Source of the DNA: Planobispora longispora
GTDB taxonomy: Bacteria; Actinomycetota; Actinomycetes; Streptosporangiales; Streptosporangiaceae
Length of the DNA: 37,926 nucleotides
NCBI RefSeq assembly: GCF_016863135.1
Contig: NZ_BOOH01000040.1
Coordinates: forward strand, 1-37,926
Reading direction: 5' to 3'
The translations under genes were made by a program, and so were the position numbers. Below the pieces are notes generated by a model. The model had not been told where the DNA came from. It did no database searches and saw nothing but the letters and a program-made list of their open reading frames with translations. Position 1 is the stretch's first letter. Each line of letters opens with the position of its first letter. This document shows, in pieces, positions 1-37,926 of the stretch.

Positions 1-240
1 ATTCACGCCGGGTACCTCTCGACGGAGGACCAGGCCAGGGCCACGGGCGCCTACCGTTCCACCAACGCCGGTTCCATCACCACCCGCACCCCCGCCCATC
101 TGGACGTCTACACCCAGGGGCTTGAGGTGCTCGACCCCGGAATCGTCCCCGTCCAGTCCTGGCGCCCGGAGTTCGAAGAGGACGCCGTCCCCGACTTCAC
201 CAAGCCCGGCATCATCGGGGTGGTCGCCAAGGCGCCGTGA
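1..240 (+). CDS. SAM-dependent methyltransferase, C-terminal fragment
   Basis: Open from the first base of the window to a TGA at 238-240, so only the last 79 residues are present. The tail has a GLEVLDPGIVPVQSWRP segment, followed by a short acidic stretch and a closing GIIGVVAKAP. That layout is typical of the C-terminus of the actinobacterial S-adenosylmethionine methyltransferase family PF04672 (formerly DUF574), whose substrates are mostly unknown. The SAM-binding part lies upstream of the window and cannot be judged. The family call comes from the tail only and is moderately secure; no substrate is proposed. The 170 bases that follow, up to the acetyltransferase, hold no further gene that I can support. 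Confidence 0.6.
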   Translation: MHAGYLSTEDQARATGAYRSTNAGSITTRTPAHLDVYTQGLEVLDPGIVPVQSWRPEFEEDAVPDFTKPGIIGVVAKAP

Positions 241-412
241 TCGTTTTGAGGGACGCCGAGACATCTCCAGCAAGTGACCGAGTCGCTCACGCATCACCTC
301 CGAGCCGCCGACTCCCCGCCTCGGTCCGGCCGGCACGATCGCGATCACGGGATTCCGAGAAAACTCCGTCCCTTTAGTGTGATCGGACCCCTTCGTGCGC
401 ACATCCGTACGC

Positions 413-991
413 ATGACCGACTTCTTCGCCGGGGACCCGCGTACCAACCGCGAGCGCATGCTCGCCGGTGACCTCTACATCGCCGACGATCCCGAGATCG
501 AGGCCGCTCTCAAGCGCGCCGCCCTCCTGGCCCACCGGTACGGCGAGCTCTACGTGACCGACCACGAGGCGGCCCGCGCCGTTCTGAAGGAGCTGCTCGG
601 CTCGGTCGCCCCGGACGTCCACATCCGGCCGCCGCTCCACGTCGACTACGGCTCCCACATCACCATCGGTGCGGGCACGTTCGCCAACTACGGCCTGACC
701 GCGCTCGACGTCGCCCCCATCACCATCGGCGACGACGTGCAGATCGGCCCGAACGTGCAGCTGCTCACCCCCACCCACCCGCTCGATCCCGTACAGCGGC
801 GCGCCAAGCTGGAGGCCGCCGCGCCGATCATGATCGGCGACAACGTCTGGCTGGGCGGCGGCGCCATCGTGCTCGCCGGGGTCACCGTCGGCGCCGACAG
901 CGTCATCGGGGCCGGCGCCGTCGTCACCAAGGACATCCCGGCCGGTGTCGTCGCCGTGGGAACGCCCGCCCGCGTGGTCCGCGACCTGTGA
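413..991 (+). CDS. Maltose/galactoside O-acetyltransferase family protein
   Basis: A 192-residue cytoplasmic acetyl-CoA:sugar O-acetyltransferase of the Maa/LacA/NodL family. Residues 1-55 form the helical N-terminal Mac domain (MTDFFAGDPRTNRERMLAG). From about residue 70 to the end, left-handed beta-helix hexapeptide repeats are visible (ITIGAGTF, ITIGDDVQIGPNVQL, IMIGDNVWLGGGAIV, VTVGADSVIGAGAVV). The catalytic histidine is expected in TPTHPLD. Full length for the family. I chose ATG 413 because homologues begin at this MTDFF-like segment; a GTG at 395 is in frame but adds non-family residues. No strong ribosome binding site precedes it, so a short or absent leader is possible (TAGTGT at 375 could be a -10). 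The natural sugar acceptor is unknown. Monocistronic. Confidence 0.88.
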   Translation: MTDFFAGDPRTNRERMLAGDLYIADDPEIEAALKRAALLAHRYGELYVTDHEAARAVLKELLGSVAPDVHIRPPLHVDYGSHITIGAGTFANYGLTALDVAPITIGDDVQIGPNVQLLTPTHPLDPVQRRAKLEAAAPIMIGDNVWLGGGAIVLAGVTVGADSVIGAGAVVTKDIPAGVVAVGTPARVVRDL

Positions 992-1138
992 CGCCGCCCG
1001 CCGCTCGAACGGGAGGCCCCGCTCAGGGATGACCGCCTGCCGCGCCCCGTCCGAGGAGCGATCGCCATGCGTCCGCTCCGCAGACTTCGATCTCCGCTCT
1101 CCCTAGACTGGTTCGTGTTTTGGAAGGGAGTGTTCACC

Positions 1139-1951
1139 TTGAGTAACACCACCGAACTCCAGGAACTCAAGTCACGGCAGCAGAAGACCTGGGCCAGCGG
1201 CGACTACAGCAAGATCGCCTGGCTCACCGTGCCCATCGGGGACGTGCTGTGCGAGGCGGTCGACCTGCGGGCGGGCGCGGCCGTCCTCGACGTGGCGACC
1301 GGCACCGGACACGTCGCGCTCGCCGCGGCGCGCCGCTTCTGCAAGGTCACCGGCATCGACTACGTGCCCGCCCTCCTCGACCGGGCCGCCCGCCGCGCCG
1401 AGGCCGAGGACCTCGACGTCGACTTCCGCGAGGCGGACGCGGAGAACCTGCCGTTCGCGGACGCGTCGTTCGACTACGTGCTCTCCTCGATCGGGGTCAT
1501 GTTCACCGCCGATCACCAGCGGGCGGCGAACGAGCTGGTCCGGGTCTGCCGGCCCGGCGGGCGCATAGGCGTGGCGAGCTGGACGCCGGCGGGCTTCATC
1601 GGCGAGCTGCTCCGGGCGGTGAGCAGCCACGCGCCCCCGCCGCCGGCGGCCCGGCCGCCGACCCGCTGGGGCGAGGAGGGCACGATGCGCGAGCTGTTCG
1701 GCGACAGCGTCTCCGCCCTGACGTTCGTCACGGCGGCGGCGACCCAGCGTTTCCCCTCACCGGAGCACTTCGCCGACTTCTTCCTGGCCCACTACGGCCC
1801 GACGCTCAAGGCGGCCGAGCGGCTCGACGACGCCGGGCGGCGGGCCTTCCGCGACGACCTGGTCGCCATCGCCGCCAAGTCGAACCGCGTCACGGACGGC
1901 ACCCTCGTCAGCGACTGGGAGTACCGGATCGCCGTCGCGACCCGGGCCTGA
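1139..1951 (+). CDS. Class I SAM-dependent methyltransferase (UbiE-like)
   Basis: A 270-residue methyltransferase with a Rossmann SAM-binding core. Motif I is VLDVATGTGHVAL near residue 50, followed by an acidic motif II (VTGIDYVPALLDRA), the ENLPFADASFDYVLS motif and a post-motif RVCRPGGRIGVASW. This pattern is that of Methyltransf_11/UbiE-type small-molecule methyltransferases; the acceptor cannot be deduced. I chose the TTG at 1139 because GGAAGGGAG (1121-1129) lies at proper ribosome-binding distance. The in-frame ATG at 1067 would add a basic, non-homologous stretch. It stands alone, with about 150 bases of non-coding DNA before it and a 138-base gap after it. Cytoplasmic, no signal peptide. 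Confidence 0.88.
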   Translation: MSNTTELQELKSRQQKTWASGDYSKIAWLTVPIGDVLCEAVDLRAGAAVLDVATGTGHVALAAARRFCKVTGIDYVPALLDRAARRAEAEDLDVDFREADAENLPFADASFDYVLSSIGVMFTADHQRAANELVRVCRPGGRIGVASWTPAGFIGELLRAVSSHAPPPPAARPPTRWGEEGTMRELFGDSVSALTFVTAAATQRFPSPEHFADFFLAHYGPTLKAAERLDDAGRRAFRDDLVAIAAKSNRVTDGTLVSDWEYRIAVATRA

Positions 1952-2089
1952 CCCTCCCCGCCCCGGTCCGGGCTCACGACCCTCCGGACACAACCTCTCC
2001 CATGACCGTGAAAGTGGATCGACGTATCGGGTGATACAGGATGACCGCCGATCCGCTCTCGAGAGGTTGCACATGACGGGGAGACCATC

Positions 2090-2743
2090 GTGACCGCGAT
2101 GTCCTGGGCCGCGCGGCCGGTGGAGGACACTCCGCCGGCCGTGACGGAGGCCCGCGGCGTCCGGCCGTCCCTCGCGGAATCCCGGGGAGCGCGATCGTCC
2201 TTCGACGATCCCGAGTCGTTCGGCGCGGTCTTCGACACGCACTTCGCGGAGATCCACCGGTATGTCGCCCAGCGGCTCGGCGCCGACCACGCCGAGGACG
2301 TCGTCGCCGAGACGTTCCTCGCCGCGTTCCGCAAGCGGGCGCGCTACGACCCGTCCCGCGCCACCGTGCGGGCGTGGCTGTACGGCATCGCCACCAACCT
2401 CATCGGCAAGCACCGCCGCCTGGAAGTGCGCACGCTGCGCGCGCTCGGCCGCCACGGCCCGGAGGCCGACGCCCCCGGGCACGAGGAGCGCGTCGCCGTG
2501 CGGGTCAGCGCGGAGAGCCTGCGCCCGGACCTGGCGGCGGCCCTGGCCGGGCTCGACCGGCGGGACCGGGACGTGGTGCTGCTCGTCGCCCTGGCCGGGC
2601 TGAGCCACGAGGAGATCTCCACCGCCCTGGGCATCCCGTACGGGACCGTCGGCTCCCGGCTGAGCCGGGCCAGGAAGAAGCTGCGCGTCGCGCTCGGCGG
2701 CGTCAACCCCATGCTCGACCCCGAGGAGGCCGGCCGTGGATGA
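2090..2743 (+). CDS. RNA polymerase sigma factor, sigma-70 family (ECF-type)
   Basis: A 217-residue sigma factor with only regions 2 and 4. Region 2 covers about residues 43-108, with the -10-recognition/melting segment DVVAETFLAAFRKRARYD followed by RAWLYGIATNLIGKHRR. Region 4 covers about residues 145-200 and ends in the helix-turn-helix LSHEEISTALGIPYGTVGSRL and SRARKKLRVAL. An approximately 40-residue low-complexity N-terminal extension precedes region 2. GTG 2090 has GGGGAGA upstream. The downstream membrane protein overlaps it by 8 bases (its GTG is at 2736), so the two are translationally coupled. That partner is probably a regulator or an effector of this sigma factor, by analogy with many actinobacterial sigma/CU044_5270 pairs; no zinc-binding anti-sigma domain is visible. 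Confidence 0.9.
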   Translation: MTAMSWAARPVEDTPPAVTEARGVRPSLAESRGARSSFDDPESFGAVFDTHFAEIHRYVAQRLGADHAEDVVAETFLAAFRKRARYDPSRATVRAWLYGIATNLIGKHRRLEVRTLRALGRHGPEADAPGHEERVAVRVSAESLRPDLAAALAGLDRRDRDVVLLVALAGLSHEEISTALGIPYGTVGSRLSRARKKLRVALGGVNPMLDPEEAGRG

Positions 2744-4004
2744 GCTGCGGGCGATCCGGGAGCTGTACGGCGAGCCGCAGGCCGACCCGTTCCTGGCGGC
2801 CAGGGTCCGGAGACGGCTGGAGGGCGGTTCCCGGCGACGGCGGAGGCTGCCGTGGACGGCGGCCCTGGCGGGTCTCGCCGCCGCCACCGCGGCGGCCACG
2901 GTGATCGTGGTCCCGGGGGTGACCGGGCTCGGGCGGGGGCCGGACACGGCCGCGCGGCCCCCGGGGGCGTCCGGGCTCCCCGGTCTGTCCGGGCAGACGG
3001 GGGCGCCCGGACAGACCGGGGAGCCCGGACAGACCGGGGAGCCGAGCCGGGGGGCCACGACGCTCGCCGGCCGGTCCATCCTGCTGGCGGCGGCGAGCAC
3101 GGCGGCCTCGGAGCCCGCGTCGGCGGGTTCCTACTGGCGGGTCAGGAAGCTCTACCGGCAGACGCATCCGGAGCGGCTCGGGCGGGGCGGGAACCGCTAC
3201 TGGGTGGTGGAGTCGCGACTCACCGAGCAGTGGGTCGCCAGGGACGGCAGGGTCTGGTCCGGTTCCCGGACGCTGGGGGTGTATCCGGCGAGCGCTGCCG
3301 ACGAGGACGCCTGGCGGCGTGACGGCTCCCCCGCCGAGTGGTCGAGCCAGGGACGCGTGCTGTCCACCTCACCCGAGAAGGGACAGATCAGGGAGGCGAC
3401 GGGCAAGGTGCCGTTCAGCATGGCCGGCCGGGAGATGACCATGGAGGAGATCCAGGGCCTCCCGGCCGATCCCGCCGCGCTGAAGGAGTGGGTGAGCGCG
3501 GCCGTACGGGAGGCAGGGGCGGCGGAGATCACGCTGACGGCCACCGCCGAGCCCACCGCCGAGCCCGCCGGCGGAACGGCGGAGAACACCCCCGGACCGA
3601 CCGGCGGAACGGCGGAGAACACTCCCGGCGGTTCCCCGGGACCGGACGACGGCCTCATCGCCGACGCGCTCAGCGGCCTGCTGTGGAGCAAGCCGTCACC
3701 GCCCGCCGTGCGGGCCGCCGCCTACCGGGCTCTCGCGGAGCTGCCGAACGTCCGCTATCTGGGAGAGTCCACGGACGAGCGGGGGCGCACGGGCGCCGTG
3801 TTCTCCTTCACGACGCCCTTCGCGGCGTCCTCCGCGACGCAGGACGCCGCCGTCCAGCGGACGTTGATCATCGATCCCGGCACCTCCCAGGTGCTCTCCT
3901 CGACCACCACCGGCCTGCCGGGGGTCAAGGGCGAGCAGGTCGAAGTGGTGCTCGAAGCGGGCTGGACGGACGACGAGCCGTCCCCTCCCGGGCCTCTCCG
4001 GTGA
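2736..4004 (+). CDS. CU044_5270 family membrane-anchored protein with collagen-like repeat
   Basis: A 422-residue protein of the actinobacterial CU044_5270 family, coupled to the sigma factor by an 8-base overlap. Residues 1-40 are a charged cytoplasmic head (MDELRAIRELYGEP start, then RRRR). One membrane segment follows (about 44-64, LAGLAAATAAATVIVV), and the rest should be outside the cell. Directly after the membrane helix is a short collagen-like Gly-X-Y run (GLPGLSGQTGAPGQTGEPG and a further repeat, DNA about 2973-3045). A second imperfect tandem element, GGTAENTPG, occurs twice near residues 280-300. The role is unknown; family members usually follow a two-domain sigma factor, and this could be its membrane-bound modulator. 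The DNA repeats could change length by slippage. Confidence 0.82.
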   Translation: MDELRAIRELYGEPQADPFLAARVRRRLEGGSRRRRRLPWTAALAGLAAATAAATVIVVPGVTGLGRGPDTAARPPGASGLPGLSGQTGAPGQTGEPGQTGEPSRGATTLAGRSILLAAASTAASEPASAGSYWRVRKLYRQTHPERLGRGGNRYWVVESRLTEQWVARDGRVWSGSRTLGVYPASAADEDAWRRDGSPAEWSSQGRVLSTSPEKGQIREATGKVPFSMAGREMTMEEIQGLPADPAALKEWVSAAVREAGAAEITLTATAEPTAEPAGGTAENTPGPTGGTAENTPGGSPGPDDGLIADALSGLLWSKPSPPAVRAAAYRALAELPNVRYLGESTDERGRTGAVFSFTTPFAASSATQDAAVQRTLIIDPGTSQVLSSTTTGLPGVKGEQVEVVLEAGWTDDEPSPPGPLR

Positions 4005-4010
4005 GCTGAC

Positions 4011-4038
4011 CGCGGCCGGGCCCCGCGGCCCGGCCGCG
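4011..4038 (+). terminator. Hairpin terminator after the sigma/CU044_5270 operon
   Basis: Perfect 12-bp stem CGCGGCCGGGCC / GGCCCGGCCGCG with loop ccgc, starting 7 bases after the stop codon. No U-tract, as is common for actinobacterial terminators. Confidence 0.7.
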
Positions 4039-4039
4039 C

Positions 4040-4140
4040 ATCCCTTCCTCCGATCTCCCTGAACCGGTCCCTCTTCATCCGGTATCTCCACCGGCCTCCC
4101 TTCCTCCGGTCTCCTGCACCGGCTGCCTTCATCCGGTCCG
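4040..4140. repeat. Degenerate 27-28 bp intergenic tandem repeat
   Basis: About 3.5 diverged copies of a unit resembling CTTCCTCCGGTCTCC followed by a few bases and ACCGG. They lie between the terminator and the heparinase promoter region. Each copy carries CCGG-containing half-sites (tccggt, accggc). No coding potential is seen. Confidence 0.5.
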
Positions 4141-4173
4141 CGGACGCCCGGGGGCCGTCCGCGCCCTTGATTG

Positions 4174-4189
4174 GAGCAAGCGCTTGCTC
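4174..4189. promoter_or_regulatory. LacI-family-like operator over the heparinase start
   Basis: A perfect 16-bp palindrome, GAGCAAGCGCTTGCTC, centred on CG, the classic form of a LacI/GalR-family operator. It contains part of the ribosome binding site (GGAG 4173-4176) and the TTG start codon (4184) of the heparinase-like gene. A repressor bound here would block transcription of the gene. No LacI-family gene lies in the window. Confidence 0.6.
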
Positions 4190-5866
4190 AGAAACATCGT
4201 GTCCGCGCTCGGCCTGGCGCCGCGCCGACCCGCCGTACCGGCCCGCGTGACCGGTCACGGCTCGGCCCGCACCACCGGCGGCGGCCCGGCCCGCATGACC
4301 GGGGACGGTCCGGCCGTCTGCGTGGCCGGGCATTTCCCCGAGGTCAAGGTGCCGGAGGTCATGCGAGGCCGGGTCACGTTCGTCGGCCTGCCTCCCGTCG
4401 ATCTGGGCACCTCGGGCATCGACTGGCGCCTCGACCCGCACCGCAACCGCTCGTGGGCGCTGAACCTGCACGCGCTGCGCTGGATGGGACGGCTGGTCGT
4501 GGAGTACGAGCGCTCGGGGGAACGGCGGTACCTCGACCGCGCCGCCGCCGTCGCCGAGGACTGGGCCCGGAAGAACCCCCGGGGCGGGAACGGCGTCAGC
4601 CCCTGGGCCTGGGCCGAGCATCCGGTCGCGCTGCGCGCGCCGGCCCTGGTCTGCCTCAGCGCGCACGTGACGGACCGCTGGCTCCGCGAGAGCCTCGTCA
4701 CGCACGGCGAGATCCTGGCCGACCCCGCCGGTTACCGGCAGGGACACAACCACGGCCTGGACCAGGACATCGCGCTGCTGCTGGTCGGCGCCCGCCTCGG
4801 CCACGACGAGTGGCGGGACCTGGCGCTGCGGCGGATGACCGCCTCGGCGGAGATCGCCATCGACGCGCAGGGCGTGCTGCACGAGCAGGCCCCCCGGTAC
4901 GGCGTCTACGTGCACCGGCGGCTGGGCGTGGCGCTGGAGGCGATCGAGCGCTGCGGGGCCGAGGTCCCCGCGGGCCTCGCCGCCCGGCGCCGCTCGCTGG
5001 AGACCTACGTCAGCCACGCCGTCCAGCCCGACGGCCGCCTGGTGCCGATCGGCGACAGCCCGGCCGGCATGCGCCCGGCGGGTTTCGCGCACGAGGAGGC
5101 CACGGTCGGGGTCTTCGACGGCGGCTACGTGTTCGGCAGGACCGCCTGGGACGATCCGGGCGCGGCCCACTACTCGATCAGGTTCGGCCCCGGGCGCAGG
5201 CTCCACGGTCACGAGGACCACCTGGGCGTCACCTACCACGCCCAGGGGCGGGACATCCTGGTGGAGGCGGGCTTCCACTCCTACGAGCGCACGCCGTACC
5301 GGAAGTGGACCTCCTCCCCCGAGGCGCACAACGTCCCCGTCGTGGTGGGCGCGGACTTCCGGGAGGGTACGGCGACGCGCCTGGTGGGCTCGTCCGTCGC
5401 CCCGGCCCGGCAGTCCTTCCGGTTCACCGACGACGCCTACGGGGTCAGCCGCGTCCGTTCGGTGCTGGTCAACCACGGCGCCGACCTGATGGCCGTGCTG
5501 GACGCGGTTCCGGCCGGGTCGGCGCTGCGCAGCCTGTGGCACTTCGATCCGGCGCTCACCGTGGTCTCCCGGGAGGAGGGGCGGGTGGTGCTGGCCGACG
5601 GGGACTGGCGGGTGACGCTGGTCCAGCTCGCGGCGCCGTCGTGCCGCCCGCTCGGCGGCCAGGCCGTACGGCCCGGCGTGATCTCGACCGGCTACCTCAA
5701 GACGGCGGAGGCCGTGACGGTGCTCTCTCCGGCGGCGCGGGCCGTACTGACCCTGATCGTGCCCGGGACCGCGGACCCGGAGGTCGCCTTCTCCGAGCGG
5801 AACGGCGAGGTGACCGTCCGCACCCCCGGCGGCCCCGTCTCCTTCCCGCCCTCGCTCGGCCTGTAG
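4184..5866 (+). CDS. Heparinase II/III family polysaccharide lyase-like protein
   Basis: A 560-residue protein with the two-part architecture of heparinase II/III and alginate-lyase-like enzymes. Residues 60-300 form a helical toroid (NRSWALNLHALRWMGRLVVEYE, NPRGGNGVSPWAWAEHPVALR, GHNHGLDQDIALL). The C-terminal beta-sandwich runs from about residue 305 (FDGGYVFGRTAWDDPGAAHY, then GHEDHLGVTYHAQGRDILVE). The conserved GHNHGLDQ and HGHEDHLG segments carry histidines expected at the active site. These enzymes cleave uronic-acid-containing polysaccharides by beta-elimination, but the substrate here is unknown. No signal peptide is evident, so it may act inside the cell on imported or nascent polymer. 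TTG 4184 is preceded by GGAG at good spacing; the 16-bp LacI-type palindrome over the start suggests sugar-responsive repression. Confidence 0.85.
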   Translation: MLRNIVSALGLAPRRPAVPARVTGHGSARTTGGGPARMTGDGPAVCVAGHFPEVKVPEVMRGRVTFVGLPPVDLGTSGIDWRLDPHRNRSWALNLHALRWMGRLVVEYERSGERRYLDRAAAVAEDWARKNPRGGNGVSPWAWAEHPVALRAPALVCLSAHVTDRWLRESLVTHGEILADPAGYRQGHNHGLDQDIALLLVGARLGHDEWRDLALRRMTASAEIAIDAQGVLHEQAPRYGVYVHRRLGVALEAIERCGAEVPAGLAARRRSLETYVSHAVQPDGRLVPIGDSPAGMRPAGFAHEEATVGVFDGGYVFGRTAWDDPGAAHYSIRFGPGRRLHGHEDHLGVTYHAQGRDILVEAGFHSYERTPYRKWTSSPEAHNVPVVVGADFREGTATRLVGSSVAPARQSFRFTDDAYGVSRVRSVLVNHGADLMAVLDAVPAGSALRSLWHFDPALTVVSREEGRVVLADGDWRVTLVQLAAPSCRPLGGQAVRPGVISTGYLKTAEAVTVLSPAARAVLTLIVPGTADPEVAFSERNGEVTVRTPGGPVSFPPSLGL

Positions 5867-5894
5867 ATCACGGCGACGCCCCGGCGGCGCGAGA

Positions 5895-5910
5895 TGAGTA
5901 CGCGTACTCA
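5895..5910. promoter_or_regulatory. 16-bp palindrome upstream of a membrane protein
   Basis: Perfect palindrome TGAGTACGCGTACTCA, with an extra half-site (GTACTC) about 10 bases further on. It lies 58 bases before the membrane-protein start, in a locally AT-richer stretch. A transcription-factor operator is likely; the regulator is unknown. Confidence 0.55.
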
Positions 5911-5967
5911 GCCGGAACCGGGTACTCGCGATCCTGTTCATACACTTTCGTGCCTGATTATTCACAT

Positions 5968-6849
5968 ATGAGAACAATGACGTCCTGGGCCGTCGCCGGC
6001 CGGGGCGCCCTGATCGGCACGGTCGTCGGGGCCGTGGAGGGTGTGATCTGGTGGCACGCCGAGGGCATCGCCATCATCCACCTGTTCCTGATGCTGCTCG
6101 TGCCCGTGCCGCTGAGCGCGATGCTGGCCGCGGGCCTCCGGCCGCCCCGGTGGTGGGCGACCGCGCTGGCCGGGCCGCTCGTCTTCGCGCTCCTGGTCCA
6201 GACCCTGAACGCCCTCCTTCCCAGCCACTCCCCTCCCGAGCTGCCCAAGGCGTTCTACGCCCTCCCGTTCGTCCTCGCCGGGACCGTCGGCTACGCGGCG
6301 GTGGCCTGGATCGCCGCCGGCCGCCGGACGTGGCGGCCGAGGATCGCGGTGGCCGCGGCGCTGTCCGTCCTCGTCGCCGTCATCCTGCAGGGGCGGGCCG
6401 CGATCGCCGACTGGCACGAGGAGCGGGCGATAGCGGGCCTGGGCCTCACCCTCCTCGGCCTCGACGCGCACGCCTACCAGGCCAACTGGTCCGCCGTCTG
6501 GCGGGATCTCGACGAGGGGGACGTCCCCGACGCGCTCAACATGGAGTACGAGCCTCGCGGCGTCGCCGGAACCGCCGACGTCAGGCTCGTCGGCGTCATG
6601 CTCGTCCCCGCCTCCTGGGGCAGCGCGCAGGACCTGTGCGCGCGGCCGTCCGTCACGCAATCCCGGCAGACCTGCCGTCCGCTCCCCGGGAACCGCTGGC
6701 TGCGCGCCGACGAGCACAGGCAGTTCTCCGTGACCGCCCAGCGGGAGGACACCCTGATCGAGGTCAGCGCCCCGTCCGAGGCCGAGGCGCTCACGGTCCT
6801 CGCCGATCTTCGCCCGGTGACCGCGGAGACCGTGGCGGGCTACCGCTGA
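5968..6849 (+). CDS. Membrane protein of unknown function
   Basis: A 293-residue protein I do not recognise. Four hydrophobic segments span the first half: about 9-25 (GALIGTVVGAVEGVIWW), 30-50 (IAIIHLFLMLLVPVPLS), 60-78 and 95-113, with another possible helix at IAVAAALSVLVAVILQG. The C-terminal 140 residues are soluble and contain two cysteines close together (DLCARPSVTQSRQTC) that could form a disulfide if outside the cell. I chose ATG 5968; GTG 5950 is also in frame. The much longer open frame extending upstream through the heparinase gene is a shadow of that gene. A 16-bp palindrome lies 58 bases upstream. Monocistronic; nothing links it firmly to the heparinase. Confidence 0.7.
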   Translation: MRTMTSWAVAGRGALIGTVVGAVEGVIWWHAEGIAIIHLFLMLLVPVPLSAMLAAGLRPPRWWATALAGPLVFALLVQTLNALLPSHSPPELPKAFYALPFVLAGTVGYAAVAWIAAGRRTWRPRIAVAAALSVLVAVILQGRAAIADWHEERAIAGLGLTLLGLDAHAYQANWSAVWRDLDEGDVPDALNMEYEPRGVAGTADVRLVGVMLVPASWGSAQDLCARPSVTQSRQTCRPLPGNRWLRADEHRQFSVTAQREDTLIEVSAPSEAEALTVLADLRPVTAETVAGYR

Positions 6850-6891
6850 CCGCCGACACTCCGGACATATCGCAATAATCGGATGTGGCGT

Positions 6892-6922
6892 GTCACGGCA
6901 TGATCTAGTCTCATGCCGTGAC
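6892..6922 (+). promoter_or_regulatory. 12-bp inverted repeat spanning the promoter and start codon
   Basis: GTCACGGCATGA and its exact reverse complement TCATGCCGTGAC, separated by 7 bases (TCTAGTC). The second arm contains the GTG start codon (6918) of the next gene. The spacer plus first base of arm two gives TAGTCT (6906-6911), a good -10 placed 6-7 bases before GTG, so the mRNA is probably leaderless. A DNA operator (possibly autoregulatory) fits best; an RNA hairpin would require transcription from further upstream. Confidence 0.65.
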
Positions 6923-7649
6923 CAAGCTCAACCAGATCCTCGCCGTGGAGAAGGGCGTCAAATCCGACGTCCAGCGCAAGGTGACCGACGCGTATCACAC
7001 GATTCAGAAGACGCCCCTGCTGTCCGGAATCGCGCGGTCCTACCAGCCGATCGACGACGAGGGCGAGCAGCTCCCGCCCGAGTCGACCAGGGTCCAGGTC
7101 CAGGTCGAGGCCGTTCTCAAGGACGTCAGCACCACCCTGTCCCGGCTGTTCGACGTCACCGCGACGAAGGACTGGGCGAACTGCACGGCCAAGGCCGACG
7201 TCACGGTCGACGGGACCGTCCTGCTGTCCGGCGTGCCGGTGACGTACCTGCTGTTCCTGGAGAAGCAGCTCGTCGACCTGCACACGTTCGTCTCCAAGCT
7301 GCCGACGCTCGACCCGTCCGAGGCCTGGACGCTGGACGAGAACACCGACTCCTGGCGCACCGAGCCGGTCAAGACGACCCGCACCAAGAAGGTCCCCCGC
7401 AACCACGTGCTGGCCGAGGCGACCGACAAGCACCCCGCGCAGGTGCAGGTCTACAACGAAGACGTCGTCGTCGGCTACTGGACCAAGGTGTCGTTCTCGG
7501 GAGCGCTGCCGCAGCGGCGCGTCAACGAACTCCTGACCAGGGTGCAGAAGCTGCAGGACGCGGTGAAGTACGCCCGTGAGGAGGCCAACGGCATCGAGGT
7601 CACCGATCGCCGGATCGGTGAGGCCGTGTTCGGCTACCTGTTCGGGTAG
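6918..7649 (+). CDS. Conserved protein of unknown function next to tRNA-like RNAs
   Basis: A 243-residue soluble protein with no signal peptide or membrane segment. From memory it resembles an actinobacterial and phage family annotated as DUF7873; I cannot verify that. It has a helical N-terminus (LNQILAVEKGVKSDVQRKVTDAYH) and a central beta-rich part. A basic patch, KTTRTKKVPRNH, lies near residue 155, and a helical C-terminus (RRVNELLTRVQKLQDAVKYARE) ends in GEAVFGYLFG. No catalytic motif is evident. The GTG start lies in the second arm of a 12-bp inverted repeat and is probably leaderless. Its stop codon sits in the loop of a hairpin. Within 40 bases begin two tandem tRNA-like RNAs and then a shared terminator, with no obvious promoter between. 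RNA binding or handling is therefore a reasonable hypothesis, not a demonstrated function. Confidence 0.8.
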   Translation: MTKLNQILAVEKGVKSDVQRKVTDAYHTIQKTPLLSGIARSYQPIDDEGEQLPPESTRVQVQVEAVLKDVSTTLSRLFDVTATKDWANCTAKADVTVDGTVLLSGVPVTYLLFLEKQLVDLHTFVSKLPTLDPSEAWTLDENTDSWRTEPVKTTRTKKVPRNHVLAEATDKHPAQVQVYNEDVVVGYWTKVSFSGALPQRRVNELLTRVQKLQDAVKYAREEANGIEVTDRRIGEAVFGYLFG

Positions 7650-7656
7650 CCCCGAA
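7641..7656 (+). promoter_or_regulatory. Hairpin with the stop codon in its loop
   Basis: TTCGGG (7641-7646) and CCCGAA (7651-7656) form a perfect 6-bp stem; the loop TAGC contains the TAG stop of the preceding gene. It could mark the 3' boundary of the mRNA part of a joint transcript, or act as a weak attenuator or processing site. Confidence 0.4.
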
Positions 7657-7660
7657 GACC

Positions 7661-7680
7661 CCCGTCCCGGAGTGGACGGG
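7661..7680 (+). other. Hairpin in the 5' part of the RNA locus
   Basis: CCCGTCC (7661-7667) and GGACGGG (7674-7680) form a perfect 7-bp stem with loop CGGAGT. A second hairpin, TGCGC-GAGGA-GCGCA, follows at 7681-7695. Both lie between the protein gene and tRNA-like RNA 1 and may belong to its 5' flank. Confidence 0.45.
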
Positions 7681-7687
7681 TGCGCGA

Positions 7688-7817
7688 GGAGCGCAAGCTG
7701 AAACTGAAGGTCAGCCTGAACGACGGTGACAGCGGAGGTTCGACTCCTCCCCCGGGCACGACGGGCCCGGGTAGCCCAACTGGCAGAGGCAGCCGGTCAA
7801 ACTCAGACTCTCGCTCC
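7688..7817 (+). ncRNA. Circularly permuted tRNA-like RNA 1 (Y RNA-like or permuted tRNA)
   Basis: The tRNA parts are present in permuted order. Upstream is a T-arm, GGAGG-TTCGACT-CCTCC (7734-7750), followed directly by the 3' acceptor strand CCCGGGC (7751-7757). Seven bases later comes the 5' acceptor strand GCCCGGG (7765-7771), a perfect 7-bp match. It is followed by TA at positions 8-9 and a standard D-arm (GCCC-AACTGGCA-GAGGC, 7774-7790). The anticodon-stem equivalent pairs GCCG (7792-7795) with CGGT (7724-7727). Directly upstream of the latter is CTGAACG, resembling an anticodon loop with GAA. A helix GGAGCG/CGCTCC (7688-7693 with 7812-7817) and a hairpin GCTGA...TCAGC (7697-7715) may extend the base. 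Exact ends are unknown; a tRNA-mimicking Y RNA or a permuted tRNA gene are the alternatives. Confidence 0.65.
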
Positions 7818-7830
7818 AGAATCAGCATCG

Positions 7831-7990
7831 CCGTCGAGCGCCGGATCGACCGAGGTGGACTGTGATCGCTGAGATGCCGGTTCGAGTCCGGCTCGATGCT
7901 CTCATCATGCATCGGTAGTTCAATGGCAGAGCGCAGCGTCGTTACGACTGATCCACTCTCTTAAACGCCGCCGGCGCCACGATATGACGG
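7831..7990 (+). ncRNA. Circularly permuted tRNA-like RNA 2 (Y RNA-like or permuted tRNA-His-like)
   Basis: The better-preserved copy. In order: 3' anticodon-stem strand CGCTG (7867-7871), 4-nt variable loop, T-arm GCCGG-TTCGAGT-CCGGC (7876-7892), 3' acceptor strand TCGATGC (7893-7899), and 9 spacer bases. Then come 5' acceptor strand GCATCGG (7909-7915, 7 pairs including one G-T), TA, D-arm GTTC-AATGGCA-GAGC (7918-7932), and 5' anticodon-stem strand CAGCG (7934-7938, 5 of 5 pairs). CTGTGAT (7860-7866), a perfect tRNA-His GUG loop, precedes CGCTG. Outside the tRNA core, further nested pairs occur: GAG-GTGGA with TCCAC-t-CTC (7852-7859/7952-7960), GCGCCGG with CCGGCGC (7838-7844/7971-7977) and CCGTC with GACGG (7831-7835/7986-7990). 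This gives a long terminal stem with a tRNA-like head, the layout of bacterial Y RNAs. A terminator follows. Confidence 0.72.
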
Positions 7991-7997
7991 TATCGAA

Positions 7998-8031
7998 GAC
8001 CCCCGGGGACACGGATAGGTTCCCGGGGGTC
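7998..8031 (+). terminator. Terminator of the protein/tRNA-like RNA locus
   Basis: 12-bp stem GACCCCCGGGGA / TTCCCGGGGGTC (one G-T pair), 10-nt loop, followed by gctccttctcc. It starts 8 bases after the outermost predicted helix of RNA 2, as expected for the 3' end of a non-coding transcript. Confidence 0.8.
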
Positions 8032-8131
8032 GCTCCTTCTCCGGCGGGCCCCGGCCCAGGAGATCGCCGGGCGGGGACCTTCCCGCGCGCCCGGAGACGA
8101 ACACGACCGGACACCACCGCCCACCGGGAGA

Positions 8132-8620
8132 TCAGGGCAGCACGTAGCACTCGACCTCGGCCCGGCGGGACGGCAGGCCGCCCGCGGCCGCGGTCCCGGC
8201 GCACTCCCGTTCCCGCTCGCTGAGCGGGAGGGTTCCGCACACGCTGACCCCGGAGTACGTCCGGCAGTCCAGGGAGGGGTTCTCCTTCCCCACGCGGTAG
8301 CCGCGCTCGGCCGCCGAACGGCATCGCTCGCGCAGTTCCGCCGTGTCGGCGTACCGGCACTGGTCGAGCAGGACGCGGTACTGCGCCGGGCTCACCTCGA
8401 TCGGGGCTCCGGCCGGGGCCTCCCCCGCCCGCGCCGTCCCGGCCGGGTTCACCTCGGCCCGGCTCGCGCGGACCGTGCCCTCACCGGCCGGACCCGTTCG
8501 CGCCGTGCTCCCCGCCGGCCCCGCGGGCGCCTGTGCCACCGGCGTCCCGGTCGTGACACCGCATCCGGCAGCCGCGACCGATGCCGCGGCCAGCGCCGCC
8601 GCGCAGATGAACACCCTCAT
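8132..8620 (-). CDS. Putative lipoprotein of unknown function
   Basis: A 162-residue secreted lipoprotein. A 19-residue signal peptide ends in the lipobox AAAG-C with Cys20. It is followed by an Ala/Pro/Gly/Thr-rich linker of about 55 residues (VAQAPAGPAGSTARTGPAG). The C-terminal 85 residues are Cys-rich (DQCRYADTAELRERC, DCRTYSGVSVC, ERECAG, VECYVLP). Six or seven cysteines suggest disulfide bonds outside the cell. I do not recognise the family. It lies on the minus strand downstream of the ABC-transporter operon with 113 bases between, so it may have its own promoter (CTACGGTGA about 30 bases before ATG on the minus strand). Confidence 0.75.
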   Translation of the reverse strand: MRVFICAAALAAASVAAAGCGVTTGTPVAQAPAGPAGSTARTGPAGEGTVRASRAEVNPAGTARAGEAPAGAPIEVSPAQYRVLLDQCRYADTAELRERCRSAAERGYRVGKENPSLDCRTYSGVSVCGTLPLSERERECAGTAAAGGLPSRRAEVECYVLP

Positions 8621-8733
8621 ATCGCCCCCCGCCTCACCGTAGCCCGAAAACGGTCATATCCCCGGAAAGGCCACGTATCGCTTGAGTAGTCCGGCCACGT
8701 GAGCGGTCCGGCGGTACGGGAGCCGTCCGGCGG

Positions 8734-9927
8734 CTACGACGTCAGCGCGCGGCGCAGCCGCAGGCCGCCGGAGGCGAGAAGGACCGCGGCGTAGACGGTC
8801 AGCGCGCCCAGCTGCGGCAGGATCGCCGTCACCGTGGCGCCGTGCCGCACCAGCTCGGCGAAGCCCTCGTACCCCCAGGCGTGCGGGGTGAGGTGCGCCA
8901 GCGTCCGCATCGTCGGGCCGAACGACTCCAGCGGCATCATCGATCCGCCGAGCGCGGCCAGGCCGAGCCCGAGGATCAGCGCGATCGCGGCGGGCGGTCC
9001 CGGCGTGCGGAACAGGGAACCGAGCAGCATCGCGGCGCCCCCGCCGACCAGGGAGAAGACCACGAGCAGGGCGGCGGCGCCCAGCGGGTCGCCCCACTCC
9101 ACGCCGAACAGCAGGGCCGAACCCAGCATGATCAGCAGTCCCTGGGCCAGGGCGATGACGATCCTGCCCAGCGCCTCGCCGAGCACGATGGTCCGCACCG
9201 GGGTCGGGCTCGCGTACATCCGCCGTGACACCCCCAGCATGCGGGTCTCCACGAGACCTACCGCCGCGGTCAACGAGGTGAGGAAGACGAACATCAGCAG
9301 CAGCGGCGGGGCGGAGATCGCGAACGCGCCGAGTCCTTCGGGGAAGACCGCGTCGCCGGTGGTGGTGGTCCGCACCTCGATCCCGGGCACGGAGGAGGTC
9401 TCCGCCGCCCGGAGGACCTCGCCGAAGGAGCCCGCGCCCCGGGCCGCGCCGAACTGCGCGGCCCGGACGAGCGCCGCCTCCTCCGCCACGACCGAGCGCG
9501 TCCACATCGCGACGTCCTGGGCGTTCAGATCGTCCGGGCGGACGAGGGAGCGGAGCTCGACCGGACGCCCGGCCGCGAGGTCGGCGTCGTAGCCGCCGGG
9601 GACCACCAGCCCGGCGTTCACCCGCCCGCGCTCGACCGCGAGGCGCAGATCCTCCTCGCCGCCGACCCGCTCCACGGTGATGCGCGGCCCGGAGCCGAGC
9701 GCGGCGACCAGGCGACCGGCCAGCGGGCCGGCCCCGTCGGCCGCCACCCCCAGCCTGAGCTGCTGCCCGCCGCCGGACAGCTGCCCGATCACCAGGATCA
9801 GCAGGAACGGCGCGACGATCACGAAGAAGATGTTCGTCCGGTCCGTGAAGACCCGGCGCAGGTTGAGCAGCGCGATGGACGTCACCGCGGGCACCGTGGC
9901 GGGCATCGCGATCGGCGGGGTCTTCAT
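8734..9927 (-). CDS. ABC-2 type transporter permease
   Basis: A 397-residue integral membrane protein of the ABC-2 (DrrB/NatB/YhaP-like) family. An N-terminal helix (about residues 35-53, IFFVIVAPFLLILVIGQLSG) is followed by a large extracellular domain to about residue 205. A block of five or six helices ends the protein (FAISAPPLLLMFVFLTSLTAAVGL, IVLGEALGRIVIALAQGLLIML, LLVVFSLVGGGAAMLLGSLF, ALILGLGLAALGGSMMPL). Its ATG overlaps the stop of the preceding permease by 4 bases, so the two are coupled and probably form a heterodimer. The partner ATPase is encoded just upstream (11128-11850). Export of a small hydrophobic compound or drug is the usual role; the substrate is unknown. Confidence 0.88.
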   Translation of the reverse strand: MKTPPIAMPATVPAVTSIALLNLRRVFTDRTNIFFVIVAPFLLILVIGQLSGGGQQLRLGVAADGAGPLAGRLVAALGSGPRITVERVGGEEDLRLAVERGRVNAGLVVPGGYDADLAAGRPVELRSLVRPDDLNAQDVAMWTRSVVAEEAALVRAAQFGAARGAGSFGEVLRAAETSSVPGIEVRTTTTGDAVFPEGLGAFAISAPPLLLMFVFLTSLTAAVGLVETRMLGVSRRMYASPTPVRTIVLGEALGRIVIALAQGLLIMLGSALLFGVEWGDPLGAAALLVVFSLVGGGAAMLLGSLFRTPGPPAAIALILGLGLAALGGSMMPLESFGPTMRTLAHLTPHAWGYEGFAELVRHGATVTAILPQLGALTVYAAVLLASGGLRLRRALTS

Positions 9928-11111
9928 GCGCGGGCCACCCTTCCCAGCCGGGCCAGGGCCACCGGGATGCCGACCGCCGCGAAGCCCAGCAGGACGGCGA
10001 CGGGCAGCGCCACGGAGCCGCCTCCGCGCAGGTCGGCCAGCCCCTCCAAGAACCAGTGGTGCGGACTCGCCTGACTGAGCACGGCGAGCCCGCCCAGCTG
10101 CCCCACCGGGAAGAACGCCCCACCGGCGATGCCGAGCGCGGTCGCGGCGACCGACTGCCAGTTGGCGGCCTGCTCCGCGGTCCGGGCGAACGTCGCCACC
10201 GCGGCCATCAGCCCGGTCGCGGCGAGCACGACCGCTGCCACCAGCGCGGCGACCCCGGCGGGATCGCCCCAGCGGGCGCCCAGCAGCAGGCTGGAGGCGA
10301 CGACGAGGATCACCATCCCGATCAGCGCGGTCAGCGCGCCGCCGAGCAGCTTCGCCGCCATGACCACGGGTCCGCGGACCGGCGCGGCCATGATCCTGGC
10401 CAGCATGCCCGAGGCGCGCTCGGCGAAGATGCCGCTCACGCAGATCAGGACGGCGAAGAACAGGAAGAAGACGGCCGTGCCCGCGGCGTGGTAGGTCCCG
10501 GTGTCGAGCTGCCTGACGGACAGGGACGCGTCCTGCCGAACCCGGATCGGCTCCGGCAGGGCACGCAGTTCCGGTACCGCCCGCGGACCGGCGCCCGCCA
10601 CGGCGAGGGCGAGGCGCTCGCCCCGCTCGGCCGCGGCGTAGGACTCGGCGAGCTCCCGGGCGACCTGCACGGCGACGGGCGCGTCGACGCTGCCGATCAC
10701 CTCGATCGACGCGGGACCCGTTGTCCCGGGCGACACGGGATCCGTCGCCCCGGGCGACGCGGGATCCGTCGTCTCTGCCGGCGGGAGATTCGCGACGGAG
10801 GACGGTCCGGGGCTCCCGGCGAAGACCGCGTCGAGTTCGCCGCGCCCGGTCAGCTCCCTGCCCTCCTCAGCCGAGGCGACCTGGCGCAGCCGTACACGAC
10901 CGGCCGCCTCCATCGGACGCAGCACCCGTTCGGTGAAGGCGGGCAGGCCGACGACGCCGTAGCGGGCGTCGAGCCGCTGCGCGGACCCGCCCATGACCAG
11001 GTTGAGCAGGAAGGCCATGCCGAGCGGGAGCGCCACGGCGTAGATGAGCAGCGTTCCGTCCCGCAGCCGCTGCCGCAGGTCCTTCCGCAGGATGAGCATG
11101 AGCGCGCGCAT
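9924..11111 (-). CDS. ABC-2 type transporter permease
   Basis: A 395-residue permease paralogous to its downstream neighbour. One N-terminal helix (LLIYAVALPLGMAFLLNLVMGG), a roughly 180-residue extracellular region, and five to six C-terminal helices (FFLFFAVLICVSGIFAE, LLGGALTALIGMVILVVASSLLLG, VAALVAAVVLAATGLMAAVATFA). The extracellular part carries a short tandem repeat (DPASPGATDPVSPGTTGPAS, DNA about 10710-10770) that looks recently expanded. The gap to the ATPase stop is 16 bases; the stop overlaps the next permease start by 4 bases. Together with the ATPase it forms a DrrAB-like exporter. Confidence 0.88.
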   Translation of the reverse strand: MRALMLILRKDLRQRLRDGTLLIYAVALPLGMAFLLNLVMGGSAQRLDARYGVVGLPAFTERVLRPMEAAGRVRLRQVASAEEGRELTGRGELDAVFAGSPGPSSVANLPPAETTDPASPGATDPVSPGTTGPASIEVIGSVDAPVAVQVARELAESYAAAERGERLALAVAGAGPRAVPELRALPEPIRVRQDASLSVRQLDTGTYHAAGTAVFFLFFAVLICVSGIFAERASGMLARIMAAPVRGPVVMAAKLLGGALTALIGMVILVVASSLLLGARWGDPAGVAALVAAVVLAATGLMAAVATFARTAEQAANWQSVAATALGIAGGAFFPVGQLGGLAVLSQASPHHWFLEGLADLRGGGSVALPVAVLLGFAAVGIPVALARLGRVARA

Positions 11112-11127
11112 CGTCCCACTCCCCGCC

Positions 11128-11850
11128 TCAGTCCCTCAGTTCTCTGCCGGTCAGCTGCAGGAAGGCCGCCTCGAGGTCGGGCGCGCCCAGCTCGTCCGGT
11201 CTGCCCTCGGCCAGCATCCGGCCGTGGTCGATGATCCCCACCCGGTCGCAGAGCCGCTGCGCCTCCTCCATGTAGTGCGTGGTGTAGAGCACCGCGGTGC
11301 CGTCGCCGGCCAGGCGCCGCACGCTGTCGAGGATGGAGGTGCGGCTCTGCGGGTCGACCCCCGCGGTGGGCTCGTCGAGCACCAGCAGCCGCGGCCGGTT
11401 GAGCAGGCCGATGCCGATGTTGAGCCGGCGGGACATGCCGCCGGAGTACTTCCCCGCCGCCTCGCCGGCCCGGTCGGCCAGACCGACGATCTCCAGGACC
11501 TCGCCGATCCTGCGCCGGGCCTCGGACCCGCGGATGCCGTACAGCCCGGCGAAGAACCTCAGGTTCTCCCGCGCGGTCAGGTCCGGGTAGACGGCGAGCT
11601 CCTGGGGGACGTACCCGATCAGGGACTTCGTGGCCCTGCCCGCGGTGTCGTGCGGCCGCCCGGCGATCCGCACCTCCCCCGCGTCACGGGCCAGGACCCC
11701 GACCACCATGGAGATCGTGGTGGTCTTGCCCGCGCCGTTCGGGCCGAGCAGGCCGTACGTCTCGCCCTCCCGTACGGCGAAGCCGACGCCGTCGACGACG
11801 AGTCGATCCTTGTAGCTCTTGCGCAATCCGACGACTTCCAGGACCGGCAC
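11128..11850 (-). CDS. ABC transporter ATP-binding protein (DrrA/CcmA-like)
   Basis: A 240-residue nucleotide-binding subunit. Walker A is GPNGAGKTT near residue 38, the Q-loop lies in GYVPQELAVY, the signature is YSGGMSRRLNIG, Walker B is LLVLDEPTAGVD, and the H-loop is in LYTTHYMEEAQRL. It energises the two ABC-2 permeases that follow on the same strand. GTG 11850 has a strong ribosome binding site (GGGAGG). Only 24 bases separate it from the stop of the preceding membrane-protein gene, so it is probably the fourth gene of the long operon that begins with the GntR-family regulator. It is longer-signature DrrA-like rather than the EcsA-like ATPase encoded earlier in the operon. Confidence 0.92.
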   Translation of the reverse strand: MPVLEVVGLRKSYKDRLVVDGVGFAVREGETYGLLGPNGAGKTTTISMVVGVLARDAGEVRIAGRPHDTAGRATKSLIGYVPQELAVYPDLTARENLRFFAGLYGIRGSEARRRIGEVLEIVGLADRAGEAAGKYSGGMSRRLNIGIGLLNRPRLLVLDEPTAGVDPQSRTSILDSVRRLAGDGTAVLYTTHYMEEAQRLCDRVGIIDHGRMLAEGRPDELGAPDLEAAFLQLTGRELRD

Positions 11851-11874
11851 GGCGGCCTCCCTTCAGCGGTTCGG

Positions 11875-12579
11875 TCAGGTGAGCCTGTTGCGGAGCGGGA
11901 CGTCACGGATGATCGCCCAGGTCATCGCCAGGCCGAGCAGGAAGCAGCCGGCCCCGGTCGCCAGGGTCGTCGCGACGGCCGGAGAGGAGGCGACGCCCAG
12001 CGGCATCTGGATGAAGGGCAGGCGGAGCTCCGCGCCGACGGCCGCCTCGCCCAGGACGACCAGCCCGATGCCGAACGGGATCGAGAGCAGTCCGCCGCCC
12101 TGCCAGCGGTAGAACGCCGCCCCCATGAAGGTCCCCGCGACGATCCAGGCGAGGAACTCGACGAGGTACTCGGCGAAGACCAGCGGCACCTGGGTCGGTG
12201 AGGCGAACAGGTGCGGCCTGGCCAGTTCCTGCGTCCAGCCGGCCACGTCGTACAGGAGCGTCTCCAGCAGGTAGCCCACGGCGAGCAGGGCGGACAGGGC
12301 GGGCGCGTACAGGGCGACGGTCACCGCCGCCTGCGCGCCGAACTGCCTGCGGGTCTGCCCGTGCGCGATGTAGAGCGGGAGGAACTCCCGGATCAGGGCG
12401 ACGCCGACGAACAGCGCGAACCAGCGGGGCACCTGCGTCGCGCCCTCCCACACGCTCCTGTCGAGCGTTCCGAAGATCGCGATGCAGATCGTGATCAGCG
12501 TCGTGACCGCGTAGAAGGCCGCCCAGAGGATCGCGGCGAAGTAGATCTGGGCGGCGAGCAGGCGGCTGGGGAATCTCAT
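11875..12579 (-). CDS. ABC transporter membrane subunit (YtrC/D-like)
   Basis: A 234-residue membrane protein with about six hydrophobic segments: AAILWAAFYAVTTLITICIAIFG, WFALFVGVALIREFLPLYIA, AAVTVALYAPALSALLAVGYL, FLAWIVAGTFMGAAFY, ALSIPFGIGLVVLGEA-like and a final SSPAVATTLATGAGCFLLGLAM. Its ATG (12579) overlaps the stop of the adjacent ATPase gene by 4 bases (ATGA). This makes it the membrane partner of that ATPase in a GntR/ABC cassette of the ytr type. Such cassettes respond to cell-envelope stress or antibiotics in Gram-positive bacteria. The substrate is unknown. The longer open frame running back to 13206 is a shadow of the ATPase gene. Confidence 0.8.
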   Translation of the reverse strand: MRFPSRLLAAQIYFAAILWAAFYAVTTLITICIAIFGTLDRSVWEGATQVPRWFALFVGVALIREFLPLYIAHGQTRRQFGAQAAVTVALYAPALSALLAVGYLLETLLYDVAGWTQELARPHLFASPTQVPLVFAEYLVEFLAWIVAGTFMGAAFYRWQGGGLLSIPFGIGLVVLGEAAVGAELRLPFIQMPLGVASSPAVATTLATGAGCFLLGLAMTWAIIRDVPLRNRLT

Positions 12580-13502
12580 CGGGCGTCTCCAGACGGGTTC
12601 GCGGAGGCGTCCGCGGCCGGTGCGGCGGGTGCGGCGTCCCCGGAGGCTTCGGTGAGGTGGATGAACAGGTCCTGCATGGCGATCGGGCCGAGTTCGAGCC
12701 CGGCCTCGCGGGCCTTCCTGCGCATGGCCTCGTCGAGGTCGCCGTAGACCATCACCGAGGCGGTCGGGCCCAGCCGCTTGGCGCCCAGGACGGTGAGCCC
12801 GGCGGTGAACGCCTCCACCTGACCGGCGGTCCCGGTGACGGAGGTGCCGCGCGACAACAGGGTCTGGCTCTCCTCGTGCAGGACCAGCCTGCCCCTGTCG
12901 ATGATCACGACCTCCTCGAACAGCGAGCTGTACTCCTCGATCAGGTGGGTGGAGAGGATGATCGTGCGCGGGTGCTCCATGAAGTCGGCGAGCAGCGCGT
13001 CGTAGAAGGCGTAGCGGGACGGCGCGTCCATGCCCAGGTAGGACTCGTCGAACATGGTCAGCGGTGACCTGCCGGCCAGCCCGACCACCACGCCCAGCGC
13101 CGAGCGCTGGCCCTTCGACATCTCCTTGACCTTCATGTTCCGCCGCAGGGCGAACCGGTCCAGCAACTCGCCGGCGTAGGCGGCGTCCCAGCGGGGGCGC
13201 AGCCACTCGGCGAAGTAGAGGGCGTCCTCGACCTTGTCGATGTCGATCGTCTCGCCCGCGTCCCGGATCAGGCAGATCTCCCGGGTGACCTCGGAGTTCT
13301 CGAACACCGGCCGCCCGCCGACCCGGACCGTGCCCCCGGACTCCCTGCGGAAGCCGGCCAGCACCGACATCAGGGTGGTCTTGCCCGACCCGTTCCGCCC
13401 CAGCAGCCCGTAGATCTTGCCGCCGTCGAGCGAGAAGGTCATGTCGTCGACGGCCCGGACGTCGCCGTAGTTCACCCGCAGGCCGCTGACCTCGATGTTC
13501 AT
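12576..13502 (-). CDS. ABC transporter ATP-binding protein (YtrB-like)
   Basis: A 308-residue ATPase with Walker A GRNGSGKTTLM (about residue 36). The signature region is degenerate, MSKGQRSALGVVVGL, and the Walker B is SPLTMFDESYLGMD. Here the usual DEP is replaced by DES, as seen in the YtrB/EcsA-like ATPases linked to GntR regulators. The H-loop is in IILSTHLIEEYSSLFEE. The C-terminal 80 residues form an extra domain ending in an Ala/Pro-rich tail. Its ATG overlaps the gntR stop by 4 bases and its stop overlaps the membrane subunit by 4 bases, so the three are tightly coupled. It probably drives the adjacent YtrC/D-like membrane protein. Confidence 0.88.
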   Translation of the reverse strand: MNIEVSGLRVNYGDVRAVDDMTFSLDGGKIYGLLGRNGSGKTTLMSVLAGFRRESGGTVRVGGRPVFENSEVTREICLIRDAGETIDIDKVEDALYFAEWLRPRWDAAYAGELLDRFALRRNMKVKEMSKGQRSALGVVVGLAGRSPLTMFDESYLGMDAPSRYAFYDALLADFMEHPRTIILSTHLIEEYSSLFEEVVIIDRGRLVLHEESQTLLSRGTSVTGTAGQVEAFTAGLTVLGAKRLGPTASVMVYGDLDEAMRRKAREAGLELGPIAMQDLFIHLTEASGDAAPAAPAADASANPSGDAR

Positions 13503-13861
13503 CGGTTCCTCTCCAGCTCGTCGATGCGCTTGACGATGTCGCCCAGCGGGATCCCGATCGCTTTCGCCTCGGCCACCATCGGGTCGACCACGTCGGCGAA
13601 GAAGCGCTCCCGGCGCCGCGCCCGCAACTCGTCCCGGGCGGCCGGACTGACGAACATCCCGATACCTCGTTTCTTGTAGAGAACCCCTTCGTCGACCAGC
13701 TGCTGGAACGCCTTGGCCGCCGTGGCCGGGTTGATCCGGTAGAACGCGGCGTACTGGTTGGTCGACATGACCTGCTCGTCGCCCTGCAACGCCCCGCTCA
13801 GCACGTCGGCTTTGATCCGGTCGGCGATCTGCCGGTAGATCGGGCTGCGGTCGTCGAACAT
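13499..13861 (-). CDS. GntR family transcriptional regulator, YtrA subfamily
   Basis: A 120-residue regulator. The winged helix-turn-helix covers residues 5-75 (PIYRQIADRIKADVLSGAL, NPATAAKAFQQLVDEGVLYKKRGIGMFV). A short C-terminal helical domain of about 45 residues is typical of the YtrA subfamily, which lacks a ligand-binding domain of the FadR type. It heads an operon with two ABC systems. A perfect 9-bp inverted repeat with 8-base spacing, 15 bases upstream of its ATG, is the likely autoregulatory operator. YtrA-type proteins repress their own ABC-transporter operon until a cell-wall antibiotic or related signal is present; the signal here is unknown. Confidence 0.92.
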   Translation of the reverse strand: MFDDRSPIYRQIADRIKADVLSGALQGDEQVMSTNQYAAFYRINPATAAKAFQQLVDEGVLYKKRGIGMFVSPAARDELRARRRERFFADVVDPMVAEAKAIGIPLGDIVKRIDELERNR

Positions 13862-13875
13862 CGCACCTACTTCGT

Positions 13876-13901
13876 TGGTTCATTACTCATGCAATGAACC
13901 A
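13876..13901 (-). promoter_or_regulatory. Probable GntR/YtrA operator and promoter
   Basis: TGGTTCATT and AATGAACCA form a perfect 9-bp inverted repeat with an 8-base spacer (ACTCATGC). It lies 15 bases before the gntR start in a markedly AT-rich patch. The size and position match autoregulatory operators of YtrA-type regulators; the promoter elements must overlap it. Confidence 0.7.
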
Positions 13902-13929
13902 TAGAAGGACGGCGGGCACGCGTCAACGG

Positions 13930-13963
13930 CCTTCCGTACGGGATCACGGCACCGTACGGAAGG
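13930..13963 (-). terminator. Terminator after efeUOB
   Basis: 12-bp perfect stem CCTTCCGTACGG / CCGTACGGAAGG with a 10-nt loop, 114 bases beyond the efeB stop and before the divergent gntR promoter. Confidence 0.6.
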
Positions 13964-14018
13964 CGTCAGAGAGCACGGCTGTGCGGGCGGCCGGGGGCGG
14001 GCCGACCCGGGGGTGTGC

Positions 14019-14082
14019 AACGGCCCGGGCGATCAGGCCAAAGGGCGCGGCCCGGGTAGCGGAACGGCCCGGGCGATCAGGC
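14019..14082. repeat. 20-bp direct repeat, second copy over the efeB stop codon
   Basis: AACGGCCCGGGCGATCAGGC occurs at 14019-14038 and again at 14063-14082. The second copy contains the efeB stop codon (14077-14079). It looks like a small 3'-end duplication; the intervening 24 bases hold a related GGCCCGGG core. Confidence 0.6.
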
Positions 14083-15306
14083 GAACAGAGCCCGGCCCCA
14101 GTAGTCGCCCGCGTCCTCCACCCCGGGCGGGCAGGCGAACAGGCCGCTGGAGATGTGCTTGATGTACTCGTTGAGCGGGTCGGCCTTGGCCAGGCTCATC
14201 TGCACGGGCACGAACTGCTTGCGCGGATCGCGCTGGTAGGCGATGAAGAAGAGCCCGGCGTCCAGCCTGCCGAGGCCGTCGGAGCCGTCGACGTAGTTGT
14301 AGCCGCGGCGCAGCAGGTGCGCGTCGCCGTGCGCCGAGGGATGCGCCAGCCGTACGTGCGCGTCGGGTCTCATCGCCGCCAGGTCGACGGGGTCGAACTC
14401 GTTCTTCCTGCCCACCGGCGCGCCCTCGCCCTTGCTGCGGCCGAAGATGTCCTCCTGCTCCCGGAGCGAGGTGCGGTCCCAGGTCTCGATGGTCATGCGG
14501 ATCTTCCTGGTCACCAGGTAGCTGCCGCCCGCCATCCAGTCGGCGCCGTCCTGGGGCGCGGCCCAGAGCTGCTCGCGCAGCAGGGCGGCGTCCTCCAGCT
14601 TCATGTTGTTGGTGCCGTCCTTGAAGCCCATGAGGTTGCGCGGGGTGGCCTGGGCGCGGGAGGTGGAGGAGGTACGGCCGAAGCCGAGCTGCGACCAGCG
14701 CACCGAGACCCTGCCGAAGCCGATCCTGGCCAGGTTGCGGATGGCGTGCACGGCCACCTGCGGGTCGTGGGCGCACGCCTGCACGCAGATGTCACCGCCC
14801 GAGATCTCCGGGACGAGCTGGTCGCCGGGGAACTTCGGCAGGTCCGCCAGGGCCGGGGGGCGCCTTCCGGCCAGCCCGAAGCGGTCGTCGAACAGCGAGG
14901 GCCCGAAGCCGATCGTCAGCGTCAGCCCCGAGGCGGGCAGGCCGAGCGCCTCGCCGGTGTCGTCGGGCGCGGCCTCGGCGGAGCCGCCGACGGCGCCGAA
15001 GGTCCCCGCCTCCCGGCCCTGGGTGAGCCGGGCCGCGGCGGCCGTCCACTCCTGCAGGAGGTCGACGAGCTCGGCCTTCTCGTCGGTGGTGACGTCGAAG
15101 GCGGCGAAGTGCAGCCTGTCCTGCGCGGGAGTGACGATGCCCGCCTGGTGCCCGCCGTAGAAGGGGACGGGGTCGGAGGCGGAGGAGGCGTGCGCGACCG
15201 GCGGCTCCTGCAGCAGCGAGTGGGCGGCGATCGCACCGGCCCCCGCCGCCGCGATCCCGGCCGCGCCCAATCCGAACATCTTCCTGCGACTCATCGGCTC
15301 GCTCAC
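14077..15306 (-). CDS. efeB: Dyp-type peroxidase / deferrochelatase EfeB
   Basis: A 409-residue heme peroxidase of the DyP family. The N-terminus carries a twin-arginine signal (SRRKMFGLGAAGIAAAGAGA), so it is exported folded by the Tat system. The family GXXDG motif is visible in NLMGFKDGTNN near residue 230. The ligand-region histidines fall in VRLAHPSAHGD and in the C-terminal half. It is the last gene of an efeU-efeO-efeB operon; the start lies 9 bases after the efeO stop. EfeB is proposed to oxidise ferrous iron or strip iron from heme for uptake through EfeU/EfeO. A 20-bp sequence including its stop codon is duplicated just downstream. Confidence 0.95.
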   Translation of the reverse strand: MSEPMSRRKMFGLGAAGIAAAGAGAIAAHSLLQEPPVAHASSASDPVPFYGGHQAGIVTPAQDRLHFAAFDVTTDEKAELVDLLQEWTAAAARLTQGREAGTFGAVGGSAEAAPDDTGEALGLPASGLTLTIGFGPSLFDDRFGLAGRRPPALADLPKFPGDQLVPEISGGDICVQACAHDPQVAVHAIRNLARIGFGRVSVRWSQLGFGRTSSTSRAQATPRNLMGFKDGTNNMKLEDAALLREQLWAAPQDGADWMAGGSYLVTRKIRMTIETWDRTSLREQEDIFGRSKGEGAPVGRKNEFDPVDLAAMRPDAHVRLAHPSAHGDAHLLRRGYNYVDGSDGLGRLDAGLFFIAYQRDPRKQFVPVQMSLAKADPLNEYIKHISSGLFACPPGVEDAGDYWGRALFA

Positions 15307-15315
15307 GGCAGCCCC

Positions 15316-16452
15316 CTACTCGGCCACGATGGGCGCGATCCTGCTGATCGGCTCGGCCAGCGCGTTGATCACGTCGGAGAGCTGCTTCAGCTCCTCCTTG
15401 GACAGCTCGTCGTGCAGCCGCCAGCCGTCGCCCTTCTGGTGCGCGCCCAGCTCGGCCTCGGCGGCGGCGAACTTCTCGTCCAGGGTCTTGACCAGGTCGG
15501 GGGCACGCTCCTCCAGCACCGGGCGCAGCGACTGGACGGCGGCCTTGGAACCCTGGAGATTGGCGGCGAAGTCCCACAGATCGGTGTGCGACCAGATGTC
15601 CTCCTCGCCGGTGATCTTTCCGGTGGCGACCTCGTCGAGCAGCTCCTTGGCCCCGTTGGCCAGGTTCAGCGGGGTCAGCTCGGCGGCGTTGGCCTTCTCC
15701 ACGATGGTCTTGACGTCGGCGATCAGCTTGTCGGCGACGGGGCCGTCCTCGCTGACGTCCTTGGTGATCCAGAGATCCTTCTCGATCTTGTGGAAGCCGG
15801 TCCACTCCTCACCCTCGGCCAGGTCGGCCTCGCGGGCGTCGATGGCGGGGTCGAGGTCGCCGAAGATCTCCGCGACCGGCTCGATGCGCTCCCAGTAGGT
15901 GCGCGAGACCGGGTAGAGCGCCTTGGCCTTGTCGATCTCGCCGGCCTTGACCGCGTCGACGAACTCCTGCGTCTTGACCAGCAGGGTGTCGCTCTGGCTC
16001 TTGACGTAGCGCTTGTAGCTGGCGGTGGCCTCGGCGAGCTTGGCGTCGGCGTTCAGCGGCCTGTGCTCGCCGGTGACGGTCAGCGGATTGCGGATGCCCT
16101 TGCCGACCATGCCGGGCTTGCAGGCCGTCTCGTAGGTTCCGGCGGGGAGTTCGACGACGAGCTCGCGGGTCAGGCCGGGGACGATGTTCTCCACCTCGGC
16201 CATGACCCGGTCGCCCGGCGCGTAGACGTAGAACTCGGTGACCTTGCTGCCGCCGTTGGTGACGGCGAAGGTGCTGGTGCCCGCCGCCACCTCGGAGACG
16301 GCCACCTTGCACTCGGTGTCGCCGGCGGCGACCGCGACCTTGCCGGGCTTCCGCGCCGCGCCGGAGTCACCCGGAGCGGCGGGCTCGGCCCCGCACGCGG
16401 TCAGCGCGGCCAGAGCCAGGGCGCCGGCGGTGAGACGTGCGATAGCAGACAT
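15316..16452 (-). CDS. efeO: Iron uptake lipoprotein EfeO (cupredoxin plus M75/imelysin)
   Basis: A 378-residue lipoprotein: signal peptide with lipobox LTA-C at Cys20, an N-terminal cupredoxin-like domain (about 35-130, TECKVAVSEVAAGTSTFAVTN and YETACKPGM), and a C-terminal M75/imelysin helical domain (about 140-378). The HXXE metal-binding motif of EfeO is present as HKIE in EWTGFHKIEKDLW. It is anchored outside the membrane and is thought to bind iron and hand it to the permease EfeU. It lies 13 bases after efeU and 9 before efeB, in the standard order. Confidence 0.95.
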   Translation of the reverse strand: MSAIARLTAGALALAALTACGAEPAAPGDSGAARKPGKVAVAAGDTECKVAVSEVAAGTSTFAVTNGGSKVTEFYVYAPGDRVMAEVENIVPGLTRELVVELPAGTYETACKPGMVGKGIRNPLTVTGEHRPLNADAKLAEATASYKRYVKSQSDTLLVKTQEFVDAVKAGEIDKAKALYPVSRTYWERIEPVAEIFGDLDPAIDAREADLAEGEEWTGFHKIEKDLWITKDVSEDGPVADKLIADVKTIVEKANAAELTPLNLANGAKELLDEVATGKITGEEDIWSHTDLWDFAANLQGSKAAVQSLRPVLEERAPDLVKTLDEKFAAAEAELGAHQKGDGWRLHDELSKEELKQLSDVINALAEPISRIAPIVAE

Positions 16453-16465
16453 GGATGCTCCTGAT

Positions 16466-17305
16466 TCAGGCCGCGGGCTTTCCGGCTGCGGATGCGGGGG
16501 TGGTCTGGGCGCGTGAGGGACGCAGGAAGAAGTAGAGGGTGGGGATCAGGTAGGCGGCCCAGGCGACGGTCTCCAGGACGCTGGGCTGGGGGGTGATGTT
16601 GAGCGTCCCGGCCAGCAGGGTGCCGTACCAGGAGTCGGCGGGCAGGACGGCGCCGATGTCGAAGGCGTAGCCGTTCAGGCCGGGCAGGATGGCGGCCTCC
16701 TGCAGGTCGTGCACGCCGTACTTGAAGATTCCGGCCGCGACCAGGATGAGCAGCAGGCCGGTCCAGGTGAAGAACGTGGTGAGGTTGATGCGCACCGCGG
16801 ACTTGTACAGGCCGTAACCGATCGCGACCGAGGTCAGCAGACCCAGGCTGATGCCGATCAGCGGCTGGGCCGAGGTGGTCGCGCCCTGGACGGAGGCGAA
16901 GAACAGCAGCGCCGTCTCCAGTCCTTCGCGCGCCACAGCCAGGAAGGCCATGAGGACCACGGCGGCCGAGCCCAGTTCGAGGGCGCCGCCGAGCTTGCCG
17001 CGCAGTTCCTCCGACAGCGCGCGGGCGGCCCGCCGCATCCAGAAGATCATCCAGGTGACGAAGACGACGGCCAGCAGCGAAGTGATCGCGTCGAAGAGTT
17101 CCTGGCCGGTGTGGCCGAGGTTGGCGGCGGTGAAGGTCAGGACCGCGCCGAAGCCGACCGACAGGGCCACGGCGGCGAGCACGCCGGTCCACACGTGCGG
17201 AAGCCTGTCCGTCCGGTCGCTCTTGACCAGGAAGGCGACCAGCACGGAGACGACGAGCGCCGCCTCCAGCCCTTCGCGCAGGCCGATGAGATAGCTGGCG
17301 AACAC
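16466..17305 (-). CDS. efeU: Ferrous iron permease EfeU (FTR1 family)
   Basis: A 279-residue membrane protein with seven predicted helices. It has the two REXXE iron-binding motifs of the FTR1/EfeU family: REGLEAALVVSVLVAFLV near residue 9 and REGLETALLFFASV near residue 125. It should carry iron across the cytoplasmic membrane, working with EfeO and EfeB encoded downstream. GTG 17305 is supported by TTGGAG at good spacing. The promoter region is unusually far away: the iron box lies about 247 bases upstream, leaving a long leader in which I find no convincing gene. Confidence 0.95.
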   Translation of the reverse strand: MFASYLIGLREGLEAALVVSVLVAFLVKSDRTDRLPHVWTGVLAAVALSVGFGAVLTFTAANLGHTGQELFDAITSLLAVVFVTWMIFWMRRAARALSEELRGKLGGALELGSAAVVLMAFLAVAREGLETALLFFASVQGATTSAQPLIGISLGLLTSVAIGYGLYKSAVRINLTTFFTWTGLLLILVAAGIFKYGVHDLQEAAILPGLNGYAFDIGAVLPADSWYGTLLAGTLNITPQPSVLETVAWAAYLIPTLYFFLRPSRAQTTPASAAGKPAA

Positions 17306-17551
17306 CGTTGCTCCAATGTCGGGAAAGCCTTGACTGAATGAGGGGGGGACGAACGACGGCTCATGCGATCCGCCCGCCGGACGCCACCCCGGGCAGGCCG
17401 GCCTCGATCACCGCACCGGAGACATCGGCGTTCCGAGCGAGGAGCACACCGGCCGGAACGCGCACGGGCGGGTTACGGGGGCGGGCACAGCAAGCTCCTC
17501 AGGGTCGGCGGAGGAGAGCCCGGAGCCGGGCCCTGCTACATGCTGTAGAAG

Positions 17552-17570
17552 TTAACATAGGCTCACCTAA
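17552..17570 (-). promoter_or_regulatory. IdeR/DmdR (DtxR-family) iron box upstream of efeUOB
   Basis: TTAACATAGGCTCACCTAA matches the DtxR/IdeR consensus TTAGGTTAGGCTAACCTAA at 15 of 19 positions. The minus strand has TATGTT/TTAACT as candidate -10 and TTTACT as candidate -35 within it. Iron-dependent repression of efeUOB is the expected function. Bases 17306-17551 are leader sequence without a supported gene. Confidence 0.8.
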
Positions 17571-17588
17571 GTAAACCAGGCGGGCCGG

Positions 17589-18557
17589 TCACGGCCAGGA
17601 GAGGTGCGCGAACCGCAGCAGTTCCTGCAGGTCGTAGATCGCTTCACCGGTCCACACGACGGTTCCGGCCGCCACCAGAGCCGGGAGCAGGGACAGCAGC
17701 GTGCGCGACCGCCCCGTCGGGCGCAGCAGCGCGGCCACCCGCCGGGGAATCACTCCCGGTCCCGCCGCCGGGCCCACCGCGTTCAGAACGTTCGAGGCCG
17801 TACCGGGCCGGGCCCCGGCCCGGCGCGCGCGGGTGGCCGCCAGCGACGCCGCGCCGACGGCCCGGGCGACGAGGCGCCGGTCACCTGTCTCGGCCGCCGC
17901 CTGCTCGTCGGCGGCCCGCTCCACCAGGAAGCCGACCTGGGCGCCCACCCAGCGCAGCGCGGGGTGCGCGGCGCCGGCCAGTTCGGCGAGCCGCACCAGG
18001 CGGTGGTGGGCGCCGGCCAGGTGGGCGCGTTCGTGGGCCAGCAACGCCGCGTACTGCTCGCCGGTCAAGGCCTCGCGCATGCCGGTGGTGACCACCACCC
18101 AGCCGGGATCGCGCGGCCTGCCCCGGCCACCCGGAGCACCCGGCACGGCGAAGGCCGTCACCGCGACGTCCTCGACCAGCAGCACGTCACCGTCCGGGCG
18201 CGGGAGCAGCCGCGCCGCCCGCAGATCGCGGCGGTGGCGGCGATGCGTCCGCCACAGCGCGACCGACACCGCCGCCAGGAGCAGCAGCGATCCCCACGAC
18301 ACCCACGGGACGCCGGCGGTGTCGTCCCGGACGACCGTGGACGACCAGCCCATCACCCGGCCCACCGCCGGCAGCTCGGCGATCGCCTTGAGGGCGAACA
18401 CCGCCAGGTTCGCCGTGCTGGCCGCCGCCACCACCGCGGCGGACCAGGCCAGCAGACGGGCGGCCAGCGCGGGCGCGATCCGGCCGGAGACGACGGAGGC
18501 CGCCAGCACGATCAGCGGCGGGCTCACCACCACTGACCATACGAAGTGATCGAACAC
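17589..18557 (-). CDS. M56 family metallopeptidase (BlaR1/MecR1-type membrane protease)
   Basis: A 322-residue membrane protease. Hydrophobic segments lie at the N-terminus (FVWSVVVSPPLIVLAASVV, LLAWSAAVVAAASTANLAV, WGSLLLLAAVSVALW) and at the C-terminus (LLSLLPALVAAGTVVW). The zinc-binding HEXXH motif is HERAH in AALLAHERAHLAGAHH, cytosolic in this family. There is no penicillin-binding sensor domain, so what it senses is unknown. GTG 18557 has a strong GGGAGG ribosome binding site; open sequence further upstream overlaps the divergent regulator and is not used. The BlaI-family gene is transcribed divergently, with starts 70 bases apart. This differs from the usual blaI-M56 same-strand operon. 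Confidence 0.88.
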   Translation of the reverse strand: MFDHFVWSVVVSPPLIVLAASVVSGRIAPALAARLLAWSAAVVAAASTANLAVFALKAIAELPAVGRVMGWSSTVVRDDTAGVPWVSWGSLLLLAAVSVALWRTHRRHRRDLRAARLLPRPDGDVLLVEDVAVTAFAVPGAPGGRGRPRDPGWVVVTTGMREALTGEQYAALLAHERAHLAGAHHRLVRLAELAGAAHPALRWVGAQVGFLVERAADEQAAAETGDRRLVARAVGAASLAATRARRAGARPGTASNVLNAVGPAAGPGVIPRRVAALLRPTGRSRTLLSLLPALVAAGTVVWTGEAIYDLQELLRFAHLSWP

Positions 18558-18627
18558 CTGTGCCTCCCGGGTCGTGTGCGGCTTCAGCCTGCCATGAAGT
18601 CCGGCGGGCCCCGATAGGGTGTGCACG

Positions 18628-19059
18628 GTGGACGCAGACCCGGACGATCTCGCCGGTCGGGGTGATTCCCCTGATCGCGGCGAGCGCCGCCGGCCCGGCG
18701 GGCTCGAGGCGGTGATCCTCACCGCCCTGCGGGACGCCGGTCGTTCGCTCACCCCCGGCCAGGTCCGGGATCTGATCGCCCCCGAGGGGGGGTTGTCCTA
18801 CAGCGCCGTCGTCACCACGCTGATCCGCCTGCACAAGAAGCAGGCGGTCACCCGGCGCCGGGAGGGCCGCTCCTACCGCTACGGCGCCCTCGTGGACGCC
18901 GCCGGGCTGGTCGCGCAGCGGATGAGCGCGCTGCTCAACGCCGAGGCCGATCACGCCACCGTGCTCCGGCGGTTCGTGCACGAGCTGGACGCGGGCGATG
19001 AGGAGCTTCTGCGCCGGTTGCTCACCGACGAGTCCGGCGGGCCGGGCGCGGACCGCTGA
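18628..19059 (+). CDS. BlaI/MecI/CopY family transcriptional regulator
   Basis: A 143-residue winged-helix repressor. The DNA-binding domain covers about residues 25-100 (GGLEAVILTALRDAGRSLTPG, LSYSAVVTTLIRLHKKQAV, RREGRSYRYGALVD). A C-terminal dimerisation helix follows (TVLRRFVHELDAGDEELLRRLL). In this family the paired M56 protease, here divergent, leads to inactivation of the repressor. The start is chosen as GTG 18628 because TAGGGT (18615-18620) fits a -10 placed 7 bases before it, giving a leaderless mRNA. GTG 18619 in the same frame would overlap the -10. No TACA/TGTA BlaI operator is obvious in the short intergenic region. Confidence 0.85.
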   Translation: MDADPDDLAGRGDSPDRGERRRPGGLEAVILTALRDAGRSLTPGQVRDLIAPEGGLSYSAVVTTLIRLHKKQAVTRRREGRSYRYGALVDAAGLVAQRMSALLNAEADHATVLRRFVHELDAGDEELLRRLLTDESGGPGADR

Positions 19060-19101
19060 CCGCCGCCCCCGCGGAGCGGGCCCGGGAGGCCCGGAAACCG
19101 A

Positions 19102-19135
19102 GAAACCCCAGCTCAGCGTAGTGAACTGGGGTTTC
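19102..19135. terminator. Bidirectional terminator between blaI-like gene and tRNA-Lys
   Basis: 10-bp stem GAAACCCCAG / CTGGGGTTTC with a 14-nt loop that has a further TCA/TGA pairing. It serves the plus-strand regulator and the minus-strand tRNA. A close relative of this hairpin follows the other tRNA-Lys (37677-37708). Confidence 0.75.
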
Positions 19136-19142
19136 CATCGGG

Positions 19143-19216
19143 TGCGCCGCCAGGGACTCGAACCCCGGACCCGCTGATTAAGAGTCAGCTGCTCTAACCA
19201 ACTGAGCTAGCGGCGC
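19143..19216 (-). tRNA. tRNA-Lys (CTT)
   Basis: Minus-strand cloverleaf: acceptor GCGCCGC/GCGGCGC, D-arm TAGCTCAGTTGGTTAGAGCA, anticodon stem-loop CTGACTCTTAATCAG with anticodon CTT, T-arm CGGGGTTCGAGTCCCTG, discriminator A. CCA is not encoded. The mature sequence matches the copy at 37716-37789. Confidence 0.95.
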
Positions 19217-19363
19217 TTGACCTCGATAAGAGTACCGGACCCCGGGACGTGGTCGGTACATGAGCCGATATATGGCGACTACGAGATGCGAGCCTCACCT
19301 GGCGCGGCCCGCACCGGGAAGCCCCAGGCGCGGGCCCCAACCCCAAAGGCAGGAAAAAAATCC

Positions 19364-19387
19364 GTTTACTCCACTTTGCGCGGGTAG
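19364..19387 (+). promoter_or_regulatory. SigB-type promoter of the PRC-barrel gene
   Basis: GTTT (19364-19367), 14-base spacer, GGGTAG (19382-19387). This matches the actinomycete SigB/SigH stress promoter form GNNT-N14-16-GGGTAY except for the last base. The start codon is 41 bases further on. Confidence 0.6.
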
Positions 19388-19427
19388 AGGGACCGAGCCC
19401 GGAGAACCAACGAAGGGAGATGGAACC

Positions 19428-19799
19428 ATGCAGCCTGAGCTGTGGTCTTACCGTACTGACGTCTACGACGCCACCAAGAGCTTCGACCTCGCTGGATACG
19501 ACGTCGAAGCGACGGACGGCAAGATCGGATCCGTCGACGAGGCCTCCTACGAGGTCGGCGAGAGCTATCTCGTCGTCGACACCGGTCCGTGGATCTTCGG
19601 TAAGAAGGTCCTGCTCCCGGCCAGCACGGTGACGCAGATCGACCCGCAGGAGCGCAAGATCTACGTCGCGCGCACCAAGCAGGAGATCAAGGACGCGCCG
19701 GAGTTCGACGAGTCCACCTTCAAGGAGACCTCCTACCGTGACCGGGTCGGCGAGTACTACGGCCGCTTCCCCTACGGGGGCGGCCCGGCCACTTACTGA
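19428..19799 (+). CDS. PRC-barrel domain protein
   Basis: A 123-residue soluble protein with an N-terminal PRC-barrel domain (about residues 15-85: SFDLAGYDVEATDGKIGSVD, ESYLVVDTGPWIFGKKVLLP, VTQIDPQERKIYVARTK) and a short acidic, Tyr-rich tail ending GRFPYGGGPATY. PRC-barrels occur in RNA metabolism and photosynthetic proteins. Small stand-alone actinobacterial members like this are commonly general-stress proteins of unknown action. ATG 19428 has AAGGGAGA at correct spacing. A SigB-type promoter upstream and similar promoters before the BON, GT4 and DUF6458 genes suggest a shared stress response. A perfect hairpin follows. Confidence 0.9.
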   Translation: MQPELWSYRTDVYDATKSFDLAGYDVEATDGKIGSVDEASYEVGESYLVVDTGPWIFGKKVLLPASTVTQIDPQERKIYVARTKQEIKDAPEFDESTFKETSYRDRVGEYYGRFPYGGGPATY

Positions 19800-19815
19800 T
19801 CCGACAGGGCACGAC

Positions 19816-19845
19816 GAGGGGCCCCGCCGTACGGCGGGGCCCCTC
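19816..19845 (+). terminator. Terminator after the PRC-barrel gene
   Basis: 30-bp perfect palindrome: GAGGGGCCCCGCCGT followed by its exact reverse complement, 16 bases after the stop codon. Confidence 0.8.
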
Positions 19846-19870
19846 CGCGTTCTCAACACCGCTCCGGCCG

Positions 19871-19916
19871 GTTCCACCACCGGCCTGACGGAAGTTCCAC
19901 CACCGGCCTGACGGAA
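19871..19916. repeat. Two tandem 23-bp repeats
   Basis: GTTCCACCACCGGCCTGACG plus GAA, present twice head to tail with no mismatch (19871-19893 and 19894-19916). The second copy runs into the 42-bp palindrome. Confidence 0.85.
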
Positions 19917-19953
19917 AGGGCGGCCCGGTTCATGAACCGGGCCGCCCTTTCCG
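19912..19953. terminator. 42-bp perfect palindrome, probable bidirectional terminator
   Basis: Arms of 21 bases (CGGAAAGGGCGGCCCGGTTC plus A, then the exact reverse complement). It lies between the plus-strand PRC-barrel gene and the convergent minus-strand nucleotidyltransferase. Confidence 0.65.
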
Positions 19954-19955
19954 CG

Positions 19956-20027
19956 TCACAGCCTCACAGCCTCACGGCCTCACGGCCTCACGGCCTCACG
20001 GCCTCACGGCCTCACGGCCTCACGGCC
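19956..20027. repeat. Nine tandem copies of an 8-bp unit TCACRGCC
   Basis: Two TCACAGCC units followed by seven TCACGGCC units. The last unit encodes the stop codon of the minus-strand nucleotidyltransferase. The unit is read as GGCCGTGA on that strand, so the TGA comes in the first repeat met; copy-number change affects only the 3' untranslated region. Confidence 0.9.
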
Positions 20028-20616
20028 AGGATGGATCACCCGACGGGTCGACGGGGCCGTTCACCACTCCCAGGCGCTCCAGCAGGGTCAGAAAGGTATA
20101 CGCGTACGGCGAGGACTGGCTCACCGCCGCGACGCGGTTCCAGTCGACCTGCTCCCGCAGCGCCCGGACCTGGGGAAGCAGGGAACCGTAGTCGCAAGCG
20201 TGCTCGGAGAGCGGCAACAACCAGGAGATGACCAGGTCGGTCGCCTCCAGGACGGGCACGATGACGGCGGACGCCTTCAGCGGTTCGGCTCTCTCCAGCA
20301 GGGCGGGGGTCACCGGGTTGTCGGCGATACGGAAGATCAGGTCCACCAGCCTGCCCTCGTCATAAGCCTTGACCAGCCAGTCCTCCGGCGGTTTGGCAGT
20401 CTCGAACCCCAGGTCCCGCAGGGCTTCCAAGGCGGCCGGCACGTCCTCCTGCGGCAGGACGAAGTCCACGTCGTGCAACGAAGGTGCGGCCCCGCGCGAA
20501 TAGGCGGCGCATCCCCCGGCCAGCGCGAACCTGATATTGGCGTCCTTGAGTCCGGTACTGGCCCGCTTCAGTGTCTCCAGGATCGCGTCCGTGACCTCGT
20601 GACTGTGGCTTCCCAT
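20020..20616 (-). CDS. Nucleotidyltransferase-fold protein
   Basis: A 198-residue protein with a polymerase-beta-type nucleotidyltransferase signature: FALAGGCAAYSRGA followed by HDVDFVLP (GG...DVD) at about residues 31-55. The form is that of AbiEii/MNT-like and antibiotic-adenylyltransferase-like enzymes. Further acidic residues (GRLVDLIF) could complete the metal site. There is no adjacent antitoxin, HEPN or AbiEi-type partner, so a toxin role is not supported by context. It stands alone on the minus strand, divergent from the DUF6328 gene. The stop codon lies in an 8-bp tandem repeat. Its substrate is unknown. Confidence 0.78.
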   Translation of the reverse strand: MGSHSHEVTDAILETLKRASTGLKDANIRFALAGGCAAYSRGAAPSLHDVDFVLPQEDVPAALEALRDLGFETAKPPEDWLVKAYDEGRLVDLIFRIADNPVTPALLERAEPLKASAVIVPVLEATDLVISWLLPLSEHACDYGSLLPQVRALREQVDWNRVAAVSQSSPYAYTFLTLLERLGVVNGPVDPSGDPSWP

Positions 20617-20689
20617 AGCCGAGGATTACCCCCAGGATCGCCCCCTAGTCACCAGGCATATCACCTTAAAGCAGGGGTAATCGACCTAG

Positions 20690-21190
20690 ATGAGTAACCC
20701 CTCCGATCCCCGAATGGAAGGACCGCAGCCGGGCGAGAGCCACAAGGAACGGGTCGACCGCGAGCTGACCGAGTTGCTCCAGGGCCTGCGCGTCGCGGTG
20801 ACAGGCGTGCAGGTCCTGTTCGCCTTCCTGCTGACGGTTCCTTTCTCACCCGGTTTCCAGAAAGTGGACGCCCTCGGCCGCTGGTTGTTCTTCATCGCGT
20901 TGATGAGCGCCGCGTTCGCCTCCGTCTGCTTCATCGCCCCGGCCGCCCAGCACCGTCTGCTGTTCCGGAGCGGACTGAAGGAGAGGATGCTCCACGCCGC
21001 CAACGGACTGGGCATCGTCGGCGCCGTCTTCCTGGCCGTCTCGATGACCAGCGCGGTGGCACTCGTCACCGAGACGCTCATCGACGGCTGGCCGGCCATC
21101 GTGTTCGGCGGCGCCGTCGGGCTGACCGCCGCCTGGTTGTGGTTCATCCAGCCGCTCATCGACCTTTACCGAGCGAAGGACGTTAAATAG
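20690..21190 (+). CDS. DUF6328 family membrane protein
   Basis: A 166-residue protein with a charged N-terminus (SHKERVDRELTELLQGLRVAVTG) and four membrane helices (VQVLFAFLLTVPFS, LFFIALMSAAFASVCFIA, ANGLGIVGAVFLAVSMTSAVALV, GWPAIVFGGAVGLTAAWLWFI). This is the pattern of DUF6328, a family of small actinobacterial membrane proteins without known function. ATG 20690. Upstream, GCAT-N15-GGGTAA could be a weak stress-type promoter, and a 9-bp inverted repeat (GATTACCCC at 20624, GGGGTAATC at 20674) frames the divergent promoter region. A 49-residue membrane protein follows after 25 bases and is probably co-transcribed. Confidence 0.85.
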   Translation: MSNPSDPRMEGPQPGESHKERVDRELTELLQGLRVAVTGVQVLFAFLLTVPFSPGFQKVDALGRWLFFIALMSAAFASVCFIAPAAQHRLLFRSGLKERMLHAANGLGIVGAVFLAVSMTSAVALVTETLIDGWPAIVFGGAVGLTAAWLWFIQPLIDLYRAKDVK

Positions 21191-21215
21191 CGAATCCTGG
21201 GGGCAGTGGCCGTTT

Positions 21216-21365
21216 ATGGCTACATTGCTCTGGATTATCGCAGTCGTCCTCGTCATCGCCGGGATCTACGTGATCCTGGCCCGCCGCGATCTCCTCTGGG
21301 GGATCGTCCTGATCGTCCTCGGATTCCTCGTCGGCCCCGGGGGTGTGAGCATCTTCAATGTCTGA
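21216..21365 (+). CDS. GPGG-motif small membrane protein
   Basis: A 49-residue protein too short for usual ORF cut-offs. It starts MATLLWIIAVVLVIAGIYVI and has two hydrophobic helices joined by LARRD. It ends LVGPGGVSIFNV, carrying the GPGG motif that names this family of tiny actinobacterial membrane proteins. Function is unknown. It lies 25 bases after the DUF6328 gene on the same strand and is followed by a strong terminator, so the two form a small operon of membrane proteins. Confidence 0.82.
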   Translation: MATLLWIIAVVLVIAGIYVILARRDLLWGIVLIVLGFLVGPGGVSIFNV

Positions 21366-21428
21366 TGCGAGCATGGCTCGCATCACCTCAAGTCGCCCCG
21401 AATTCCAAGTGAGTCCCAGACAAGCGTT

Positions 21429-21456
21429 AGCGGGCCGGGTTACCACCCGGCCCGCT
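21429..21456 (+). terminator. Terminator of the DUF6328/GPGG operon
   Basis: 12-bp perfect stem AGCGGGCCGGGT / ACCCGGCCCGCT with loop TACC, followed by cttaat. Confidence 0.85.
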
Positions 21457-21486
21457 CTTAATGTCTGCTGATGTCCGCCGACGCTC

Positions 21487-21540
21487 GCTGATGAGTTGAC
21501 GGCCGCTGATGAGTTGACGGCCGCTGATGAGTTGACGGCC
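21487..21540. repeat. Three tandem 18-bp repeats
   Basis: GCTGATGAGTTGACGGCC occurs three times without mismatch, between the terminator and the stop of the minus-strand metallophosphoesterase (21576). Non-coding as far as I can tell. Confidence 0.9.
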
Positions 21541-21575
21541 GTCAACGGCCACGGCCGATGACCGCGGCGGGGGCG

Positions 21576-22304
21576 TCAGCAGCGGCCGTCGCCGTTGAGG
21601 CAGTAGACCCCGTAGGCCCGGCCCAGCACGGGGAGCGCCACGTTGCGCACCCGGATGCCCGCGGGCGTGACCCCCTTCTCGGTCCCCATGTGCGCGTGAC
21701 CGTGCAGGATCAGGTCCGCGCCCTCCGCGTCGATCGCCTCGGCCAGCAGGTAGCTGCCGAGGAAGGGGTAGATCTCCGGGGGCTCGCCGGCCAGCGTGTC
21801 GTTGACCGGCGAGTAGTGCGACAGGACGACTCGCCGGTCGGCCTCGAGCTCCTTCAGGGCCGTCCGCCAGCGGTCGGCGATCCGCTTGGTGTGGTTGACG
21901 AACGCCTTGATCTCCGGCTCGCCGAACTCGCTGGCGCACTTGCCGGCGAACCCGCCGCCGAAGCCCTTCCCGCCGACGACGCCGAGCCGCTCGCCGTTGA
22001 CGTCGAGGACGACGGCATCGTCGTGCAGCACCGCGATCCCGGCCTCGCGCATCATGGCCGCGATCTCGGCGGGCTTGTCGGAGTGGTGGTCGTGATTGCC
22101 GAGCACGGCGATGACGGGGATCGGCAGGTCGCGGAACTCCTCGACCACCACCTCCCCCTCCTCCAGGGTTCCATGCCTGGTCAGGTCGCCGGCCAGCAGC
22201 AGAACATCGGCCTTCTCCTCGATCCCGGTCAGGTGGGAGCGGTAACGCCCGCCCATGTCCGTCCCCAGATGGACGTCACCGACCGCTGCGATTCGCAGGC
22301 TCAC
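21576..22304 (-). CDS. Metallophosphoesterase (calcineurin-like)
   Basis: A 242-residue cytoplasmic phosphoesterase with the full dinuclear-metal motif set in order: VGDVHLG (residue 8), LLAGDLTRHG (about 36), VLGNHDHHS (about 68), a distal histidine in SHYSPVND, and GHAHMG (about 199). Substrate class (phosphodiester, phosphoprotein or nucleotide) cannot be told. Its ATG overlaps the stop of the upstream BON-domain gene by 4 bases, so both are translated from one transcript, probably starting at the SigB-like promoter at 22593-22617. The last residues are followed by three 18-bp repeats. Confidence 0.9.
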   Translation of the reverse strand: MSLRIAAVGDVHLGTDMGGRYRSHLTGIEEKADVLLLAGDLTRHGTLEEGEVVVEEFRDLPIPVIAVLGNHDHHSDKPAEIAAMMREAGIAVLHDDAVVLDVNGERLGVVGGKGFGGGFAGKCASEFGEPEIKAFVNHTKRIADRWRTALKELEADRRVVLSHYSPVNDTLAGEPPEIYPFLGSYLLAEAIDAEGADLILHGHAHMGTEKGVTPAGIRVRNVALPVLGRAYGVYCLNGDGRC

Positions 22305-22546
22305 AGTTTCTCCTCCTCTTCGGGCGTCCGGACGTCCACGACGGTGAGCTCGTTGCGGACCACCAATCCGGGCGCCGCCTCACTCGCCACATCGGCGATC
22401 AGCTCACGGCGCTCCTCGCAGCTCACCTGACCGCGCAGGAAGAGCTGCTCCCCGCGGACGTCCACCCGGATGCCCAACTCGTTCGTACGTTCGTCCTCCG
22501 CCAGTGCACCCTGCACCCGCGCGGCGACATACTGCGGAGCCTCCAT
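22301..22546 (-). CDS. BON domain protein
   Basis: An 81-residue soluble protein consisting of a single BON domain (YVAARVQGALAEDERTNELG, then VRGEQLFLRGQVSCEERREL and VRNELTVVDV) with an acidic tail. BON domains bind phospholipid surfaces or act as small stress-protection modules. No signal peptide is seen, so this one appears cytoplasmic. It is the first gene of a two-gene operon with the metallophosphoesterase. The ribosome binding site GAGAGGAG precedes ATG 22546, and a GTTT-N15-GGGAAG promoter fits further upstream. Confidence 0.85.
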   Translation of the reverse strand: MEAPQYVAARVQGALAEDERTNELGIRVDVRGEQLFLRGQVSCEERRELIADVASEAAPGLVVRNELTVVDVRTPEEEEKL

Positions 22547-22592
22547 GACCGAACTCCTCTCGCCTTCGAACCGTCACCCCAGCACCCGGGGA

Positions 22593-22617
22593 CTTCCCGC
22601 GAACTCCAAGGTCAAAC
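22593..22617 (-). promoter_or_regulatory. SigB-like promoter of the BON/metallophosphoesterase operon
   Basis: On the minus strand: GTTT (22617-22614), 15-base spacer, GGGAAG (22598-22593). It lies back to back with the plus-strand promoter at 22620. Confidence 0.5.
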
Positions 22618-22619
22618 GG

Positions 22620-22643
22620 GTTTAAAAGCCCCCTCGGGGGTAG
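22620..22643 (+). promoter_or_regulatory. SigB-like promoter of the GT4 glycosyltransferase
   Basis: GTTT (22620-22623), 14-base spacer, GGGTAG (22638-22643), the same pattern and following AG as the PRC-barrel promoter. Its -35 and that of the divergent promoter form AAACGGGTTT. Confidence 0.6.
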
Positions 22644-22709
22644 AGCAGCCCAAAGGATGCCTAAGACGCAGGCACGTTTCTGTTGCATTACCGCTGCGGA
22701 GCCGTGCCT

Positions 22710-24062
22710 ATGAACATCGCGATGGTGTCCGAACACGCCAGTCCCCTCGCCACCATCGGCGGCGCCGACGCGGGCGGCCAGAACGTGCACGTCGCCGCGT
22801 TGTCCTGCGCGCTGGCCGCGCGGGGGAACACGGTGACCGTCTACACCCGCAGAGACTCCGCCGAGCAGGACACGGAGGTCGCCTTCGCCCCCGGCGTCAC
22901 CGTCGTCCACGTTCCCGCCGGTCCGCCGGAGAGCATCCCCAAGGACGACCTGCTCGCCTGGATGCCCGACTTCAGCCGGTGGATAGCCCGGCGCTGGGCG
23001 GCGTCCGCCCCCGACATCGCGCACAGCCACTTCTGGATGAGCGGCCTGGCCGCCCTGGCCGCCGCCCGGGCCACCGGGGTGCCCGTCGTCCACACCTTCC
23101 ACGCTCTCGGCACCGTCAAGCGGCGGCACCAGGGCAGCGCCGACACCAGCCCGCGCGAGCGCGTGGAGACGGAGACGGTCATCGCCTGGCAGGCGGACGC
23201 GGTGATCGCGACCTGCTCGGACGAGGTGGCCGAGCTGAACCGGCTGCGGGTCCCCCGGCGGGCCACCCACGTCGTCCCCTGCGGCGTGGACCTGGCCGCG
23301 TTCACTCCCGCGGGCCCGGCGCCGGACCTCGGACCCGGCCCGGTCCTGCTCTCCATCGGCCGGCCGGTCCCGCGTAAGGGCGTGGAGACCGTCGTCCGCG
23401 CGCTCCGCCGGGTGCCGGACGCCACGCTGGTGGTCGCGGGCGGCGAGCCCGGGGAACCGGAGACCGCCCGCCTGGCGCGGATCGCGGACGAGTGCGGCGT
23501 CGCCGGCCGGGTCCGGTTCATCGGGAGGGTGGAGCGCTCCGCGGTCCCCGCCCTGATGCGGGCGGCGACCGCGGTGATCAGCGTGCCGTGGTACGAGCCG
23601 TTCGGAATCGTGCCGCTGGAGGCCATGGCCTGCGGGGTGCCGGTGGTCGCCTCGGCGGTGGGAGGGCATCTGGACACCGTCGTCCCGGGGGTCACCGGCG
23701 TACTGGTCCCGCCGCGCCGGGAGGCCGTCCTGGCGGGCGCGCTACGCGGGCTGCTGGCGGACCCGCCGCTGCTGGCGGCCTACGGCGCCGCCGCGGTCGA
23801 GCGGGCCGCGTCCCGCTACAGCTGGGAGCGGGTGGCGGCGGAGACGTCGGCCGTCTACGCCGAGGTTCTCGCCAGCCGGAGCCGTACCGCGCGGATAACC
23901 GCGGCGGCGCGCCATCCGCGAGAGATGAGCCGCCCGCGCGAGACGAGCGGGCGCGCCCATCCGGCCGTCGCAGTCCGCTCGCCCGGCGAGGCCGGGTCCG
24001 CGGTCACTGTCCGGTCGCTCGATGAAGGCTCCGTGCCGCGGAGCGGTCGATCGCTGCCTTGA
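22710..24062 (+). CDS. Glycosyltransferase family 4 protein
   Basis: A 450-residue GT-B fold retaining glycosyltransferase. The N-terminal domain opens with MVSEHASPL and the acceptor-side glycine-rich loop GGADAGGQNVHVAAL. The C-terminal donor domain has SIGRPVPRKGVETVVRAL and the EX7E-type motif EPFGIVPLEAMACGVPVV. The start resembles MshA- and sucrose-synthase-like GT4 proteins, but the product is unknown. The last 60 residues are a low-complexity Arg/Ser/Pro tail with short internal repeats; its DNA overlaps the convergent DUF4235 gene by 59 bases. ATG 22710 is preferred over the in-frame TTG 22683 because homologues begin at MNIAMVSEH. A SigB-like promoter at 22620-22643 suggests stress-induced expression. 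Confidence 0.9.
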   Translation: MNIAMVSEHASPLATIGGADAGGQNVHVAALSCALAARGNTVTVYTRRDSAEQDTEVAFAPGVTVVHVPAGPPESIPKDDLLAWMPDFSRWIARRWAASAPDIAHSHFWMSGLAALAAARATGVPVVHTFHALGTVKRRHQGSADTSPRERVETETVIAWQADAVIATCSDEVAELNRLRVPRRATHVVPCGVDLAAFTPAGPAPDLGPGPVLLSIGRPVPRKGVETVVRALRRVPDATLVVAGGEPGEPETARLARIADECGVAGRVRFIGRVERSAVPALMRAATAVISVPWYEPFGIVPLEAMACGVPVVASAVGGHLDTVVPGVTGVLVPPRREAVLAGALRGLLADPPLLAAYGAAAVERAASRYSWERVAAETSAVYAEVLASRSRTARITAAARHPREMSRPRETSGRAHPAVAVRSPGEAGSAVTVRSLDEGSVPRSGRSLP

Positions 24063-24255
24063 CGACACCGAAGATCGCCCCCTGAACGGCCGCGGCGAGC
24101 AGGACCTCCCCCCAGCCGTACTCCTCCGAGTTCGCCTGGGGCGCGTCATCCTTACCCGAGGCGAGTTTCCAGACCTGCTTGAAGATGACTCCGGCGAGAG
24201 CACCGCCGAGCATTCCGCTCGCGGCGCTCACGCCCCTGGATACGACCTTGCTCAA
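24004..24255 (-). CDS. DUF4235 family membrane protein
   Basis: An 83-residue protein with two hydrophobic helices (GMLGGALAGVIFKQVWKLA and EVLLAAAVQGAIFGVVKAAI) around a charged loop (GKDDAPQANSEEYGW), the layout of DUF4235. Function unknown. It follows the DUF6458 gene by 31 bases and is probably in its operon. Its 3' end overlaps the convergent glycosyltransferase gene by 59 bases, so the two mRNAs would be complementary there. Confidence 0.88.
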   Translation of the reverse strand: MSKVVSRGVSAASGMLGGALAGVIFKQVWKLASGKDDAPQANSEEYGWGEVLLAAAVQGAIFGVVKAAIDRSAARSLHRATGQ

Positions 24256-24286
24256 CGTCCGTCCTCCGTTTCACCTGGGTAAGAAC

Positions 24287-24550
24287 TCACACGACCGGGG
24301 GGTCGTCGTAGCGGCGCTCCTCGTAGATCCGCTGATGGGTGACCGGGTCCTCCGTGACGACAGTGGTGTTGGAGGCCAGGGCACGGCGAGCGGCGTTCAG
24401 GCGGTAGAGCGCGAACATCAGCCACACCAGGCCGCCGAGCATCAGGATCACGCCGAGGACATTGATGTCGAACCCGGCAAGGTCGAACTCGACCGCCCAG
24501 GTGAAGATGGCGCCGATCATGATGAGGACGATGCCGCCTGCGATGGTCAT
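24287..24550 (-). CDS. DUF6458 family membrane protein
   Basis: An 87-residue protein with two membrane helices (IAGGIVLIMIGAIFTWAV and INVLGVILMLGGLVWLMFAL) and a soluble tail with TTVVTEDPVTHQRIYEERRYDD. This is the pattern of DUF6458, found in actinobacteria and often near stress genes. Function unknown. ATG 24550 has a GGAGGGAAG ribosome binding site. GTTT-N13-GGGATA lies about 35 bases upstream on the minus strand. It leads a two-gene operon with the DUF4235 gene. Confidence 0.88.
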   Translation of the reverse strand: MTIAGGIVLIMIGAIFTWAVEFDLAGFDINVLGVILMLGGLVWLMFALYRLNAARRALASNTTVVTEDPVTHQRIYEERRYDDPPVV

Positions 24551-24584
24551 GGGTCTTCCCTCCTTCGAACCAGTACCTTCTCCC

Positions 24585-24607
24585 TATCCCTCGTACGGAT
24601 CTCAAAC
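24585..24607 (-). promoter_or_regulatory. SigB-like promoter of DUF6458-DUF4235
   Basis: On the minus strand: GTTT (24607-24604), 13-base spacer, GGGATA (24590-24585). The spacer is one base shorter than in the other two better matches. Confidence 0.45.
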
Positions 24608-24627
24608 GTCGCCGCATGGAGGCCGCA

Positions 24628-25146
24628 GTGATACCTGACCGTCCGATCGTCGTCACCGGCCTGATGGGCTCGGGGAAGACGTCCGTGGCACGGATCCTCG
24701 CGGCGGAGCTCGGGCGCGGACTGCGCGACAGCGATCCCGACATCTCCGCGCGGTACGGCGGCGCGACGGCGGCGGAGACCGTGGCCACGGCGGGCACGGA
24801 AGAGCTCCACCGGCGCGAGGCGGAACACCTGGCCGAGTCCCTCGCGGGGCGGCCCGCCCCGGTGATCGCCGCGGCGGCGAGCGTGGTGGACGACCCGGGC
24901 CGCCGGGCCGCGCTGAAGGAGGCGACGGTGGTCTGGCTGGACGCGCCGCCGGCGATCCTCGCCGAGCGCATGCGCTCCGGAGCGCACCGCCCGCACTTCG
25001 AGCCCGACCTGGAGGCCATGCTCGTCAAGCAGCGCGCCCGCCGCGGGCCGCTCTTCGCCGAGGTGGCCGACCTGACCTTCGACGTCTCCGACCTCTCCCC
25101 CGAGGAGGTGGCCGCCCGGGTGCTCGCCTCGCTCGAAGAGGGGTGA
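24628..25146 (+). CDS. Shikimate kinase-like P-loop kinase
   Basis: A 172-residue P-loop kinase. Walker A is GLMGSGKTSVAR at residue 10. It is followed by DSDPDI in the position of the shikimate-binding aspartate, then GTEELHRREAEHL, resembling the shikimate kinase G-E-xx-FR-xx-E helix but with the order changed, and ARRGPLFAEVADLTFDV near the end. Full length for the family. It stands alone, away from aroB/aroC, so it may be a paralogue acting on another small alcohol rather than the pathway enzyme. I prefer GTG 24628 because GGAGG lies 5 bases upstream; ATG 24616 in the same frame has no ribosome binding site. Confidence 0.72.
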   Translation: MIPDRPIVVTGLMGSGKTSVARILAAELGRGLRDSDPDISARYGGATAAETVATAGTEELHRREAEHLAESLAGRPAPVIAAAASVVDDPGRRAALKEATVVWLDAPPAILAERMRSGAHRPHFEPDLEAMLVKQRARRGPLFAEVADLTFDVSDLSPEEVAARVLASLEEG

Positions 25147-25161
25147 TCCGGGAGCGGACGG

Positions 25162-25758
25162 TCACCGGCCCCGCAGGCGCAGCATCTGCTCGATCTGGGC
25201 GGTGCGCGAGAGGTCGATCCGCTCCGCCAGCCGCCGCACCTCGGGGTGCAGGCCGGCGGCCGCCTCCGCCCTGGCCAGCTGGACGGCGTCGTCCTGGTGG
25301 GCGATCAGCGTGTCGAGGAAGCGCGTCTCGAAGTCGGCCGGGGCCGCGCCGGTGACCTCGGCGATCTCCCGCTCGCTCGTCTCCGGCATGCCGCCGTGGG
25401 CGGCGTGCTCGTCGGCGGGGGCGGTCGCGGGCTGATCCCAGCCCCGCAGCCAGCCGGCCATGGTGGCGGTCTCGGCCTCCTGGGCGGTGACGACGGCCGC
25501 CGCGAGGATCCGCACCTCCTCGCGGGCGGCCCGTTCGCGCGCCAGCCGGGCCAGCTCCACGCCCTGGCCGTTGTGGGGGACCATCATCTGCAGGAACATC
25601 ACGTCGGCCGTGTTGAACCCGCGGGCGGGACCGGCCTCCGACGCCCGGTCGGCCATGACGCCGCGCGCCCATTCGCCGCCGGAGGCTCCGCAGCCGGTCA
25701 GGGCCGCGCCGGCGGACAGGGCGAGGGCGCTCAGCGCCGCCAGGACAGTGCGCTTCAT
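25162..25758 (-). CDS. DUF305 domain lipoprotein
   Basis: A 198-residue lipoprotein: signal peptide with lipobox LTG-C at Cys23, then a four-helix DUF305 domain. The domain has two characteristic His/Met-rich segments, DVMFLQMMVPHNGQGVELA and LDTLIAHQDDAVQLA, and a central HAAHGGMPE loop. DUF305 proteins are ferritin-like bundles often tied to copper or other metal handling; no metal-transport gene is adjacent. The longer open frame upstream is not used because the signal peptide begins at ATG 25758, with GAGGAGT before it. Confidence 0.88.
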   Translation of the reverse strand: MKRTVLAALSALALSAGAALTGCGASGGEWARGVMADRASEAGPARGFNTADVMFLQMMVPHNGQGVELARLARERAAREEVRILAAAVVTAQEAETATMAGWLRGWDQPATAPADEHAAHGGMPETSEREIAEVTGAAPADFETRFLDTLIAHQDDAVQLARAEAAAGLHPEVRRLAERIDLSRTAQIEQMLRLRGR

Positions 25759-25847
25759 CGGGGACTCCTCGTGGACGACGGCGCGGACGGCCGGGGAGGG
25801 GCCGGGCCGGGCCGGGGAGGCGAGGTTCTCCCCGGCCCGGGAGCCGT

Positions 25848-25871
25848 GTTCCCGGCTCGGGAACCGTTCCC
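25848..25871 (-). terminator. Candidate terminator downstream of the LPMO gene
   Basis: GTTCCCG (25848-25854) and CGGGAAC (25858-25864) form a 7-bp stem; GGGAAC can also pair with GTTCCC (25866-25871). Lies 37-60 bases beyond the LPMO stop codon. Two alternative hairpins share one arm. Confidence 0.35.
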
Positions 25872-25907
25872 TGACCGGGAGCCGTCCCCCGGACCGGGAC
25901 AAGCCCC

Positions 25908-26774
25908 TTACAGGCGCTTCCAGAGGGCGGGCACGTTCGGCGGCTCCCAGCCCGGCAGCGAGGTGTGCGTCTGCAGGCACTGGTAGGTCGCGCCGCCGTA
26001 GGTCACCCGCGCGCCCGCCGCGTAGGCGGTGTTCGGGGCCCAGGTGCCGCCCGGCTGGGTCACGGTCGGCGTCGGCGTCGGGGTGACCGTCGGCGTGGGA
26101 GTGGGCGTCGGGGTGACCGTCGGCGTCGGGGTCGGGTTCGTGCCGCCGCCGAAGTCGACGTCGCTGCAGGTGTAGAAGGCCTCCTCGCTGCCCACCACGC
26201 GCTGCCAGATCGAGTAGATCATGGCGCGGCCGGTCCGCTGCGGGAGGTTGATCGTCCAGTTGGTGTAGGTCGTCGGGTTCTGGTTGTTGAAGGTCTTGAT
26301 GTGCTCCAGGTCCGACCAGCGCAGCGGCTGGGTCGGGCTCCAGCCGGGCTTGGTGATGTAGAACTCGAAGTTGCTGTTGGCGTGCGGCGCGGTCGCGTGG
26401 TAGGTGATCGTCAGCGGGCCCGGATTCACCTTCGTGGCCGGCCAGTCGGCGCGGGCGAGGTCGAGGCCGCGGTACTTGTCACGCCCGGCGCTGCACAGCT
26501 TGCCGTCCGGGATGAGCTCGCGGTGCCGTCCGCCCGCGGTGAGCAGGGACACCTCGTGCCAGTCGTAGAAGGCCTGGGTGCCGCCGGCCGCGACGGCGGC
26601 CTTGCACGCCGCGGACTTCGGGCTGTCCGGGCCCTCGGTCTTGCAGACGTAGGCGCGGCTGGGGGGATTCGACATGGACCCGTGGGCGCCCGCAGGGGCC
26701 GAGGGGATCAGGGCGAGCAGGGATCCGGCCGCGAGGGCGACGGCTCCGGTGGTCACCTTGTGTCGCAGGTGCAC
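25908..26774 (-). CDS. Lytic polysaccharide monooxygenase AA10 with CBM5/12
   Basis: A 288-residue secreted copper enzyme. Signal peptide residues 1-30 end at SAPAGA, leaving His31 as the mature N-terminus (HGSMSNPPSR), the first ligand of the histidine brace. The second brace histidine is in ATAPHANSNFEFYITK. The AA10 domain covers about residues 31-205. A Pro/Thr linker (TPTPTPTVTPT repeats) leads to a C-terminal CBM5/12 chitin/cellulose-binding module of about 45 residues (WAPNTAYAAGARVTYGGATY, final WEPPNVPALWKRL). It oxidatively cleaves chitin or cellulose outside the cell. GTG 26774 has an AGGAGGAG ribosome binding site. An imperfect palindrome upstream suggests substrate-dependent control. 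Confidence 0.93.
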   Translation of the reverse strand: MHLRHKVTTGAVALAAGSLLALIPSAPAGAHGSMSNPPSRAYVCKTEGPDSPKSAACKAAVAAGGTQAFYDWHEVSLLTAGGRHRELIPDGKLCSAGRDKYRGLDLARADWPATKVNPGPLTITYHATAPHANSNFEFYITKPGWSPTQPLRWSDLEHIKTFNNQNPTTYTNWTINLPQRTGRAMIYSIWQRVVGSEEAFYTCSDVDFGGGTNPTPTPTVTPTPTPTPTVTPTPTPTVTQPGGTWAPNTAYAAGARVTYGGATYQCLQTHTSLPGWEPPNVPALWKRL

Positions 26775-26843
26775 GTGGACTCCTCCTACAGGGGGGAATG
26801 GAGGTGGAACATGTCCAACGGCCGACGGATAGCACGTTATTAA

Positions 26844-26858
26844 TAGGAAACCTTACTA
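26844..26858 (-). promoter_or_regulatory. Imperfect palindrome in the LPMO promoter
   Basis: TAGGAAACCTTACTA (plus strand) is symmetric at TAG.AA...TT.CTA and sits in an AT-rich patch about 70 bases before the LPMO start. Similar AGGAAA/TTTCCT elements are, to my memory, common before secreted polysaccharide-degrading enzymes of this group. Confidence 0.4.
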
Positions 26859-26862
26859 AGAA

Positions 26863-27310
26863 TTAGTCGAACCGGCCAGGGTTCCGCGGAACACGCCGAG
26901 GGGCCGGGCGCCGCACGGCGCCCGGGGTCCCGCCGGTGGTGGTGATCCTGGTGTCGTCCACGAACGCGCCGACCTCGCCGGTGGCCGGGTCGGTCACGTA
27001 GCCGATCGAGATCTCGACCCGCCGGCCCGCGTACGGGGACAGGTCGAAGGCCCGGTTCGTCATGTGCCCGTCGGTCTCGCCGTTGGTGGTGTAGAGCTCG
27101 GCTCCGATGTCGGGGTCGTACCCGGGTACGGCCGGCGTCGCGTCGTCGCCGAGCAGCGCCTCGAAGATCAGGTCGTCGGGGTGGGGGCGGCCTGCTGCCA
27201 GCCGACGCCGTACAGCAGCAACTGCGCGGCCGAGTGGTAGTTGATCAGATAGGTGAAGCCCACCCGCCTGGCCAGGTCGTCCTTCCCGTGTCCGCCGTTA
27301 CATCGGGTGA
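26863..27310 (-). pseudogene. Decayed M14 zinc carboxypeptidase-like gene
   Basis: Minus-strand remnants of an M14 carboxypeptidase with an immune-inhibitor-A-like tail. Around 27265-27190 the frame reads RVGFTYLINYHSAAQLLLYG followed by VGWQ. A one-base loss near the run of C then shifts the frame, after which LIFEALLGDDATPAVPGYDP and ELYTTNGETDGHM continue. This joins directly to TNRAFDLSPYAGRRVEISIG and VGAFVDDTRITT, segments that in intact homologues lie several hundred residues apart. So there is at least one frameshift, one large internal deletion, no start and a lost N-terminal catalytic region. A 10-bp hairpin (26904-26925) lies within the 3' part. The gene is not functional. Confidence 0.78.
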
Positions 27311-27349
27311 CGGGCTGAGCATGATCAGTGAGTCCGCTATTCTCCCGCT

Positions 27350-29053
27350 ATGCCCGACAGGGAAGACTTTGCGGAGCGGTACCGCCTGATCCGGGAACTG
27401 GGCAGCGGCGGGATGGGAACCGTCTGGCTGGCCAGGGACGAGATGCTTGACCGCGAAGTCGCGGTCAAGGAGCTCACACTGCCCCCGGGGATCGACGAGG
27501 CCCGCCGGGCCGAGCTGGTCACCCGTGCCGTACGGGAGGCGCAGGCCACCGCGCAGATCCGCCACCCTTCGGTGGTCGCCCTGCACGACGTGACGGTCCA
27601 CGAGGGCAAGCCGTGGATCGTCATGGAGCTGCTGCGCGGCCACAGCCTCAGCGCCCTCGTCGAGGAGGAGGGTCCGCTCCCGCCTCAGCAGGTGGCCGCG
27701 ATCGGCGCCCAGCTCGTCGACGGGCTCGCGGCGGCCCACGCCCGCGGCATCCAGCACCGTGACGTCAAACCGGGGAACGTCTTCCTGACCACCTCCGGGC
27801 GGGCCGTGCTGACCGACTTCGGCATCGCCCACCTCACCGGCGACGCGACGCTGACCCAGACGGGACTGCTCATCGGCTCGCCCGGGTTCATCGCCCCCGA
27901 ACGGCTGGACGGCGAGCGGGGCGGGCCCGCCTCGGACCTGTGGTCGCTCGGGGCAACCCTCTACTTCGCCGTCGAGGGCATCGCCGCCTACGAGGGCGCG
28001 CCCATGGTGAGATTGAGCGCGGCGCTGTCCGGGCGGATCAGGCCGCTCGAACTGGCCGGCCCGCTGGAGCCGGTCCTGGTGGCGATGATGGCGCGGGAAC
28101 CGGCGGCACGGCCGGACGCGGGCACGGCCCGGTGGCTGCTCACGCAGGTCGCCGAGGGCCGCGTGCCCGAGGTCCCCCAGGCCCCCCAGGTCCGCGAGGC
28201 TCCCGGTCTCCCCGGCTCCCCCCGCGTCACCGGGGACTCCGCGATCCGCGTCCCGCCTCCGCCCCCCGGATCGGTCCCGGTCCCCCTCCCTCCGCCGGAT
28301 TCGGCGCCGGTCCCGCTCCCGCCCCCGCCGCCGGGCGCGACCCCGGTCCCGCTCCCGCCCCCCGGCTCACCGACCCCGCTCCCGGCCCCGCGGGGCGAGG
28401 GGCCCGGCGCGGTCCCGCCCGCCGGGCGGAGCCGTCTGCGGCTCTGGATCGCGGCGGCGGTGGCGGTCGTCCTCGTCGCGGTCGCGGCGGGCGTCACGAT
28501 CGCGCTCCTGAGCGGGGACGGGGAGCGGACGGAGTTCGCCGGGCCGGTGGACTTCTGCTCGCTGCTCACCCCCGCGCAGGCGCGCGAGATCACGCGCGCC
28601 CCCCAGCCGCCGACCGGCACGCCGTACGAGGGGGGATGCGCCTGGACCACCCGTAACAGCGGGGTCGCGCTGATCCCCCGCGCCGTCAGCGACGCCGTGC
28701 AGCCGTGGGGGATGAGCCCGGAGACGGCCCGCGAGCACCTGGCCGCCCTGGGCAGGTCGCACCGGCAGCCCACCGAGTTCCCCTGGGAGTGGAAGGAGGC
28801 CGGGATCACCCGCGTGACGGCCAGGACCACGGCCGCGCGCCCGGTGCCCGAGCTGGGCGAGGGGGCCTTCGCCCACGACCTGACCTCCGAGAGCGGCCAG
28901 ACCCACACCGGCGTCGTCCACTTCCGCGTCCTCAACCTCGTCGTCGAGGCCCGGTACTCGACGATCTCCTCCACGCCCACCGACGCCGACATCAGGGACG
29001 GCGCGCTCAAGGCCGCGCGGTGGGCTCAGGCGGCCCTGCGGAACGGGAAATGA
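27350..29053 (+). CDS. Serine/threonine protein kinase (PknB-like) with extracellular sensor-like tail
   Basis: A 567-residue membrane kinase. The kinase domain covers residues 9-270: G-loop GSGGMGTVW, catalytic Lys in REVAVKEL, HRD at 136-138 (QHRDVKPGNV), DFG at 156-158, activation loop TLTQTGLLIGSPGFIAPERL. A Pro-rich juxtamembrane linker follows (about 290-360; runs such as PPPPPGATPVPLPPP). Then come one membrane helix (364-387) and an extracellular domain of about 170 residues beginning FCSLLTPAQAREITRA with Cys in GGCAWTT. That tail resembles DUF3558-like lipoprotein domains and recurs in the next three genes. ATG 27350 is probably leaderless (TATTCT 27338-27343). Its stop overlaps the next kinase start (ATGA). 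Confidence 0.93.
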   Translation: MPDREDFAERYRLIRELGSGGMGTVWLARDEMLDREVAVKELTLPPGIDEARRAELVTRAVREAQATAQIRHPSVVALHDVTVHEGKPWIVMELLRGHSLSALVEEEGPLPPQQVAAIGAQLVDGLAAAHARGIQHRDVKPGNVFLTTSGRAVLTDFGIAHLTGDATLTQTGLLIGSPGFIAPERLDGERGGPASDLWSLGATLYFAVEGIAAYEGAPMVRLSAALSGRIRPLELAGPLEPVLVAMMAREPAARPDAGTARWLLTQVAEGRVPEVPQAPQVREAPGLPGSPRVTGDSAIRVPPPPPGSVPVPLPPPDSAPVPLPPPPPGATPVPLPPPGSPTPLPAPRGEGPGAVPPAGRSRLRLWIAAAVAVVLVAVAAGVTIALLSGDGERTEFAGPVDFCSLLTPAQAREITRAPQPPTGTPYEGGCAWTTRNSGVALIPRAVSDAVQPWGMSPETAREHLAALGRSHRQPTEFPWEWKEAGITRVTARTTAARPVPELGEGAFAHDLTSESGQTHTGVVHFRVLNLVVEARYSTISSTPTDADIRDGALKAARWAQAALRNGK

Positions 29054-30723
29054 CAGGACGAGAGATGACGGGGCAGGAAGGCGCCGGGCCCGCGCGGACG
29101 CTCGCGGGCAGGTACCGGCTGCTGGAACGGCTGGGCGAGGGCGGGGCGGGCACGGTCTGGCGCGCCCGCGACGAGATGCTCCGCCGCGAGGTCGCGGTCA
29201 AGGAGCTGCGCGGCGGCCGCGAGTTCGCCGAGCGCGCGATCCACGAGGCCAGGGCCGCCGCCCGGGTGAGCCACCCGGCCATCGTCATGGTCCACGACGT
29301 GGTGACCGACGGCGGACAGCCGTGGATCGTGATGGACCTGGTCGGCGGGGACTCGCTGGACAGGGTGATCAGGCGGGAGGGAACGCTCCCGCCGCGCCAG
29401 GTCGCGGCGATCGGCCTGCGGGTGCTGGACGCGCTGGAGGCCGCGCACACCCACGGCCTGCTCCACCGCGACGTCAAACCCGCCAACGTCCTGCTCGACG
29501 CGGACGGCACGGCGATGCTCGCCGACTTCGGCATCGCGGCCCCGCTGACCGGTGAGCTGAGCCTGTCCGGCCACGCGGGCTCGGCCGGGTACACCGCCCC
29601 GGAGCGCCTCCGGGAGGAGCCCGCGGGCCCCGCCTCCGACCTGTGGTCGCTGGGGGCGACGCTGTACACCGCGGCCGAGGGCCGGGCCCCGTTCCACCGG
29701 GATCACCCCGCCGCCATCGCCGCCGCGGTGCTGATGCGCGAGCCGCCCGCCCCGGAGCGCGCCGGGCCCGAGCTGGGCGGGCTGCTGCTCGCCCTGCTGG
29801 CCAAGGACCCGCAGACGCGCCCGGAGCCGGAGGAGATCCGGCGTGTCCTGAACGGCGTCGCCCGCTCGGGCCGGACCTCGGGCACCTTCCCCCTCACCCG
29901 CCCGGACGCCCCGGACCTCCAGCCGGCGCATCAGGCACAGCCGCAGCAGGCGCGGCACGGTGCGAACGGGTTCCCCGCCGCCCGCCCCGGCCTGGACGGA
30001 CTCCCCACCGTGCCCGCCCGCGTACGCGGCCCGCGGTCCCGGAGCGCCAGGCGCCGCCGGTTCGTGTGGATCGCCGCGGCGGCCCTGCTGGCGGCCGTGG
30101 CCGCCGGGACGCTGTTCGCCTGGCAGGTGACCGCCTCCCGCGAGAGCGCGCCGGACGGCGGGCGGTTCGCCACCGCGCCGGAGGCCTGCGGCCTGCTCAC
30201 CGTCGAGCAGGCCGACGAGCTGGTCGGCAAGGCCACCGACCCCAGGATGACCAGGGCGGACGAGTGCGAGTGGAACGAGCCCAACGGGCGCCGGTACCGC
30301 TGGATCGCGGTGCAGACGCAGGCCGTGCCCGTCCAGGGCGGGACGGGCGCGCCCGAGGCGGCCCGGCGGCTGTTCGAGCGCAAGAGGCAGGAGGCCGTCG
30401 CCGCCGCCGGCACCCGGCAGCTGGCCTACAGCGAGACGCGGTCCGCGGTCCGCGACCTGTCCGGGGTCGGTGACGAGGCGTTCACCCAGGACACCGCCAG
30501 GAAGGGCGGGCTCTACGACAGGACCATCTGCACGACCTGGCTCCGGGTCAGCAATCTGATCGTCAGGGTCGAGTGGGTGCGCGCGGAGGAGGGCGGGGTC
30601 ACCCCGGCCGACCAGGAGGCCGCGCGCCGCGCGGCCGAGCTGGTGGCGGCGGGGCTCACGGCCGCCTCGCCCGGCGGGACGGGCGGCCCCTCCGCGGGGG
30701 AGTCCCGCTCCCCCGGTGAGTGA
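29050..30723 (+). CDS. Serine/threonine protein kinase with extracellular sensor-like tail
   Basis: A 557-residue paralogue of the preceding kinase. G-loop GEGGAGTVW, Lys in REVAVKEL, HRD at 139-141, DFG at 159-161, then GHAGSAGYTAPERL. A Gln/Pro/Arg-rich linker leads to a membrane helix (about 339-360, WIAAAALLAAVAAGTLFAW). An extracellular domain of about 190 residues follows, with ACGLLTVEQADELVGKATD and DECEWNEPNGRRYRW, the same kind of domain as in its neighbours. ATG 29050 overlaps the upstream stop by 4 bases; longer upstream open sequence is a shadow of the first kinase. The two kinases may form a pair responding to the same extracellular cue; targets are unknown. Confidence 0.92.
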   Translation: MTGREMTGQEGAGPARTLAGRYRLLERLGEGGAGTVWRARDEMLRREVAVKELRGGREFAERAIHEARAAARVSHPAIVMVHDVVTDGGQPWIVMDLVGGDSLDRVIRREGTLPPRQVAAIGLRVLDALEAAHTHGLLHRDVKPANVLLDADGTAMLADFGIAAPLTGELSLSGHAGSAGYTAPERLREEPAGPASDLWSLGATLYTAAEGRAPFHRDHPAAIAAAVLMREPPAPERAGPELGGLLLALLAKDPQTRPEPEEIRRVLNGVARSGRTSGTFPLTRPDAPDLQPAHQAQPQQARHGANGFPAARPGLDGLPTVPARVRGPRSRSARRRRFVWIAAAALLAAVAAGTLFAWQVTASRESAPDGGRFATAPEACGLLTVEQADELVGKATDPRMTRADECEWNEPNGRRYRWIAVQTQAVPVQGGTGAPEAARRLFERKRQEAVAAAGTRQLAYSETRSAVRDLSGVGDEAFTQDTARKGGLYDRTICTTWLRVSNLIVRVEWVRAEEGGVTPADQEAARRAAELVAAGLTAASPGGTGGPSAGESRSPGE

Positions 30724-30911
30724 GCCCGTGGAGAGCGGTGATCCCGCAGAGCCCGCCTAGAGATCCCGTACGGGGAGAGCGAACCCGGAAAAAGCGGACC
30801 CGGGTGCGCGAACCGCAGCCCGTCCCCGCGACTCCTATACAGGAGACTCCGCCCCGCCCGCAGGAGACTCCCCGCCAGACCCCTCCGACTCCCCCGCAGG
30901 AGGCTCCATGA
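30720..30911 (+). CDS. Possible 63-residue Pro-rich small ORF
   Basis: An open frame that overlaps the kinase stop by 4 bases (GTGA) and the next gene start by 4 bases (ATGA), as a translationally coupled gene would. The product is basic then Pro-rich, with an IQETPPRPQETPRQTPP repeat. Third-position GC is clearly lower than in the neighbours (about 71% by hand count), and I see no homologue. It may be a spacer whose overlaps are chance, or a coupling leader. Confidence 0.25.
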   Translation: MSPWRAVIPQSPPRDPVRGERTRKKRTRVREPQPVPATPIQETPPRPQETPRQTPPTPPQEAP

Positions 30912-32365
30912 GCCACGACAGTCCCGAGCCCTCCACCAGGCAGCTCCGGTGGACGGCCACCGTGCCCTCCCCCGCCGCCCCCCGGAGGGGCCGGCTGGTC
31001 CTCGCCGCGGCCGGCGTGGTCGTCCTCGCCGCGGCGGGCGGCGGCGGCGCCTACGTGGTGACCCGCTCCCTCACCTCGCCGGACCCGGGCCCGGCCCCGT
31101 CCCCGGCCGCCGCCCCGGCCACGCCCGTCGCCCAGACCGCCACGGGACCGATCAAGGCCTGCGCCACGCTCGACACGCTGGAGACCGAACGCCTCGTCCC
31201 GAAGGCGACGGTGAGCGACACCGTCTCCGACAAACGAGACGAGTTCTCCTACATCGCCTGGAGCTGCACCTGGAGCAACCCCAGCCTCTCCTTCGGGGAG
31301 TACCGCAGGAACCGCAAGATCACGGTAGAGGTGACCCAGCACCACGCCCGTGAGAGCGACAGCGCCGACACCGTCTCCCGGCGGCAGTACGGCATCGAGC
31401 TCAGCAGCAGCCAGTTCAGGGCGGCCAACCCCACCAAGGACGCCTACTACGCGATGGCGAAGCTGGACGGGATCGGCGAAGAGGCCCACGCCCGGTACAC
31501 CTGGTACAAGGGGAACAGCATCCCGAGCGCCTTCGGCGAAGGATTCGCCCGCGTCGGGGACGTCACCGTCAAGGTGGAGTACGAGGCCAGCCAGGAGCGC
31601 AAGGACTCGCCCCTGTTCACCTCCAAGGGCCGGACGCTGGTCACCGAGAAGAACGCGATGCGGGAGGTCAAGCTCCTGCTCGGGCAGGCGGCGGAGTCGG
31701 TCGCGGCGTGGCGGCAGGGCAGGCCGTACGCGCGCGCGACCCTCGATCCGACGCCGACGCCGACCGGCCCCACCCCGACGCCCACGCCGGTGGCGATCGA
31801 CTTCCCCAAGACCTGCGAGGCGGTGACCCCGGTCGCCACAGAGCTGGTCCCCGGCGCGAAGTCCAACGCGGAGCGGACGCGGGACGGCGGCAAGACGATC
31901 GTCAGCTGCCGGTGGAACAACCGGGAGATCCCCGCCCAGGACGGGTTCGGCCTGCGCACCGTCTTCATCAGCTTCACCACCTTCACCAACCGGTCCGGGG
32001 CTCCGGACACCGGGGCGGCCAAGCACTACTACATCGACCTGCGCTCCAAGGCCAAGGAGTGGGAGGGGAGCGGGTTCCAGGGACTCTTCTACCACAAGGT
32101 GACCGAGCCCAAGGACTGGGGCGACCGGGCCCACTACCAGTACCGGAAGAACCGCACCCCCAGCGTGCACGCGGGGATCGCCGACAGCGCCGTGCTCGTG
32201 GGAGCGACCGTGATCGAGGTGACCCACGGCGGCTCCGAGCGCGCCAAGGACCAGCCGATCAACTCCCCCAGCTCCGTCCTCATGCCGCAGAAGCAGGCGG
32301 TCGCCGGGCTGCTGAAGGCCACTGAGACGGCTCTCGAGGCCTTCCGGAAGACCGGGACGGACTGA
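30908..32365 (+). CDS. Membrane-anchored protein with two DUF3558-like domains
   Basis: A 485-residue protein. A short cytoplasmic head (about 35 residues), one membrane helix (GRLVLAAAGVVVLAAAGGGGA) and an Ala/Pro linker precede two similar extracellular domains. Domain 1 starts ACATLDTLETERLVPKATVS with CTWSN; domain 2 starts TCEAVTPVATELVPGAKSN with CRWNN. Both have a YFAM/HYQYR-like strand after GIGEEAHARY or WGDRAHYQY and end with LLxxATE-type helices. A PTPTPTGPTPTPTP linker separates them. The same domain ends the two upstream kinases, so this protein may share or compete for their ligand. ATG 30908 has CAGGAGG. No kinase domain is present; function is unknown. Confidence 0.82.
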   Translation: MSHDSPEPSTRQLRWTATVPSPAAPRRGRLVLAAAGVVVLAAAGGGGAYVVTRSLTSPDPGPAPSPAAAPATPVAQTATGPIKACATLDTLETERLVPKATVSDTVSDKRDEFSYIAWSCTWSNPSLSFGEYRRNRKITVEVTQHHARESDSADTVSRRQYGIELSSSQFRAANPTKDAYYAMAKLDGIGEEAHARYTWYKGNSIPSAFGEGFARVGDVTVKVEYEASQERKDSPLFTSKGRTLVTEKNAMREVKLLLGQAAESVAAWRQGRPYARATLDPTPTPTGPTPTPTPVAIDFPKTCEAVTPVATELVPGAKSNAERTRDGGKTIVSCRWNNREIPAQDGFGLRTVFISFTTFTNRSGAPDTGAAKHYYIDLRSKAKEWEGSGFQGLFYHKVTEPKDWGDRAHYQYRKNRTPSVHAGIADSAVLVGATVIEVTHGGSERAKDQPINSPSSVLMPQKQAVAGLLKATETALEAFRKTGTD

Positions 32366-32366
32366 C

Positions 32367-33746
32367 GTGGCGACCAGCGAGACCCGGCGGCGCTGGCTCG
32401 CGCCCGCCGTGGCGGGCGCGACCGCCCTGGCCGTCGCCGGCGGCGTCGTCGCCTACACCGTGTCCCGTCCCGGCACGGGGACGGCCCCGGCCTCGTCCGC
32501 CGCCTCGGCCACGCCCGCCGCCCACTCCCCGGACGACCCCCCGGACGTCTGTTCCATGATCAGCGCGTCCGAGGCCGAGCGTCTCGCCCCGCGGGCGGTG
32601 ATCGACCGCACCGCCTCGGACGACTCCTCCGCGACCGCCTGGAAGTGCAGGTGGCGCGGGGACCTCCTGCCCGGCGAGAACGGTTCGGCCGGCGAGATCG
32701 AGATCGAGGTCAAGCGGTACAAGAAGACCGGCGAGAGCGCCGAGGTCGTCGCGGCGCGGAAGTACGCCTTCGCCGTCCAGGGCGACCAGAGTCTCGCGAC
32801 CCGCTCCCACAAGGAGTTCGTCGACGCCCCGGTGAGGAGGTTCAGCGGGATCGGCGACTCGGCGCACGGCCAGTACTCCCGTTCCCGCACGGGAAGCGGG
32901 TACGACGTGGCCAAGGGTTCCAGCAGGGTCGGGGACGTCATCGTGGGCGTGCAGTACAGGCCCGGGGGGAGCCCCGCGCCGCCCCTCCCCCGCGGGGACA
33001 TCCCGCCCGCCGCCGAGAGGGCGGCGCTGCGGGAGGCCGAGAGCCTCCTGCGTCAGGTGTCGGAGTCGGTGACCGACTGGCGCGCGGGCAGGCCGTACGC
33101 GCGCCCGGCCACCCCGGCGGCCACACCCGCGCCCACCGGCACGCCCGCCCCTGCCGCCACGCCCACGCCGGTCCCGGTCGACTTCGCCGCGAACTGCGCC
33201 AAGTTCGGCCTGGCCGCCGCCAGGCTGGTCCCCGATCCGAAGACCGGCGCCTCCCGAACCGTGTTGTCCGACCGCACGGTCGTCGACTGCTGGTGGGAGA
33301 ACGCGGACCTGCCCGCGAGCCGGGGCCTGCGCCTGCGCAACGTCTCCATCAGCGTCCTCACCTTCACCAACCGGGCCGGCAACCCCGATCCCGAGGGAGC
33401 CCGGCGGCACTATGAGGAGCGTCGCGACAGGGCGCTGCGACGGGCGCGGGACGGTGTGGACCGGGAGTATCCCGGCATCTCCTTCACCGAGGTCACCGAC
33501 CTGCCGGGGACGGACGATCCGGCGTACGTCCAGTACAGGCGGCACCGGGCCGCCGAGCTGCAGGTGGGAGTGGCCGGGGTGCTCGTGGTCGTCGGCGGGA
33601 GCGTGATCGAGGTCTCCTACGCGGGCTCCGAGCGCCCCCGGGGCGCCGGGATCGGCTCCGCCAGATCCGTCCTCATGCCGGAGCGGGAGGCCCGCGCGGC
33701 CGTCGCCCCCCTCGCCAGGGCGATCGCCGGGATCGCCCGCCGGTGA
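32367..33746 (+). CDS. Membrane-anchored protein with two DUF3558-like domains (paralogue)
   Basis: A 459-residue paralogue of the preceding gene. Membrane helix near residues 12-32 (LAPAVAGATALAVAGGVVAY), Ala/Ser/Pro linker, domain 1 beginning VCSMISASEAERLAPRAVID with CRWRG, a PTGTPAPAATPTPVP linker, and domain 2 beginning NCAKFGLAAARLVPDPKTG with CWWEN. Both genes share the SVTDWRAGRPYARP / SVAAWRQGRPYARA segment between domains and the ending VIEVSYAGSERPR / VIEVTHGGSERAK. A tandem duplication is clear. The GTG at 32367 begins one base after the previous stop. It is the last gene of the kinase operon. Confidence 0.82.
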   Translation: MATSETRRRWLAPAVAGATALAVAGGVVAYTVSRPGTGTAPASSAASATPAAHSPDDPPDVCSMISASEAERLAPRAVIDRTASDDSSATAWKCRWRGDLLPGENGSAGEIEIEVKRYKKTGESAEVVAARKYAFAVQGDQSLATRSHKEFVDAPVRRFSGIGDSAHGQYSRSRTGSGYDVAKGSSRVGDVIVGVQYRPGGSPAPPLPRGDIPPAAERAALREAESLLRQVSESVTDWRAGRPYARPATPAATPAPTGTPAPAATPTPVPVDFAANCAKFGLAAARLVPDPKTGASRTVLSDRTVVDCWWENADLPASRGLRLRNVSISVLTFTNRAGNPDPEGARRHYEERRDRALRRARDGVDREYPGISFTEVTDLPGTDDPAYVQYRRHRAAELQVGVAGVLVVVGGSVIEVSYAGSERPRGAGIGSARSVLMPEREARAAVAPLARAIAGIARR

Positions 33747-33768
33747 TCCGGTCGGCCGGGCCCGGCGG

Positions 33769-34080
33769 TCACACCAGGGCGAGGCAGACGGACCCGGCCC
33801 GCTCGGTCCTGGTGACGGAGCCCATCCGGCCGGGCCTGACGGCGGTGCTCACGCGGTCGGCCATGCCGAGGGCCCAGCGCATCCGGCTGGCGTACGCCTC
33901 GGGGTGGTCACCGGCCTCCTGCGCGACACTGGCCAGGCAGTCGGCGAGATCCGCGTGGCAGATGCGCAGCCGGTCCTCGATGGCCGTGCGCGCCTGCTCC
34001 GGCGAGGGGTCGTCGGATGCCTGCAACGCGGAGGCGAAGAGAACCTGTGCCAGCTCGGGCACGCTCATCGTGATCAGCAT
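33769..34080 (-). CDS. Conserved small actinobacterial protein
   Basis: A 103-residue soluble protein. The N-terminal 75 residues (SVPELAQVLFASALQASDDP, ARTAIEDRLRICHADLADCL, EAGDHPEAYASRMRWAL) match, from memory, a widespread uncharacterised family of streptomycetes and relatives. The family typically ends after the RMRWAL segment; here a 30-residue basic tail follows. ATG 34080 has GAGAGAGG upstream, and ATG 34068 is also in frame. Convergent with the kinase operon, 22 bases from its end. Function unknown. Confidence 0.78.
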   Translation of the reverse strand: MLITMSVPELAQVLFASALQASDDPSPEQARTAIEDRLRICHADLADCLASVAQEAGDHPEAYASRMRWALGMADRVSTAVRPGRMGSVTRTERAGSVCLALV

Positions 34081-34434
34081 CGCATGCCTCTCTCCCTCGG
34101 GGATCTCCGGATCCGCTGACCCGGCGGTGCCCCGTCTGATCGTTTAAGTTCTTCTCACAGCTCTATAGTCTCGAACGGCACCGACATTTTCGGAGTTCCA
34201 ACACAGCCCCCGGACAACCTCGGTACTATTTTTCTTTCTTTCGGCGGACCCGGCACCTTCCGTCGGGCCCTGCGCCCTCTTCCGGCAGGCTCCGCGCCGT
34301 CTCCCGGCGGCTTCGCCCGCCCCGGCGAACCCCCCGCCGGACCCGTCACAGGCCGTCCCACGTCGTCTTTCGCCCGTATTGTCGGTCCCACGCCCTACCC
34401 TGCCGACCAGGCCCGCGGTTCGCACGCGGCCGTC
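34081..34434. other. Divergent intergenic region with AT-rich core
   Basis: The gap between the small conserved gene (minus) and the recD2-like gene (plus). Bases 34140-34250 are much richer in A/T than the surroundings and include a pyrimidine tract (ctatttttctttctttc, around 34226). Promoters for both genes should lie here. I find no open frame with coding character and no RNA fold that I can support. Confidence 0.4.
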
Positions 34435-34448
34435 CCGCCGATCGGCGG
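34435..34448. promoter_or_regulatory. 14-bp palindrome before the recD2-like gene
   Basis: CCGCCGATCGGCGG, perfect palindrome ending 3 bases before the GTG at 34452. Either an operator or a hairpin that would cover the start region. Confidence 0.35.
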
Positions 34449-34451
34449 CCT

Positions 34452-36614
34452 GTGACGCGGGCCGTACGGGATGATTGGATCCTCACCGTGGAAGCCTCGG
34501 TCGAGCAACTGGTTTACGTCCGCGAGGACGAATACACCGTCGCGCGGATGAGCGCCGAGGACATGCCCGCCTTCGTCGCCTCCGGCCGGGCGCTGGCCGG
34601 GGTGCAGCCCGGGGAGACGCTCAAGCTCGTCGGCGAGTGGGACGACCACCCACGTCACGGCAGGCGCCTGATGGTCAGCGCGTGCGAGCGGGTGATCCCG
34701 TCCACGGTCCGGGCCATCGAGCTGTACCTCGGCTCGGGACTGATCCGCGGCATCGGCCCGCGCCTGGCCCACGCCATCGTCAGCCACTTCGGTGAGGAAA
34801 GTCTTACCGTCATCGACACCGATCCCGTACGCCTGCGGGAGGTCATCAACATCGGCCCGGTACGGCAGGCGCAGATCGTCGAGGCGTGGCGGGAGCAGAA
34901 GGCGATCGCGGCGCTGATGGTGGTCCTGCAGGGGTACGGCGTCAGCCCGCTGCTCGCCGCGAAGGTCTACCAGGCGTTCGGCGCGCAGGCGGCCGAGATC
35001 CTGACCTCCGACCCCTACCGGCTCATCGGCCGGGTCAGGGGCATCGCGTTCAGCACCGCCGACCGGATCGCCCTGCGGTCGGGCGTGCCGGAGAGCAGCC
35101 CGCAGCGGATCCAGGCGGCGGTCCTGGACCGGCTGGACGCGGCGGCCAGCGGCGGAGGGCACTGCTACCTGCCGCTGCTCGCCGTGCTCACCCAGACCAT
35201 CGCGATGATCGGCCAGGAGGAGGAGCTGATCCGGCAGGCGGTCGACGCCCTGGTGGCCGAGCGGCGGGTGGTCACCGAGCCGTCCCCGGAACGGCCCGGC
35301 CAGACCGTCGTCTACGCCAAGGAGATCCACAGCCGGGAACTGGCCCTCACCGACCACCTGACCCGGCTCTTCCGGGCCCGTTCGACGCTGCCGATGCGCG
35401 GCTTCGAGGAGGACGCCACCCTCAACGACGACCAGCGGGCCGCGGTGACCATGGCGCTGGCCGCGACCGTGTCCGTCCTCACCGGCGGTCCGGGCTGCGG
35501 CAAGAGCCACACGGTCAGGGCGATCGCGGCCACCGTGCGGGCGATGGGCGGCACCGTCACCCTCGCCGCGCCCACCGGCAAGGCCGCCAAGCGGCTCTCG
35601 GAGCTGACCGGCGTGCCCGCGATGACCGTCCATCGCATGCTGGCCCACCAGCCCGACCCCGACGCCCTGTTCGACCGGAACCCCGCGCACGCCGACCTGA
35701 TCGTCGTGGACGAGGCCTCCATGCTCGACCTGCACCTGGCCACCCGGCTGTGCGCGGCCATCCCCTCCGGGGGCCACCTGCTGCTCGTCGGCGACAGCGA
35801 CCAGCTCCCCAGCATCGGCCCCGGCAACATCCTGGCCGACCTGCTGCGCGTGGAGGACATCCCCCGGGTCCGGCTGACCCACATCTTCCGGCAGGCGGGC
35901 GACAGCGCCATCGTCCGGGCCGCCCACCGCATCCGCGCCGGGGAGCTCCCGCGCCTGCCCGGCGGGGGCGGCTTCTGGTTCGAGGAGCTCGACGACCCCG
36001 AGGCCGTCGCCGAGCGGGTGGTCGAACTGGCGACGGTGGCGATCCCGCGCAAGCAGAACGTGGACCCCGGTCAGGTCCAGGTGCTGTGCCCGATGCGCAA
36101 GGGCGCGACGGGCGCCACGGACCTCGGCCGCAGACTGCAGGAACGGCTCAACCCGGCCGCCGAGGACAAGGCCGAGCACTGGGCGGGCGCCTCGGTCTTC
36201 CGGGTCGGCGACCGGGTCATGCCGATCCGCAACAACTACGACAAGGGCGTCTTCAACGGCGAGACCGGCACCGTCACCCGCGTCGTCCCGGAGGACCGGC
36301 TGGTGGAGATCGTCATCGACGACGGGGAACCGGTGACCTACGGCTTCGACGAACTGGACGACCTCACCCACGCCTACGCCATCAGCGTCCACCGCTCCCA
36401 GGGCAGCGAGTATCCCTTCGTGGTCGCCCCCATCGTCGCCGACGCCGGCGGCGTCATGCTCCGCCGCCGCCTGCTCTACACCCTGGTCACCCGGGCGAAG
36501 TCCTGGGTGGTCCTGGTCGGCCGGCGCGACGCCCTGGAGCTCGCGGTCCACCGCCTCGGCCACCGCCGCAACACCGGCCTCGCCCCCCGCCTGGCCCTCA
36601 GCCTCTCCGCCTGA
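34452..36614 (+). CDS. recD2: RecD2-like ATP-dependent DNA helicase
   Basis: A 720-residue SF1B helicase of the RecD2 (RecD/TraA-type) family. The N-terminal domain (VEQLVYVREDEYTVARM) and helix-hairpin-helix region (GSGLIRGIGPRLAHAIVSHF, VINIGPVRQAQIVEAW) precede the motor. Motif I is GGPGCGKSHTVRAI near residue 350, motif II VVDEASMLD, motif III LLVGDSDQLPSIGPG, and motif VI is in the C-terminal YAISVHRSQGSEYPFVV and LVTRAKSWVVLVG. These proteins unwind DNA 5' to 3' in repair without RecBC. GTG 34452 opens the longest frame; GTG 34488 (VEASVEQ) is an equally plausible start since homology begins there. No neighbour is related to recombination. Confidence 0.92.
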   Translation: MTRAVRDDWILTVEASVEQLVYVREDEYTVARMSAEDMPAFVASGRALAGVQPGETLKLVGEWDDHPRHGRRLMVSACERVIPSTVRAIELYLGSGLIRGIGPRLAHAIVSHFGEESLTVIDTDPVRLREVINIGPVRQAQIVEAWREQKAIAALMVVLQGYGVSPLLAAKVYQAFGAQAAEILTSDPYRLIGRVRGIAFSTADRIALRSGVPESSPQRIQAAVLDRLDAAASGGGHCYLPLLAVLTQTIAMIGQEEELIRQAVDALVAERRVVTEPSPERPGQTVVYAKEIHSRELALTDHLTRLFRARSTLPMRGFEEDATLNDDQRAAVTMALAATVSVLTGGPGCGKSHTVRAIAATVRAMGGTVTLAAPTGKAAKRLSELTGVPAMTVHRMLAHQPDPDALFDRNPAHADLIVVDEASMLDLHLATRLCAAIPSGGHLLLVGDSDQLPSIGPGNILADLLRVEDIPRVRLTHIFRQAGDSAIVRAAHRIRAGELPRLPGGGGFWFEELDDPEAVAERVVELATVAIPRKQNVDPGQVQVLCPMRKGATGATDLGRRLQERLNPAAEDKAEHWAGASVFRVGDRVMPIRNNYDKGVFNGETGTVTRVVPEDRLVEIVIDDGEPVTYGFDELDDLTHAYAISVHRSQGSEYPFVVAPIVADAGGVMLRRRLLYTLVTRAKSWVVLVGRRDALELAVHRLGHRRNTGLAPRLALSLSA

Positions 36615-36656
36615 GCCCCCCGGCCGCCGGCTGCCGGTCCATAGGTATCGTCTGAC

Positions 36657-37487
36657 CTACACCTTTCGATCCCCATAAAAGATGACTTTGGGTAGGGTCG
36701 GGGCTTTTGCCCGTTGCCGCCATTCGCGGGGGTAGCCCAGGGAGACCTCCTCGAAGCGCACCCCGTCATGCCAGGTCGTCCGCGGGATGTGCAGGTGGCC
36801 GTAGACCACCGCCTCGGCCCGGAAGCGCACGTGCCAGTCGGCGGTCCGCTCGGTGCCGCACCACAGGGCGAACTCCGGGTGACGGAGGACCCGCACCGGA
36901 TCTCGGACCAGCGGATAGTGGTTGACCAGCACGGTCGGCAGCTCCAGGGCGGCCAGGCGCCTCTCGGTGGAGGCGACTCTGGCCGCGCACCACGCCGGCC
37001 TGGAGGGATACGGATCGGGGTGCAGGAGGAACTCGTCGGTGCACATGACTCCGCTCTCCTCGGCCATGGCCAGCGCCTGCTCGGCGGAGCGCGCCCCGGG
37101 GGGCCGGAAGGAGTAGTCGTAGAGCACGAAGAGCGGCGCGACGGCGAGCGGTCCGTCCGGTCCGGTCCACACGGGGTACGGATCCTCCGGCGTGACCACG
37201 CCGAGCTCGCGGCAGCGCTCGACCAGCAGGCGGTACCGCTCCTCACCGCGGAGCGTGACCGGATCGCCGGGATGGGTCCACAGCTCGTGGTTCCCCGGCG
37301 CCCACACCACGGTGGCGAAGCGCTCGCGGAGCAGGGCGAGCGTCCGCTCGACGTCGGCGACCCGCTCGGCGACGTCGCCCGCGATCAGCAGCCAGTCGTC
37401 CGGCGACCGGGGACGCAGCCGCTCGACCACCTCCCGGTTGTCCGGGAAGCCGACGTGCAGGTCGCTGACGGCCAGCAGCGAGCTCAT
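36657..37487 (-). CDS. Metallophosphoesterase
   Basis: A 276-residue calcineurin-like phosphoesterase with the motifs in order: AVSDLHVGFPDN (residue 6), LLIAGDVAERV (about 36), VWAPGNHELW (about 70), VNHYPLVRDP (about 185) and VYGHLHIPRT (about 230). The C-terminus reads LGYPREWRQR, typical of a family found near phosphopantetheinyl transferase genes in streptomycetes; that neighbour is not present here. Unrelated in detail to the metallophosphoesterase at 21576. ATG 37487 overlaps (ATGA) a 12-codon open frame just upstream, so translation is probably coupled to it; no independent ribosome binding site is strong. Confidence 0.9.
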   Translation of the reverse strand: MSSLLAVSDLHVGFPDNREVVERLRPRSPDDWLLIAGDVAERVADVERTLALLRERFATVVWAPGNHELWTHPGDPVTLRGEERYRLLVERCRELGVVTPEDPYPVWTGPDGPLAVAPLFVLYDYSFRPPGARSAEQALAMAEESGVMCTDEFLLHPDPYPSRPAWCAARVASTERRLAALELPTVLVNHYPLVRDPVRVLRHPEFALWCGTERTADWHVRFRAEAVVYGHLHIPRTTWHDGVRFEEVSLGYPREWRQRAKAPTLPKVIFYGDRKV

Positions 37488-37522
37488 GCGCGCACCGACA
37501 GGATCGCCTTGATATCGGACAT
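37484..37522 (-). CDS. Possible 12-residue leader ORF
   Basis: ATG 37522 opens MSDIKAILSVRA and stops in an ATGA overlap with the metallophosphoesterase start. GGGAAG lies 5 bases before its ATG, a better ribosome binding site than the one for the downstream gene. It could be a coupling leader peptide; chance cannot be excluded at this length. Confidence 0.35.
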   Translation of the reverse strand: MSDIKAILSVRA

Positions 37523-37676
37523 GACACTTCCCGATCAGAGCCGGAGGACGAGAAGAGGACACCTTCGAGGACTGGGCCCGGTGATTGCTATCTGCAGCTT
37601 TTCTCGCTGAACCCCGACAGACAACCCCTGTCCCCCGTGATCCGGCGCCGGGCCGGATCGTGGCGTCATACGGAAA

Positions 37677-37708
37677 AACCCCAGCTCGGACGGTGCCGAA
37701 CTGGGGTT
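37677..37708 (-). terminator. Terminator of the second tRNA-Lys
   Basis: AACCCCAG (37677-37684) and CTGGGGTT (37701-37708) with an inner TCGG/CCGA stem and one mismatch. Closely similar to the hairpin at 19102-19135. Confidence 0.75.
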
Positions 37709-37715
37709 GTACCGG

Positions 37716-37789
37716 TGCGCCGCCAGGGACTCGAACCCCGGACCCGCTGATTAAGAGTCAGCTGCTCTAACCAACTGAGCTAGCGGCGC
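37716..37789 (-). tRNA. tRNA-Lys (CTT), second copy
   Basis: Same mature sequence as the copy at 19143-19216: GCGCCGC acceptor, anticodon CTT in CTGACTCTTAATCAG, standard D- and T-arms, discriminator A, CCA not encoded. Flanks differ apart from the terminator hairpin. Confidence 0.95.
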
Positions 37790-37893
37790 CTGCGATGAGG
37801 TAACTCTAGCAGCCCCGCCAGGCGGAACGCACATCGTCACGGGTCGGGGCAGGGGCGGGGGCGGGGGCGAAAGCACGGGGGCGGAAAAGGCGC

Positions 37894-37926
37894 GGGGCCG
37901 GACGGTTCCCCCAACCGTCCGGCCCC
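37894..37926. terminator. Strong hairpin at the window end
   Basis: 14-bp perfect stem GGGGCCGGACGGTT / AACCGTCCGGCCCC with loop CCCCC, ending at the last base. It probably terminates a minus-strand or plus-strand gene beyond the window. Confidence 0.6.

What the first reader, a model, noticed from the sequence alone, without database searches (positions are those of the whole stretch)
7831..7990. Permuted tRNA-like RNA with a near-complete tRNA core on a nested terminal stem
Seen directly: T-arm and 3' acceptor strand come first, 5' acceptor strand and D-arm second. Acceptor strands TCGATGC/GCATCGG pair 7 of 7 (one G-T), anticodon-stem strands CGCTG/CAGCG pair 5 of 5, and CTGTGAT is a perfect tRNA-His loop. 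U8, A14, the G18G19 pair and a possible A15-U48 pair are kept. Three more nested helices (8, 7 and 5 bp) flank the core in register, ending 8 bases before a terminator. Known: bacterial Y RNAs of the YrlA class mimic tRNA on top of a Ro60-binding stem; permuted tRNA genes are known from algae and some archaea. Inference: this is one of the two, or a new class that keeps an anticodon-like loop.
Basis: partly seen in the sequence, partly recalled or inferred. Interest (0 to 1): 0.92.

Follow-up and report, generated by a model that had tools for sequence, protein, structure and literature searches.

The report
Two-headed tRNA-mimic RNA beside DUF7873
Next to a conserved protein of unknown function, many soil bacteria and large phages carry an RNA that displays two rearranged imitations of transfer RNA, which looks like a relative of Y RNA working with a different protein partner.

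Summary
The permuted tRNA-like RNA is real, and it is half of something larger. Window 7697-7990 holds two tandem modules, each a long stem topped by a permuted tRNA head (T-arm, acceptor hairpin, D-arm), downstream of a DUF7873 gene. In module 2, 19 of 40 pairs change on both sides among 19 close relatives and 40 of 40 among 72 diverse copies. The RNA goes with DUF7873: strong full-length matches occur in 13 of 100 related genomes, the same 13 that have DUF7873. Heads lie downstream in 80 of 80 bacterial and 80 of 95 viral loci, against 2 of 175 upstream controls. Phages of actinobacteria, proteobacteria and cyanobacteria carry at least one head beside the gene. It resembles bacterial Y RNA (YrlA) but stays below Rfam's cut-off and has no Ro60 gene beside it; the genome keeps a separate Ro60 gene with its own Y-like RNA. 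Against independence, Ro60 genes are enriched in DUF7873 genomes. The 'His anticodon loop' is no closed loop and is absent from distant copies, so this is not a permuted tRNA gene. Best reading: a DUF7873 ribonucleoprotein that works like a Y RNP.

The parts
6918..7649 (+). DUF7873 gene (243 aa), proposed protein partner
   Evidence: PF25283, E 9.6e-120; AlphaFold2 mean pLDDT 93.1, pTM 0.67
7661..7695 (+). two small 5' hairpins (7661-7680 and 7681-7695)
   Evidence: consensus fold of 22 homologues; several compensated pairs in the first, the second mismatched in about a third of rows as aligned
7697..7826 (+). module 1: basal stem 7697-7719 / 7803-7826 with permuted tRNA-like head
   Evidence: A4: 36 pairs, 97.1% of cells paired, 12 pairs changed on both sides, 0 of 500 shuffles; R2 match 148.3 bits, a row the model was built from
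7734..7790 (+). head 1: T-arm 7734-7750, acceptor strands 7751-7757 and 7765-7771 (3' strand first), D-arm 7774-7790
   Evidence: YrlA partial match 21.7 bits; all 7 acceptor pairs changed on both sides in some row; model-free head finder
7831..7990 (+). module 2 (the finding): basal helices 7831-7835/7986-7990, 7838-7844/7971-7977, 7852-7859/7952-7960, upper helix 7867-7871/7934-7938
   Evidence: A3: 40 pairs, 19 changed on both sides; 72 diverse copies: 40 of 40 (alignment fitted to the model)
7876..7932 (+). head 2: T-arm 7876-7892, acceptor strands 7893-7899 and 7909-7915, D-arm 7918-7932
   Evidence: head helices 98.3-99.6% paired in 72 copies; model-free head finder
7845..7852 (+). 5' conserved internal-loop motif ATCGACCG, proposed protein site
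   Evidence: in 72 copies A 87%, T 93%, C 98%, G 69%, A 98%, C 61%, C 66%, G 76%
7948..7967 (+). 3' conserved segment CTGA ... CTTAAACG, proposed protein site with 7845-7852
   Evidence: T7949 98%; C7960 75%, T 97%, T 88%, A 91%, A 95%, A 88%, C 69%, G 92%
7998..8031 (+). 3' hairpin, 13-nt arms, loop with GGATA
   Evidence: inverted repeat, 92% complementary; similar hairpins in phage loci seen by eye only

Best explanation
A two-headed Y-RNA-like RNA that forms a ribonucleoprotein with DUF7873. Shown: two stem-and-permuted-head modules, compensatory changes throughout, close co-occurrence with DUF7873, and presence in phages of hosts from three bacterial phyla. Inferred: DUF7873 binds the conserved internal-loop motifs of the stems (ATCGACCG / CTGA...CTTAAACG), perhaps through its conserved basic beta-arm (RTKKVPR, residues 155-161). 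The heads, which keep T-loop, D-loop and acceptor features, engage enzymes that handle tRNA (PNPase, RNase P, TruB or Dus type), as the YrlA head does. The particle would then steer or block RNA processing or decay, in phages probably during infection. I put the RNA structure and the link to DUF7873 above 0.95, the binding of RNA by DUF7873 at about 0.75, and the tether role at about 0.4.
For: Covariation in both modules: MAFFT alignments; alignments fitted to the models. Co-occurrence 13 of 13 versus 0 of 87 in 100 related genomes for strong matches of 86-175 bits. Module-2 model matches over all 157 positions in 84 of 91 DUF7873 loci and over at least 130 positions in 65 of 75 viral loci. 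Model-free heads within 1.5 kb downstream in 160 of 175 loci versus 2 of 175 upstream. Place and strand vary: opposite strand in L019, upstream of the gene in L181, 1.8 kb away in L036, so it is not simply a 3' UTR. The stem is kept where head 1 is lost (L211, read; shortened module-1 matches in L060, L063, L076; L011, read), as expected if the stem binds the protein. Conserved basic arm: K or R at residues 155, 157, 158 and 161 in 67, 62, 67 and 61 of 67 sequences.
Against: No transcript, binding or mutant data. DUF7873 has no PDB fold match at E <= 0.001, so nothing independent marks it as RNA-binding. TROVE/Ro60 is enriched in DUF7873 genomes: 10 of 13 versus 20 of 87 (p 2.5e-4), within the family 10 of 13 versus 16 of 48 (p 0.0096), so Ro60 may take part in trans. 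No RNA was found in L144, L177, L179 and L021 (both models and the finder) or in L145 (module-2 model and finder). Module 1 folds otherwise than the consensus in the minimum-energy prediction of the one sequence.
Confidence: 0.72

Rival explanations
1. A true Y RNA bound by the host's Ro60 in trans, with DUF7873 as an accessory factor.
For: Head and general plan as in YrlA. TROVE is enriched in DUF7873 genomes, 10 of 13 versus 20 of 87. The window's genome has a TROVE gene. Rhizobium phage RHph_Y65 carries TROVE as well.
Against: 3 of 13 genomes with DUF7873 (G012, G030 and G050, the last with a broken gene) and 11 of 12 phage records have no TROVE match. Of the 29 module-2 matches that lie outside DUF7873 loci in the 100 genomes, none exceeds 45 bits, 23 are partial, and 21 lie within 1.4 kb of a TROVE match; DUF7873 loci give 86-175 bits. 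The stem sequences beside the own TROVE gene look different (by eye).
Confidence: 0.15
2. A decoy for tRNA-cutting or tRNA-binding host defence or toxins, used by phages among their own tRNA genes.
For: DUF7873 lies inside tRNA arrays in several phages; 32 of 60 viral loci have an ARAGORN tRNA outside the RNA in the DNA held (up to 2.5 kb each side). Heads keep tRNA core features. PMC7790460 (passages) proposes a competitive-inhibitor role for the YrlA head.
Against: No anticodon loop, so anticodon nucleases are unlikely targets. Only 6 of 58 bacterial loci have a tRNA outside the RNA in the DNA held; whether those copies lie in prophages was not tested. Head 1 is dispensable in some copies.
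Confidence: 0.2
3. A permuted tRNA gene whose halves are rejoined to a working tRNA.
For: Order of the halves and an almost full tRNA core. 38 of 72 head-2 copies encode NCCA right after the 3' acceptor strand and 24 of 53 head-1 copies do. CTGTGAT occurs in 9 of 19 close relatives (by eye).
Against: CTGTGAT occurs in none of the 71 other diverse copies, and part of it pairs elsewhere. The flanking stems are conserved. The window's own heads lack NCCA. No bacterial splicing route of this kind is known to me (recalled).
Confidence: 0.02
4. A cis-acting UTR structure that regulates DUF7873.
For: It usually lies directly downstream on the same strand.
Against: Opposite strand in L019, upstream in L181, 1.8 kb away in L036.
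Confidence: 0.05

Closest known systems
YrlA, bacterial Y RNA (Rfam RF02553)
   Same: Permuted T-arm, acceptor hairpin and D-arm on a long basal stem formed by the two ends.
   Different: Two modules in tandem; 32.4 and 21.7 bits against a gathering score of 69; neighbour gene DUF7873, not Ro60/TROVE; stem sequences look different.
Ro60 (Rsr)-Y RNA particle / RYPER
   Same: Proposed logic: protein on the stem, tRNA-like head for an effector (PMC8394870, passages).
   Different: DUF7873 has no TROVE match in Pfam and no PDB fold match at E <= 0.001; effector unknown.
Permuted (two-piece) tmRNA
   Same: 3' acceptor half first, NCCA often encoded; weak Rfam beta_tmRNA matches in three phage loci (24.5-25.3 bits, gathering 84).
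   Different: Two heads; scores far below the cut-off. A tag reading frame was not sought.
Permuted tRNA genes of algae and archaea (recalled)
   Same: Order of the tRNA halves.
   Different: No anticodon loop conserved in distant copies; embedded in conserved stems.

Membership tests
YrlA (RF02553) | score at or above the Rfam gathering cut-off | tested here: not met
   32.4 and 21.7 bits against 69; best among the DUF7873 loci scanned 40.6 bits, L018
YrlA (RF02553) | tRNA-like head with D-, T- and acceptor arms on a basal stem (PMC8394870, passages) | tested here: met
YrlA (RF02553) | RNA of 90-150 nt (PMC8394870, passages) with one head | tested here: inconclusive
   two heads in tandem over 294 nt (7697-7990); that they form one RNA is inferred, no transcript was seen
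YrlA (RF02553) | gene next to Ro60/rsr | tested here: not met
   the only TROVE match of the genome lies on another contig; 1 of 12 phage records has TROVE
YrlA (RF02553) | binding of Ro60 (Rsr) | not testable with these tools
   needs biochemistry
TROVE/Ro60 proteins | DUF7873 matches TROVE or its fold | tested here: not met
   only DUF7873 in Pfam; no PDB match at E <= 0.001
permuted tRNA gene | conserved anticodon loop in homologues | tested here: not met
   CTGTGAT in 9 of 19 close relatives (by eye) but in 1 of 72 diverse copies, the window itself
tRNA | called by ARAGORN or Rfam tRNA | tested here: not met
   no call at this locus

The most novel reading that the evidence does not exclude
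A second, Ro60-independent class of Y-type particle, spread by large phages across bacterial phyla: a protein of new fold with a two-headed tRNA mimic. RNase P and tRNA 3'-end enzymes cut it at both acceptor ends into a multi-piece RNA, and it takes over the host's tRNA-handling machinery.
Probability: 0.3. Interest if true: 0.93.

Novelty: new variant of a known kind. Interest (0 to 1): 0.84.

Why it matters
Y RNAs are known with one protein, Ro60 (recalled). An RNA of the same plan with two tRNA-like heads, tied to a protein without TROVE and carried by phages of hosts from actinobacteria to Klebsiella, Vibrio and cyanobacteria, would suggest that the 'stem for a protein, tRNA head for an enzyme' design serves more than one protein. 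It gives DUF7873, a family with no known function, a testable partner, and it accounts for unannotated gaps and some doubtful tRNA calls in phage and Streptomyces DNA.

Tried and rejected
Single-sequence folding as proof: z -0.30 for 160 nt; z -2.65 and 0 of 100 shuffles for 382 nt, but that stretch includes the strong 3' hairpin. Other loose Rfam matches at the locus (plastid, miRNA, sucA, tRNA-Sec, HIF, sR23) were taken as chance or as echoes of the T-arm. The PADLOC hit of the Vibrio protein, E 0.023, was taken as chance. PHROGs and NCBIfam gave no family for the 4 and 3 proteins given. Foldseek viral gave one unnamed match at E 2.8e-4 with TM-score 0.20 and rmsd 38.9, which I do not trust; a PDB sequence search gave only E 0.05 and 0.06. 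The RNA-first pattern scan gave 10 contigs: 6 are true, each with DUF7873 close by (5 already held, 1 new, L211); 4 (L203, L204, L208, L212) are chance matches in one conserved, coding-like sequence without DUF7873 in the DNA held. Alanine identity (G3-U70): seen by eye in a few copies, absent here, dropped. In one search, 73 sources gave 72 rows at E <= 1e-9; L027 fell below and was dropped. A6 holds 9 module-2 rows among 62; the head-1 counts use the 53 others. Several loci are duplicates of one another, and some sources (L008 for one) are the same DNA as rows the model was built from; they were not removed from the counts. One search was given 98 of the loci held; hand-picked subsets of 73 and 53. 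On the second reading I mended the anticodon count, the wording on full-length matches and the prophage remark; the odds did not change.

Full report
Observation. The sequence at 7831-7990 contains, in this order, a T-arm, a 3' acceptor strand, a 9-nt loop, a 5' acceptor strand and a D-arm, inside nested stems. Rfam finds no family above its gathering score here. With loose settings the best match is YrlA, 7853-7961, 32.4 bits, E 3e-5, gathering score 69; a second YrlA-like piece lies at 7733-7790, 21.7 bits. ARAGORN calls no tRNA here. Folding the 160 nt alone is not better than shuffles (z -0.30).

Neighbour gene. The gene just upstream, 6918-7649, is DUF7873 (PF25283, E 9.6e-120). Its predicted structure is confident (mean pLDDT 93.1, pTM 0.67) and has no match in the PDB at E <= 0.001. 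PHROGs and NCBIfam have no family for it.

Homologues. tblastn found DUF7873 in 73 of 50,697 phage records, some of them double entries, with names in Vibrio, Gordonia, Rhizobium, Klebsiella, Serratia, Arthrobacter, Pseudanabaena, Rhodococcus and Microcoleus, and in 4 of 72,556 plasmid records. A capped scan of one genome per species kept the best 80 of at least 470 loci, all with actinobacterial genus names in their titles. A scan of viral contigs kept the best 80 of 317. Of 396 genomes drawn evenly from the window's phylum, 7 had the gene, the window's own included, so it is patchy; of 14 control genomes, Deinobacterium chartae has it. The closest named protein is from a Planotetraspora (90%).

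Anatomy. Twenty-two sequences (window and 21 close relatives) aligned downstream of DUF7873 give one consensus: two small 5' hairpins, module 1 (7697-7826), module 2 (7831-7990) and a 3' hairpin. MAFFT alignments of 19 sequences per module, with the structure taken from that consensus, give for module 2 40 pairs, 96.6% of cells paired, 19 pairs changed on both sides, 0 of 500 shuffles as high, and 37-56% paired when slid. Module 1 gives 36 pairs, 97.1%, 12 pairs changed on both sides, 0 of 500. Because the structure was derived from these same sequences, the percentage paired is flattered; the double changes are the stronger evidence. Alignments fitted to the models over diverse phage and bacterial copies give 40 of 40 pairs changed on both sides (72 sequences) and 35 of 36 (62 sequences); fitting leans towards the structure.

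How tight is the link. The module-2 model finds matches over all 157 positions in 84 of 91 DUF7873 loci (E <= 1e-5, whose 92nd source was the TROVE locus L001). It finds matches over at least 130 positions in 65 of 75 viral loci. Of the 7 misses, five (L023, L029, L031, L035, L037) show one or two heads by a model-free finder, L036 shows module 1 by the second model, and L021 shows nothing. The finder, run 1.5 kb downstream, finds at least one head in 80 of 80 bacterial loci (66 with two or more) and 80 of 95 viral loci (41 with two), and 1.5 kb upstream in 2 of 175; one of those two is L181, where the RNA really lies upstream. In the window it finds two heads on the plus strand and none on the minus strand. 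In 100 related genomes, the window's own included, strong matches (86-175 bits, all 157 positions) occur in 13, exactly the 13 with DUF7873, one of them broken (Fisher p 1.4e-16, not corrected for kinship).

Relation to Y RNA. One search lists 48 matches: the 13 strong ones, 6 weaker ones at the same loci, and 29 elsewhere. None of the 29 exceeds 45 bits, 23 are partial, 21 lie within 1.4 kb of a TROVE match, and 8 do not. The window's own genome has such a locus: a Ro60-type gene with Y-like heads upstream and stem sequences that look different. Results against full independence: TROVE is found in 10 of the 13 DUF7873 genomes and 20 of the 87 others (p 2.5e-4), and in 10 of 13 versus 16 of 48 within the family (p 0.0096). 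Of 12 phage records, only Rhizobium phage RHph_Y65 has TROVE; 2 of 12 have RtcB.

Anticodon claim. CTGTGAT recurs in 9 of 19 close relatives (by eye), but among 72 diverse copies it occurs only in the window's own, and TGA of it pairs in the RNAalifold consensus. What is conserved widely is elsewhere: the T-loop, U8, A14, G18G19 and A21 in the head, and ATCGACCG with CTGA...CTTAAACG in the stem. Head 2 is followed by NCCA in 38 of 72 copies, head 1 in 24 of 53; the window's own copies have TCTC and ACGA.

Mechanism. From PMC8394870 (passages read): YrlA's basal stem holds the Ro60 protein, its head mimics D-, T- and acceptor arms, is modified by DusA and TruB, and binds PNPase. By analogy I propose that DUF7873 holds the stems and the two heads engage tRNA-handling enzymes. 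That head 1 is replaced by a plain hairpin in some copies while the stem stays (L211; L060, L063, L076; L011) fits a protein site in the stem. An ARAGORN tRNA outside the RNA lies in the DNA held around 32 of 60 viral loci and 6 of 58 bacterial loci. Binding, processing and function are inferred.

Literature. Searches for YrlA, DUF7873, permuted tRNA with phage, Ro60 with phage and related terms listed no paper that by title or abstract start describes this RNA; DUF7873 is in no held paper. PMC7765460 (passages) cites earlier work that several phages have YrlA, and PMC7824862 (passages) notes TROVE proteins in jumbo phages, so Y RNAs in phages as such are known. Two main YrlA papers (PMC4201824, PMC10870794) were not held, so a mention there cannot be excluded.

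Noticed in passing
L001 1-2283 (window genome, contig 21): A Ro60/TROVE gene (about 694-2283) with two Y-like heads upstream by model (231-293, 483-597) and a possible third by eye near 370-440, separate from the DUF7873 locus.
   Followed up: partly
Streptomyces loci such as L061, L069, L075, L080 near 3259-3353: ARAGORN calls tRNA-Phe(gaa), tRNA-Leu or an odd tRNA over the 5' part of the RNA in 11 of 58 bacterial loci; probably false.
   Followed up: no
L035 3518-3597 (Klebsiella phage FBKp24): The deposited record annotates a tRNA-Sup-TTA that overlaps module 2 of this RNA; probably a misannotation.
   Followed up: no
L036 3441-3650 (Microcoleus phage): A HEARO RNA (129 bits) lies between DUF7873 and its RNA modules.
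   Followed up: no
L031 3420-3720 (Vibrio phage K479): An ordinary tRNA-Lys (3597-3669) sits between the one permuted head found and a 3' hairpin, where module 2 would be expected.
   Followed up: no
7998-8031 and phage loci: A hairpin with a GGATA-like loop follows the RNA in bacteria and phages (by eye) without a clear U-run; it may be part of the RNA, not only a terminator.
   Followed up: no
19143-19216 and 37716-37789, minus strand: Two tRNA-Lys(CTT) genes with the same 74-nt sequence in one window.
   Followed up: no
23747-23826, plus strand: ARAGORN calls a tRNA-Arg(acg) that Rfam does not support.
   Followed up: no
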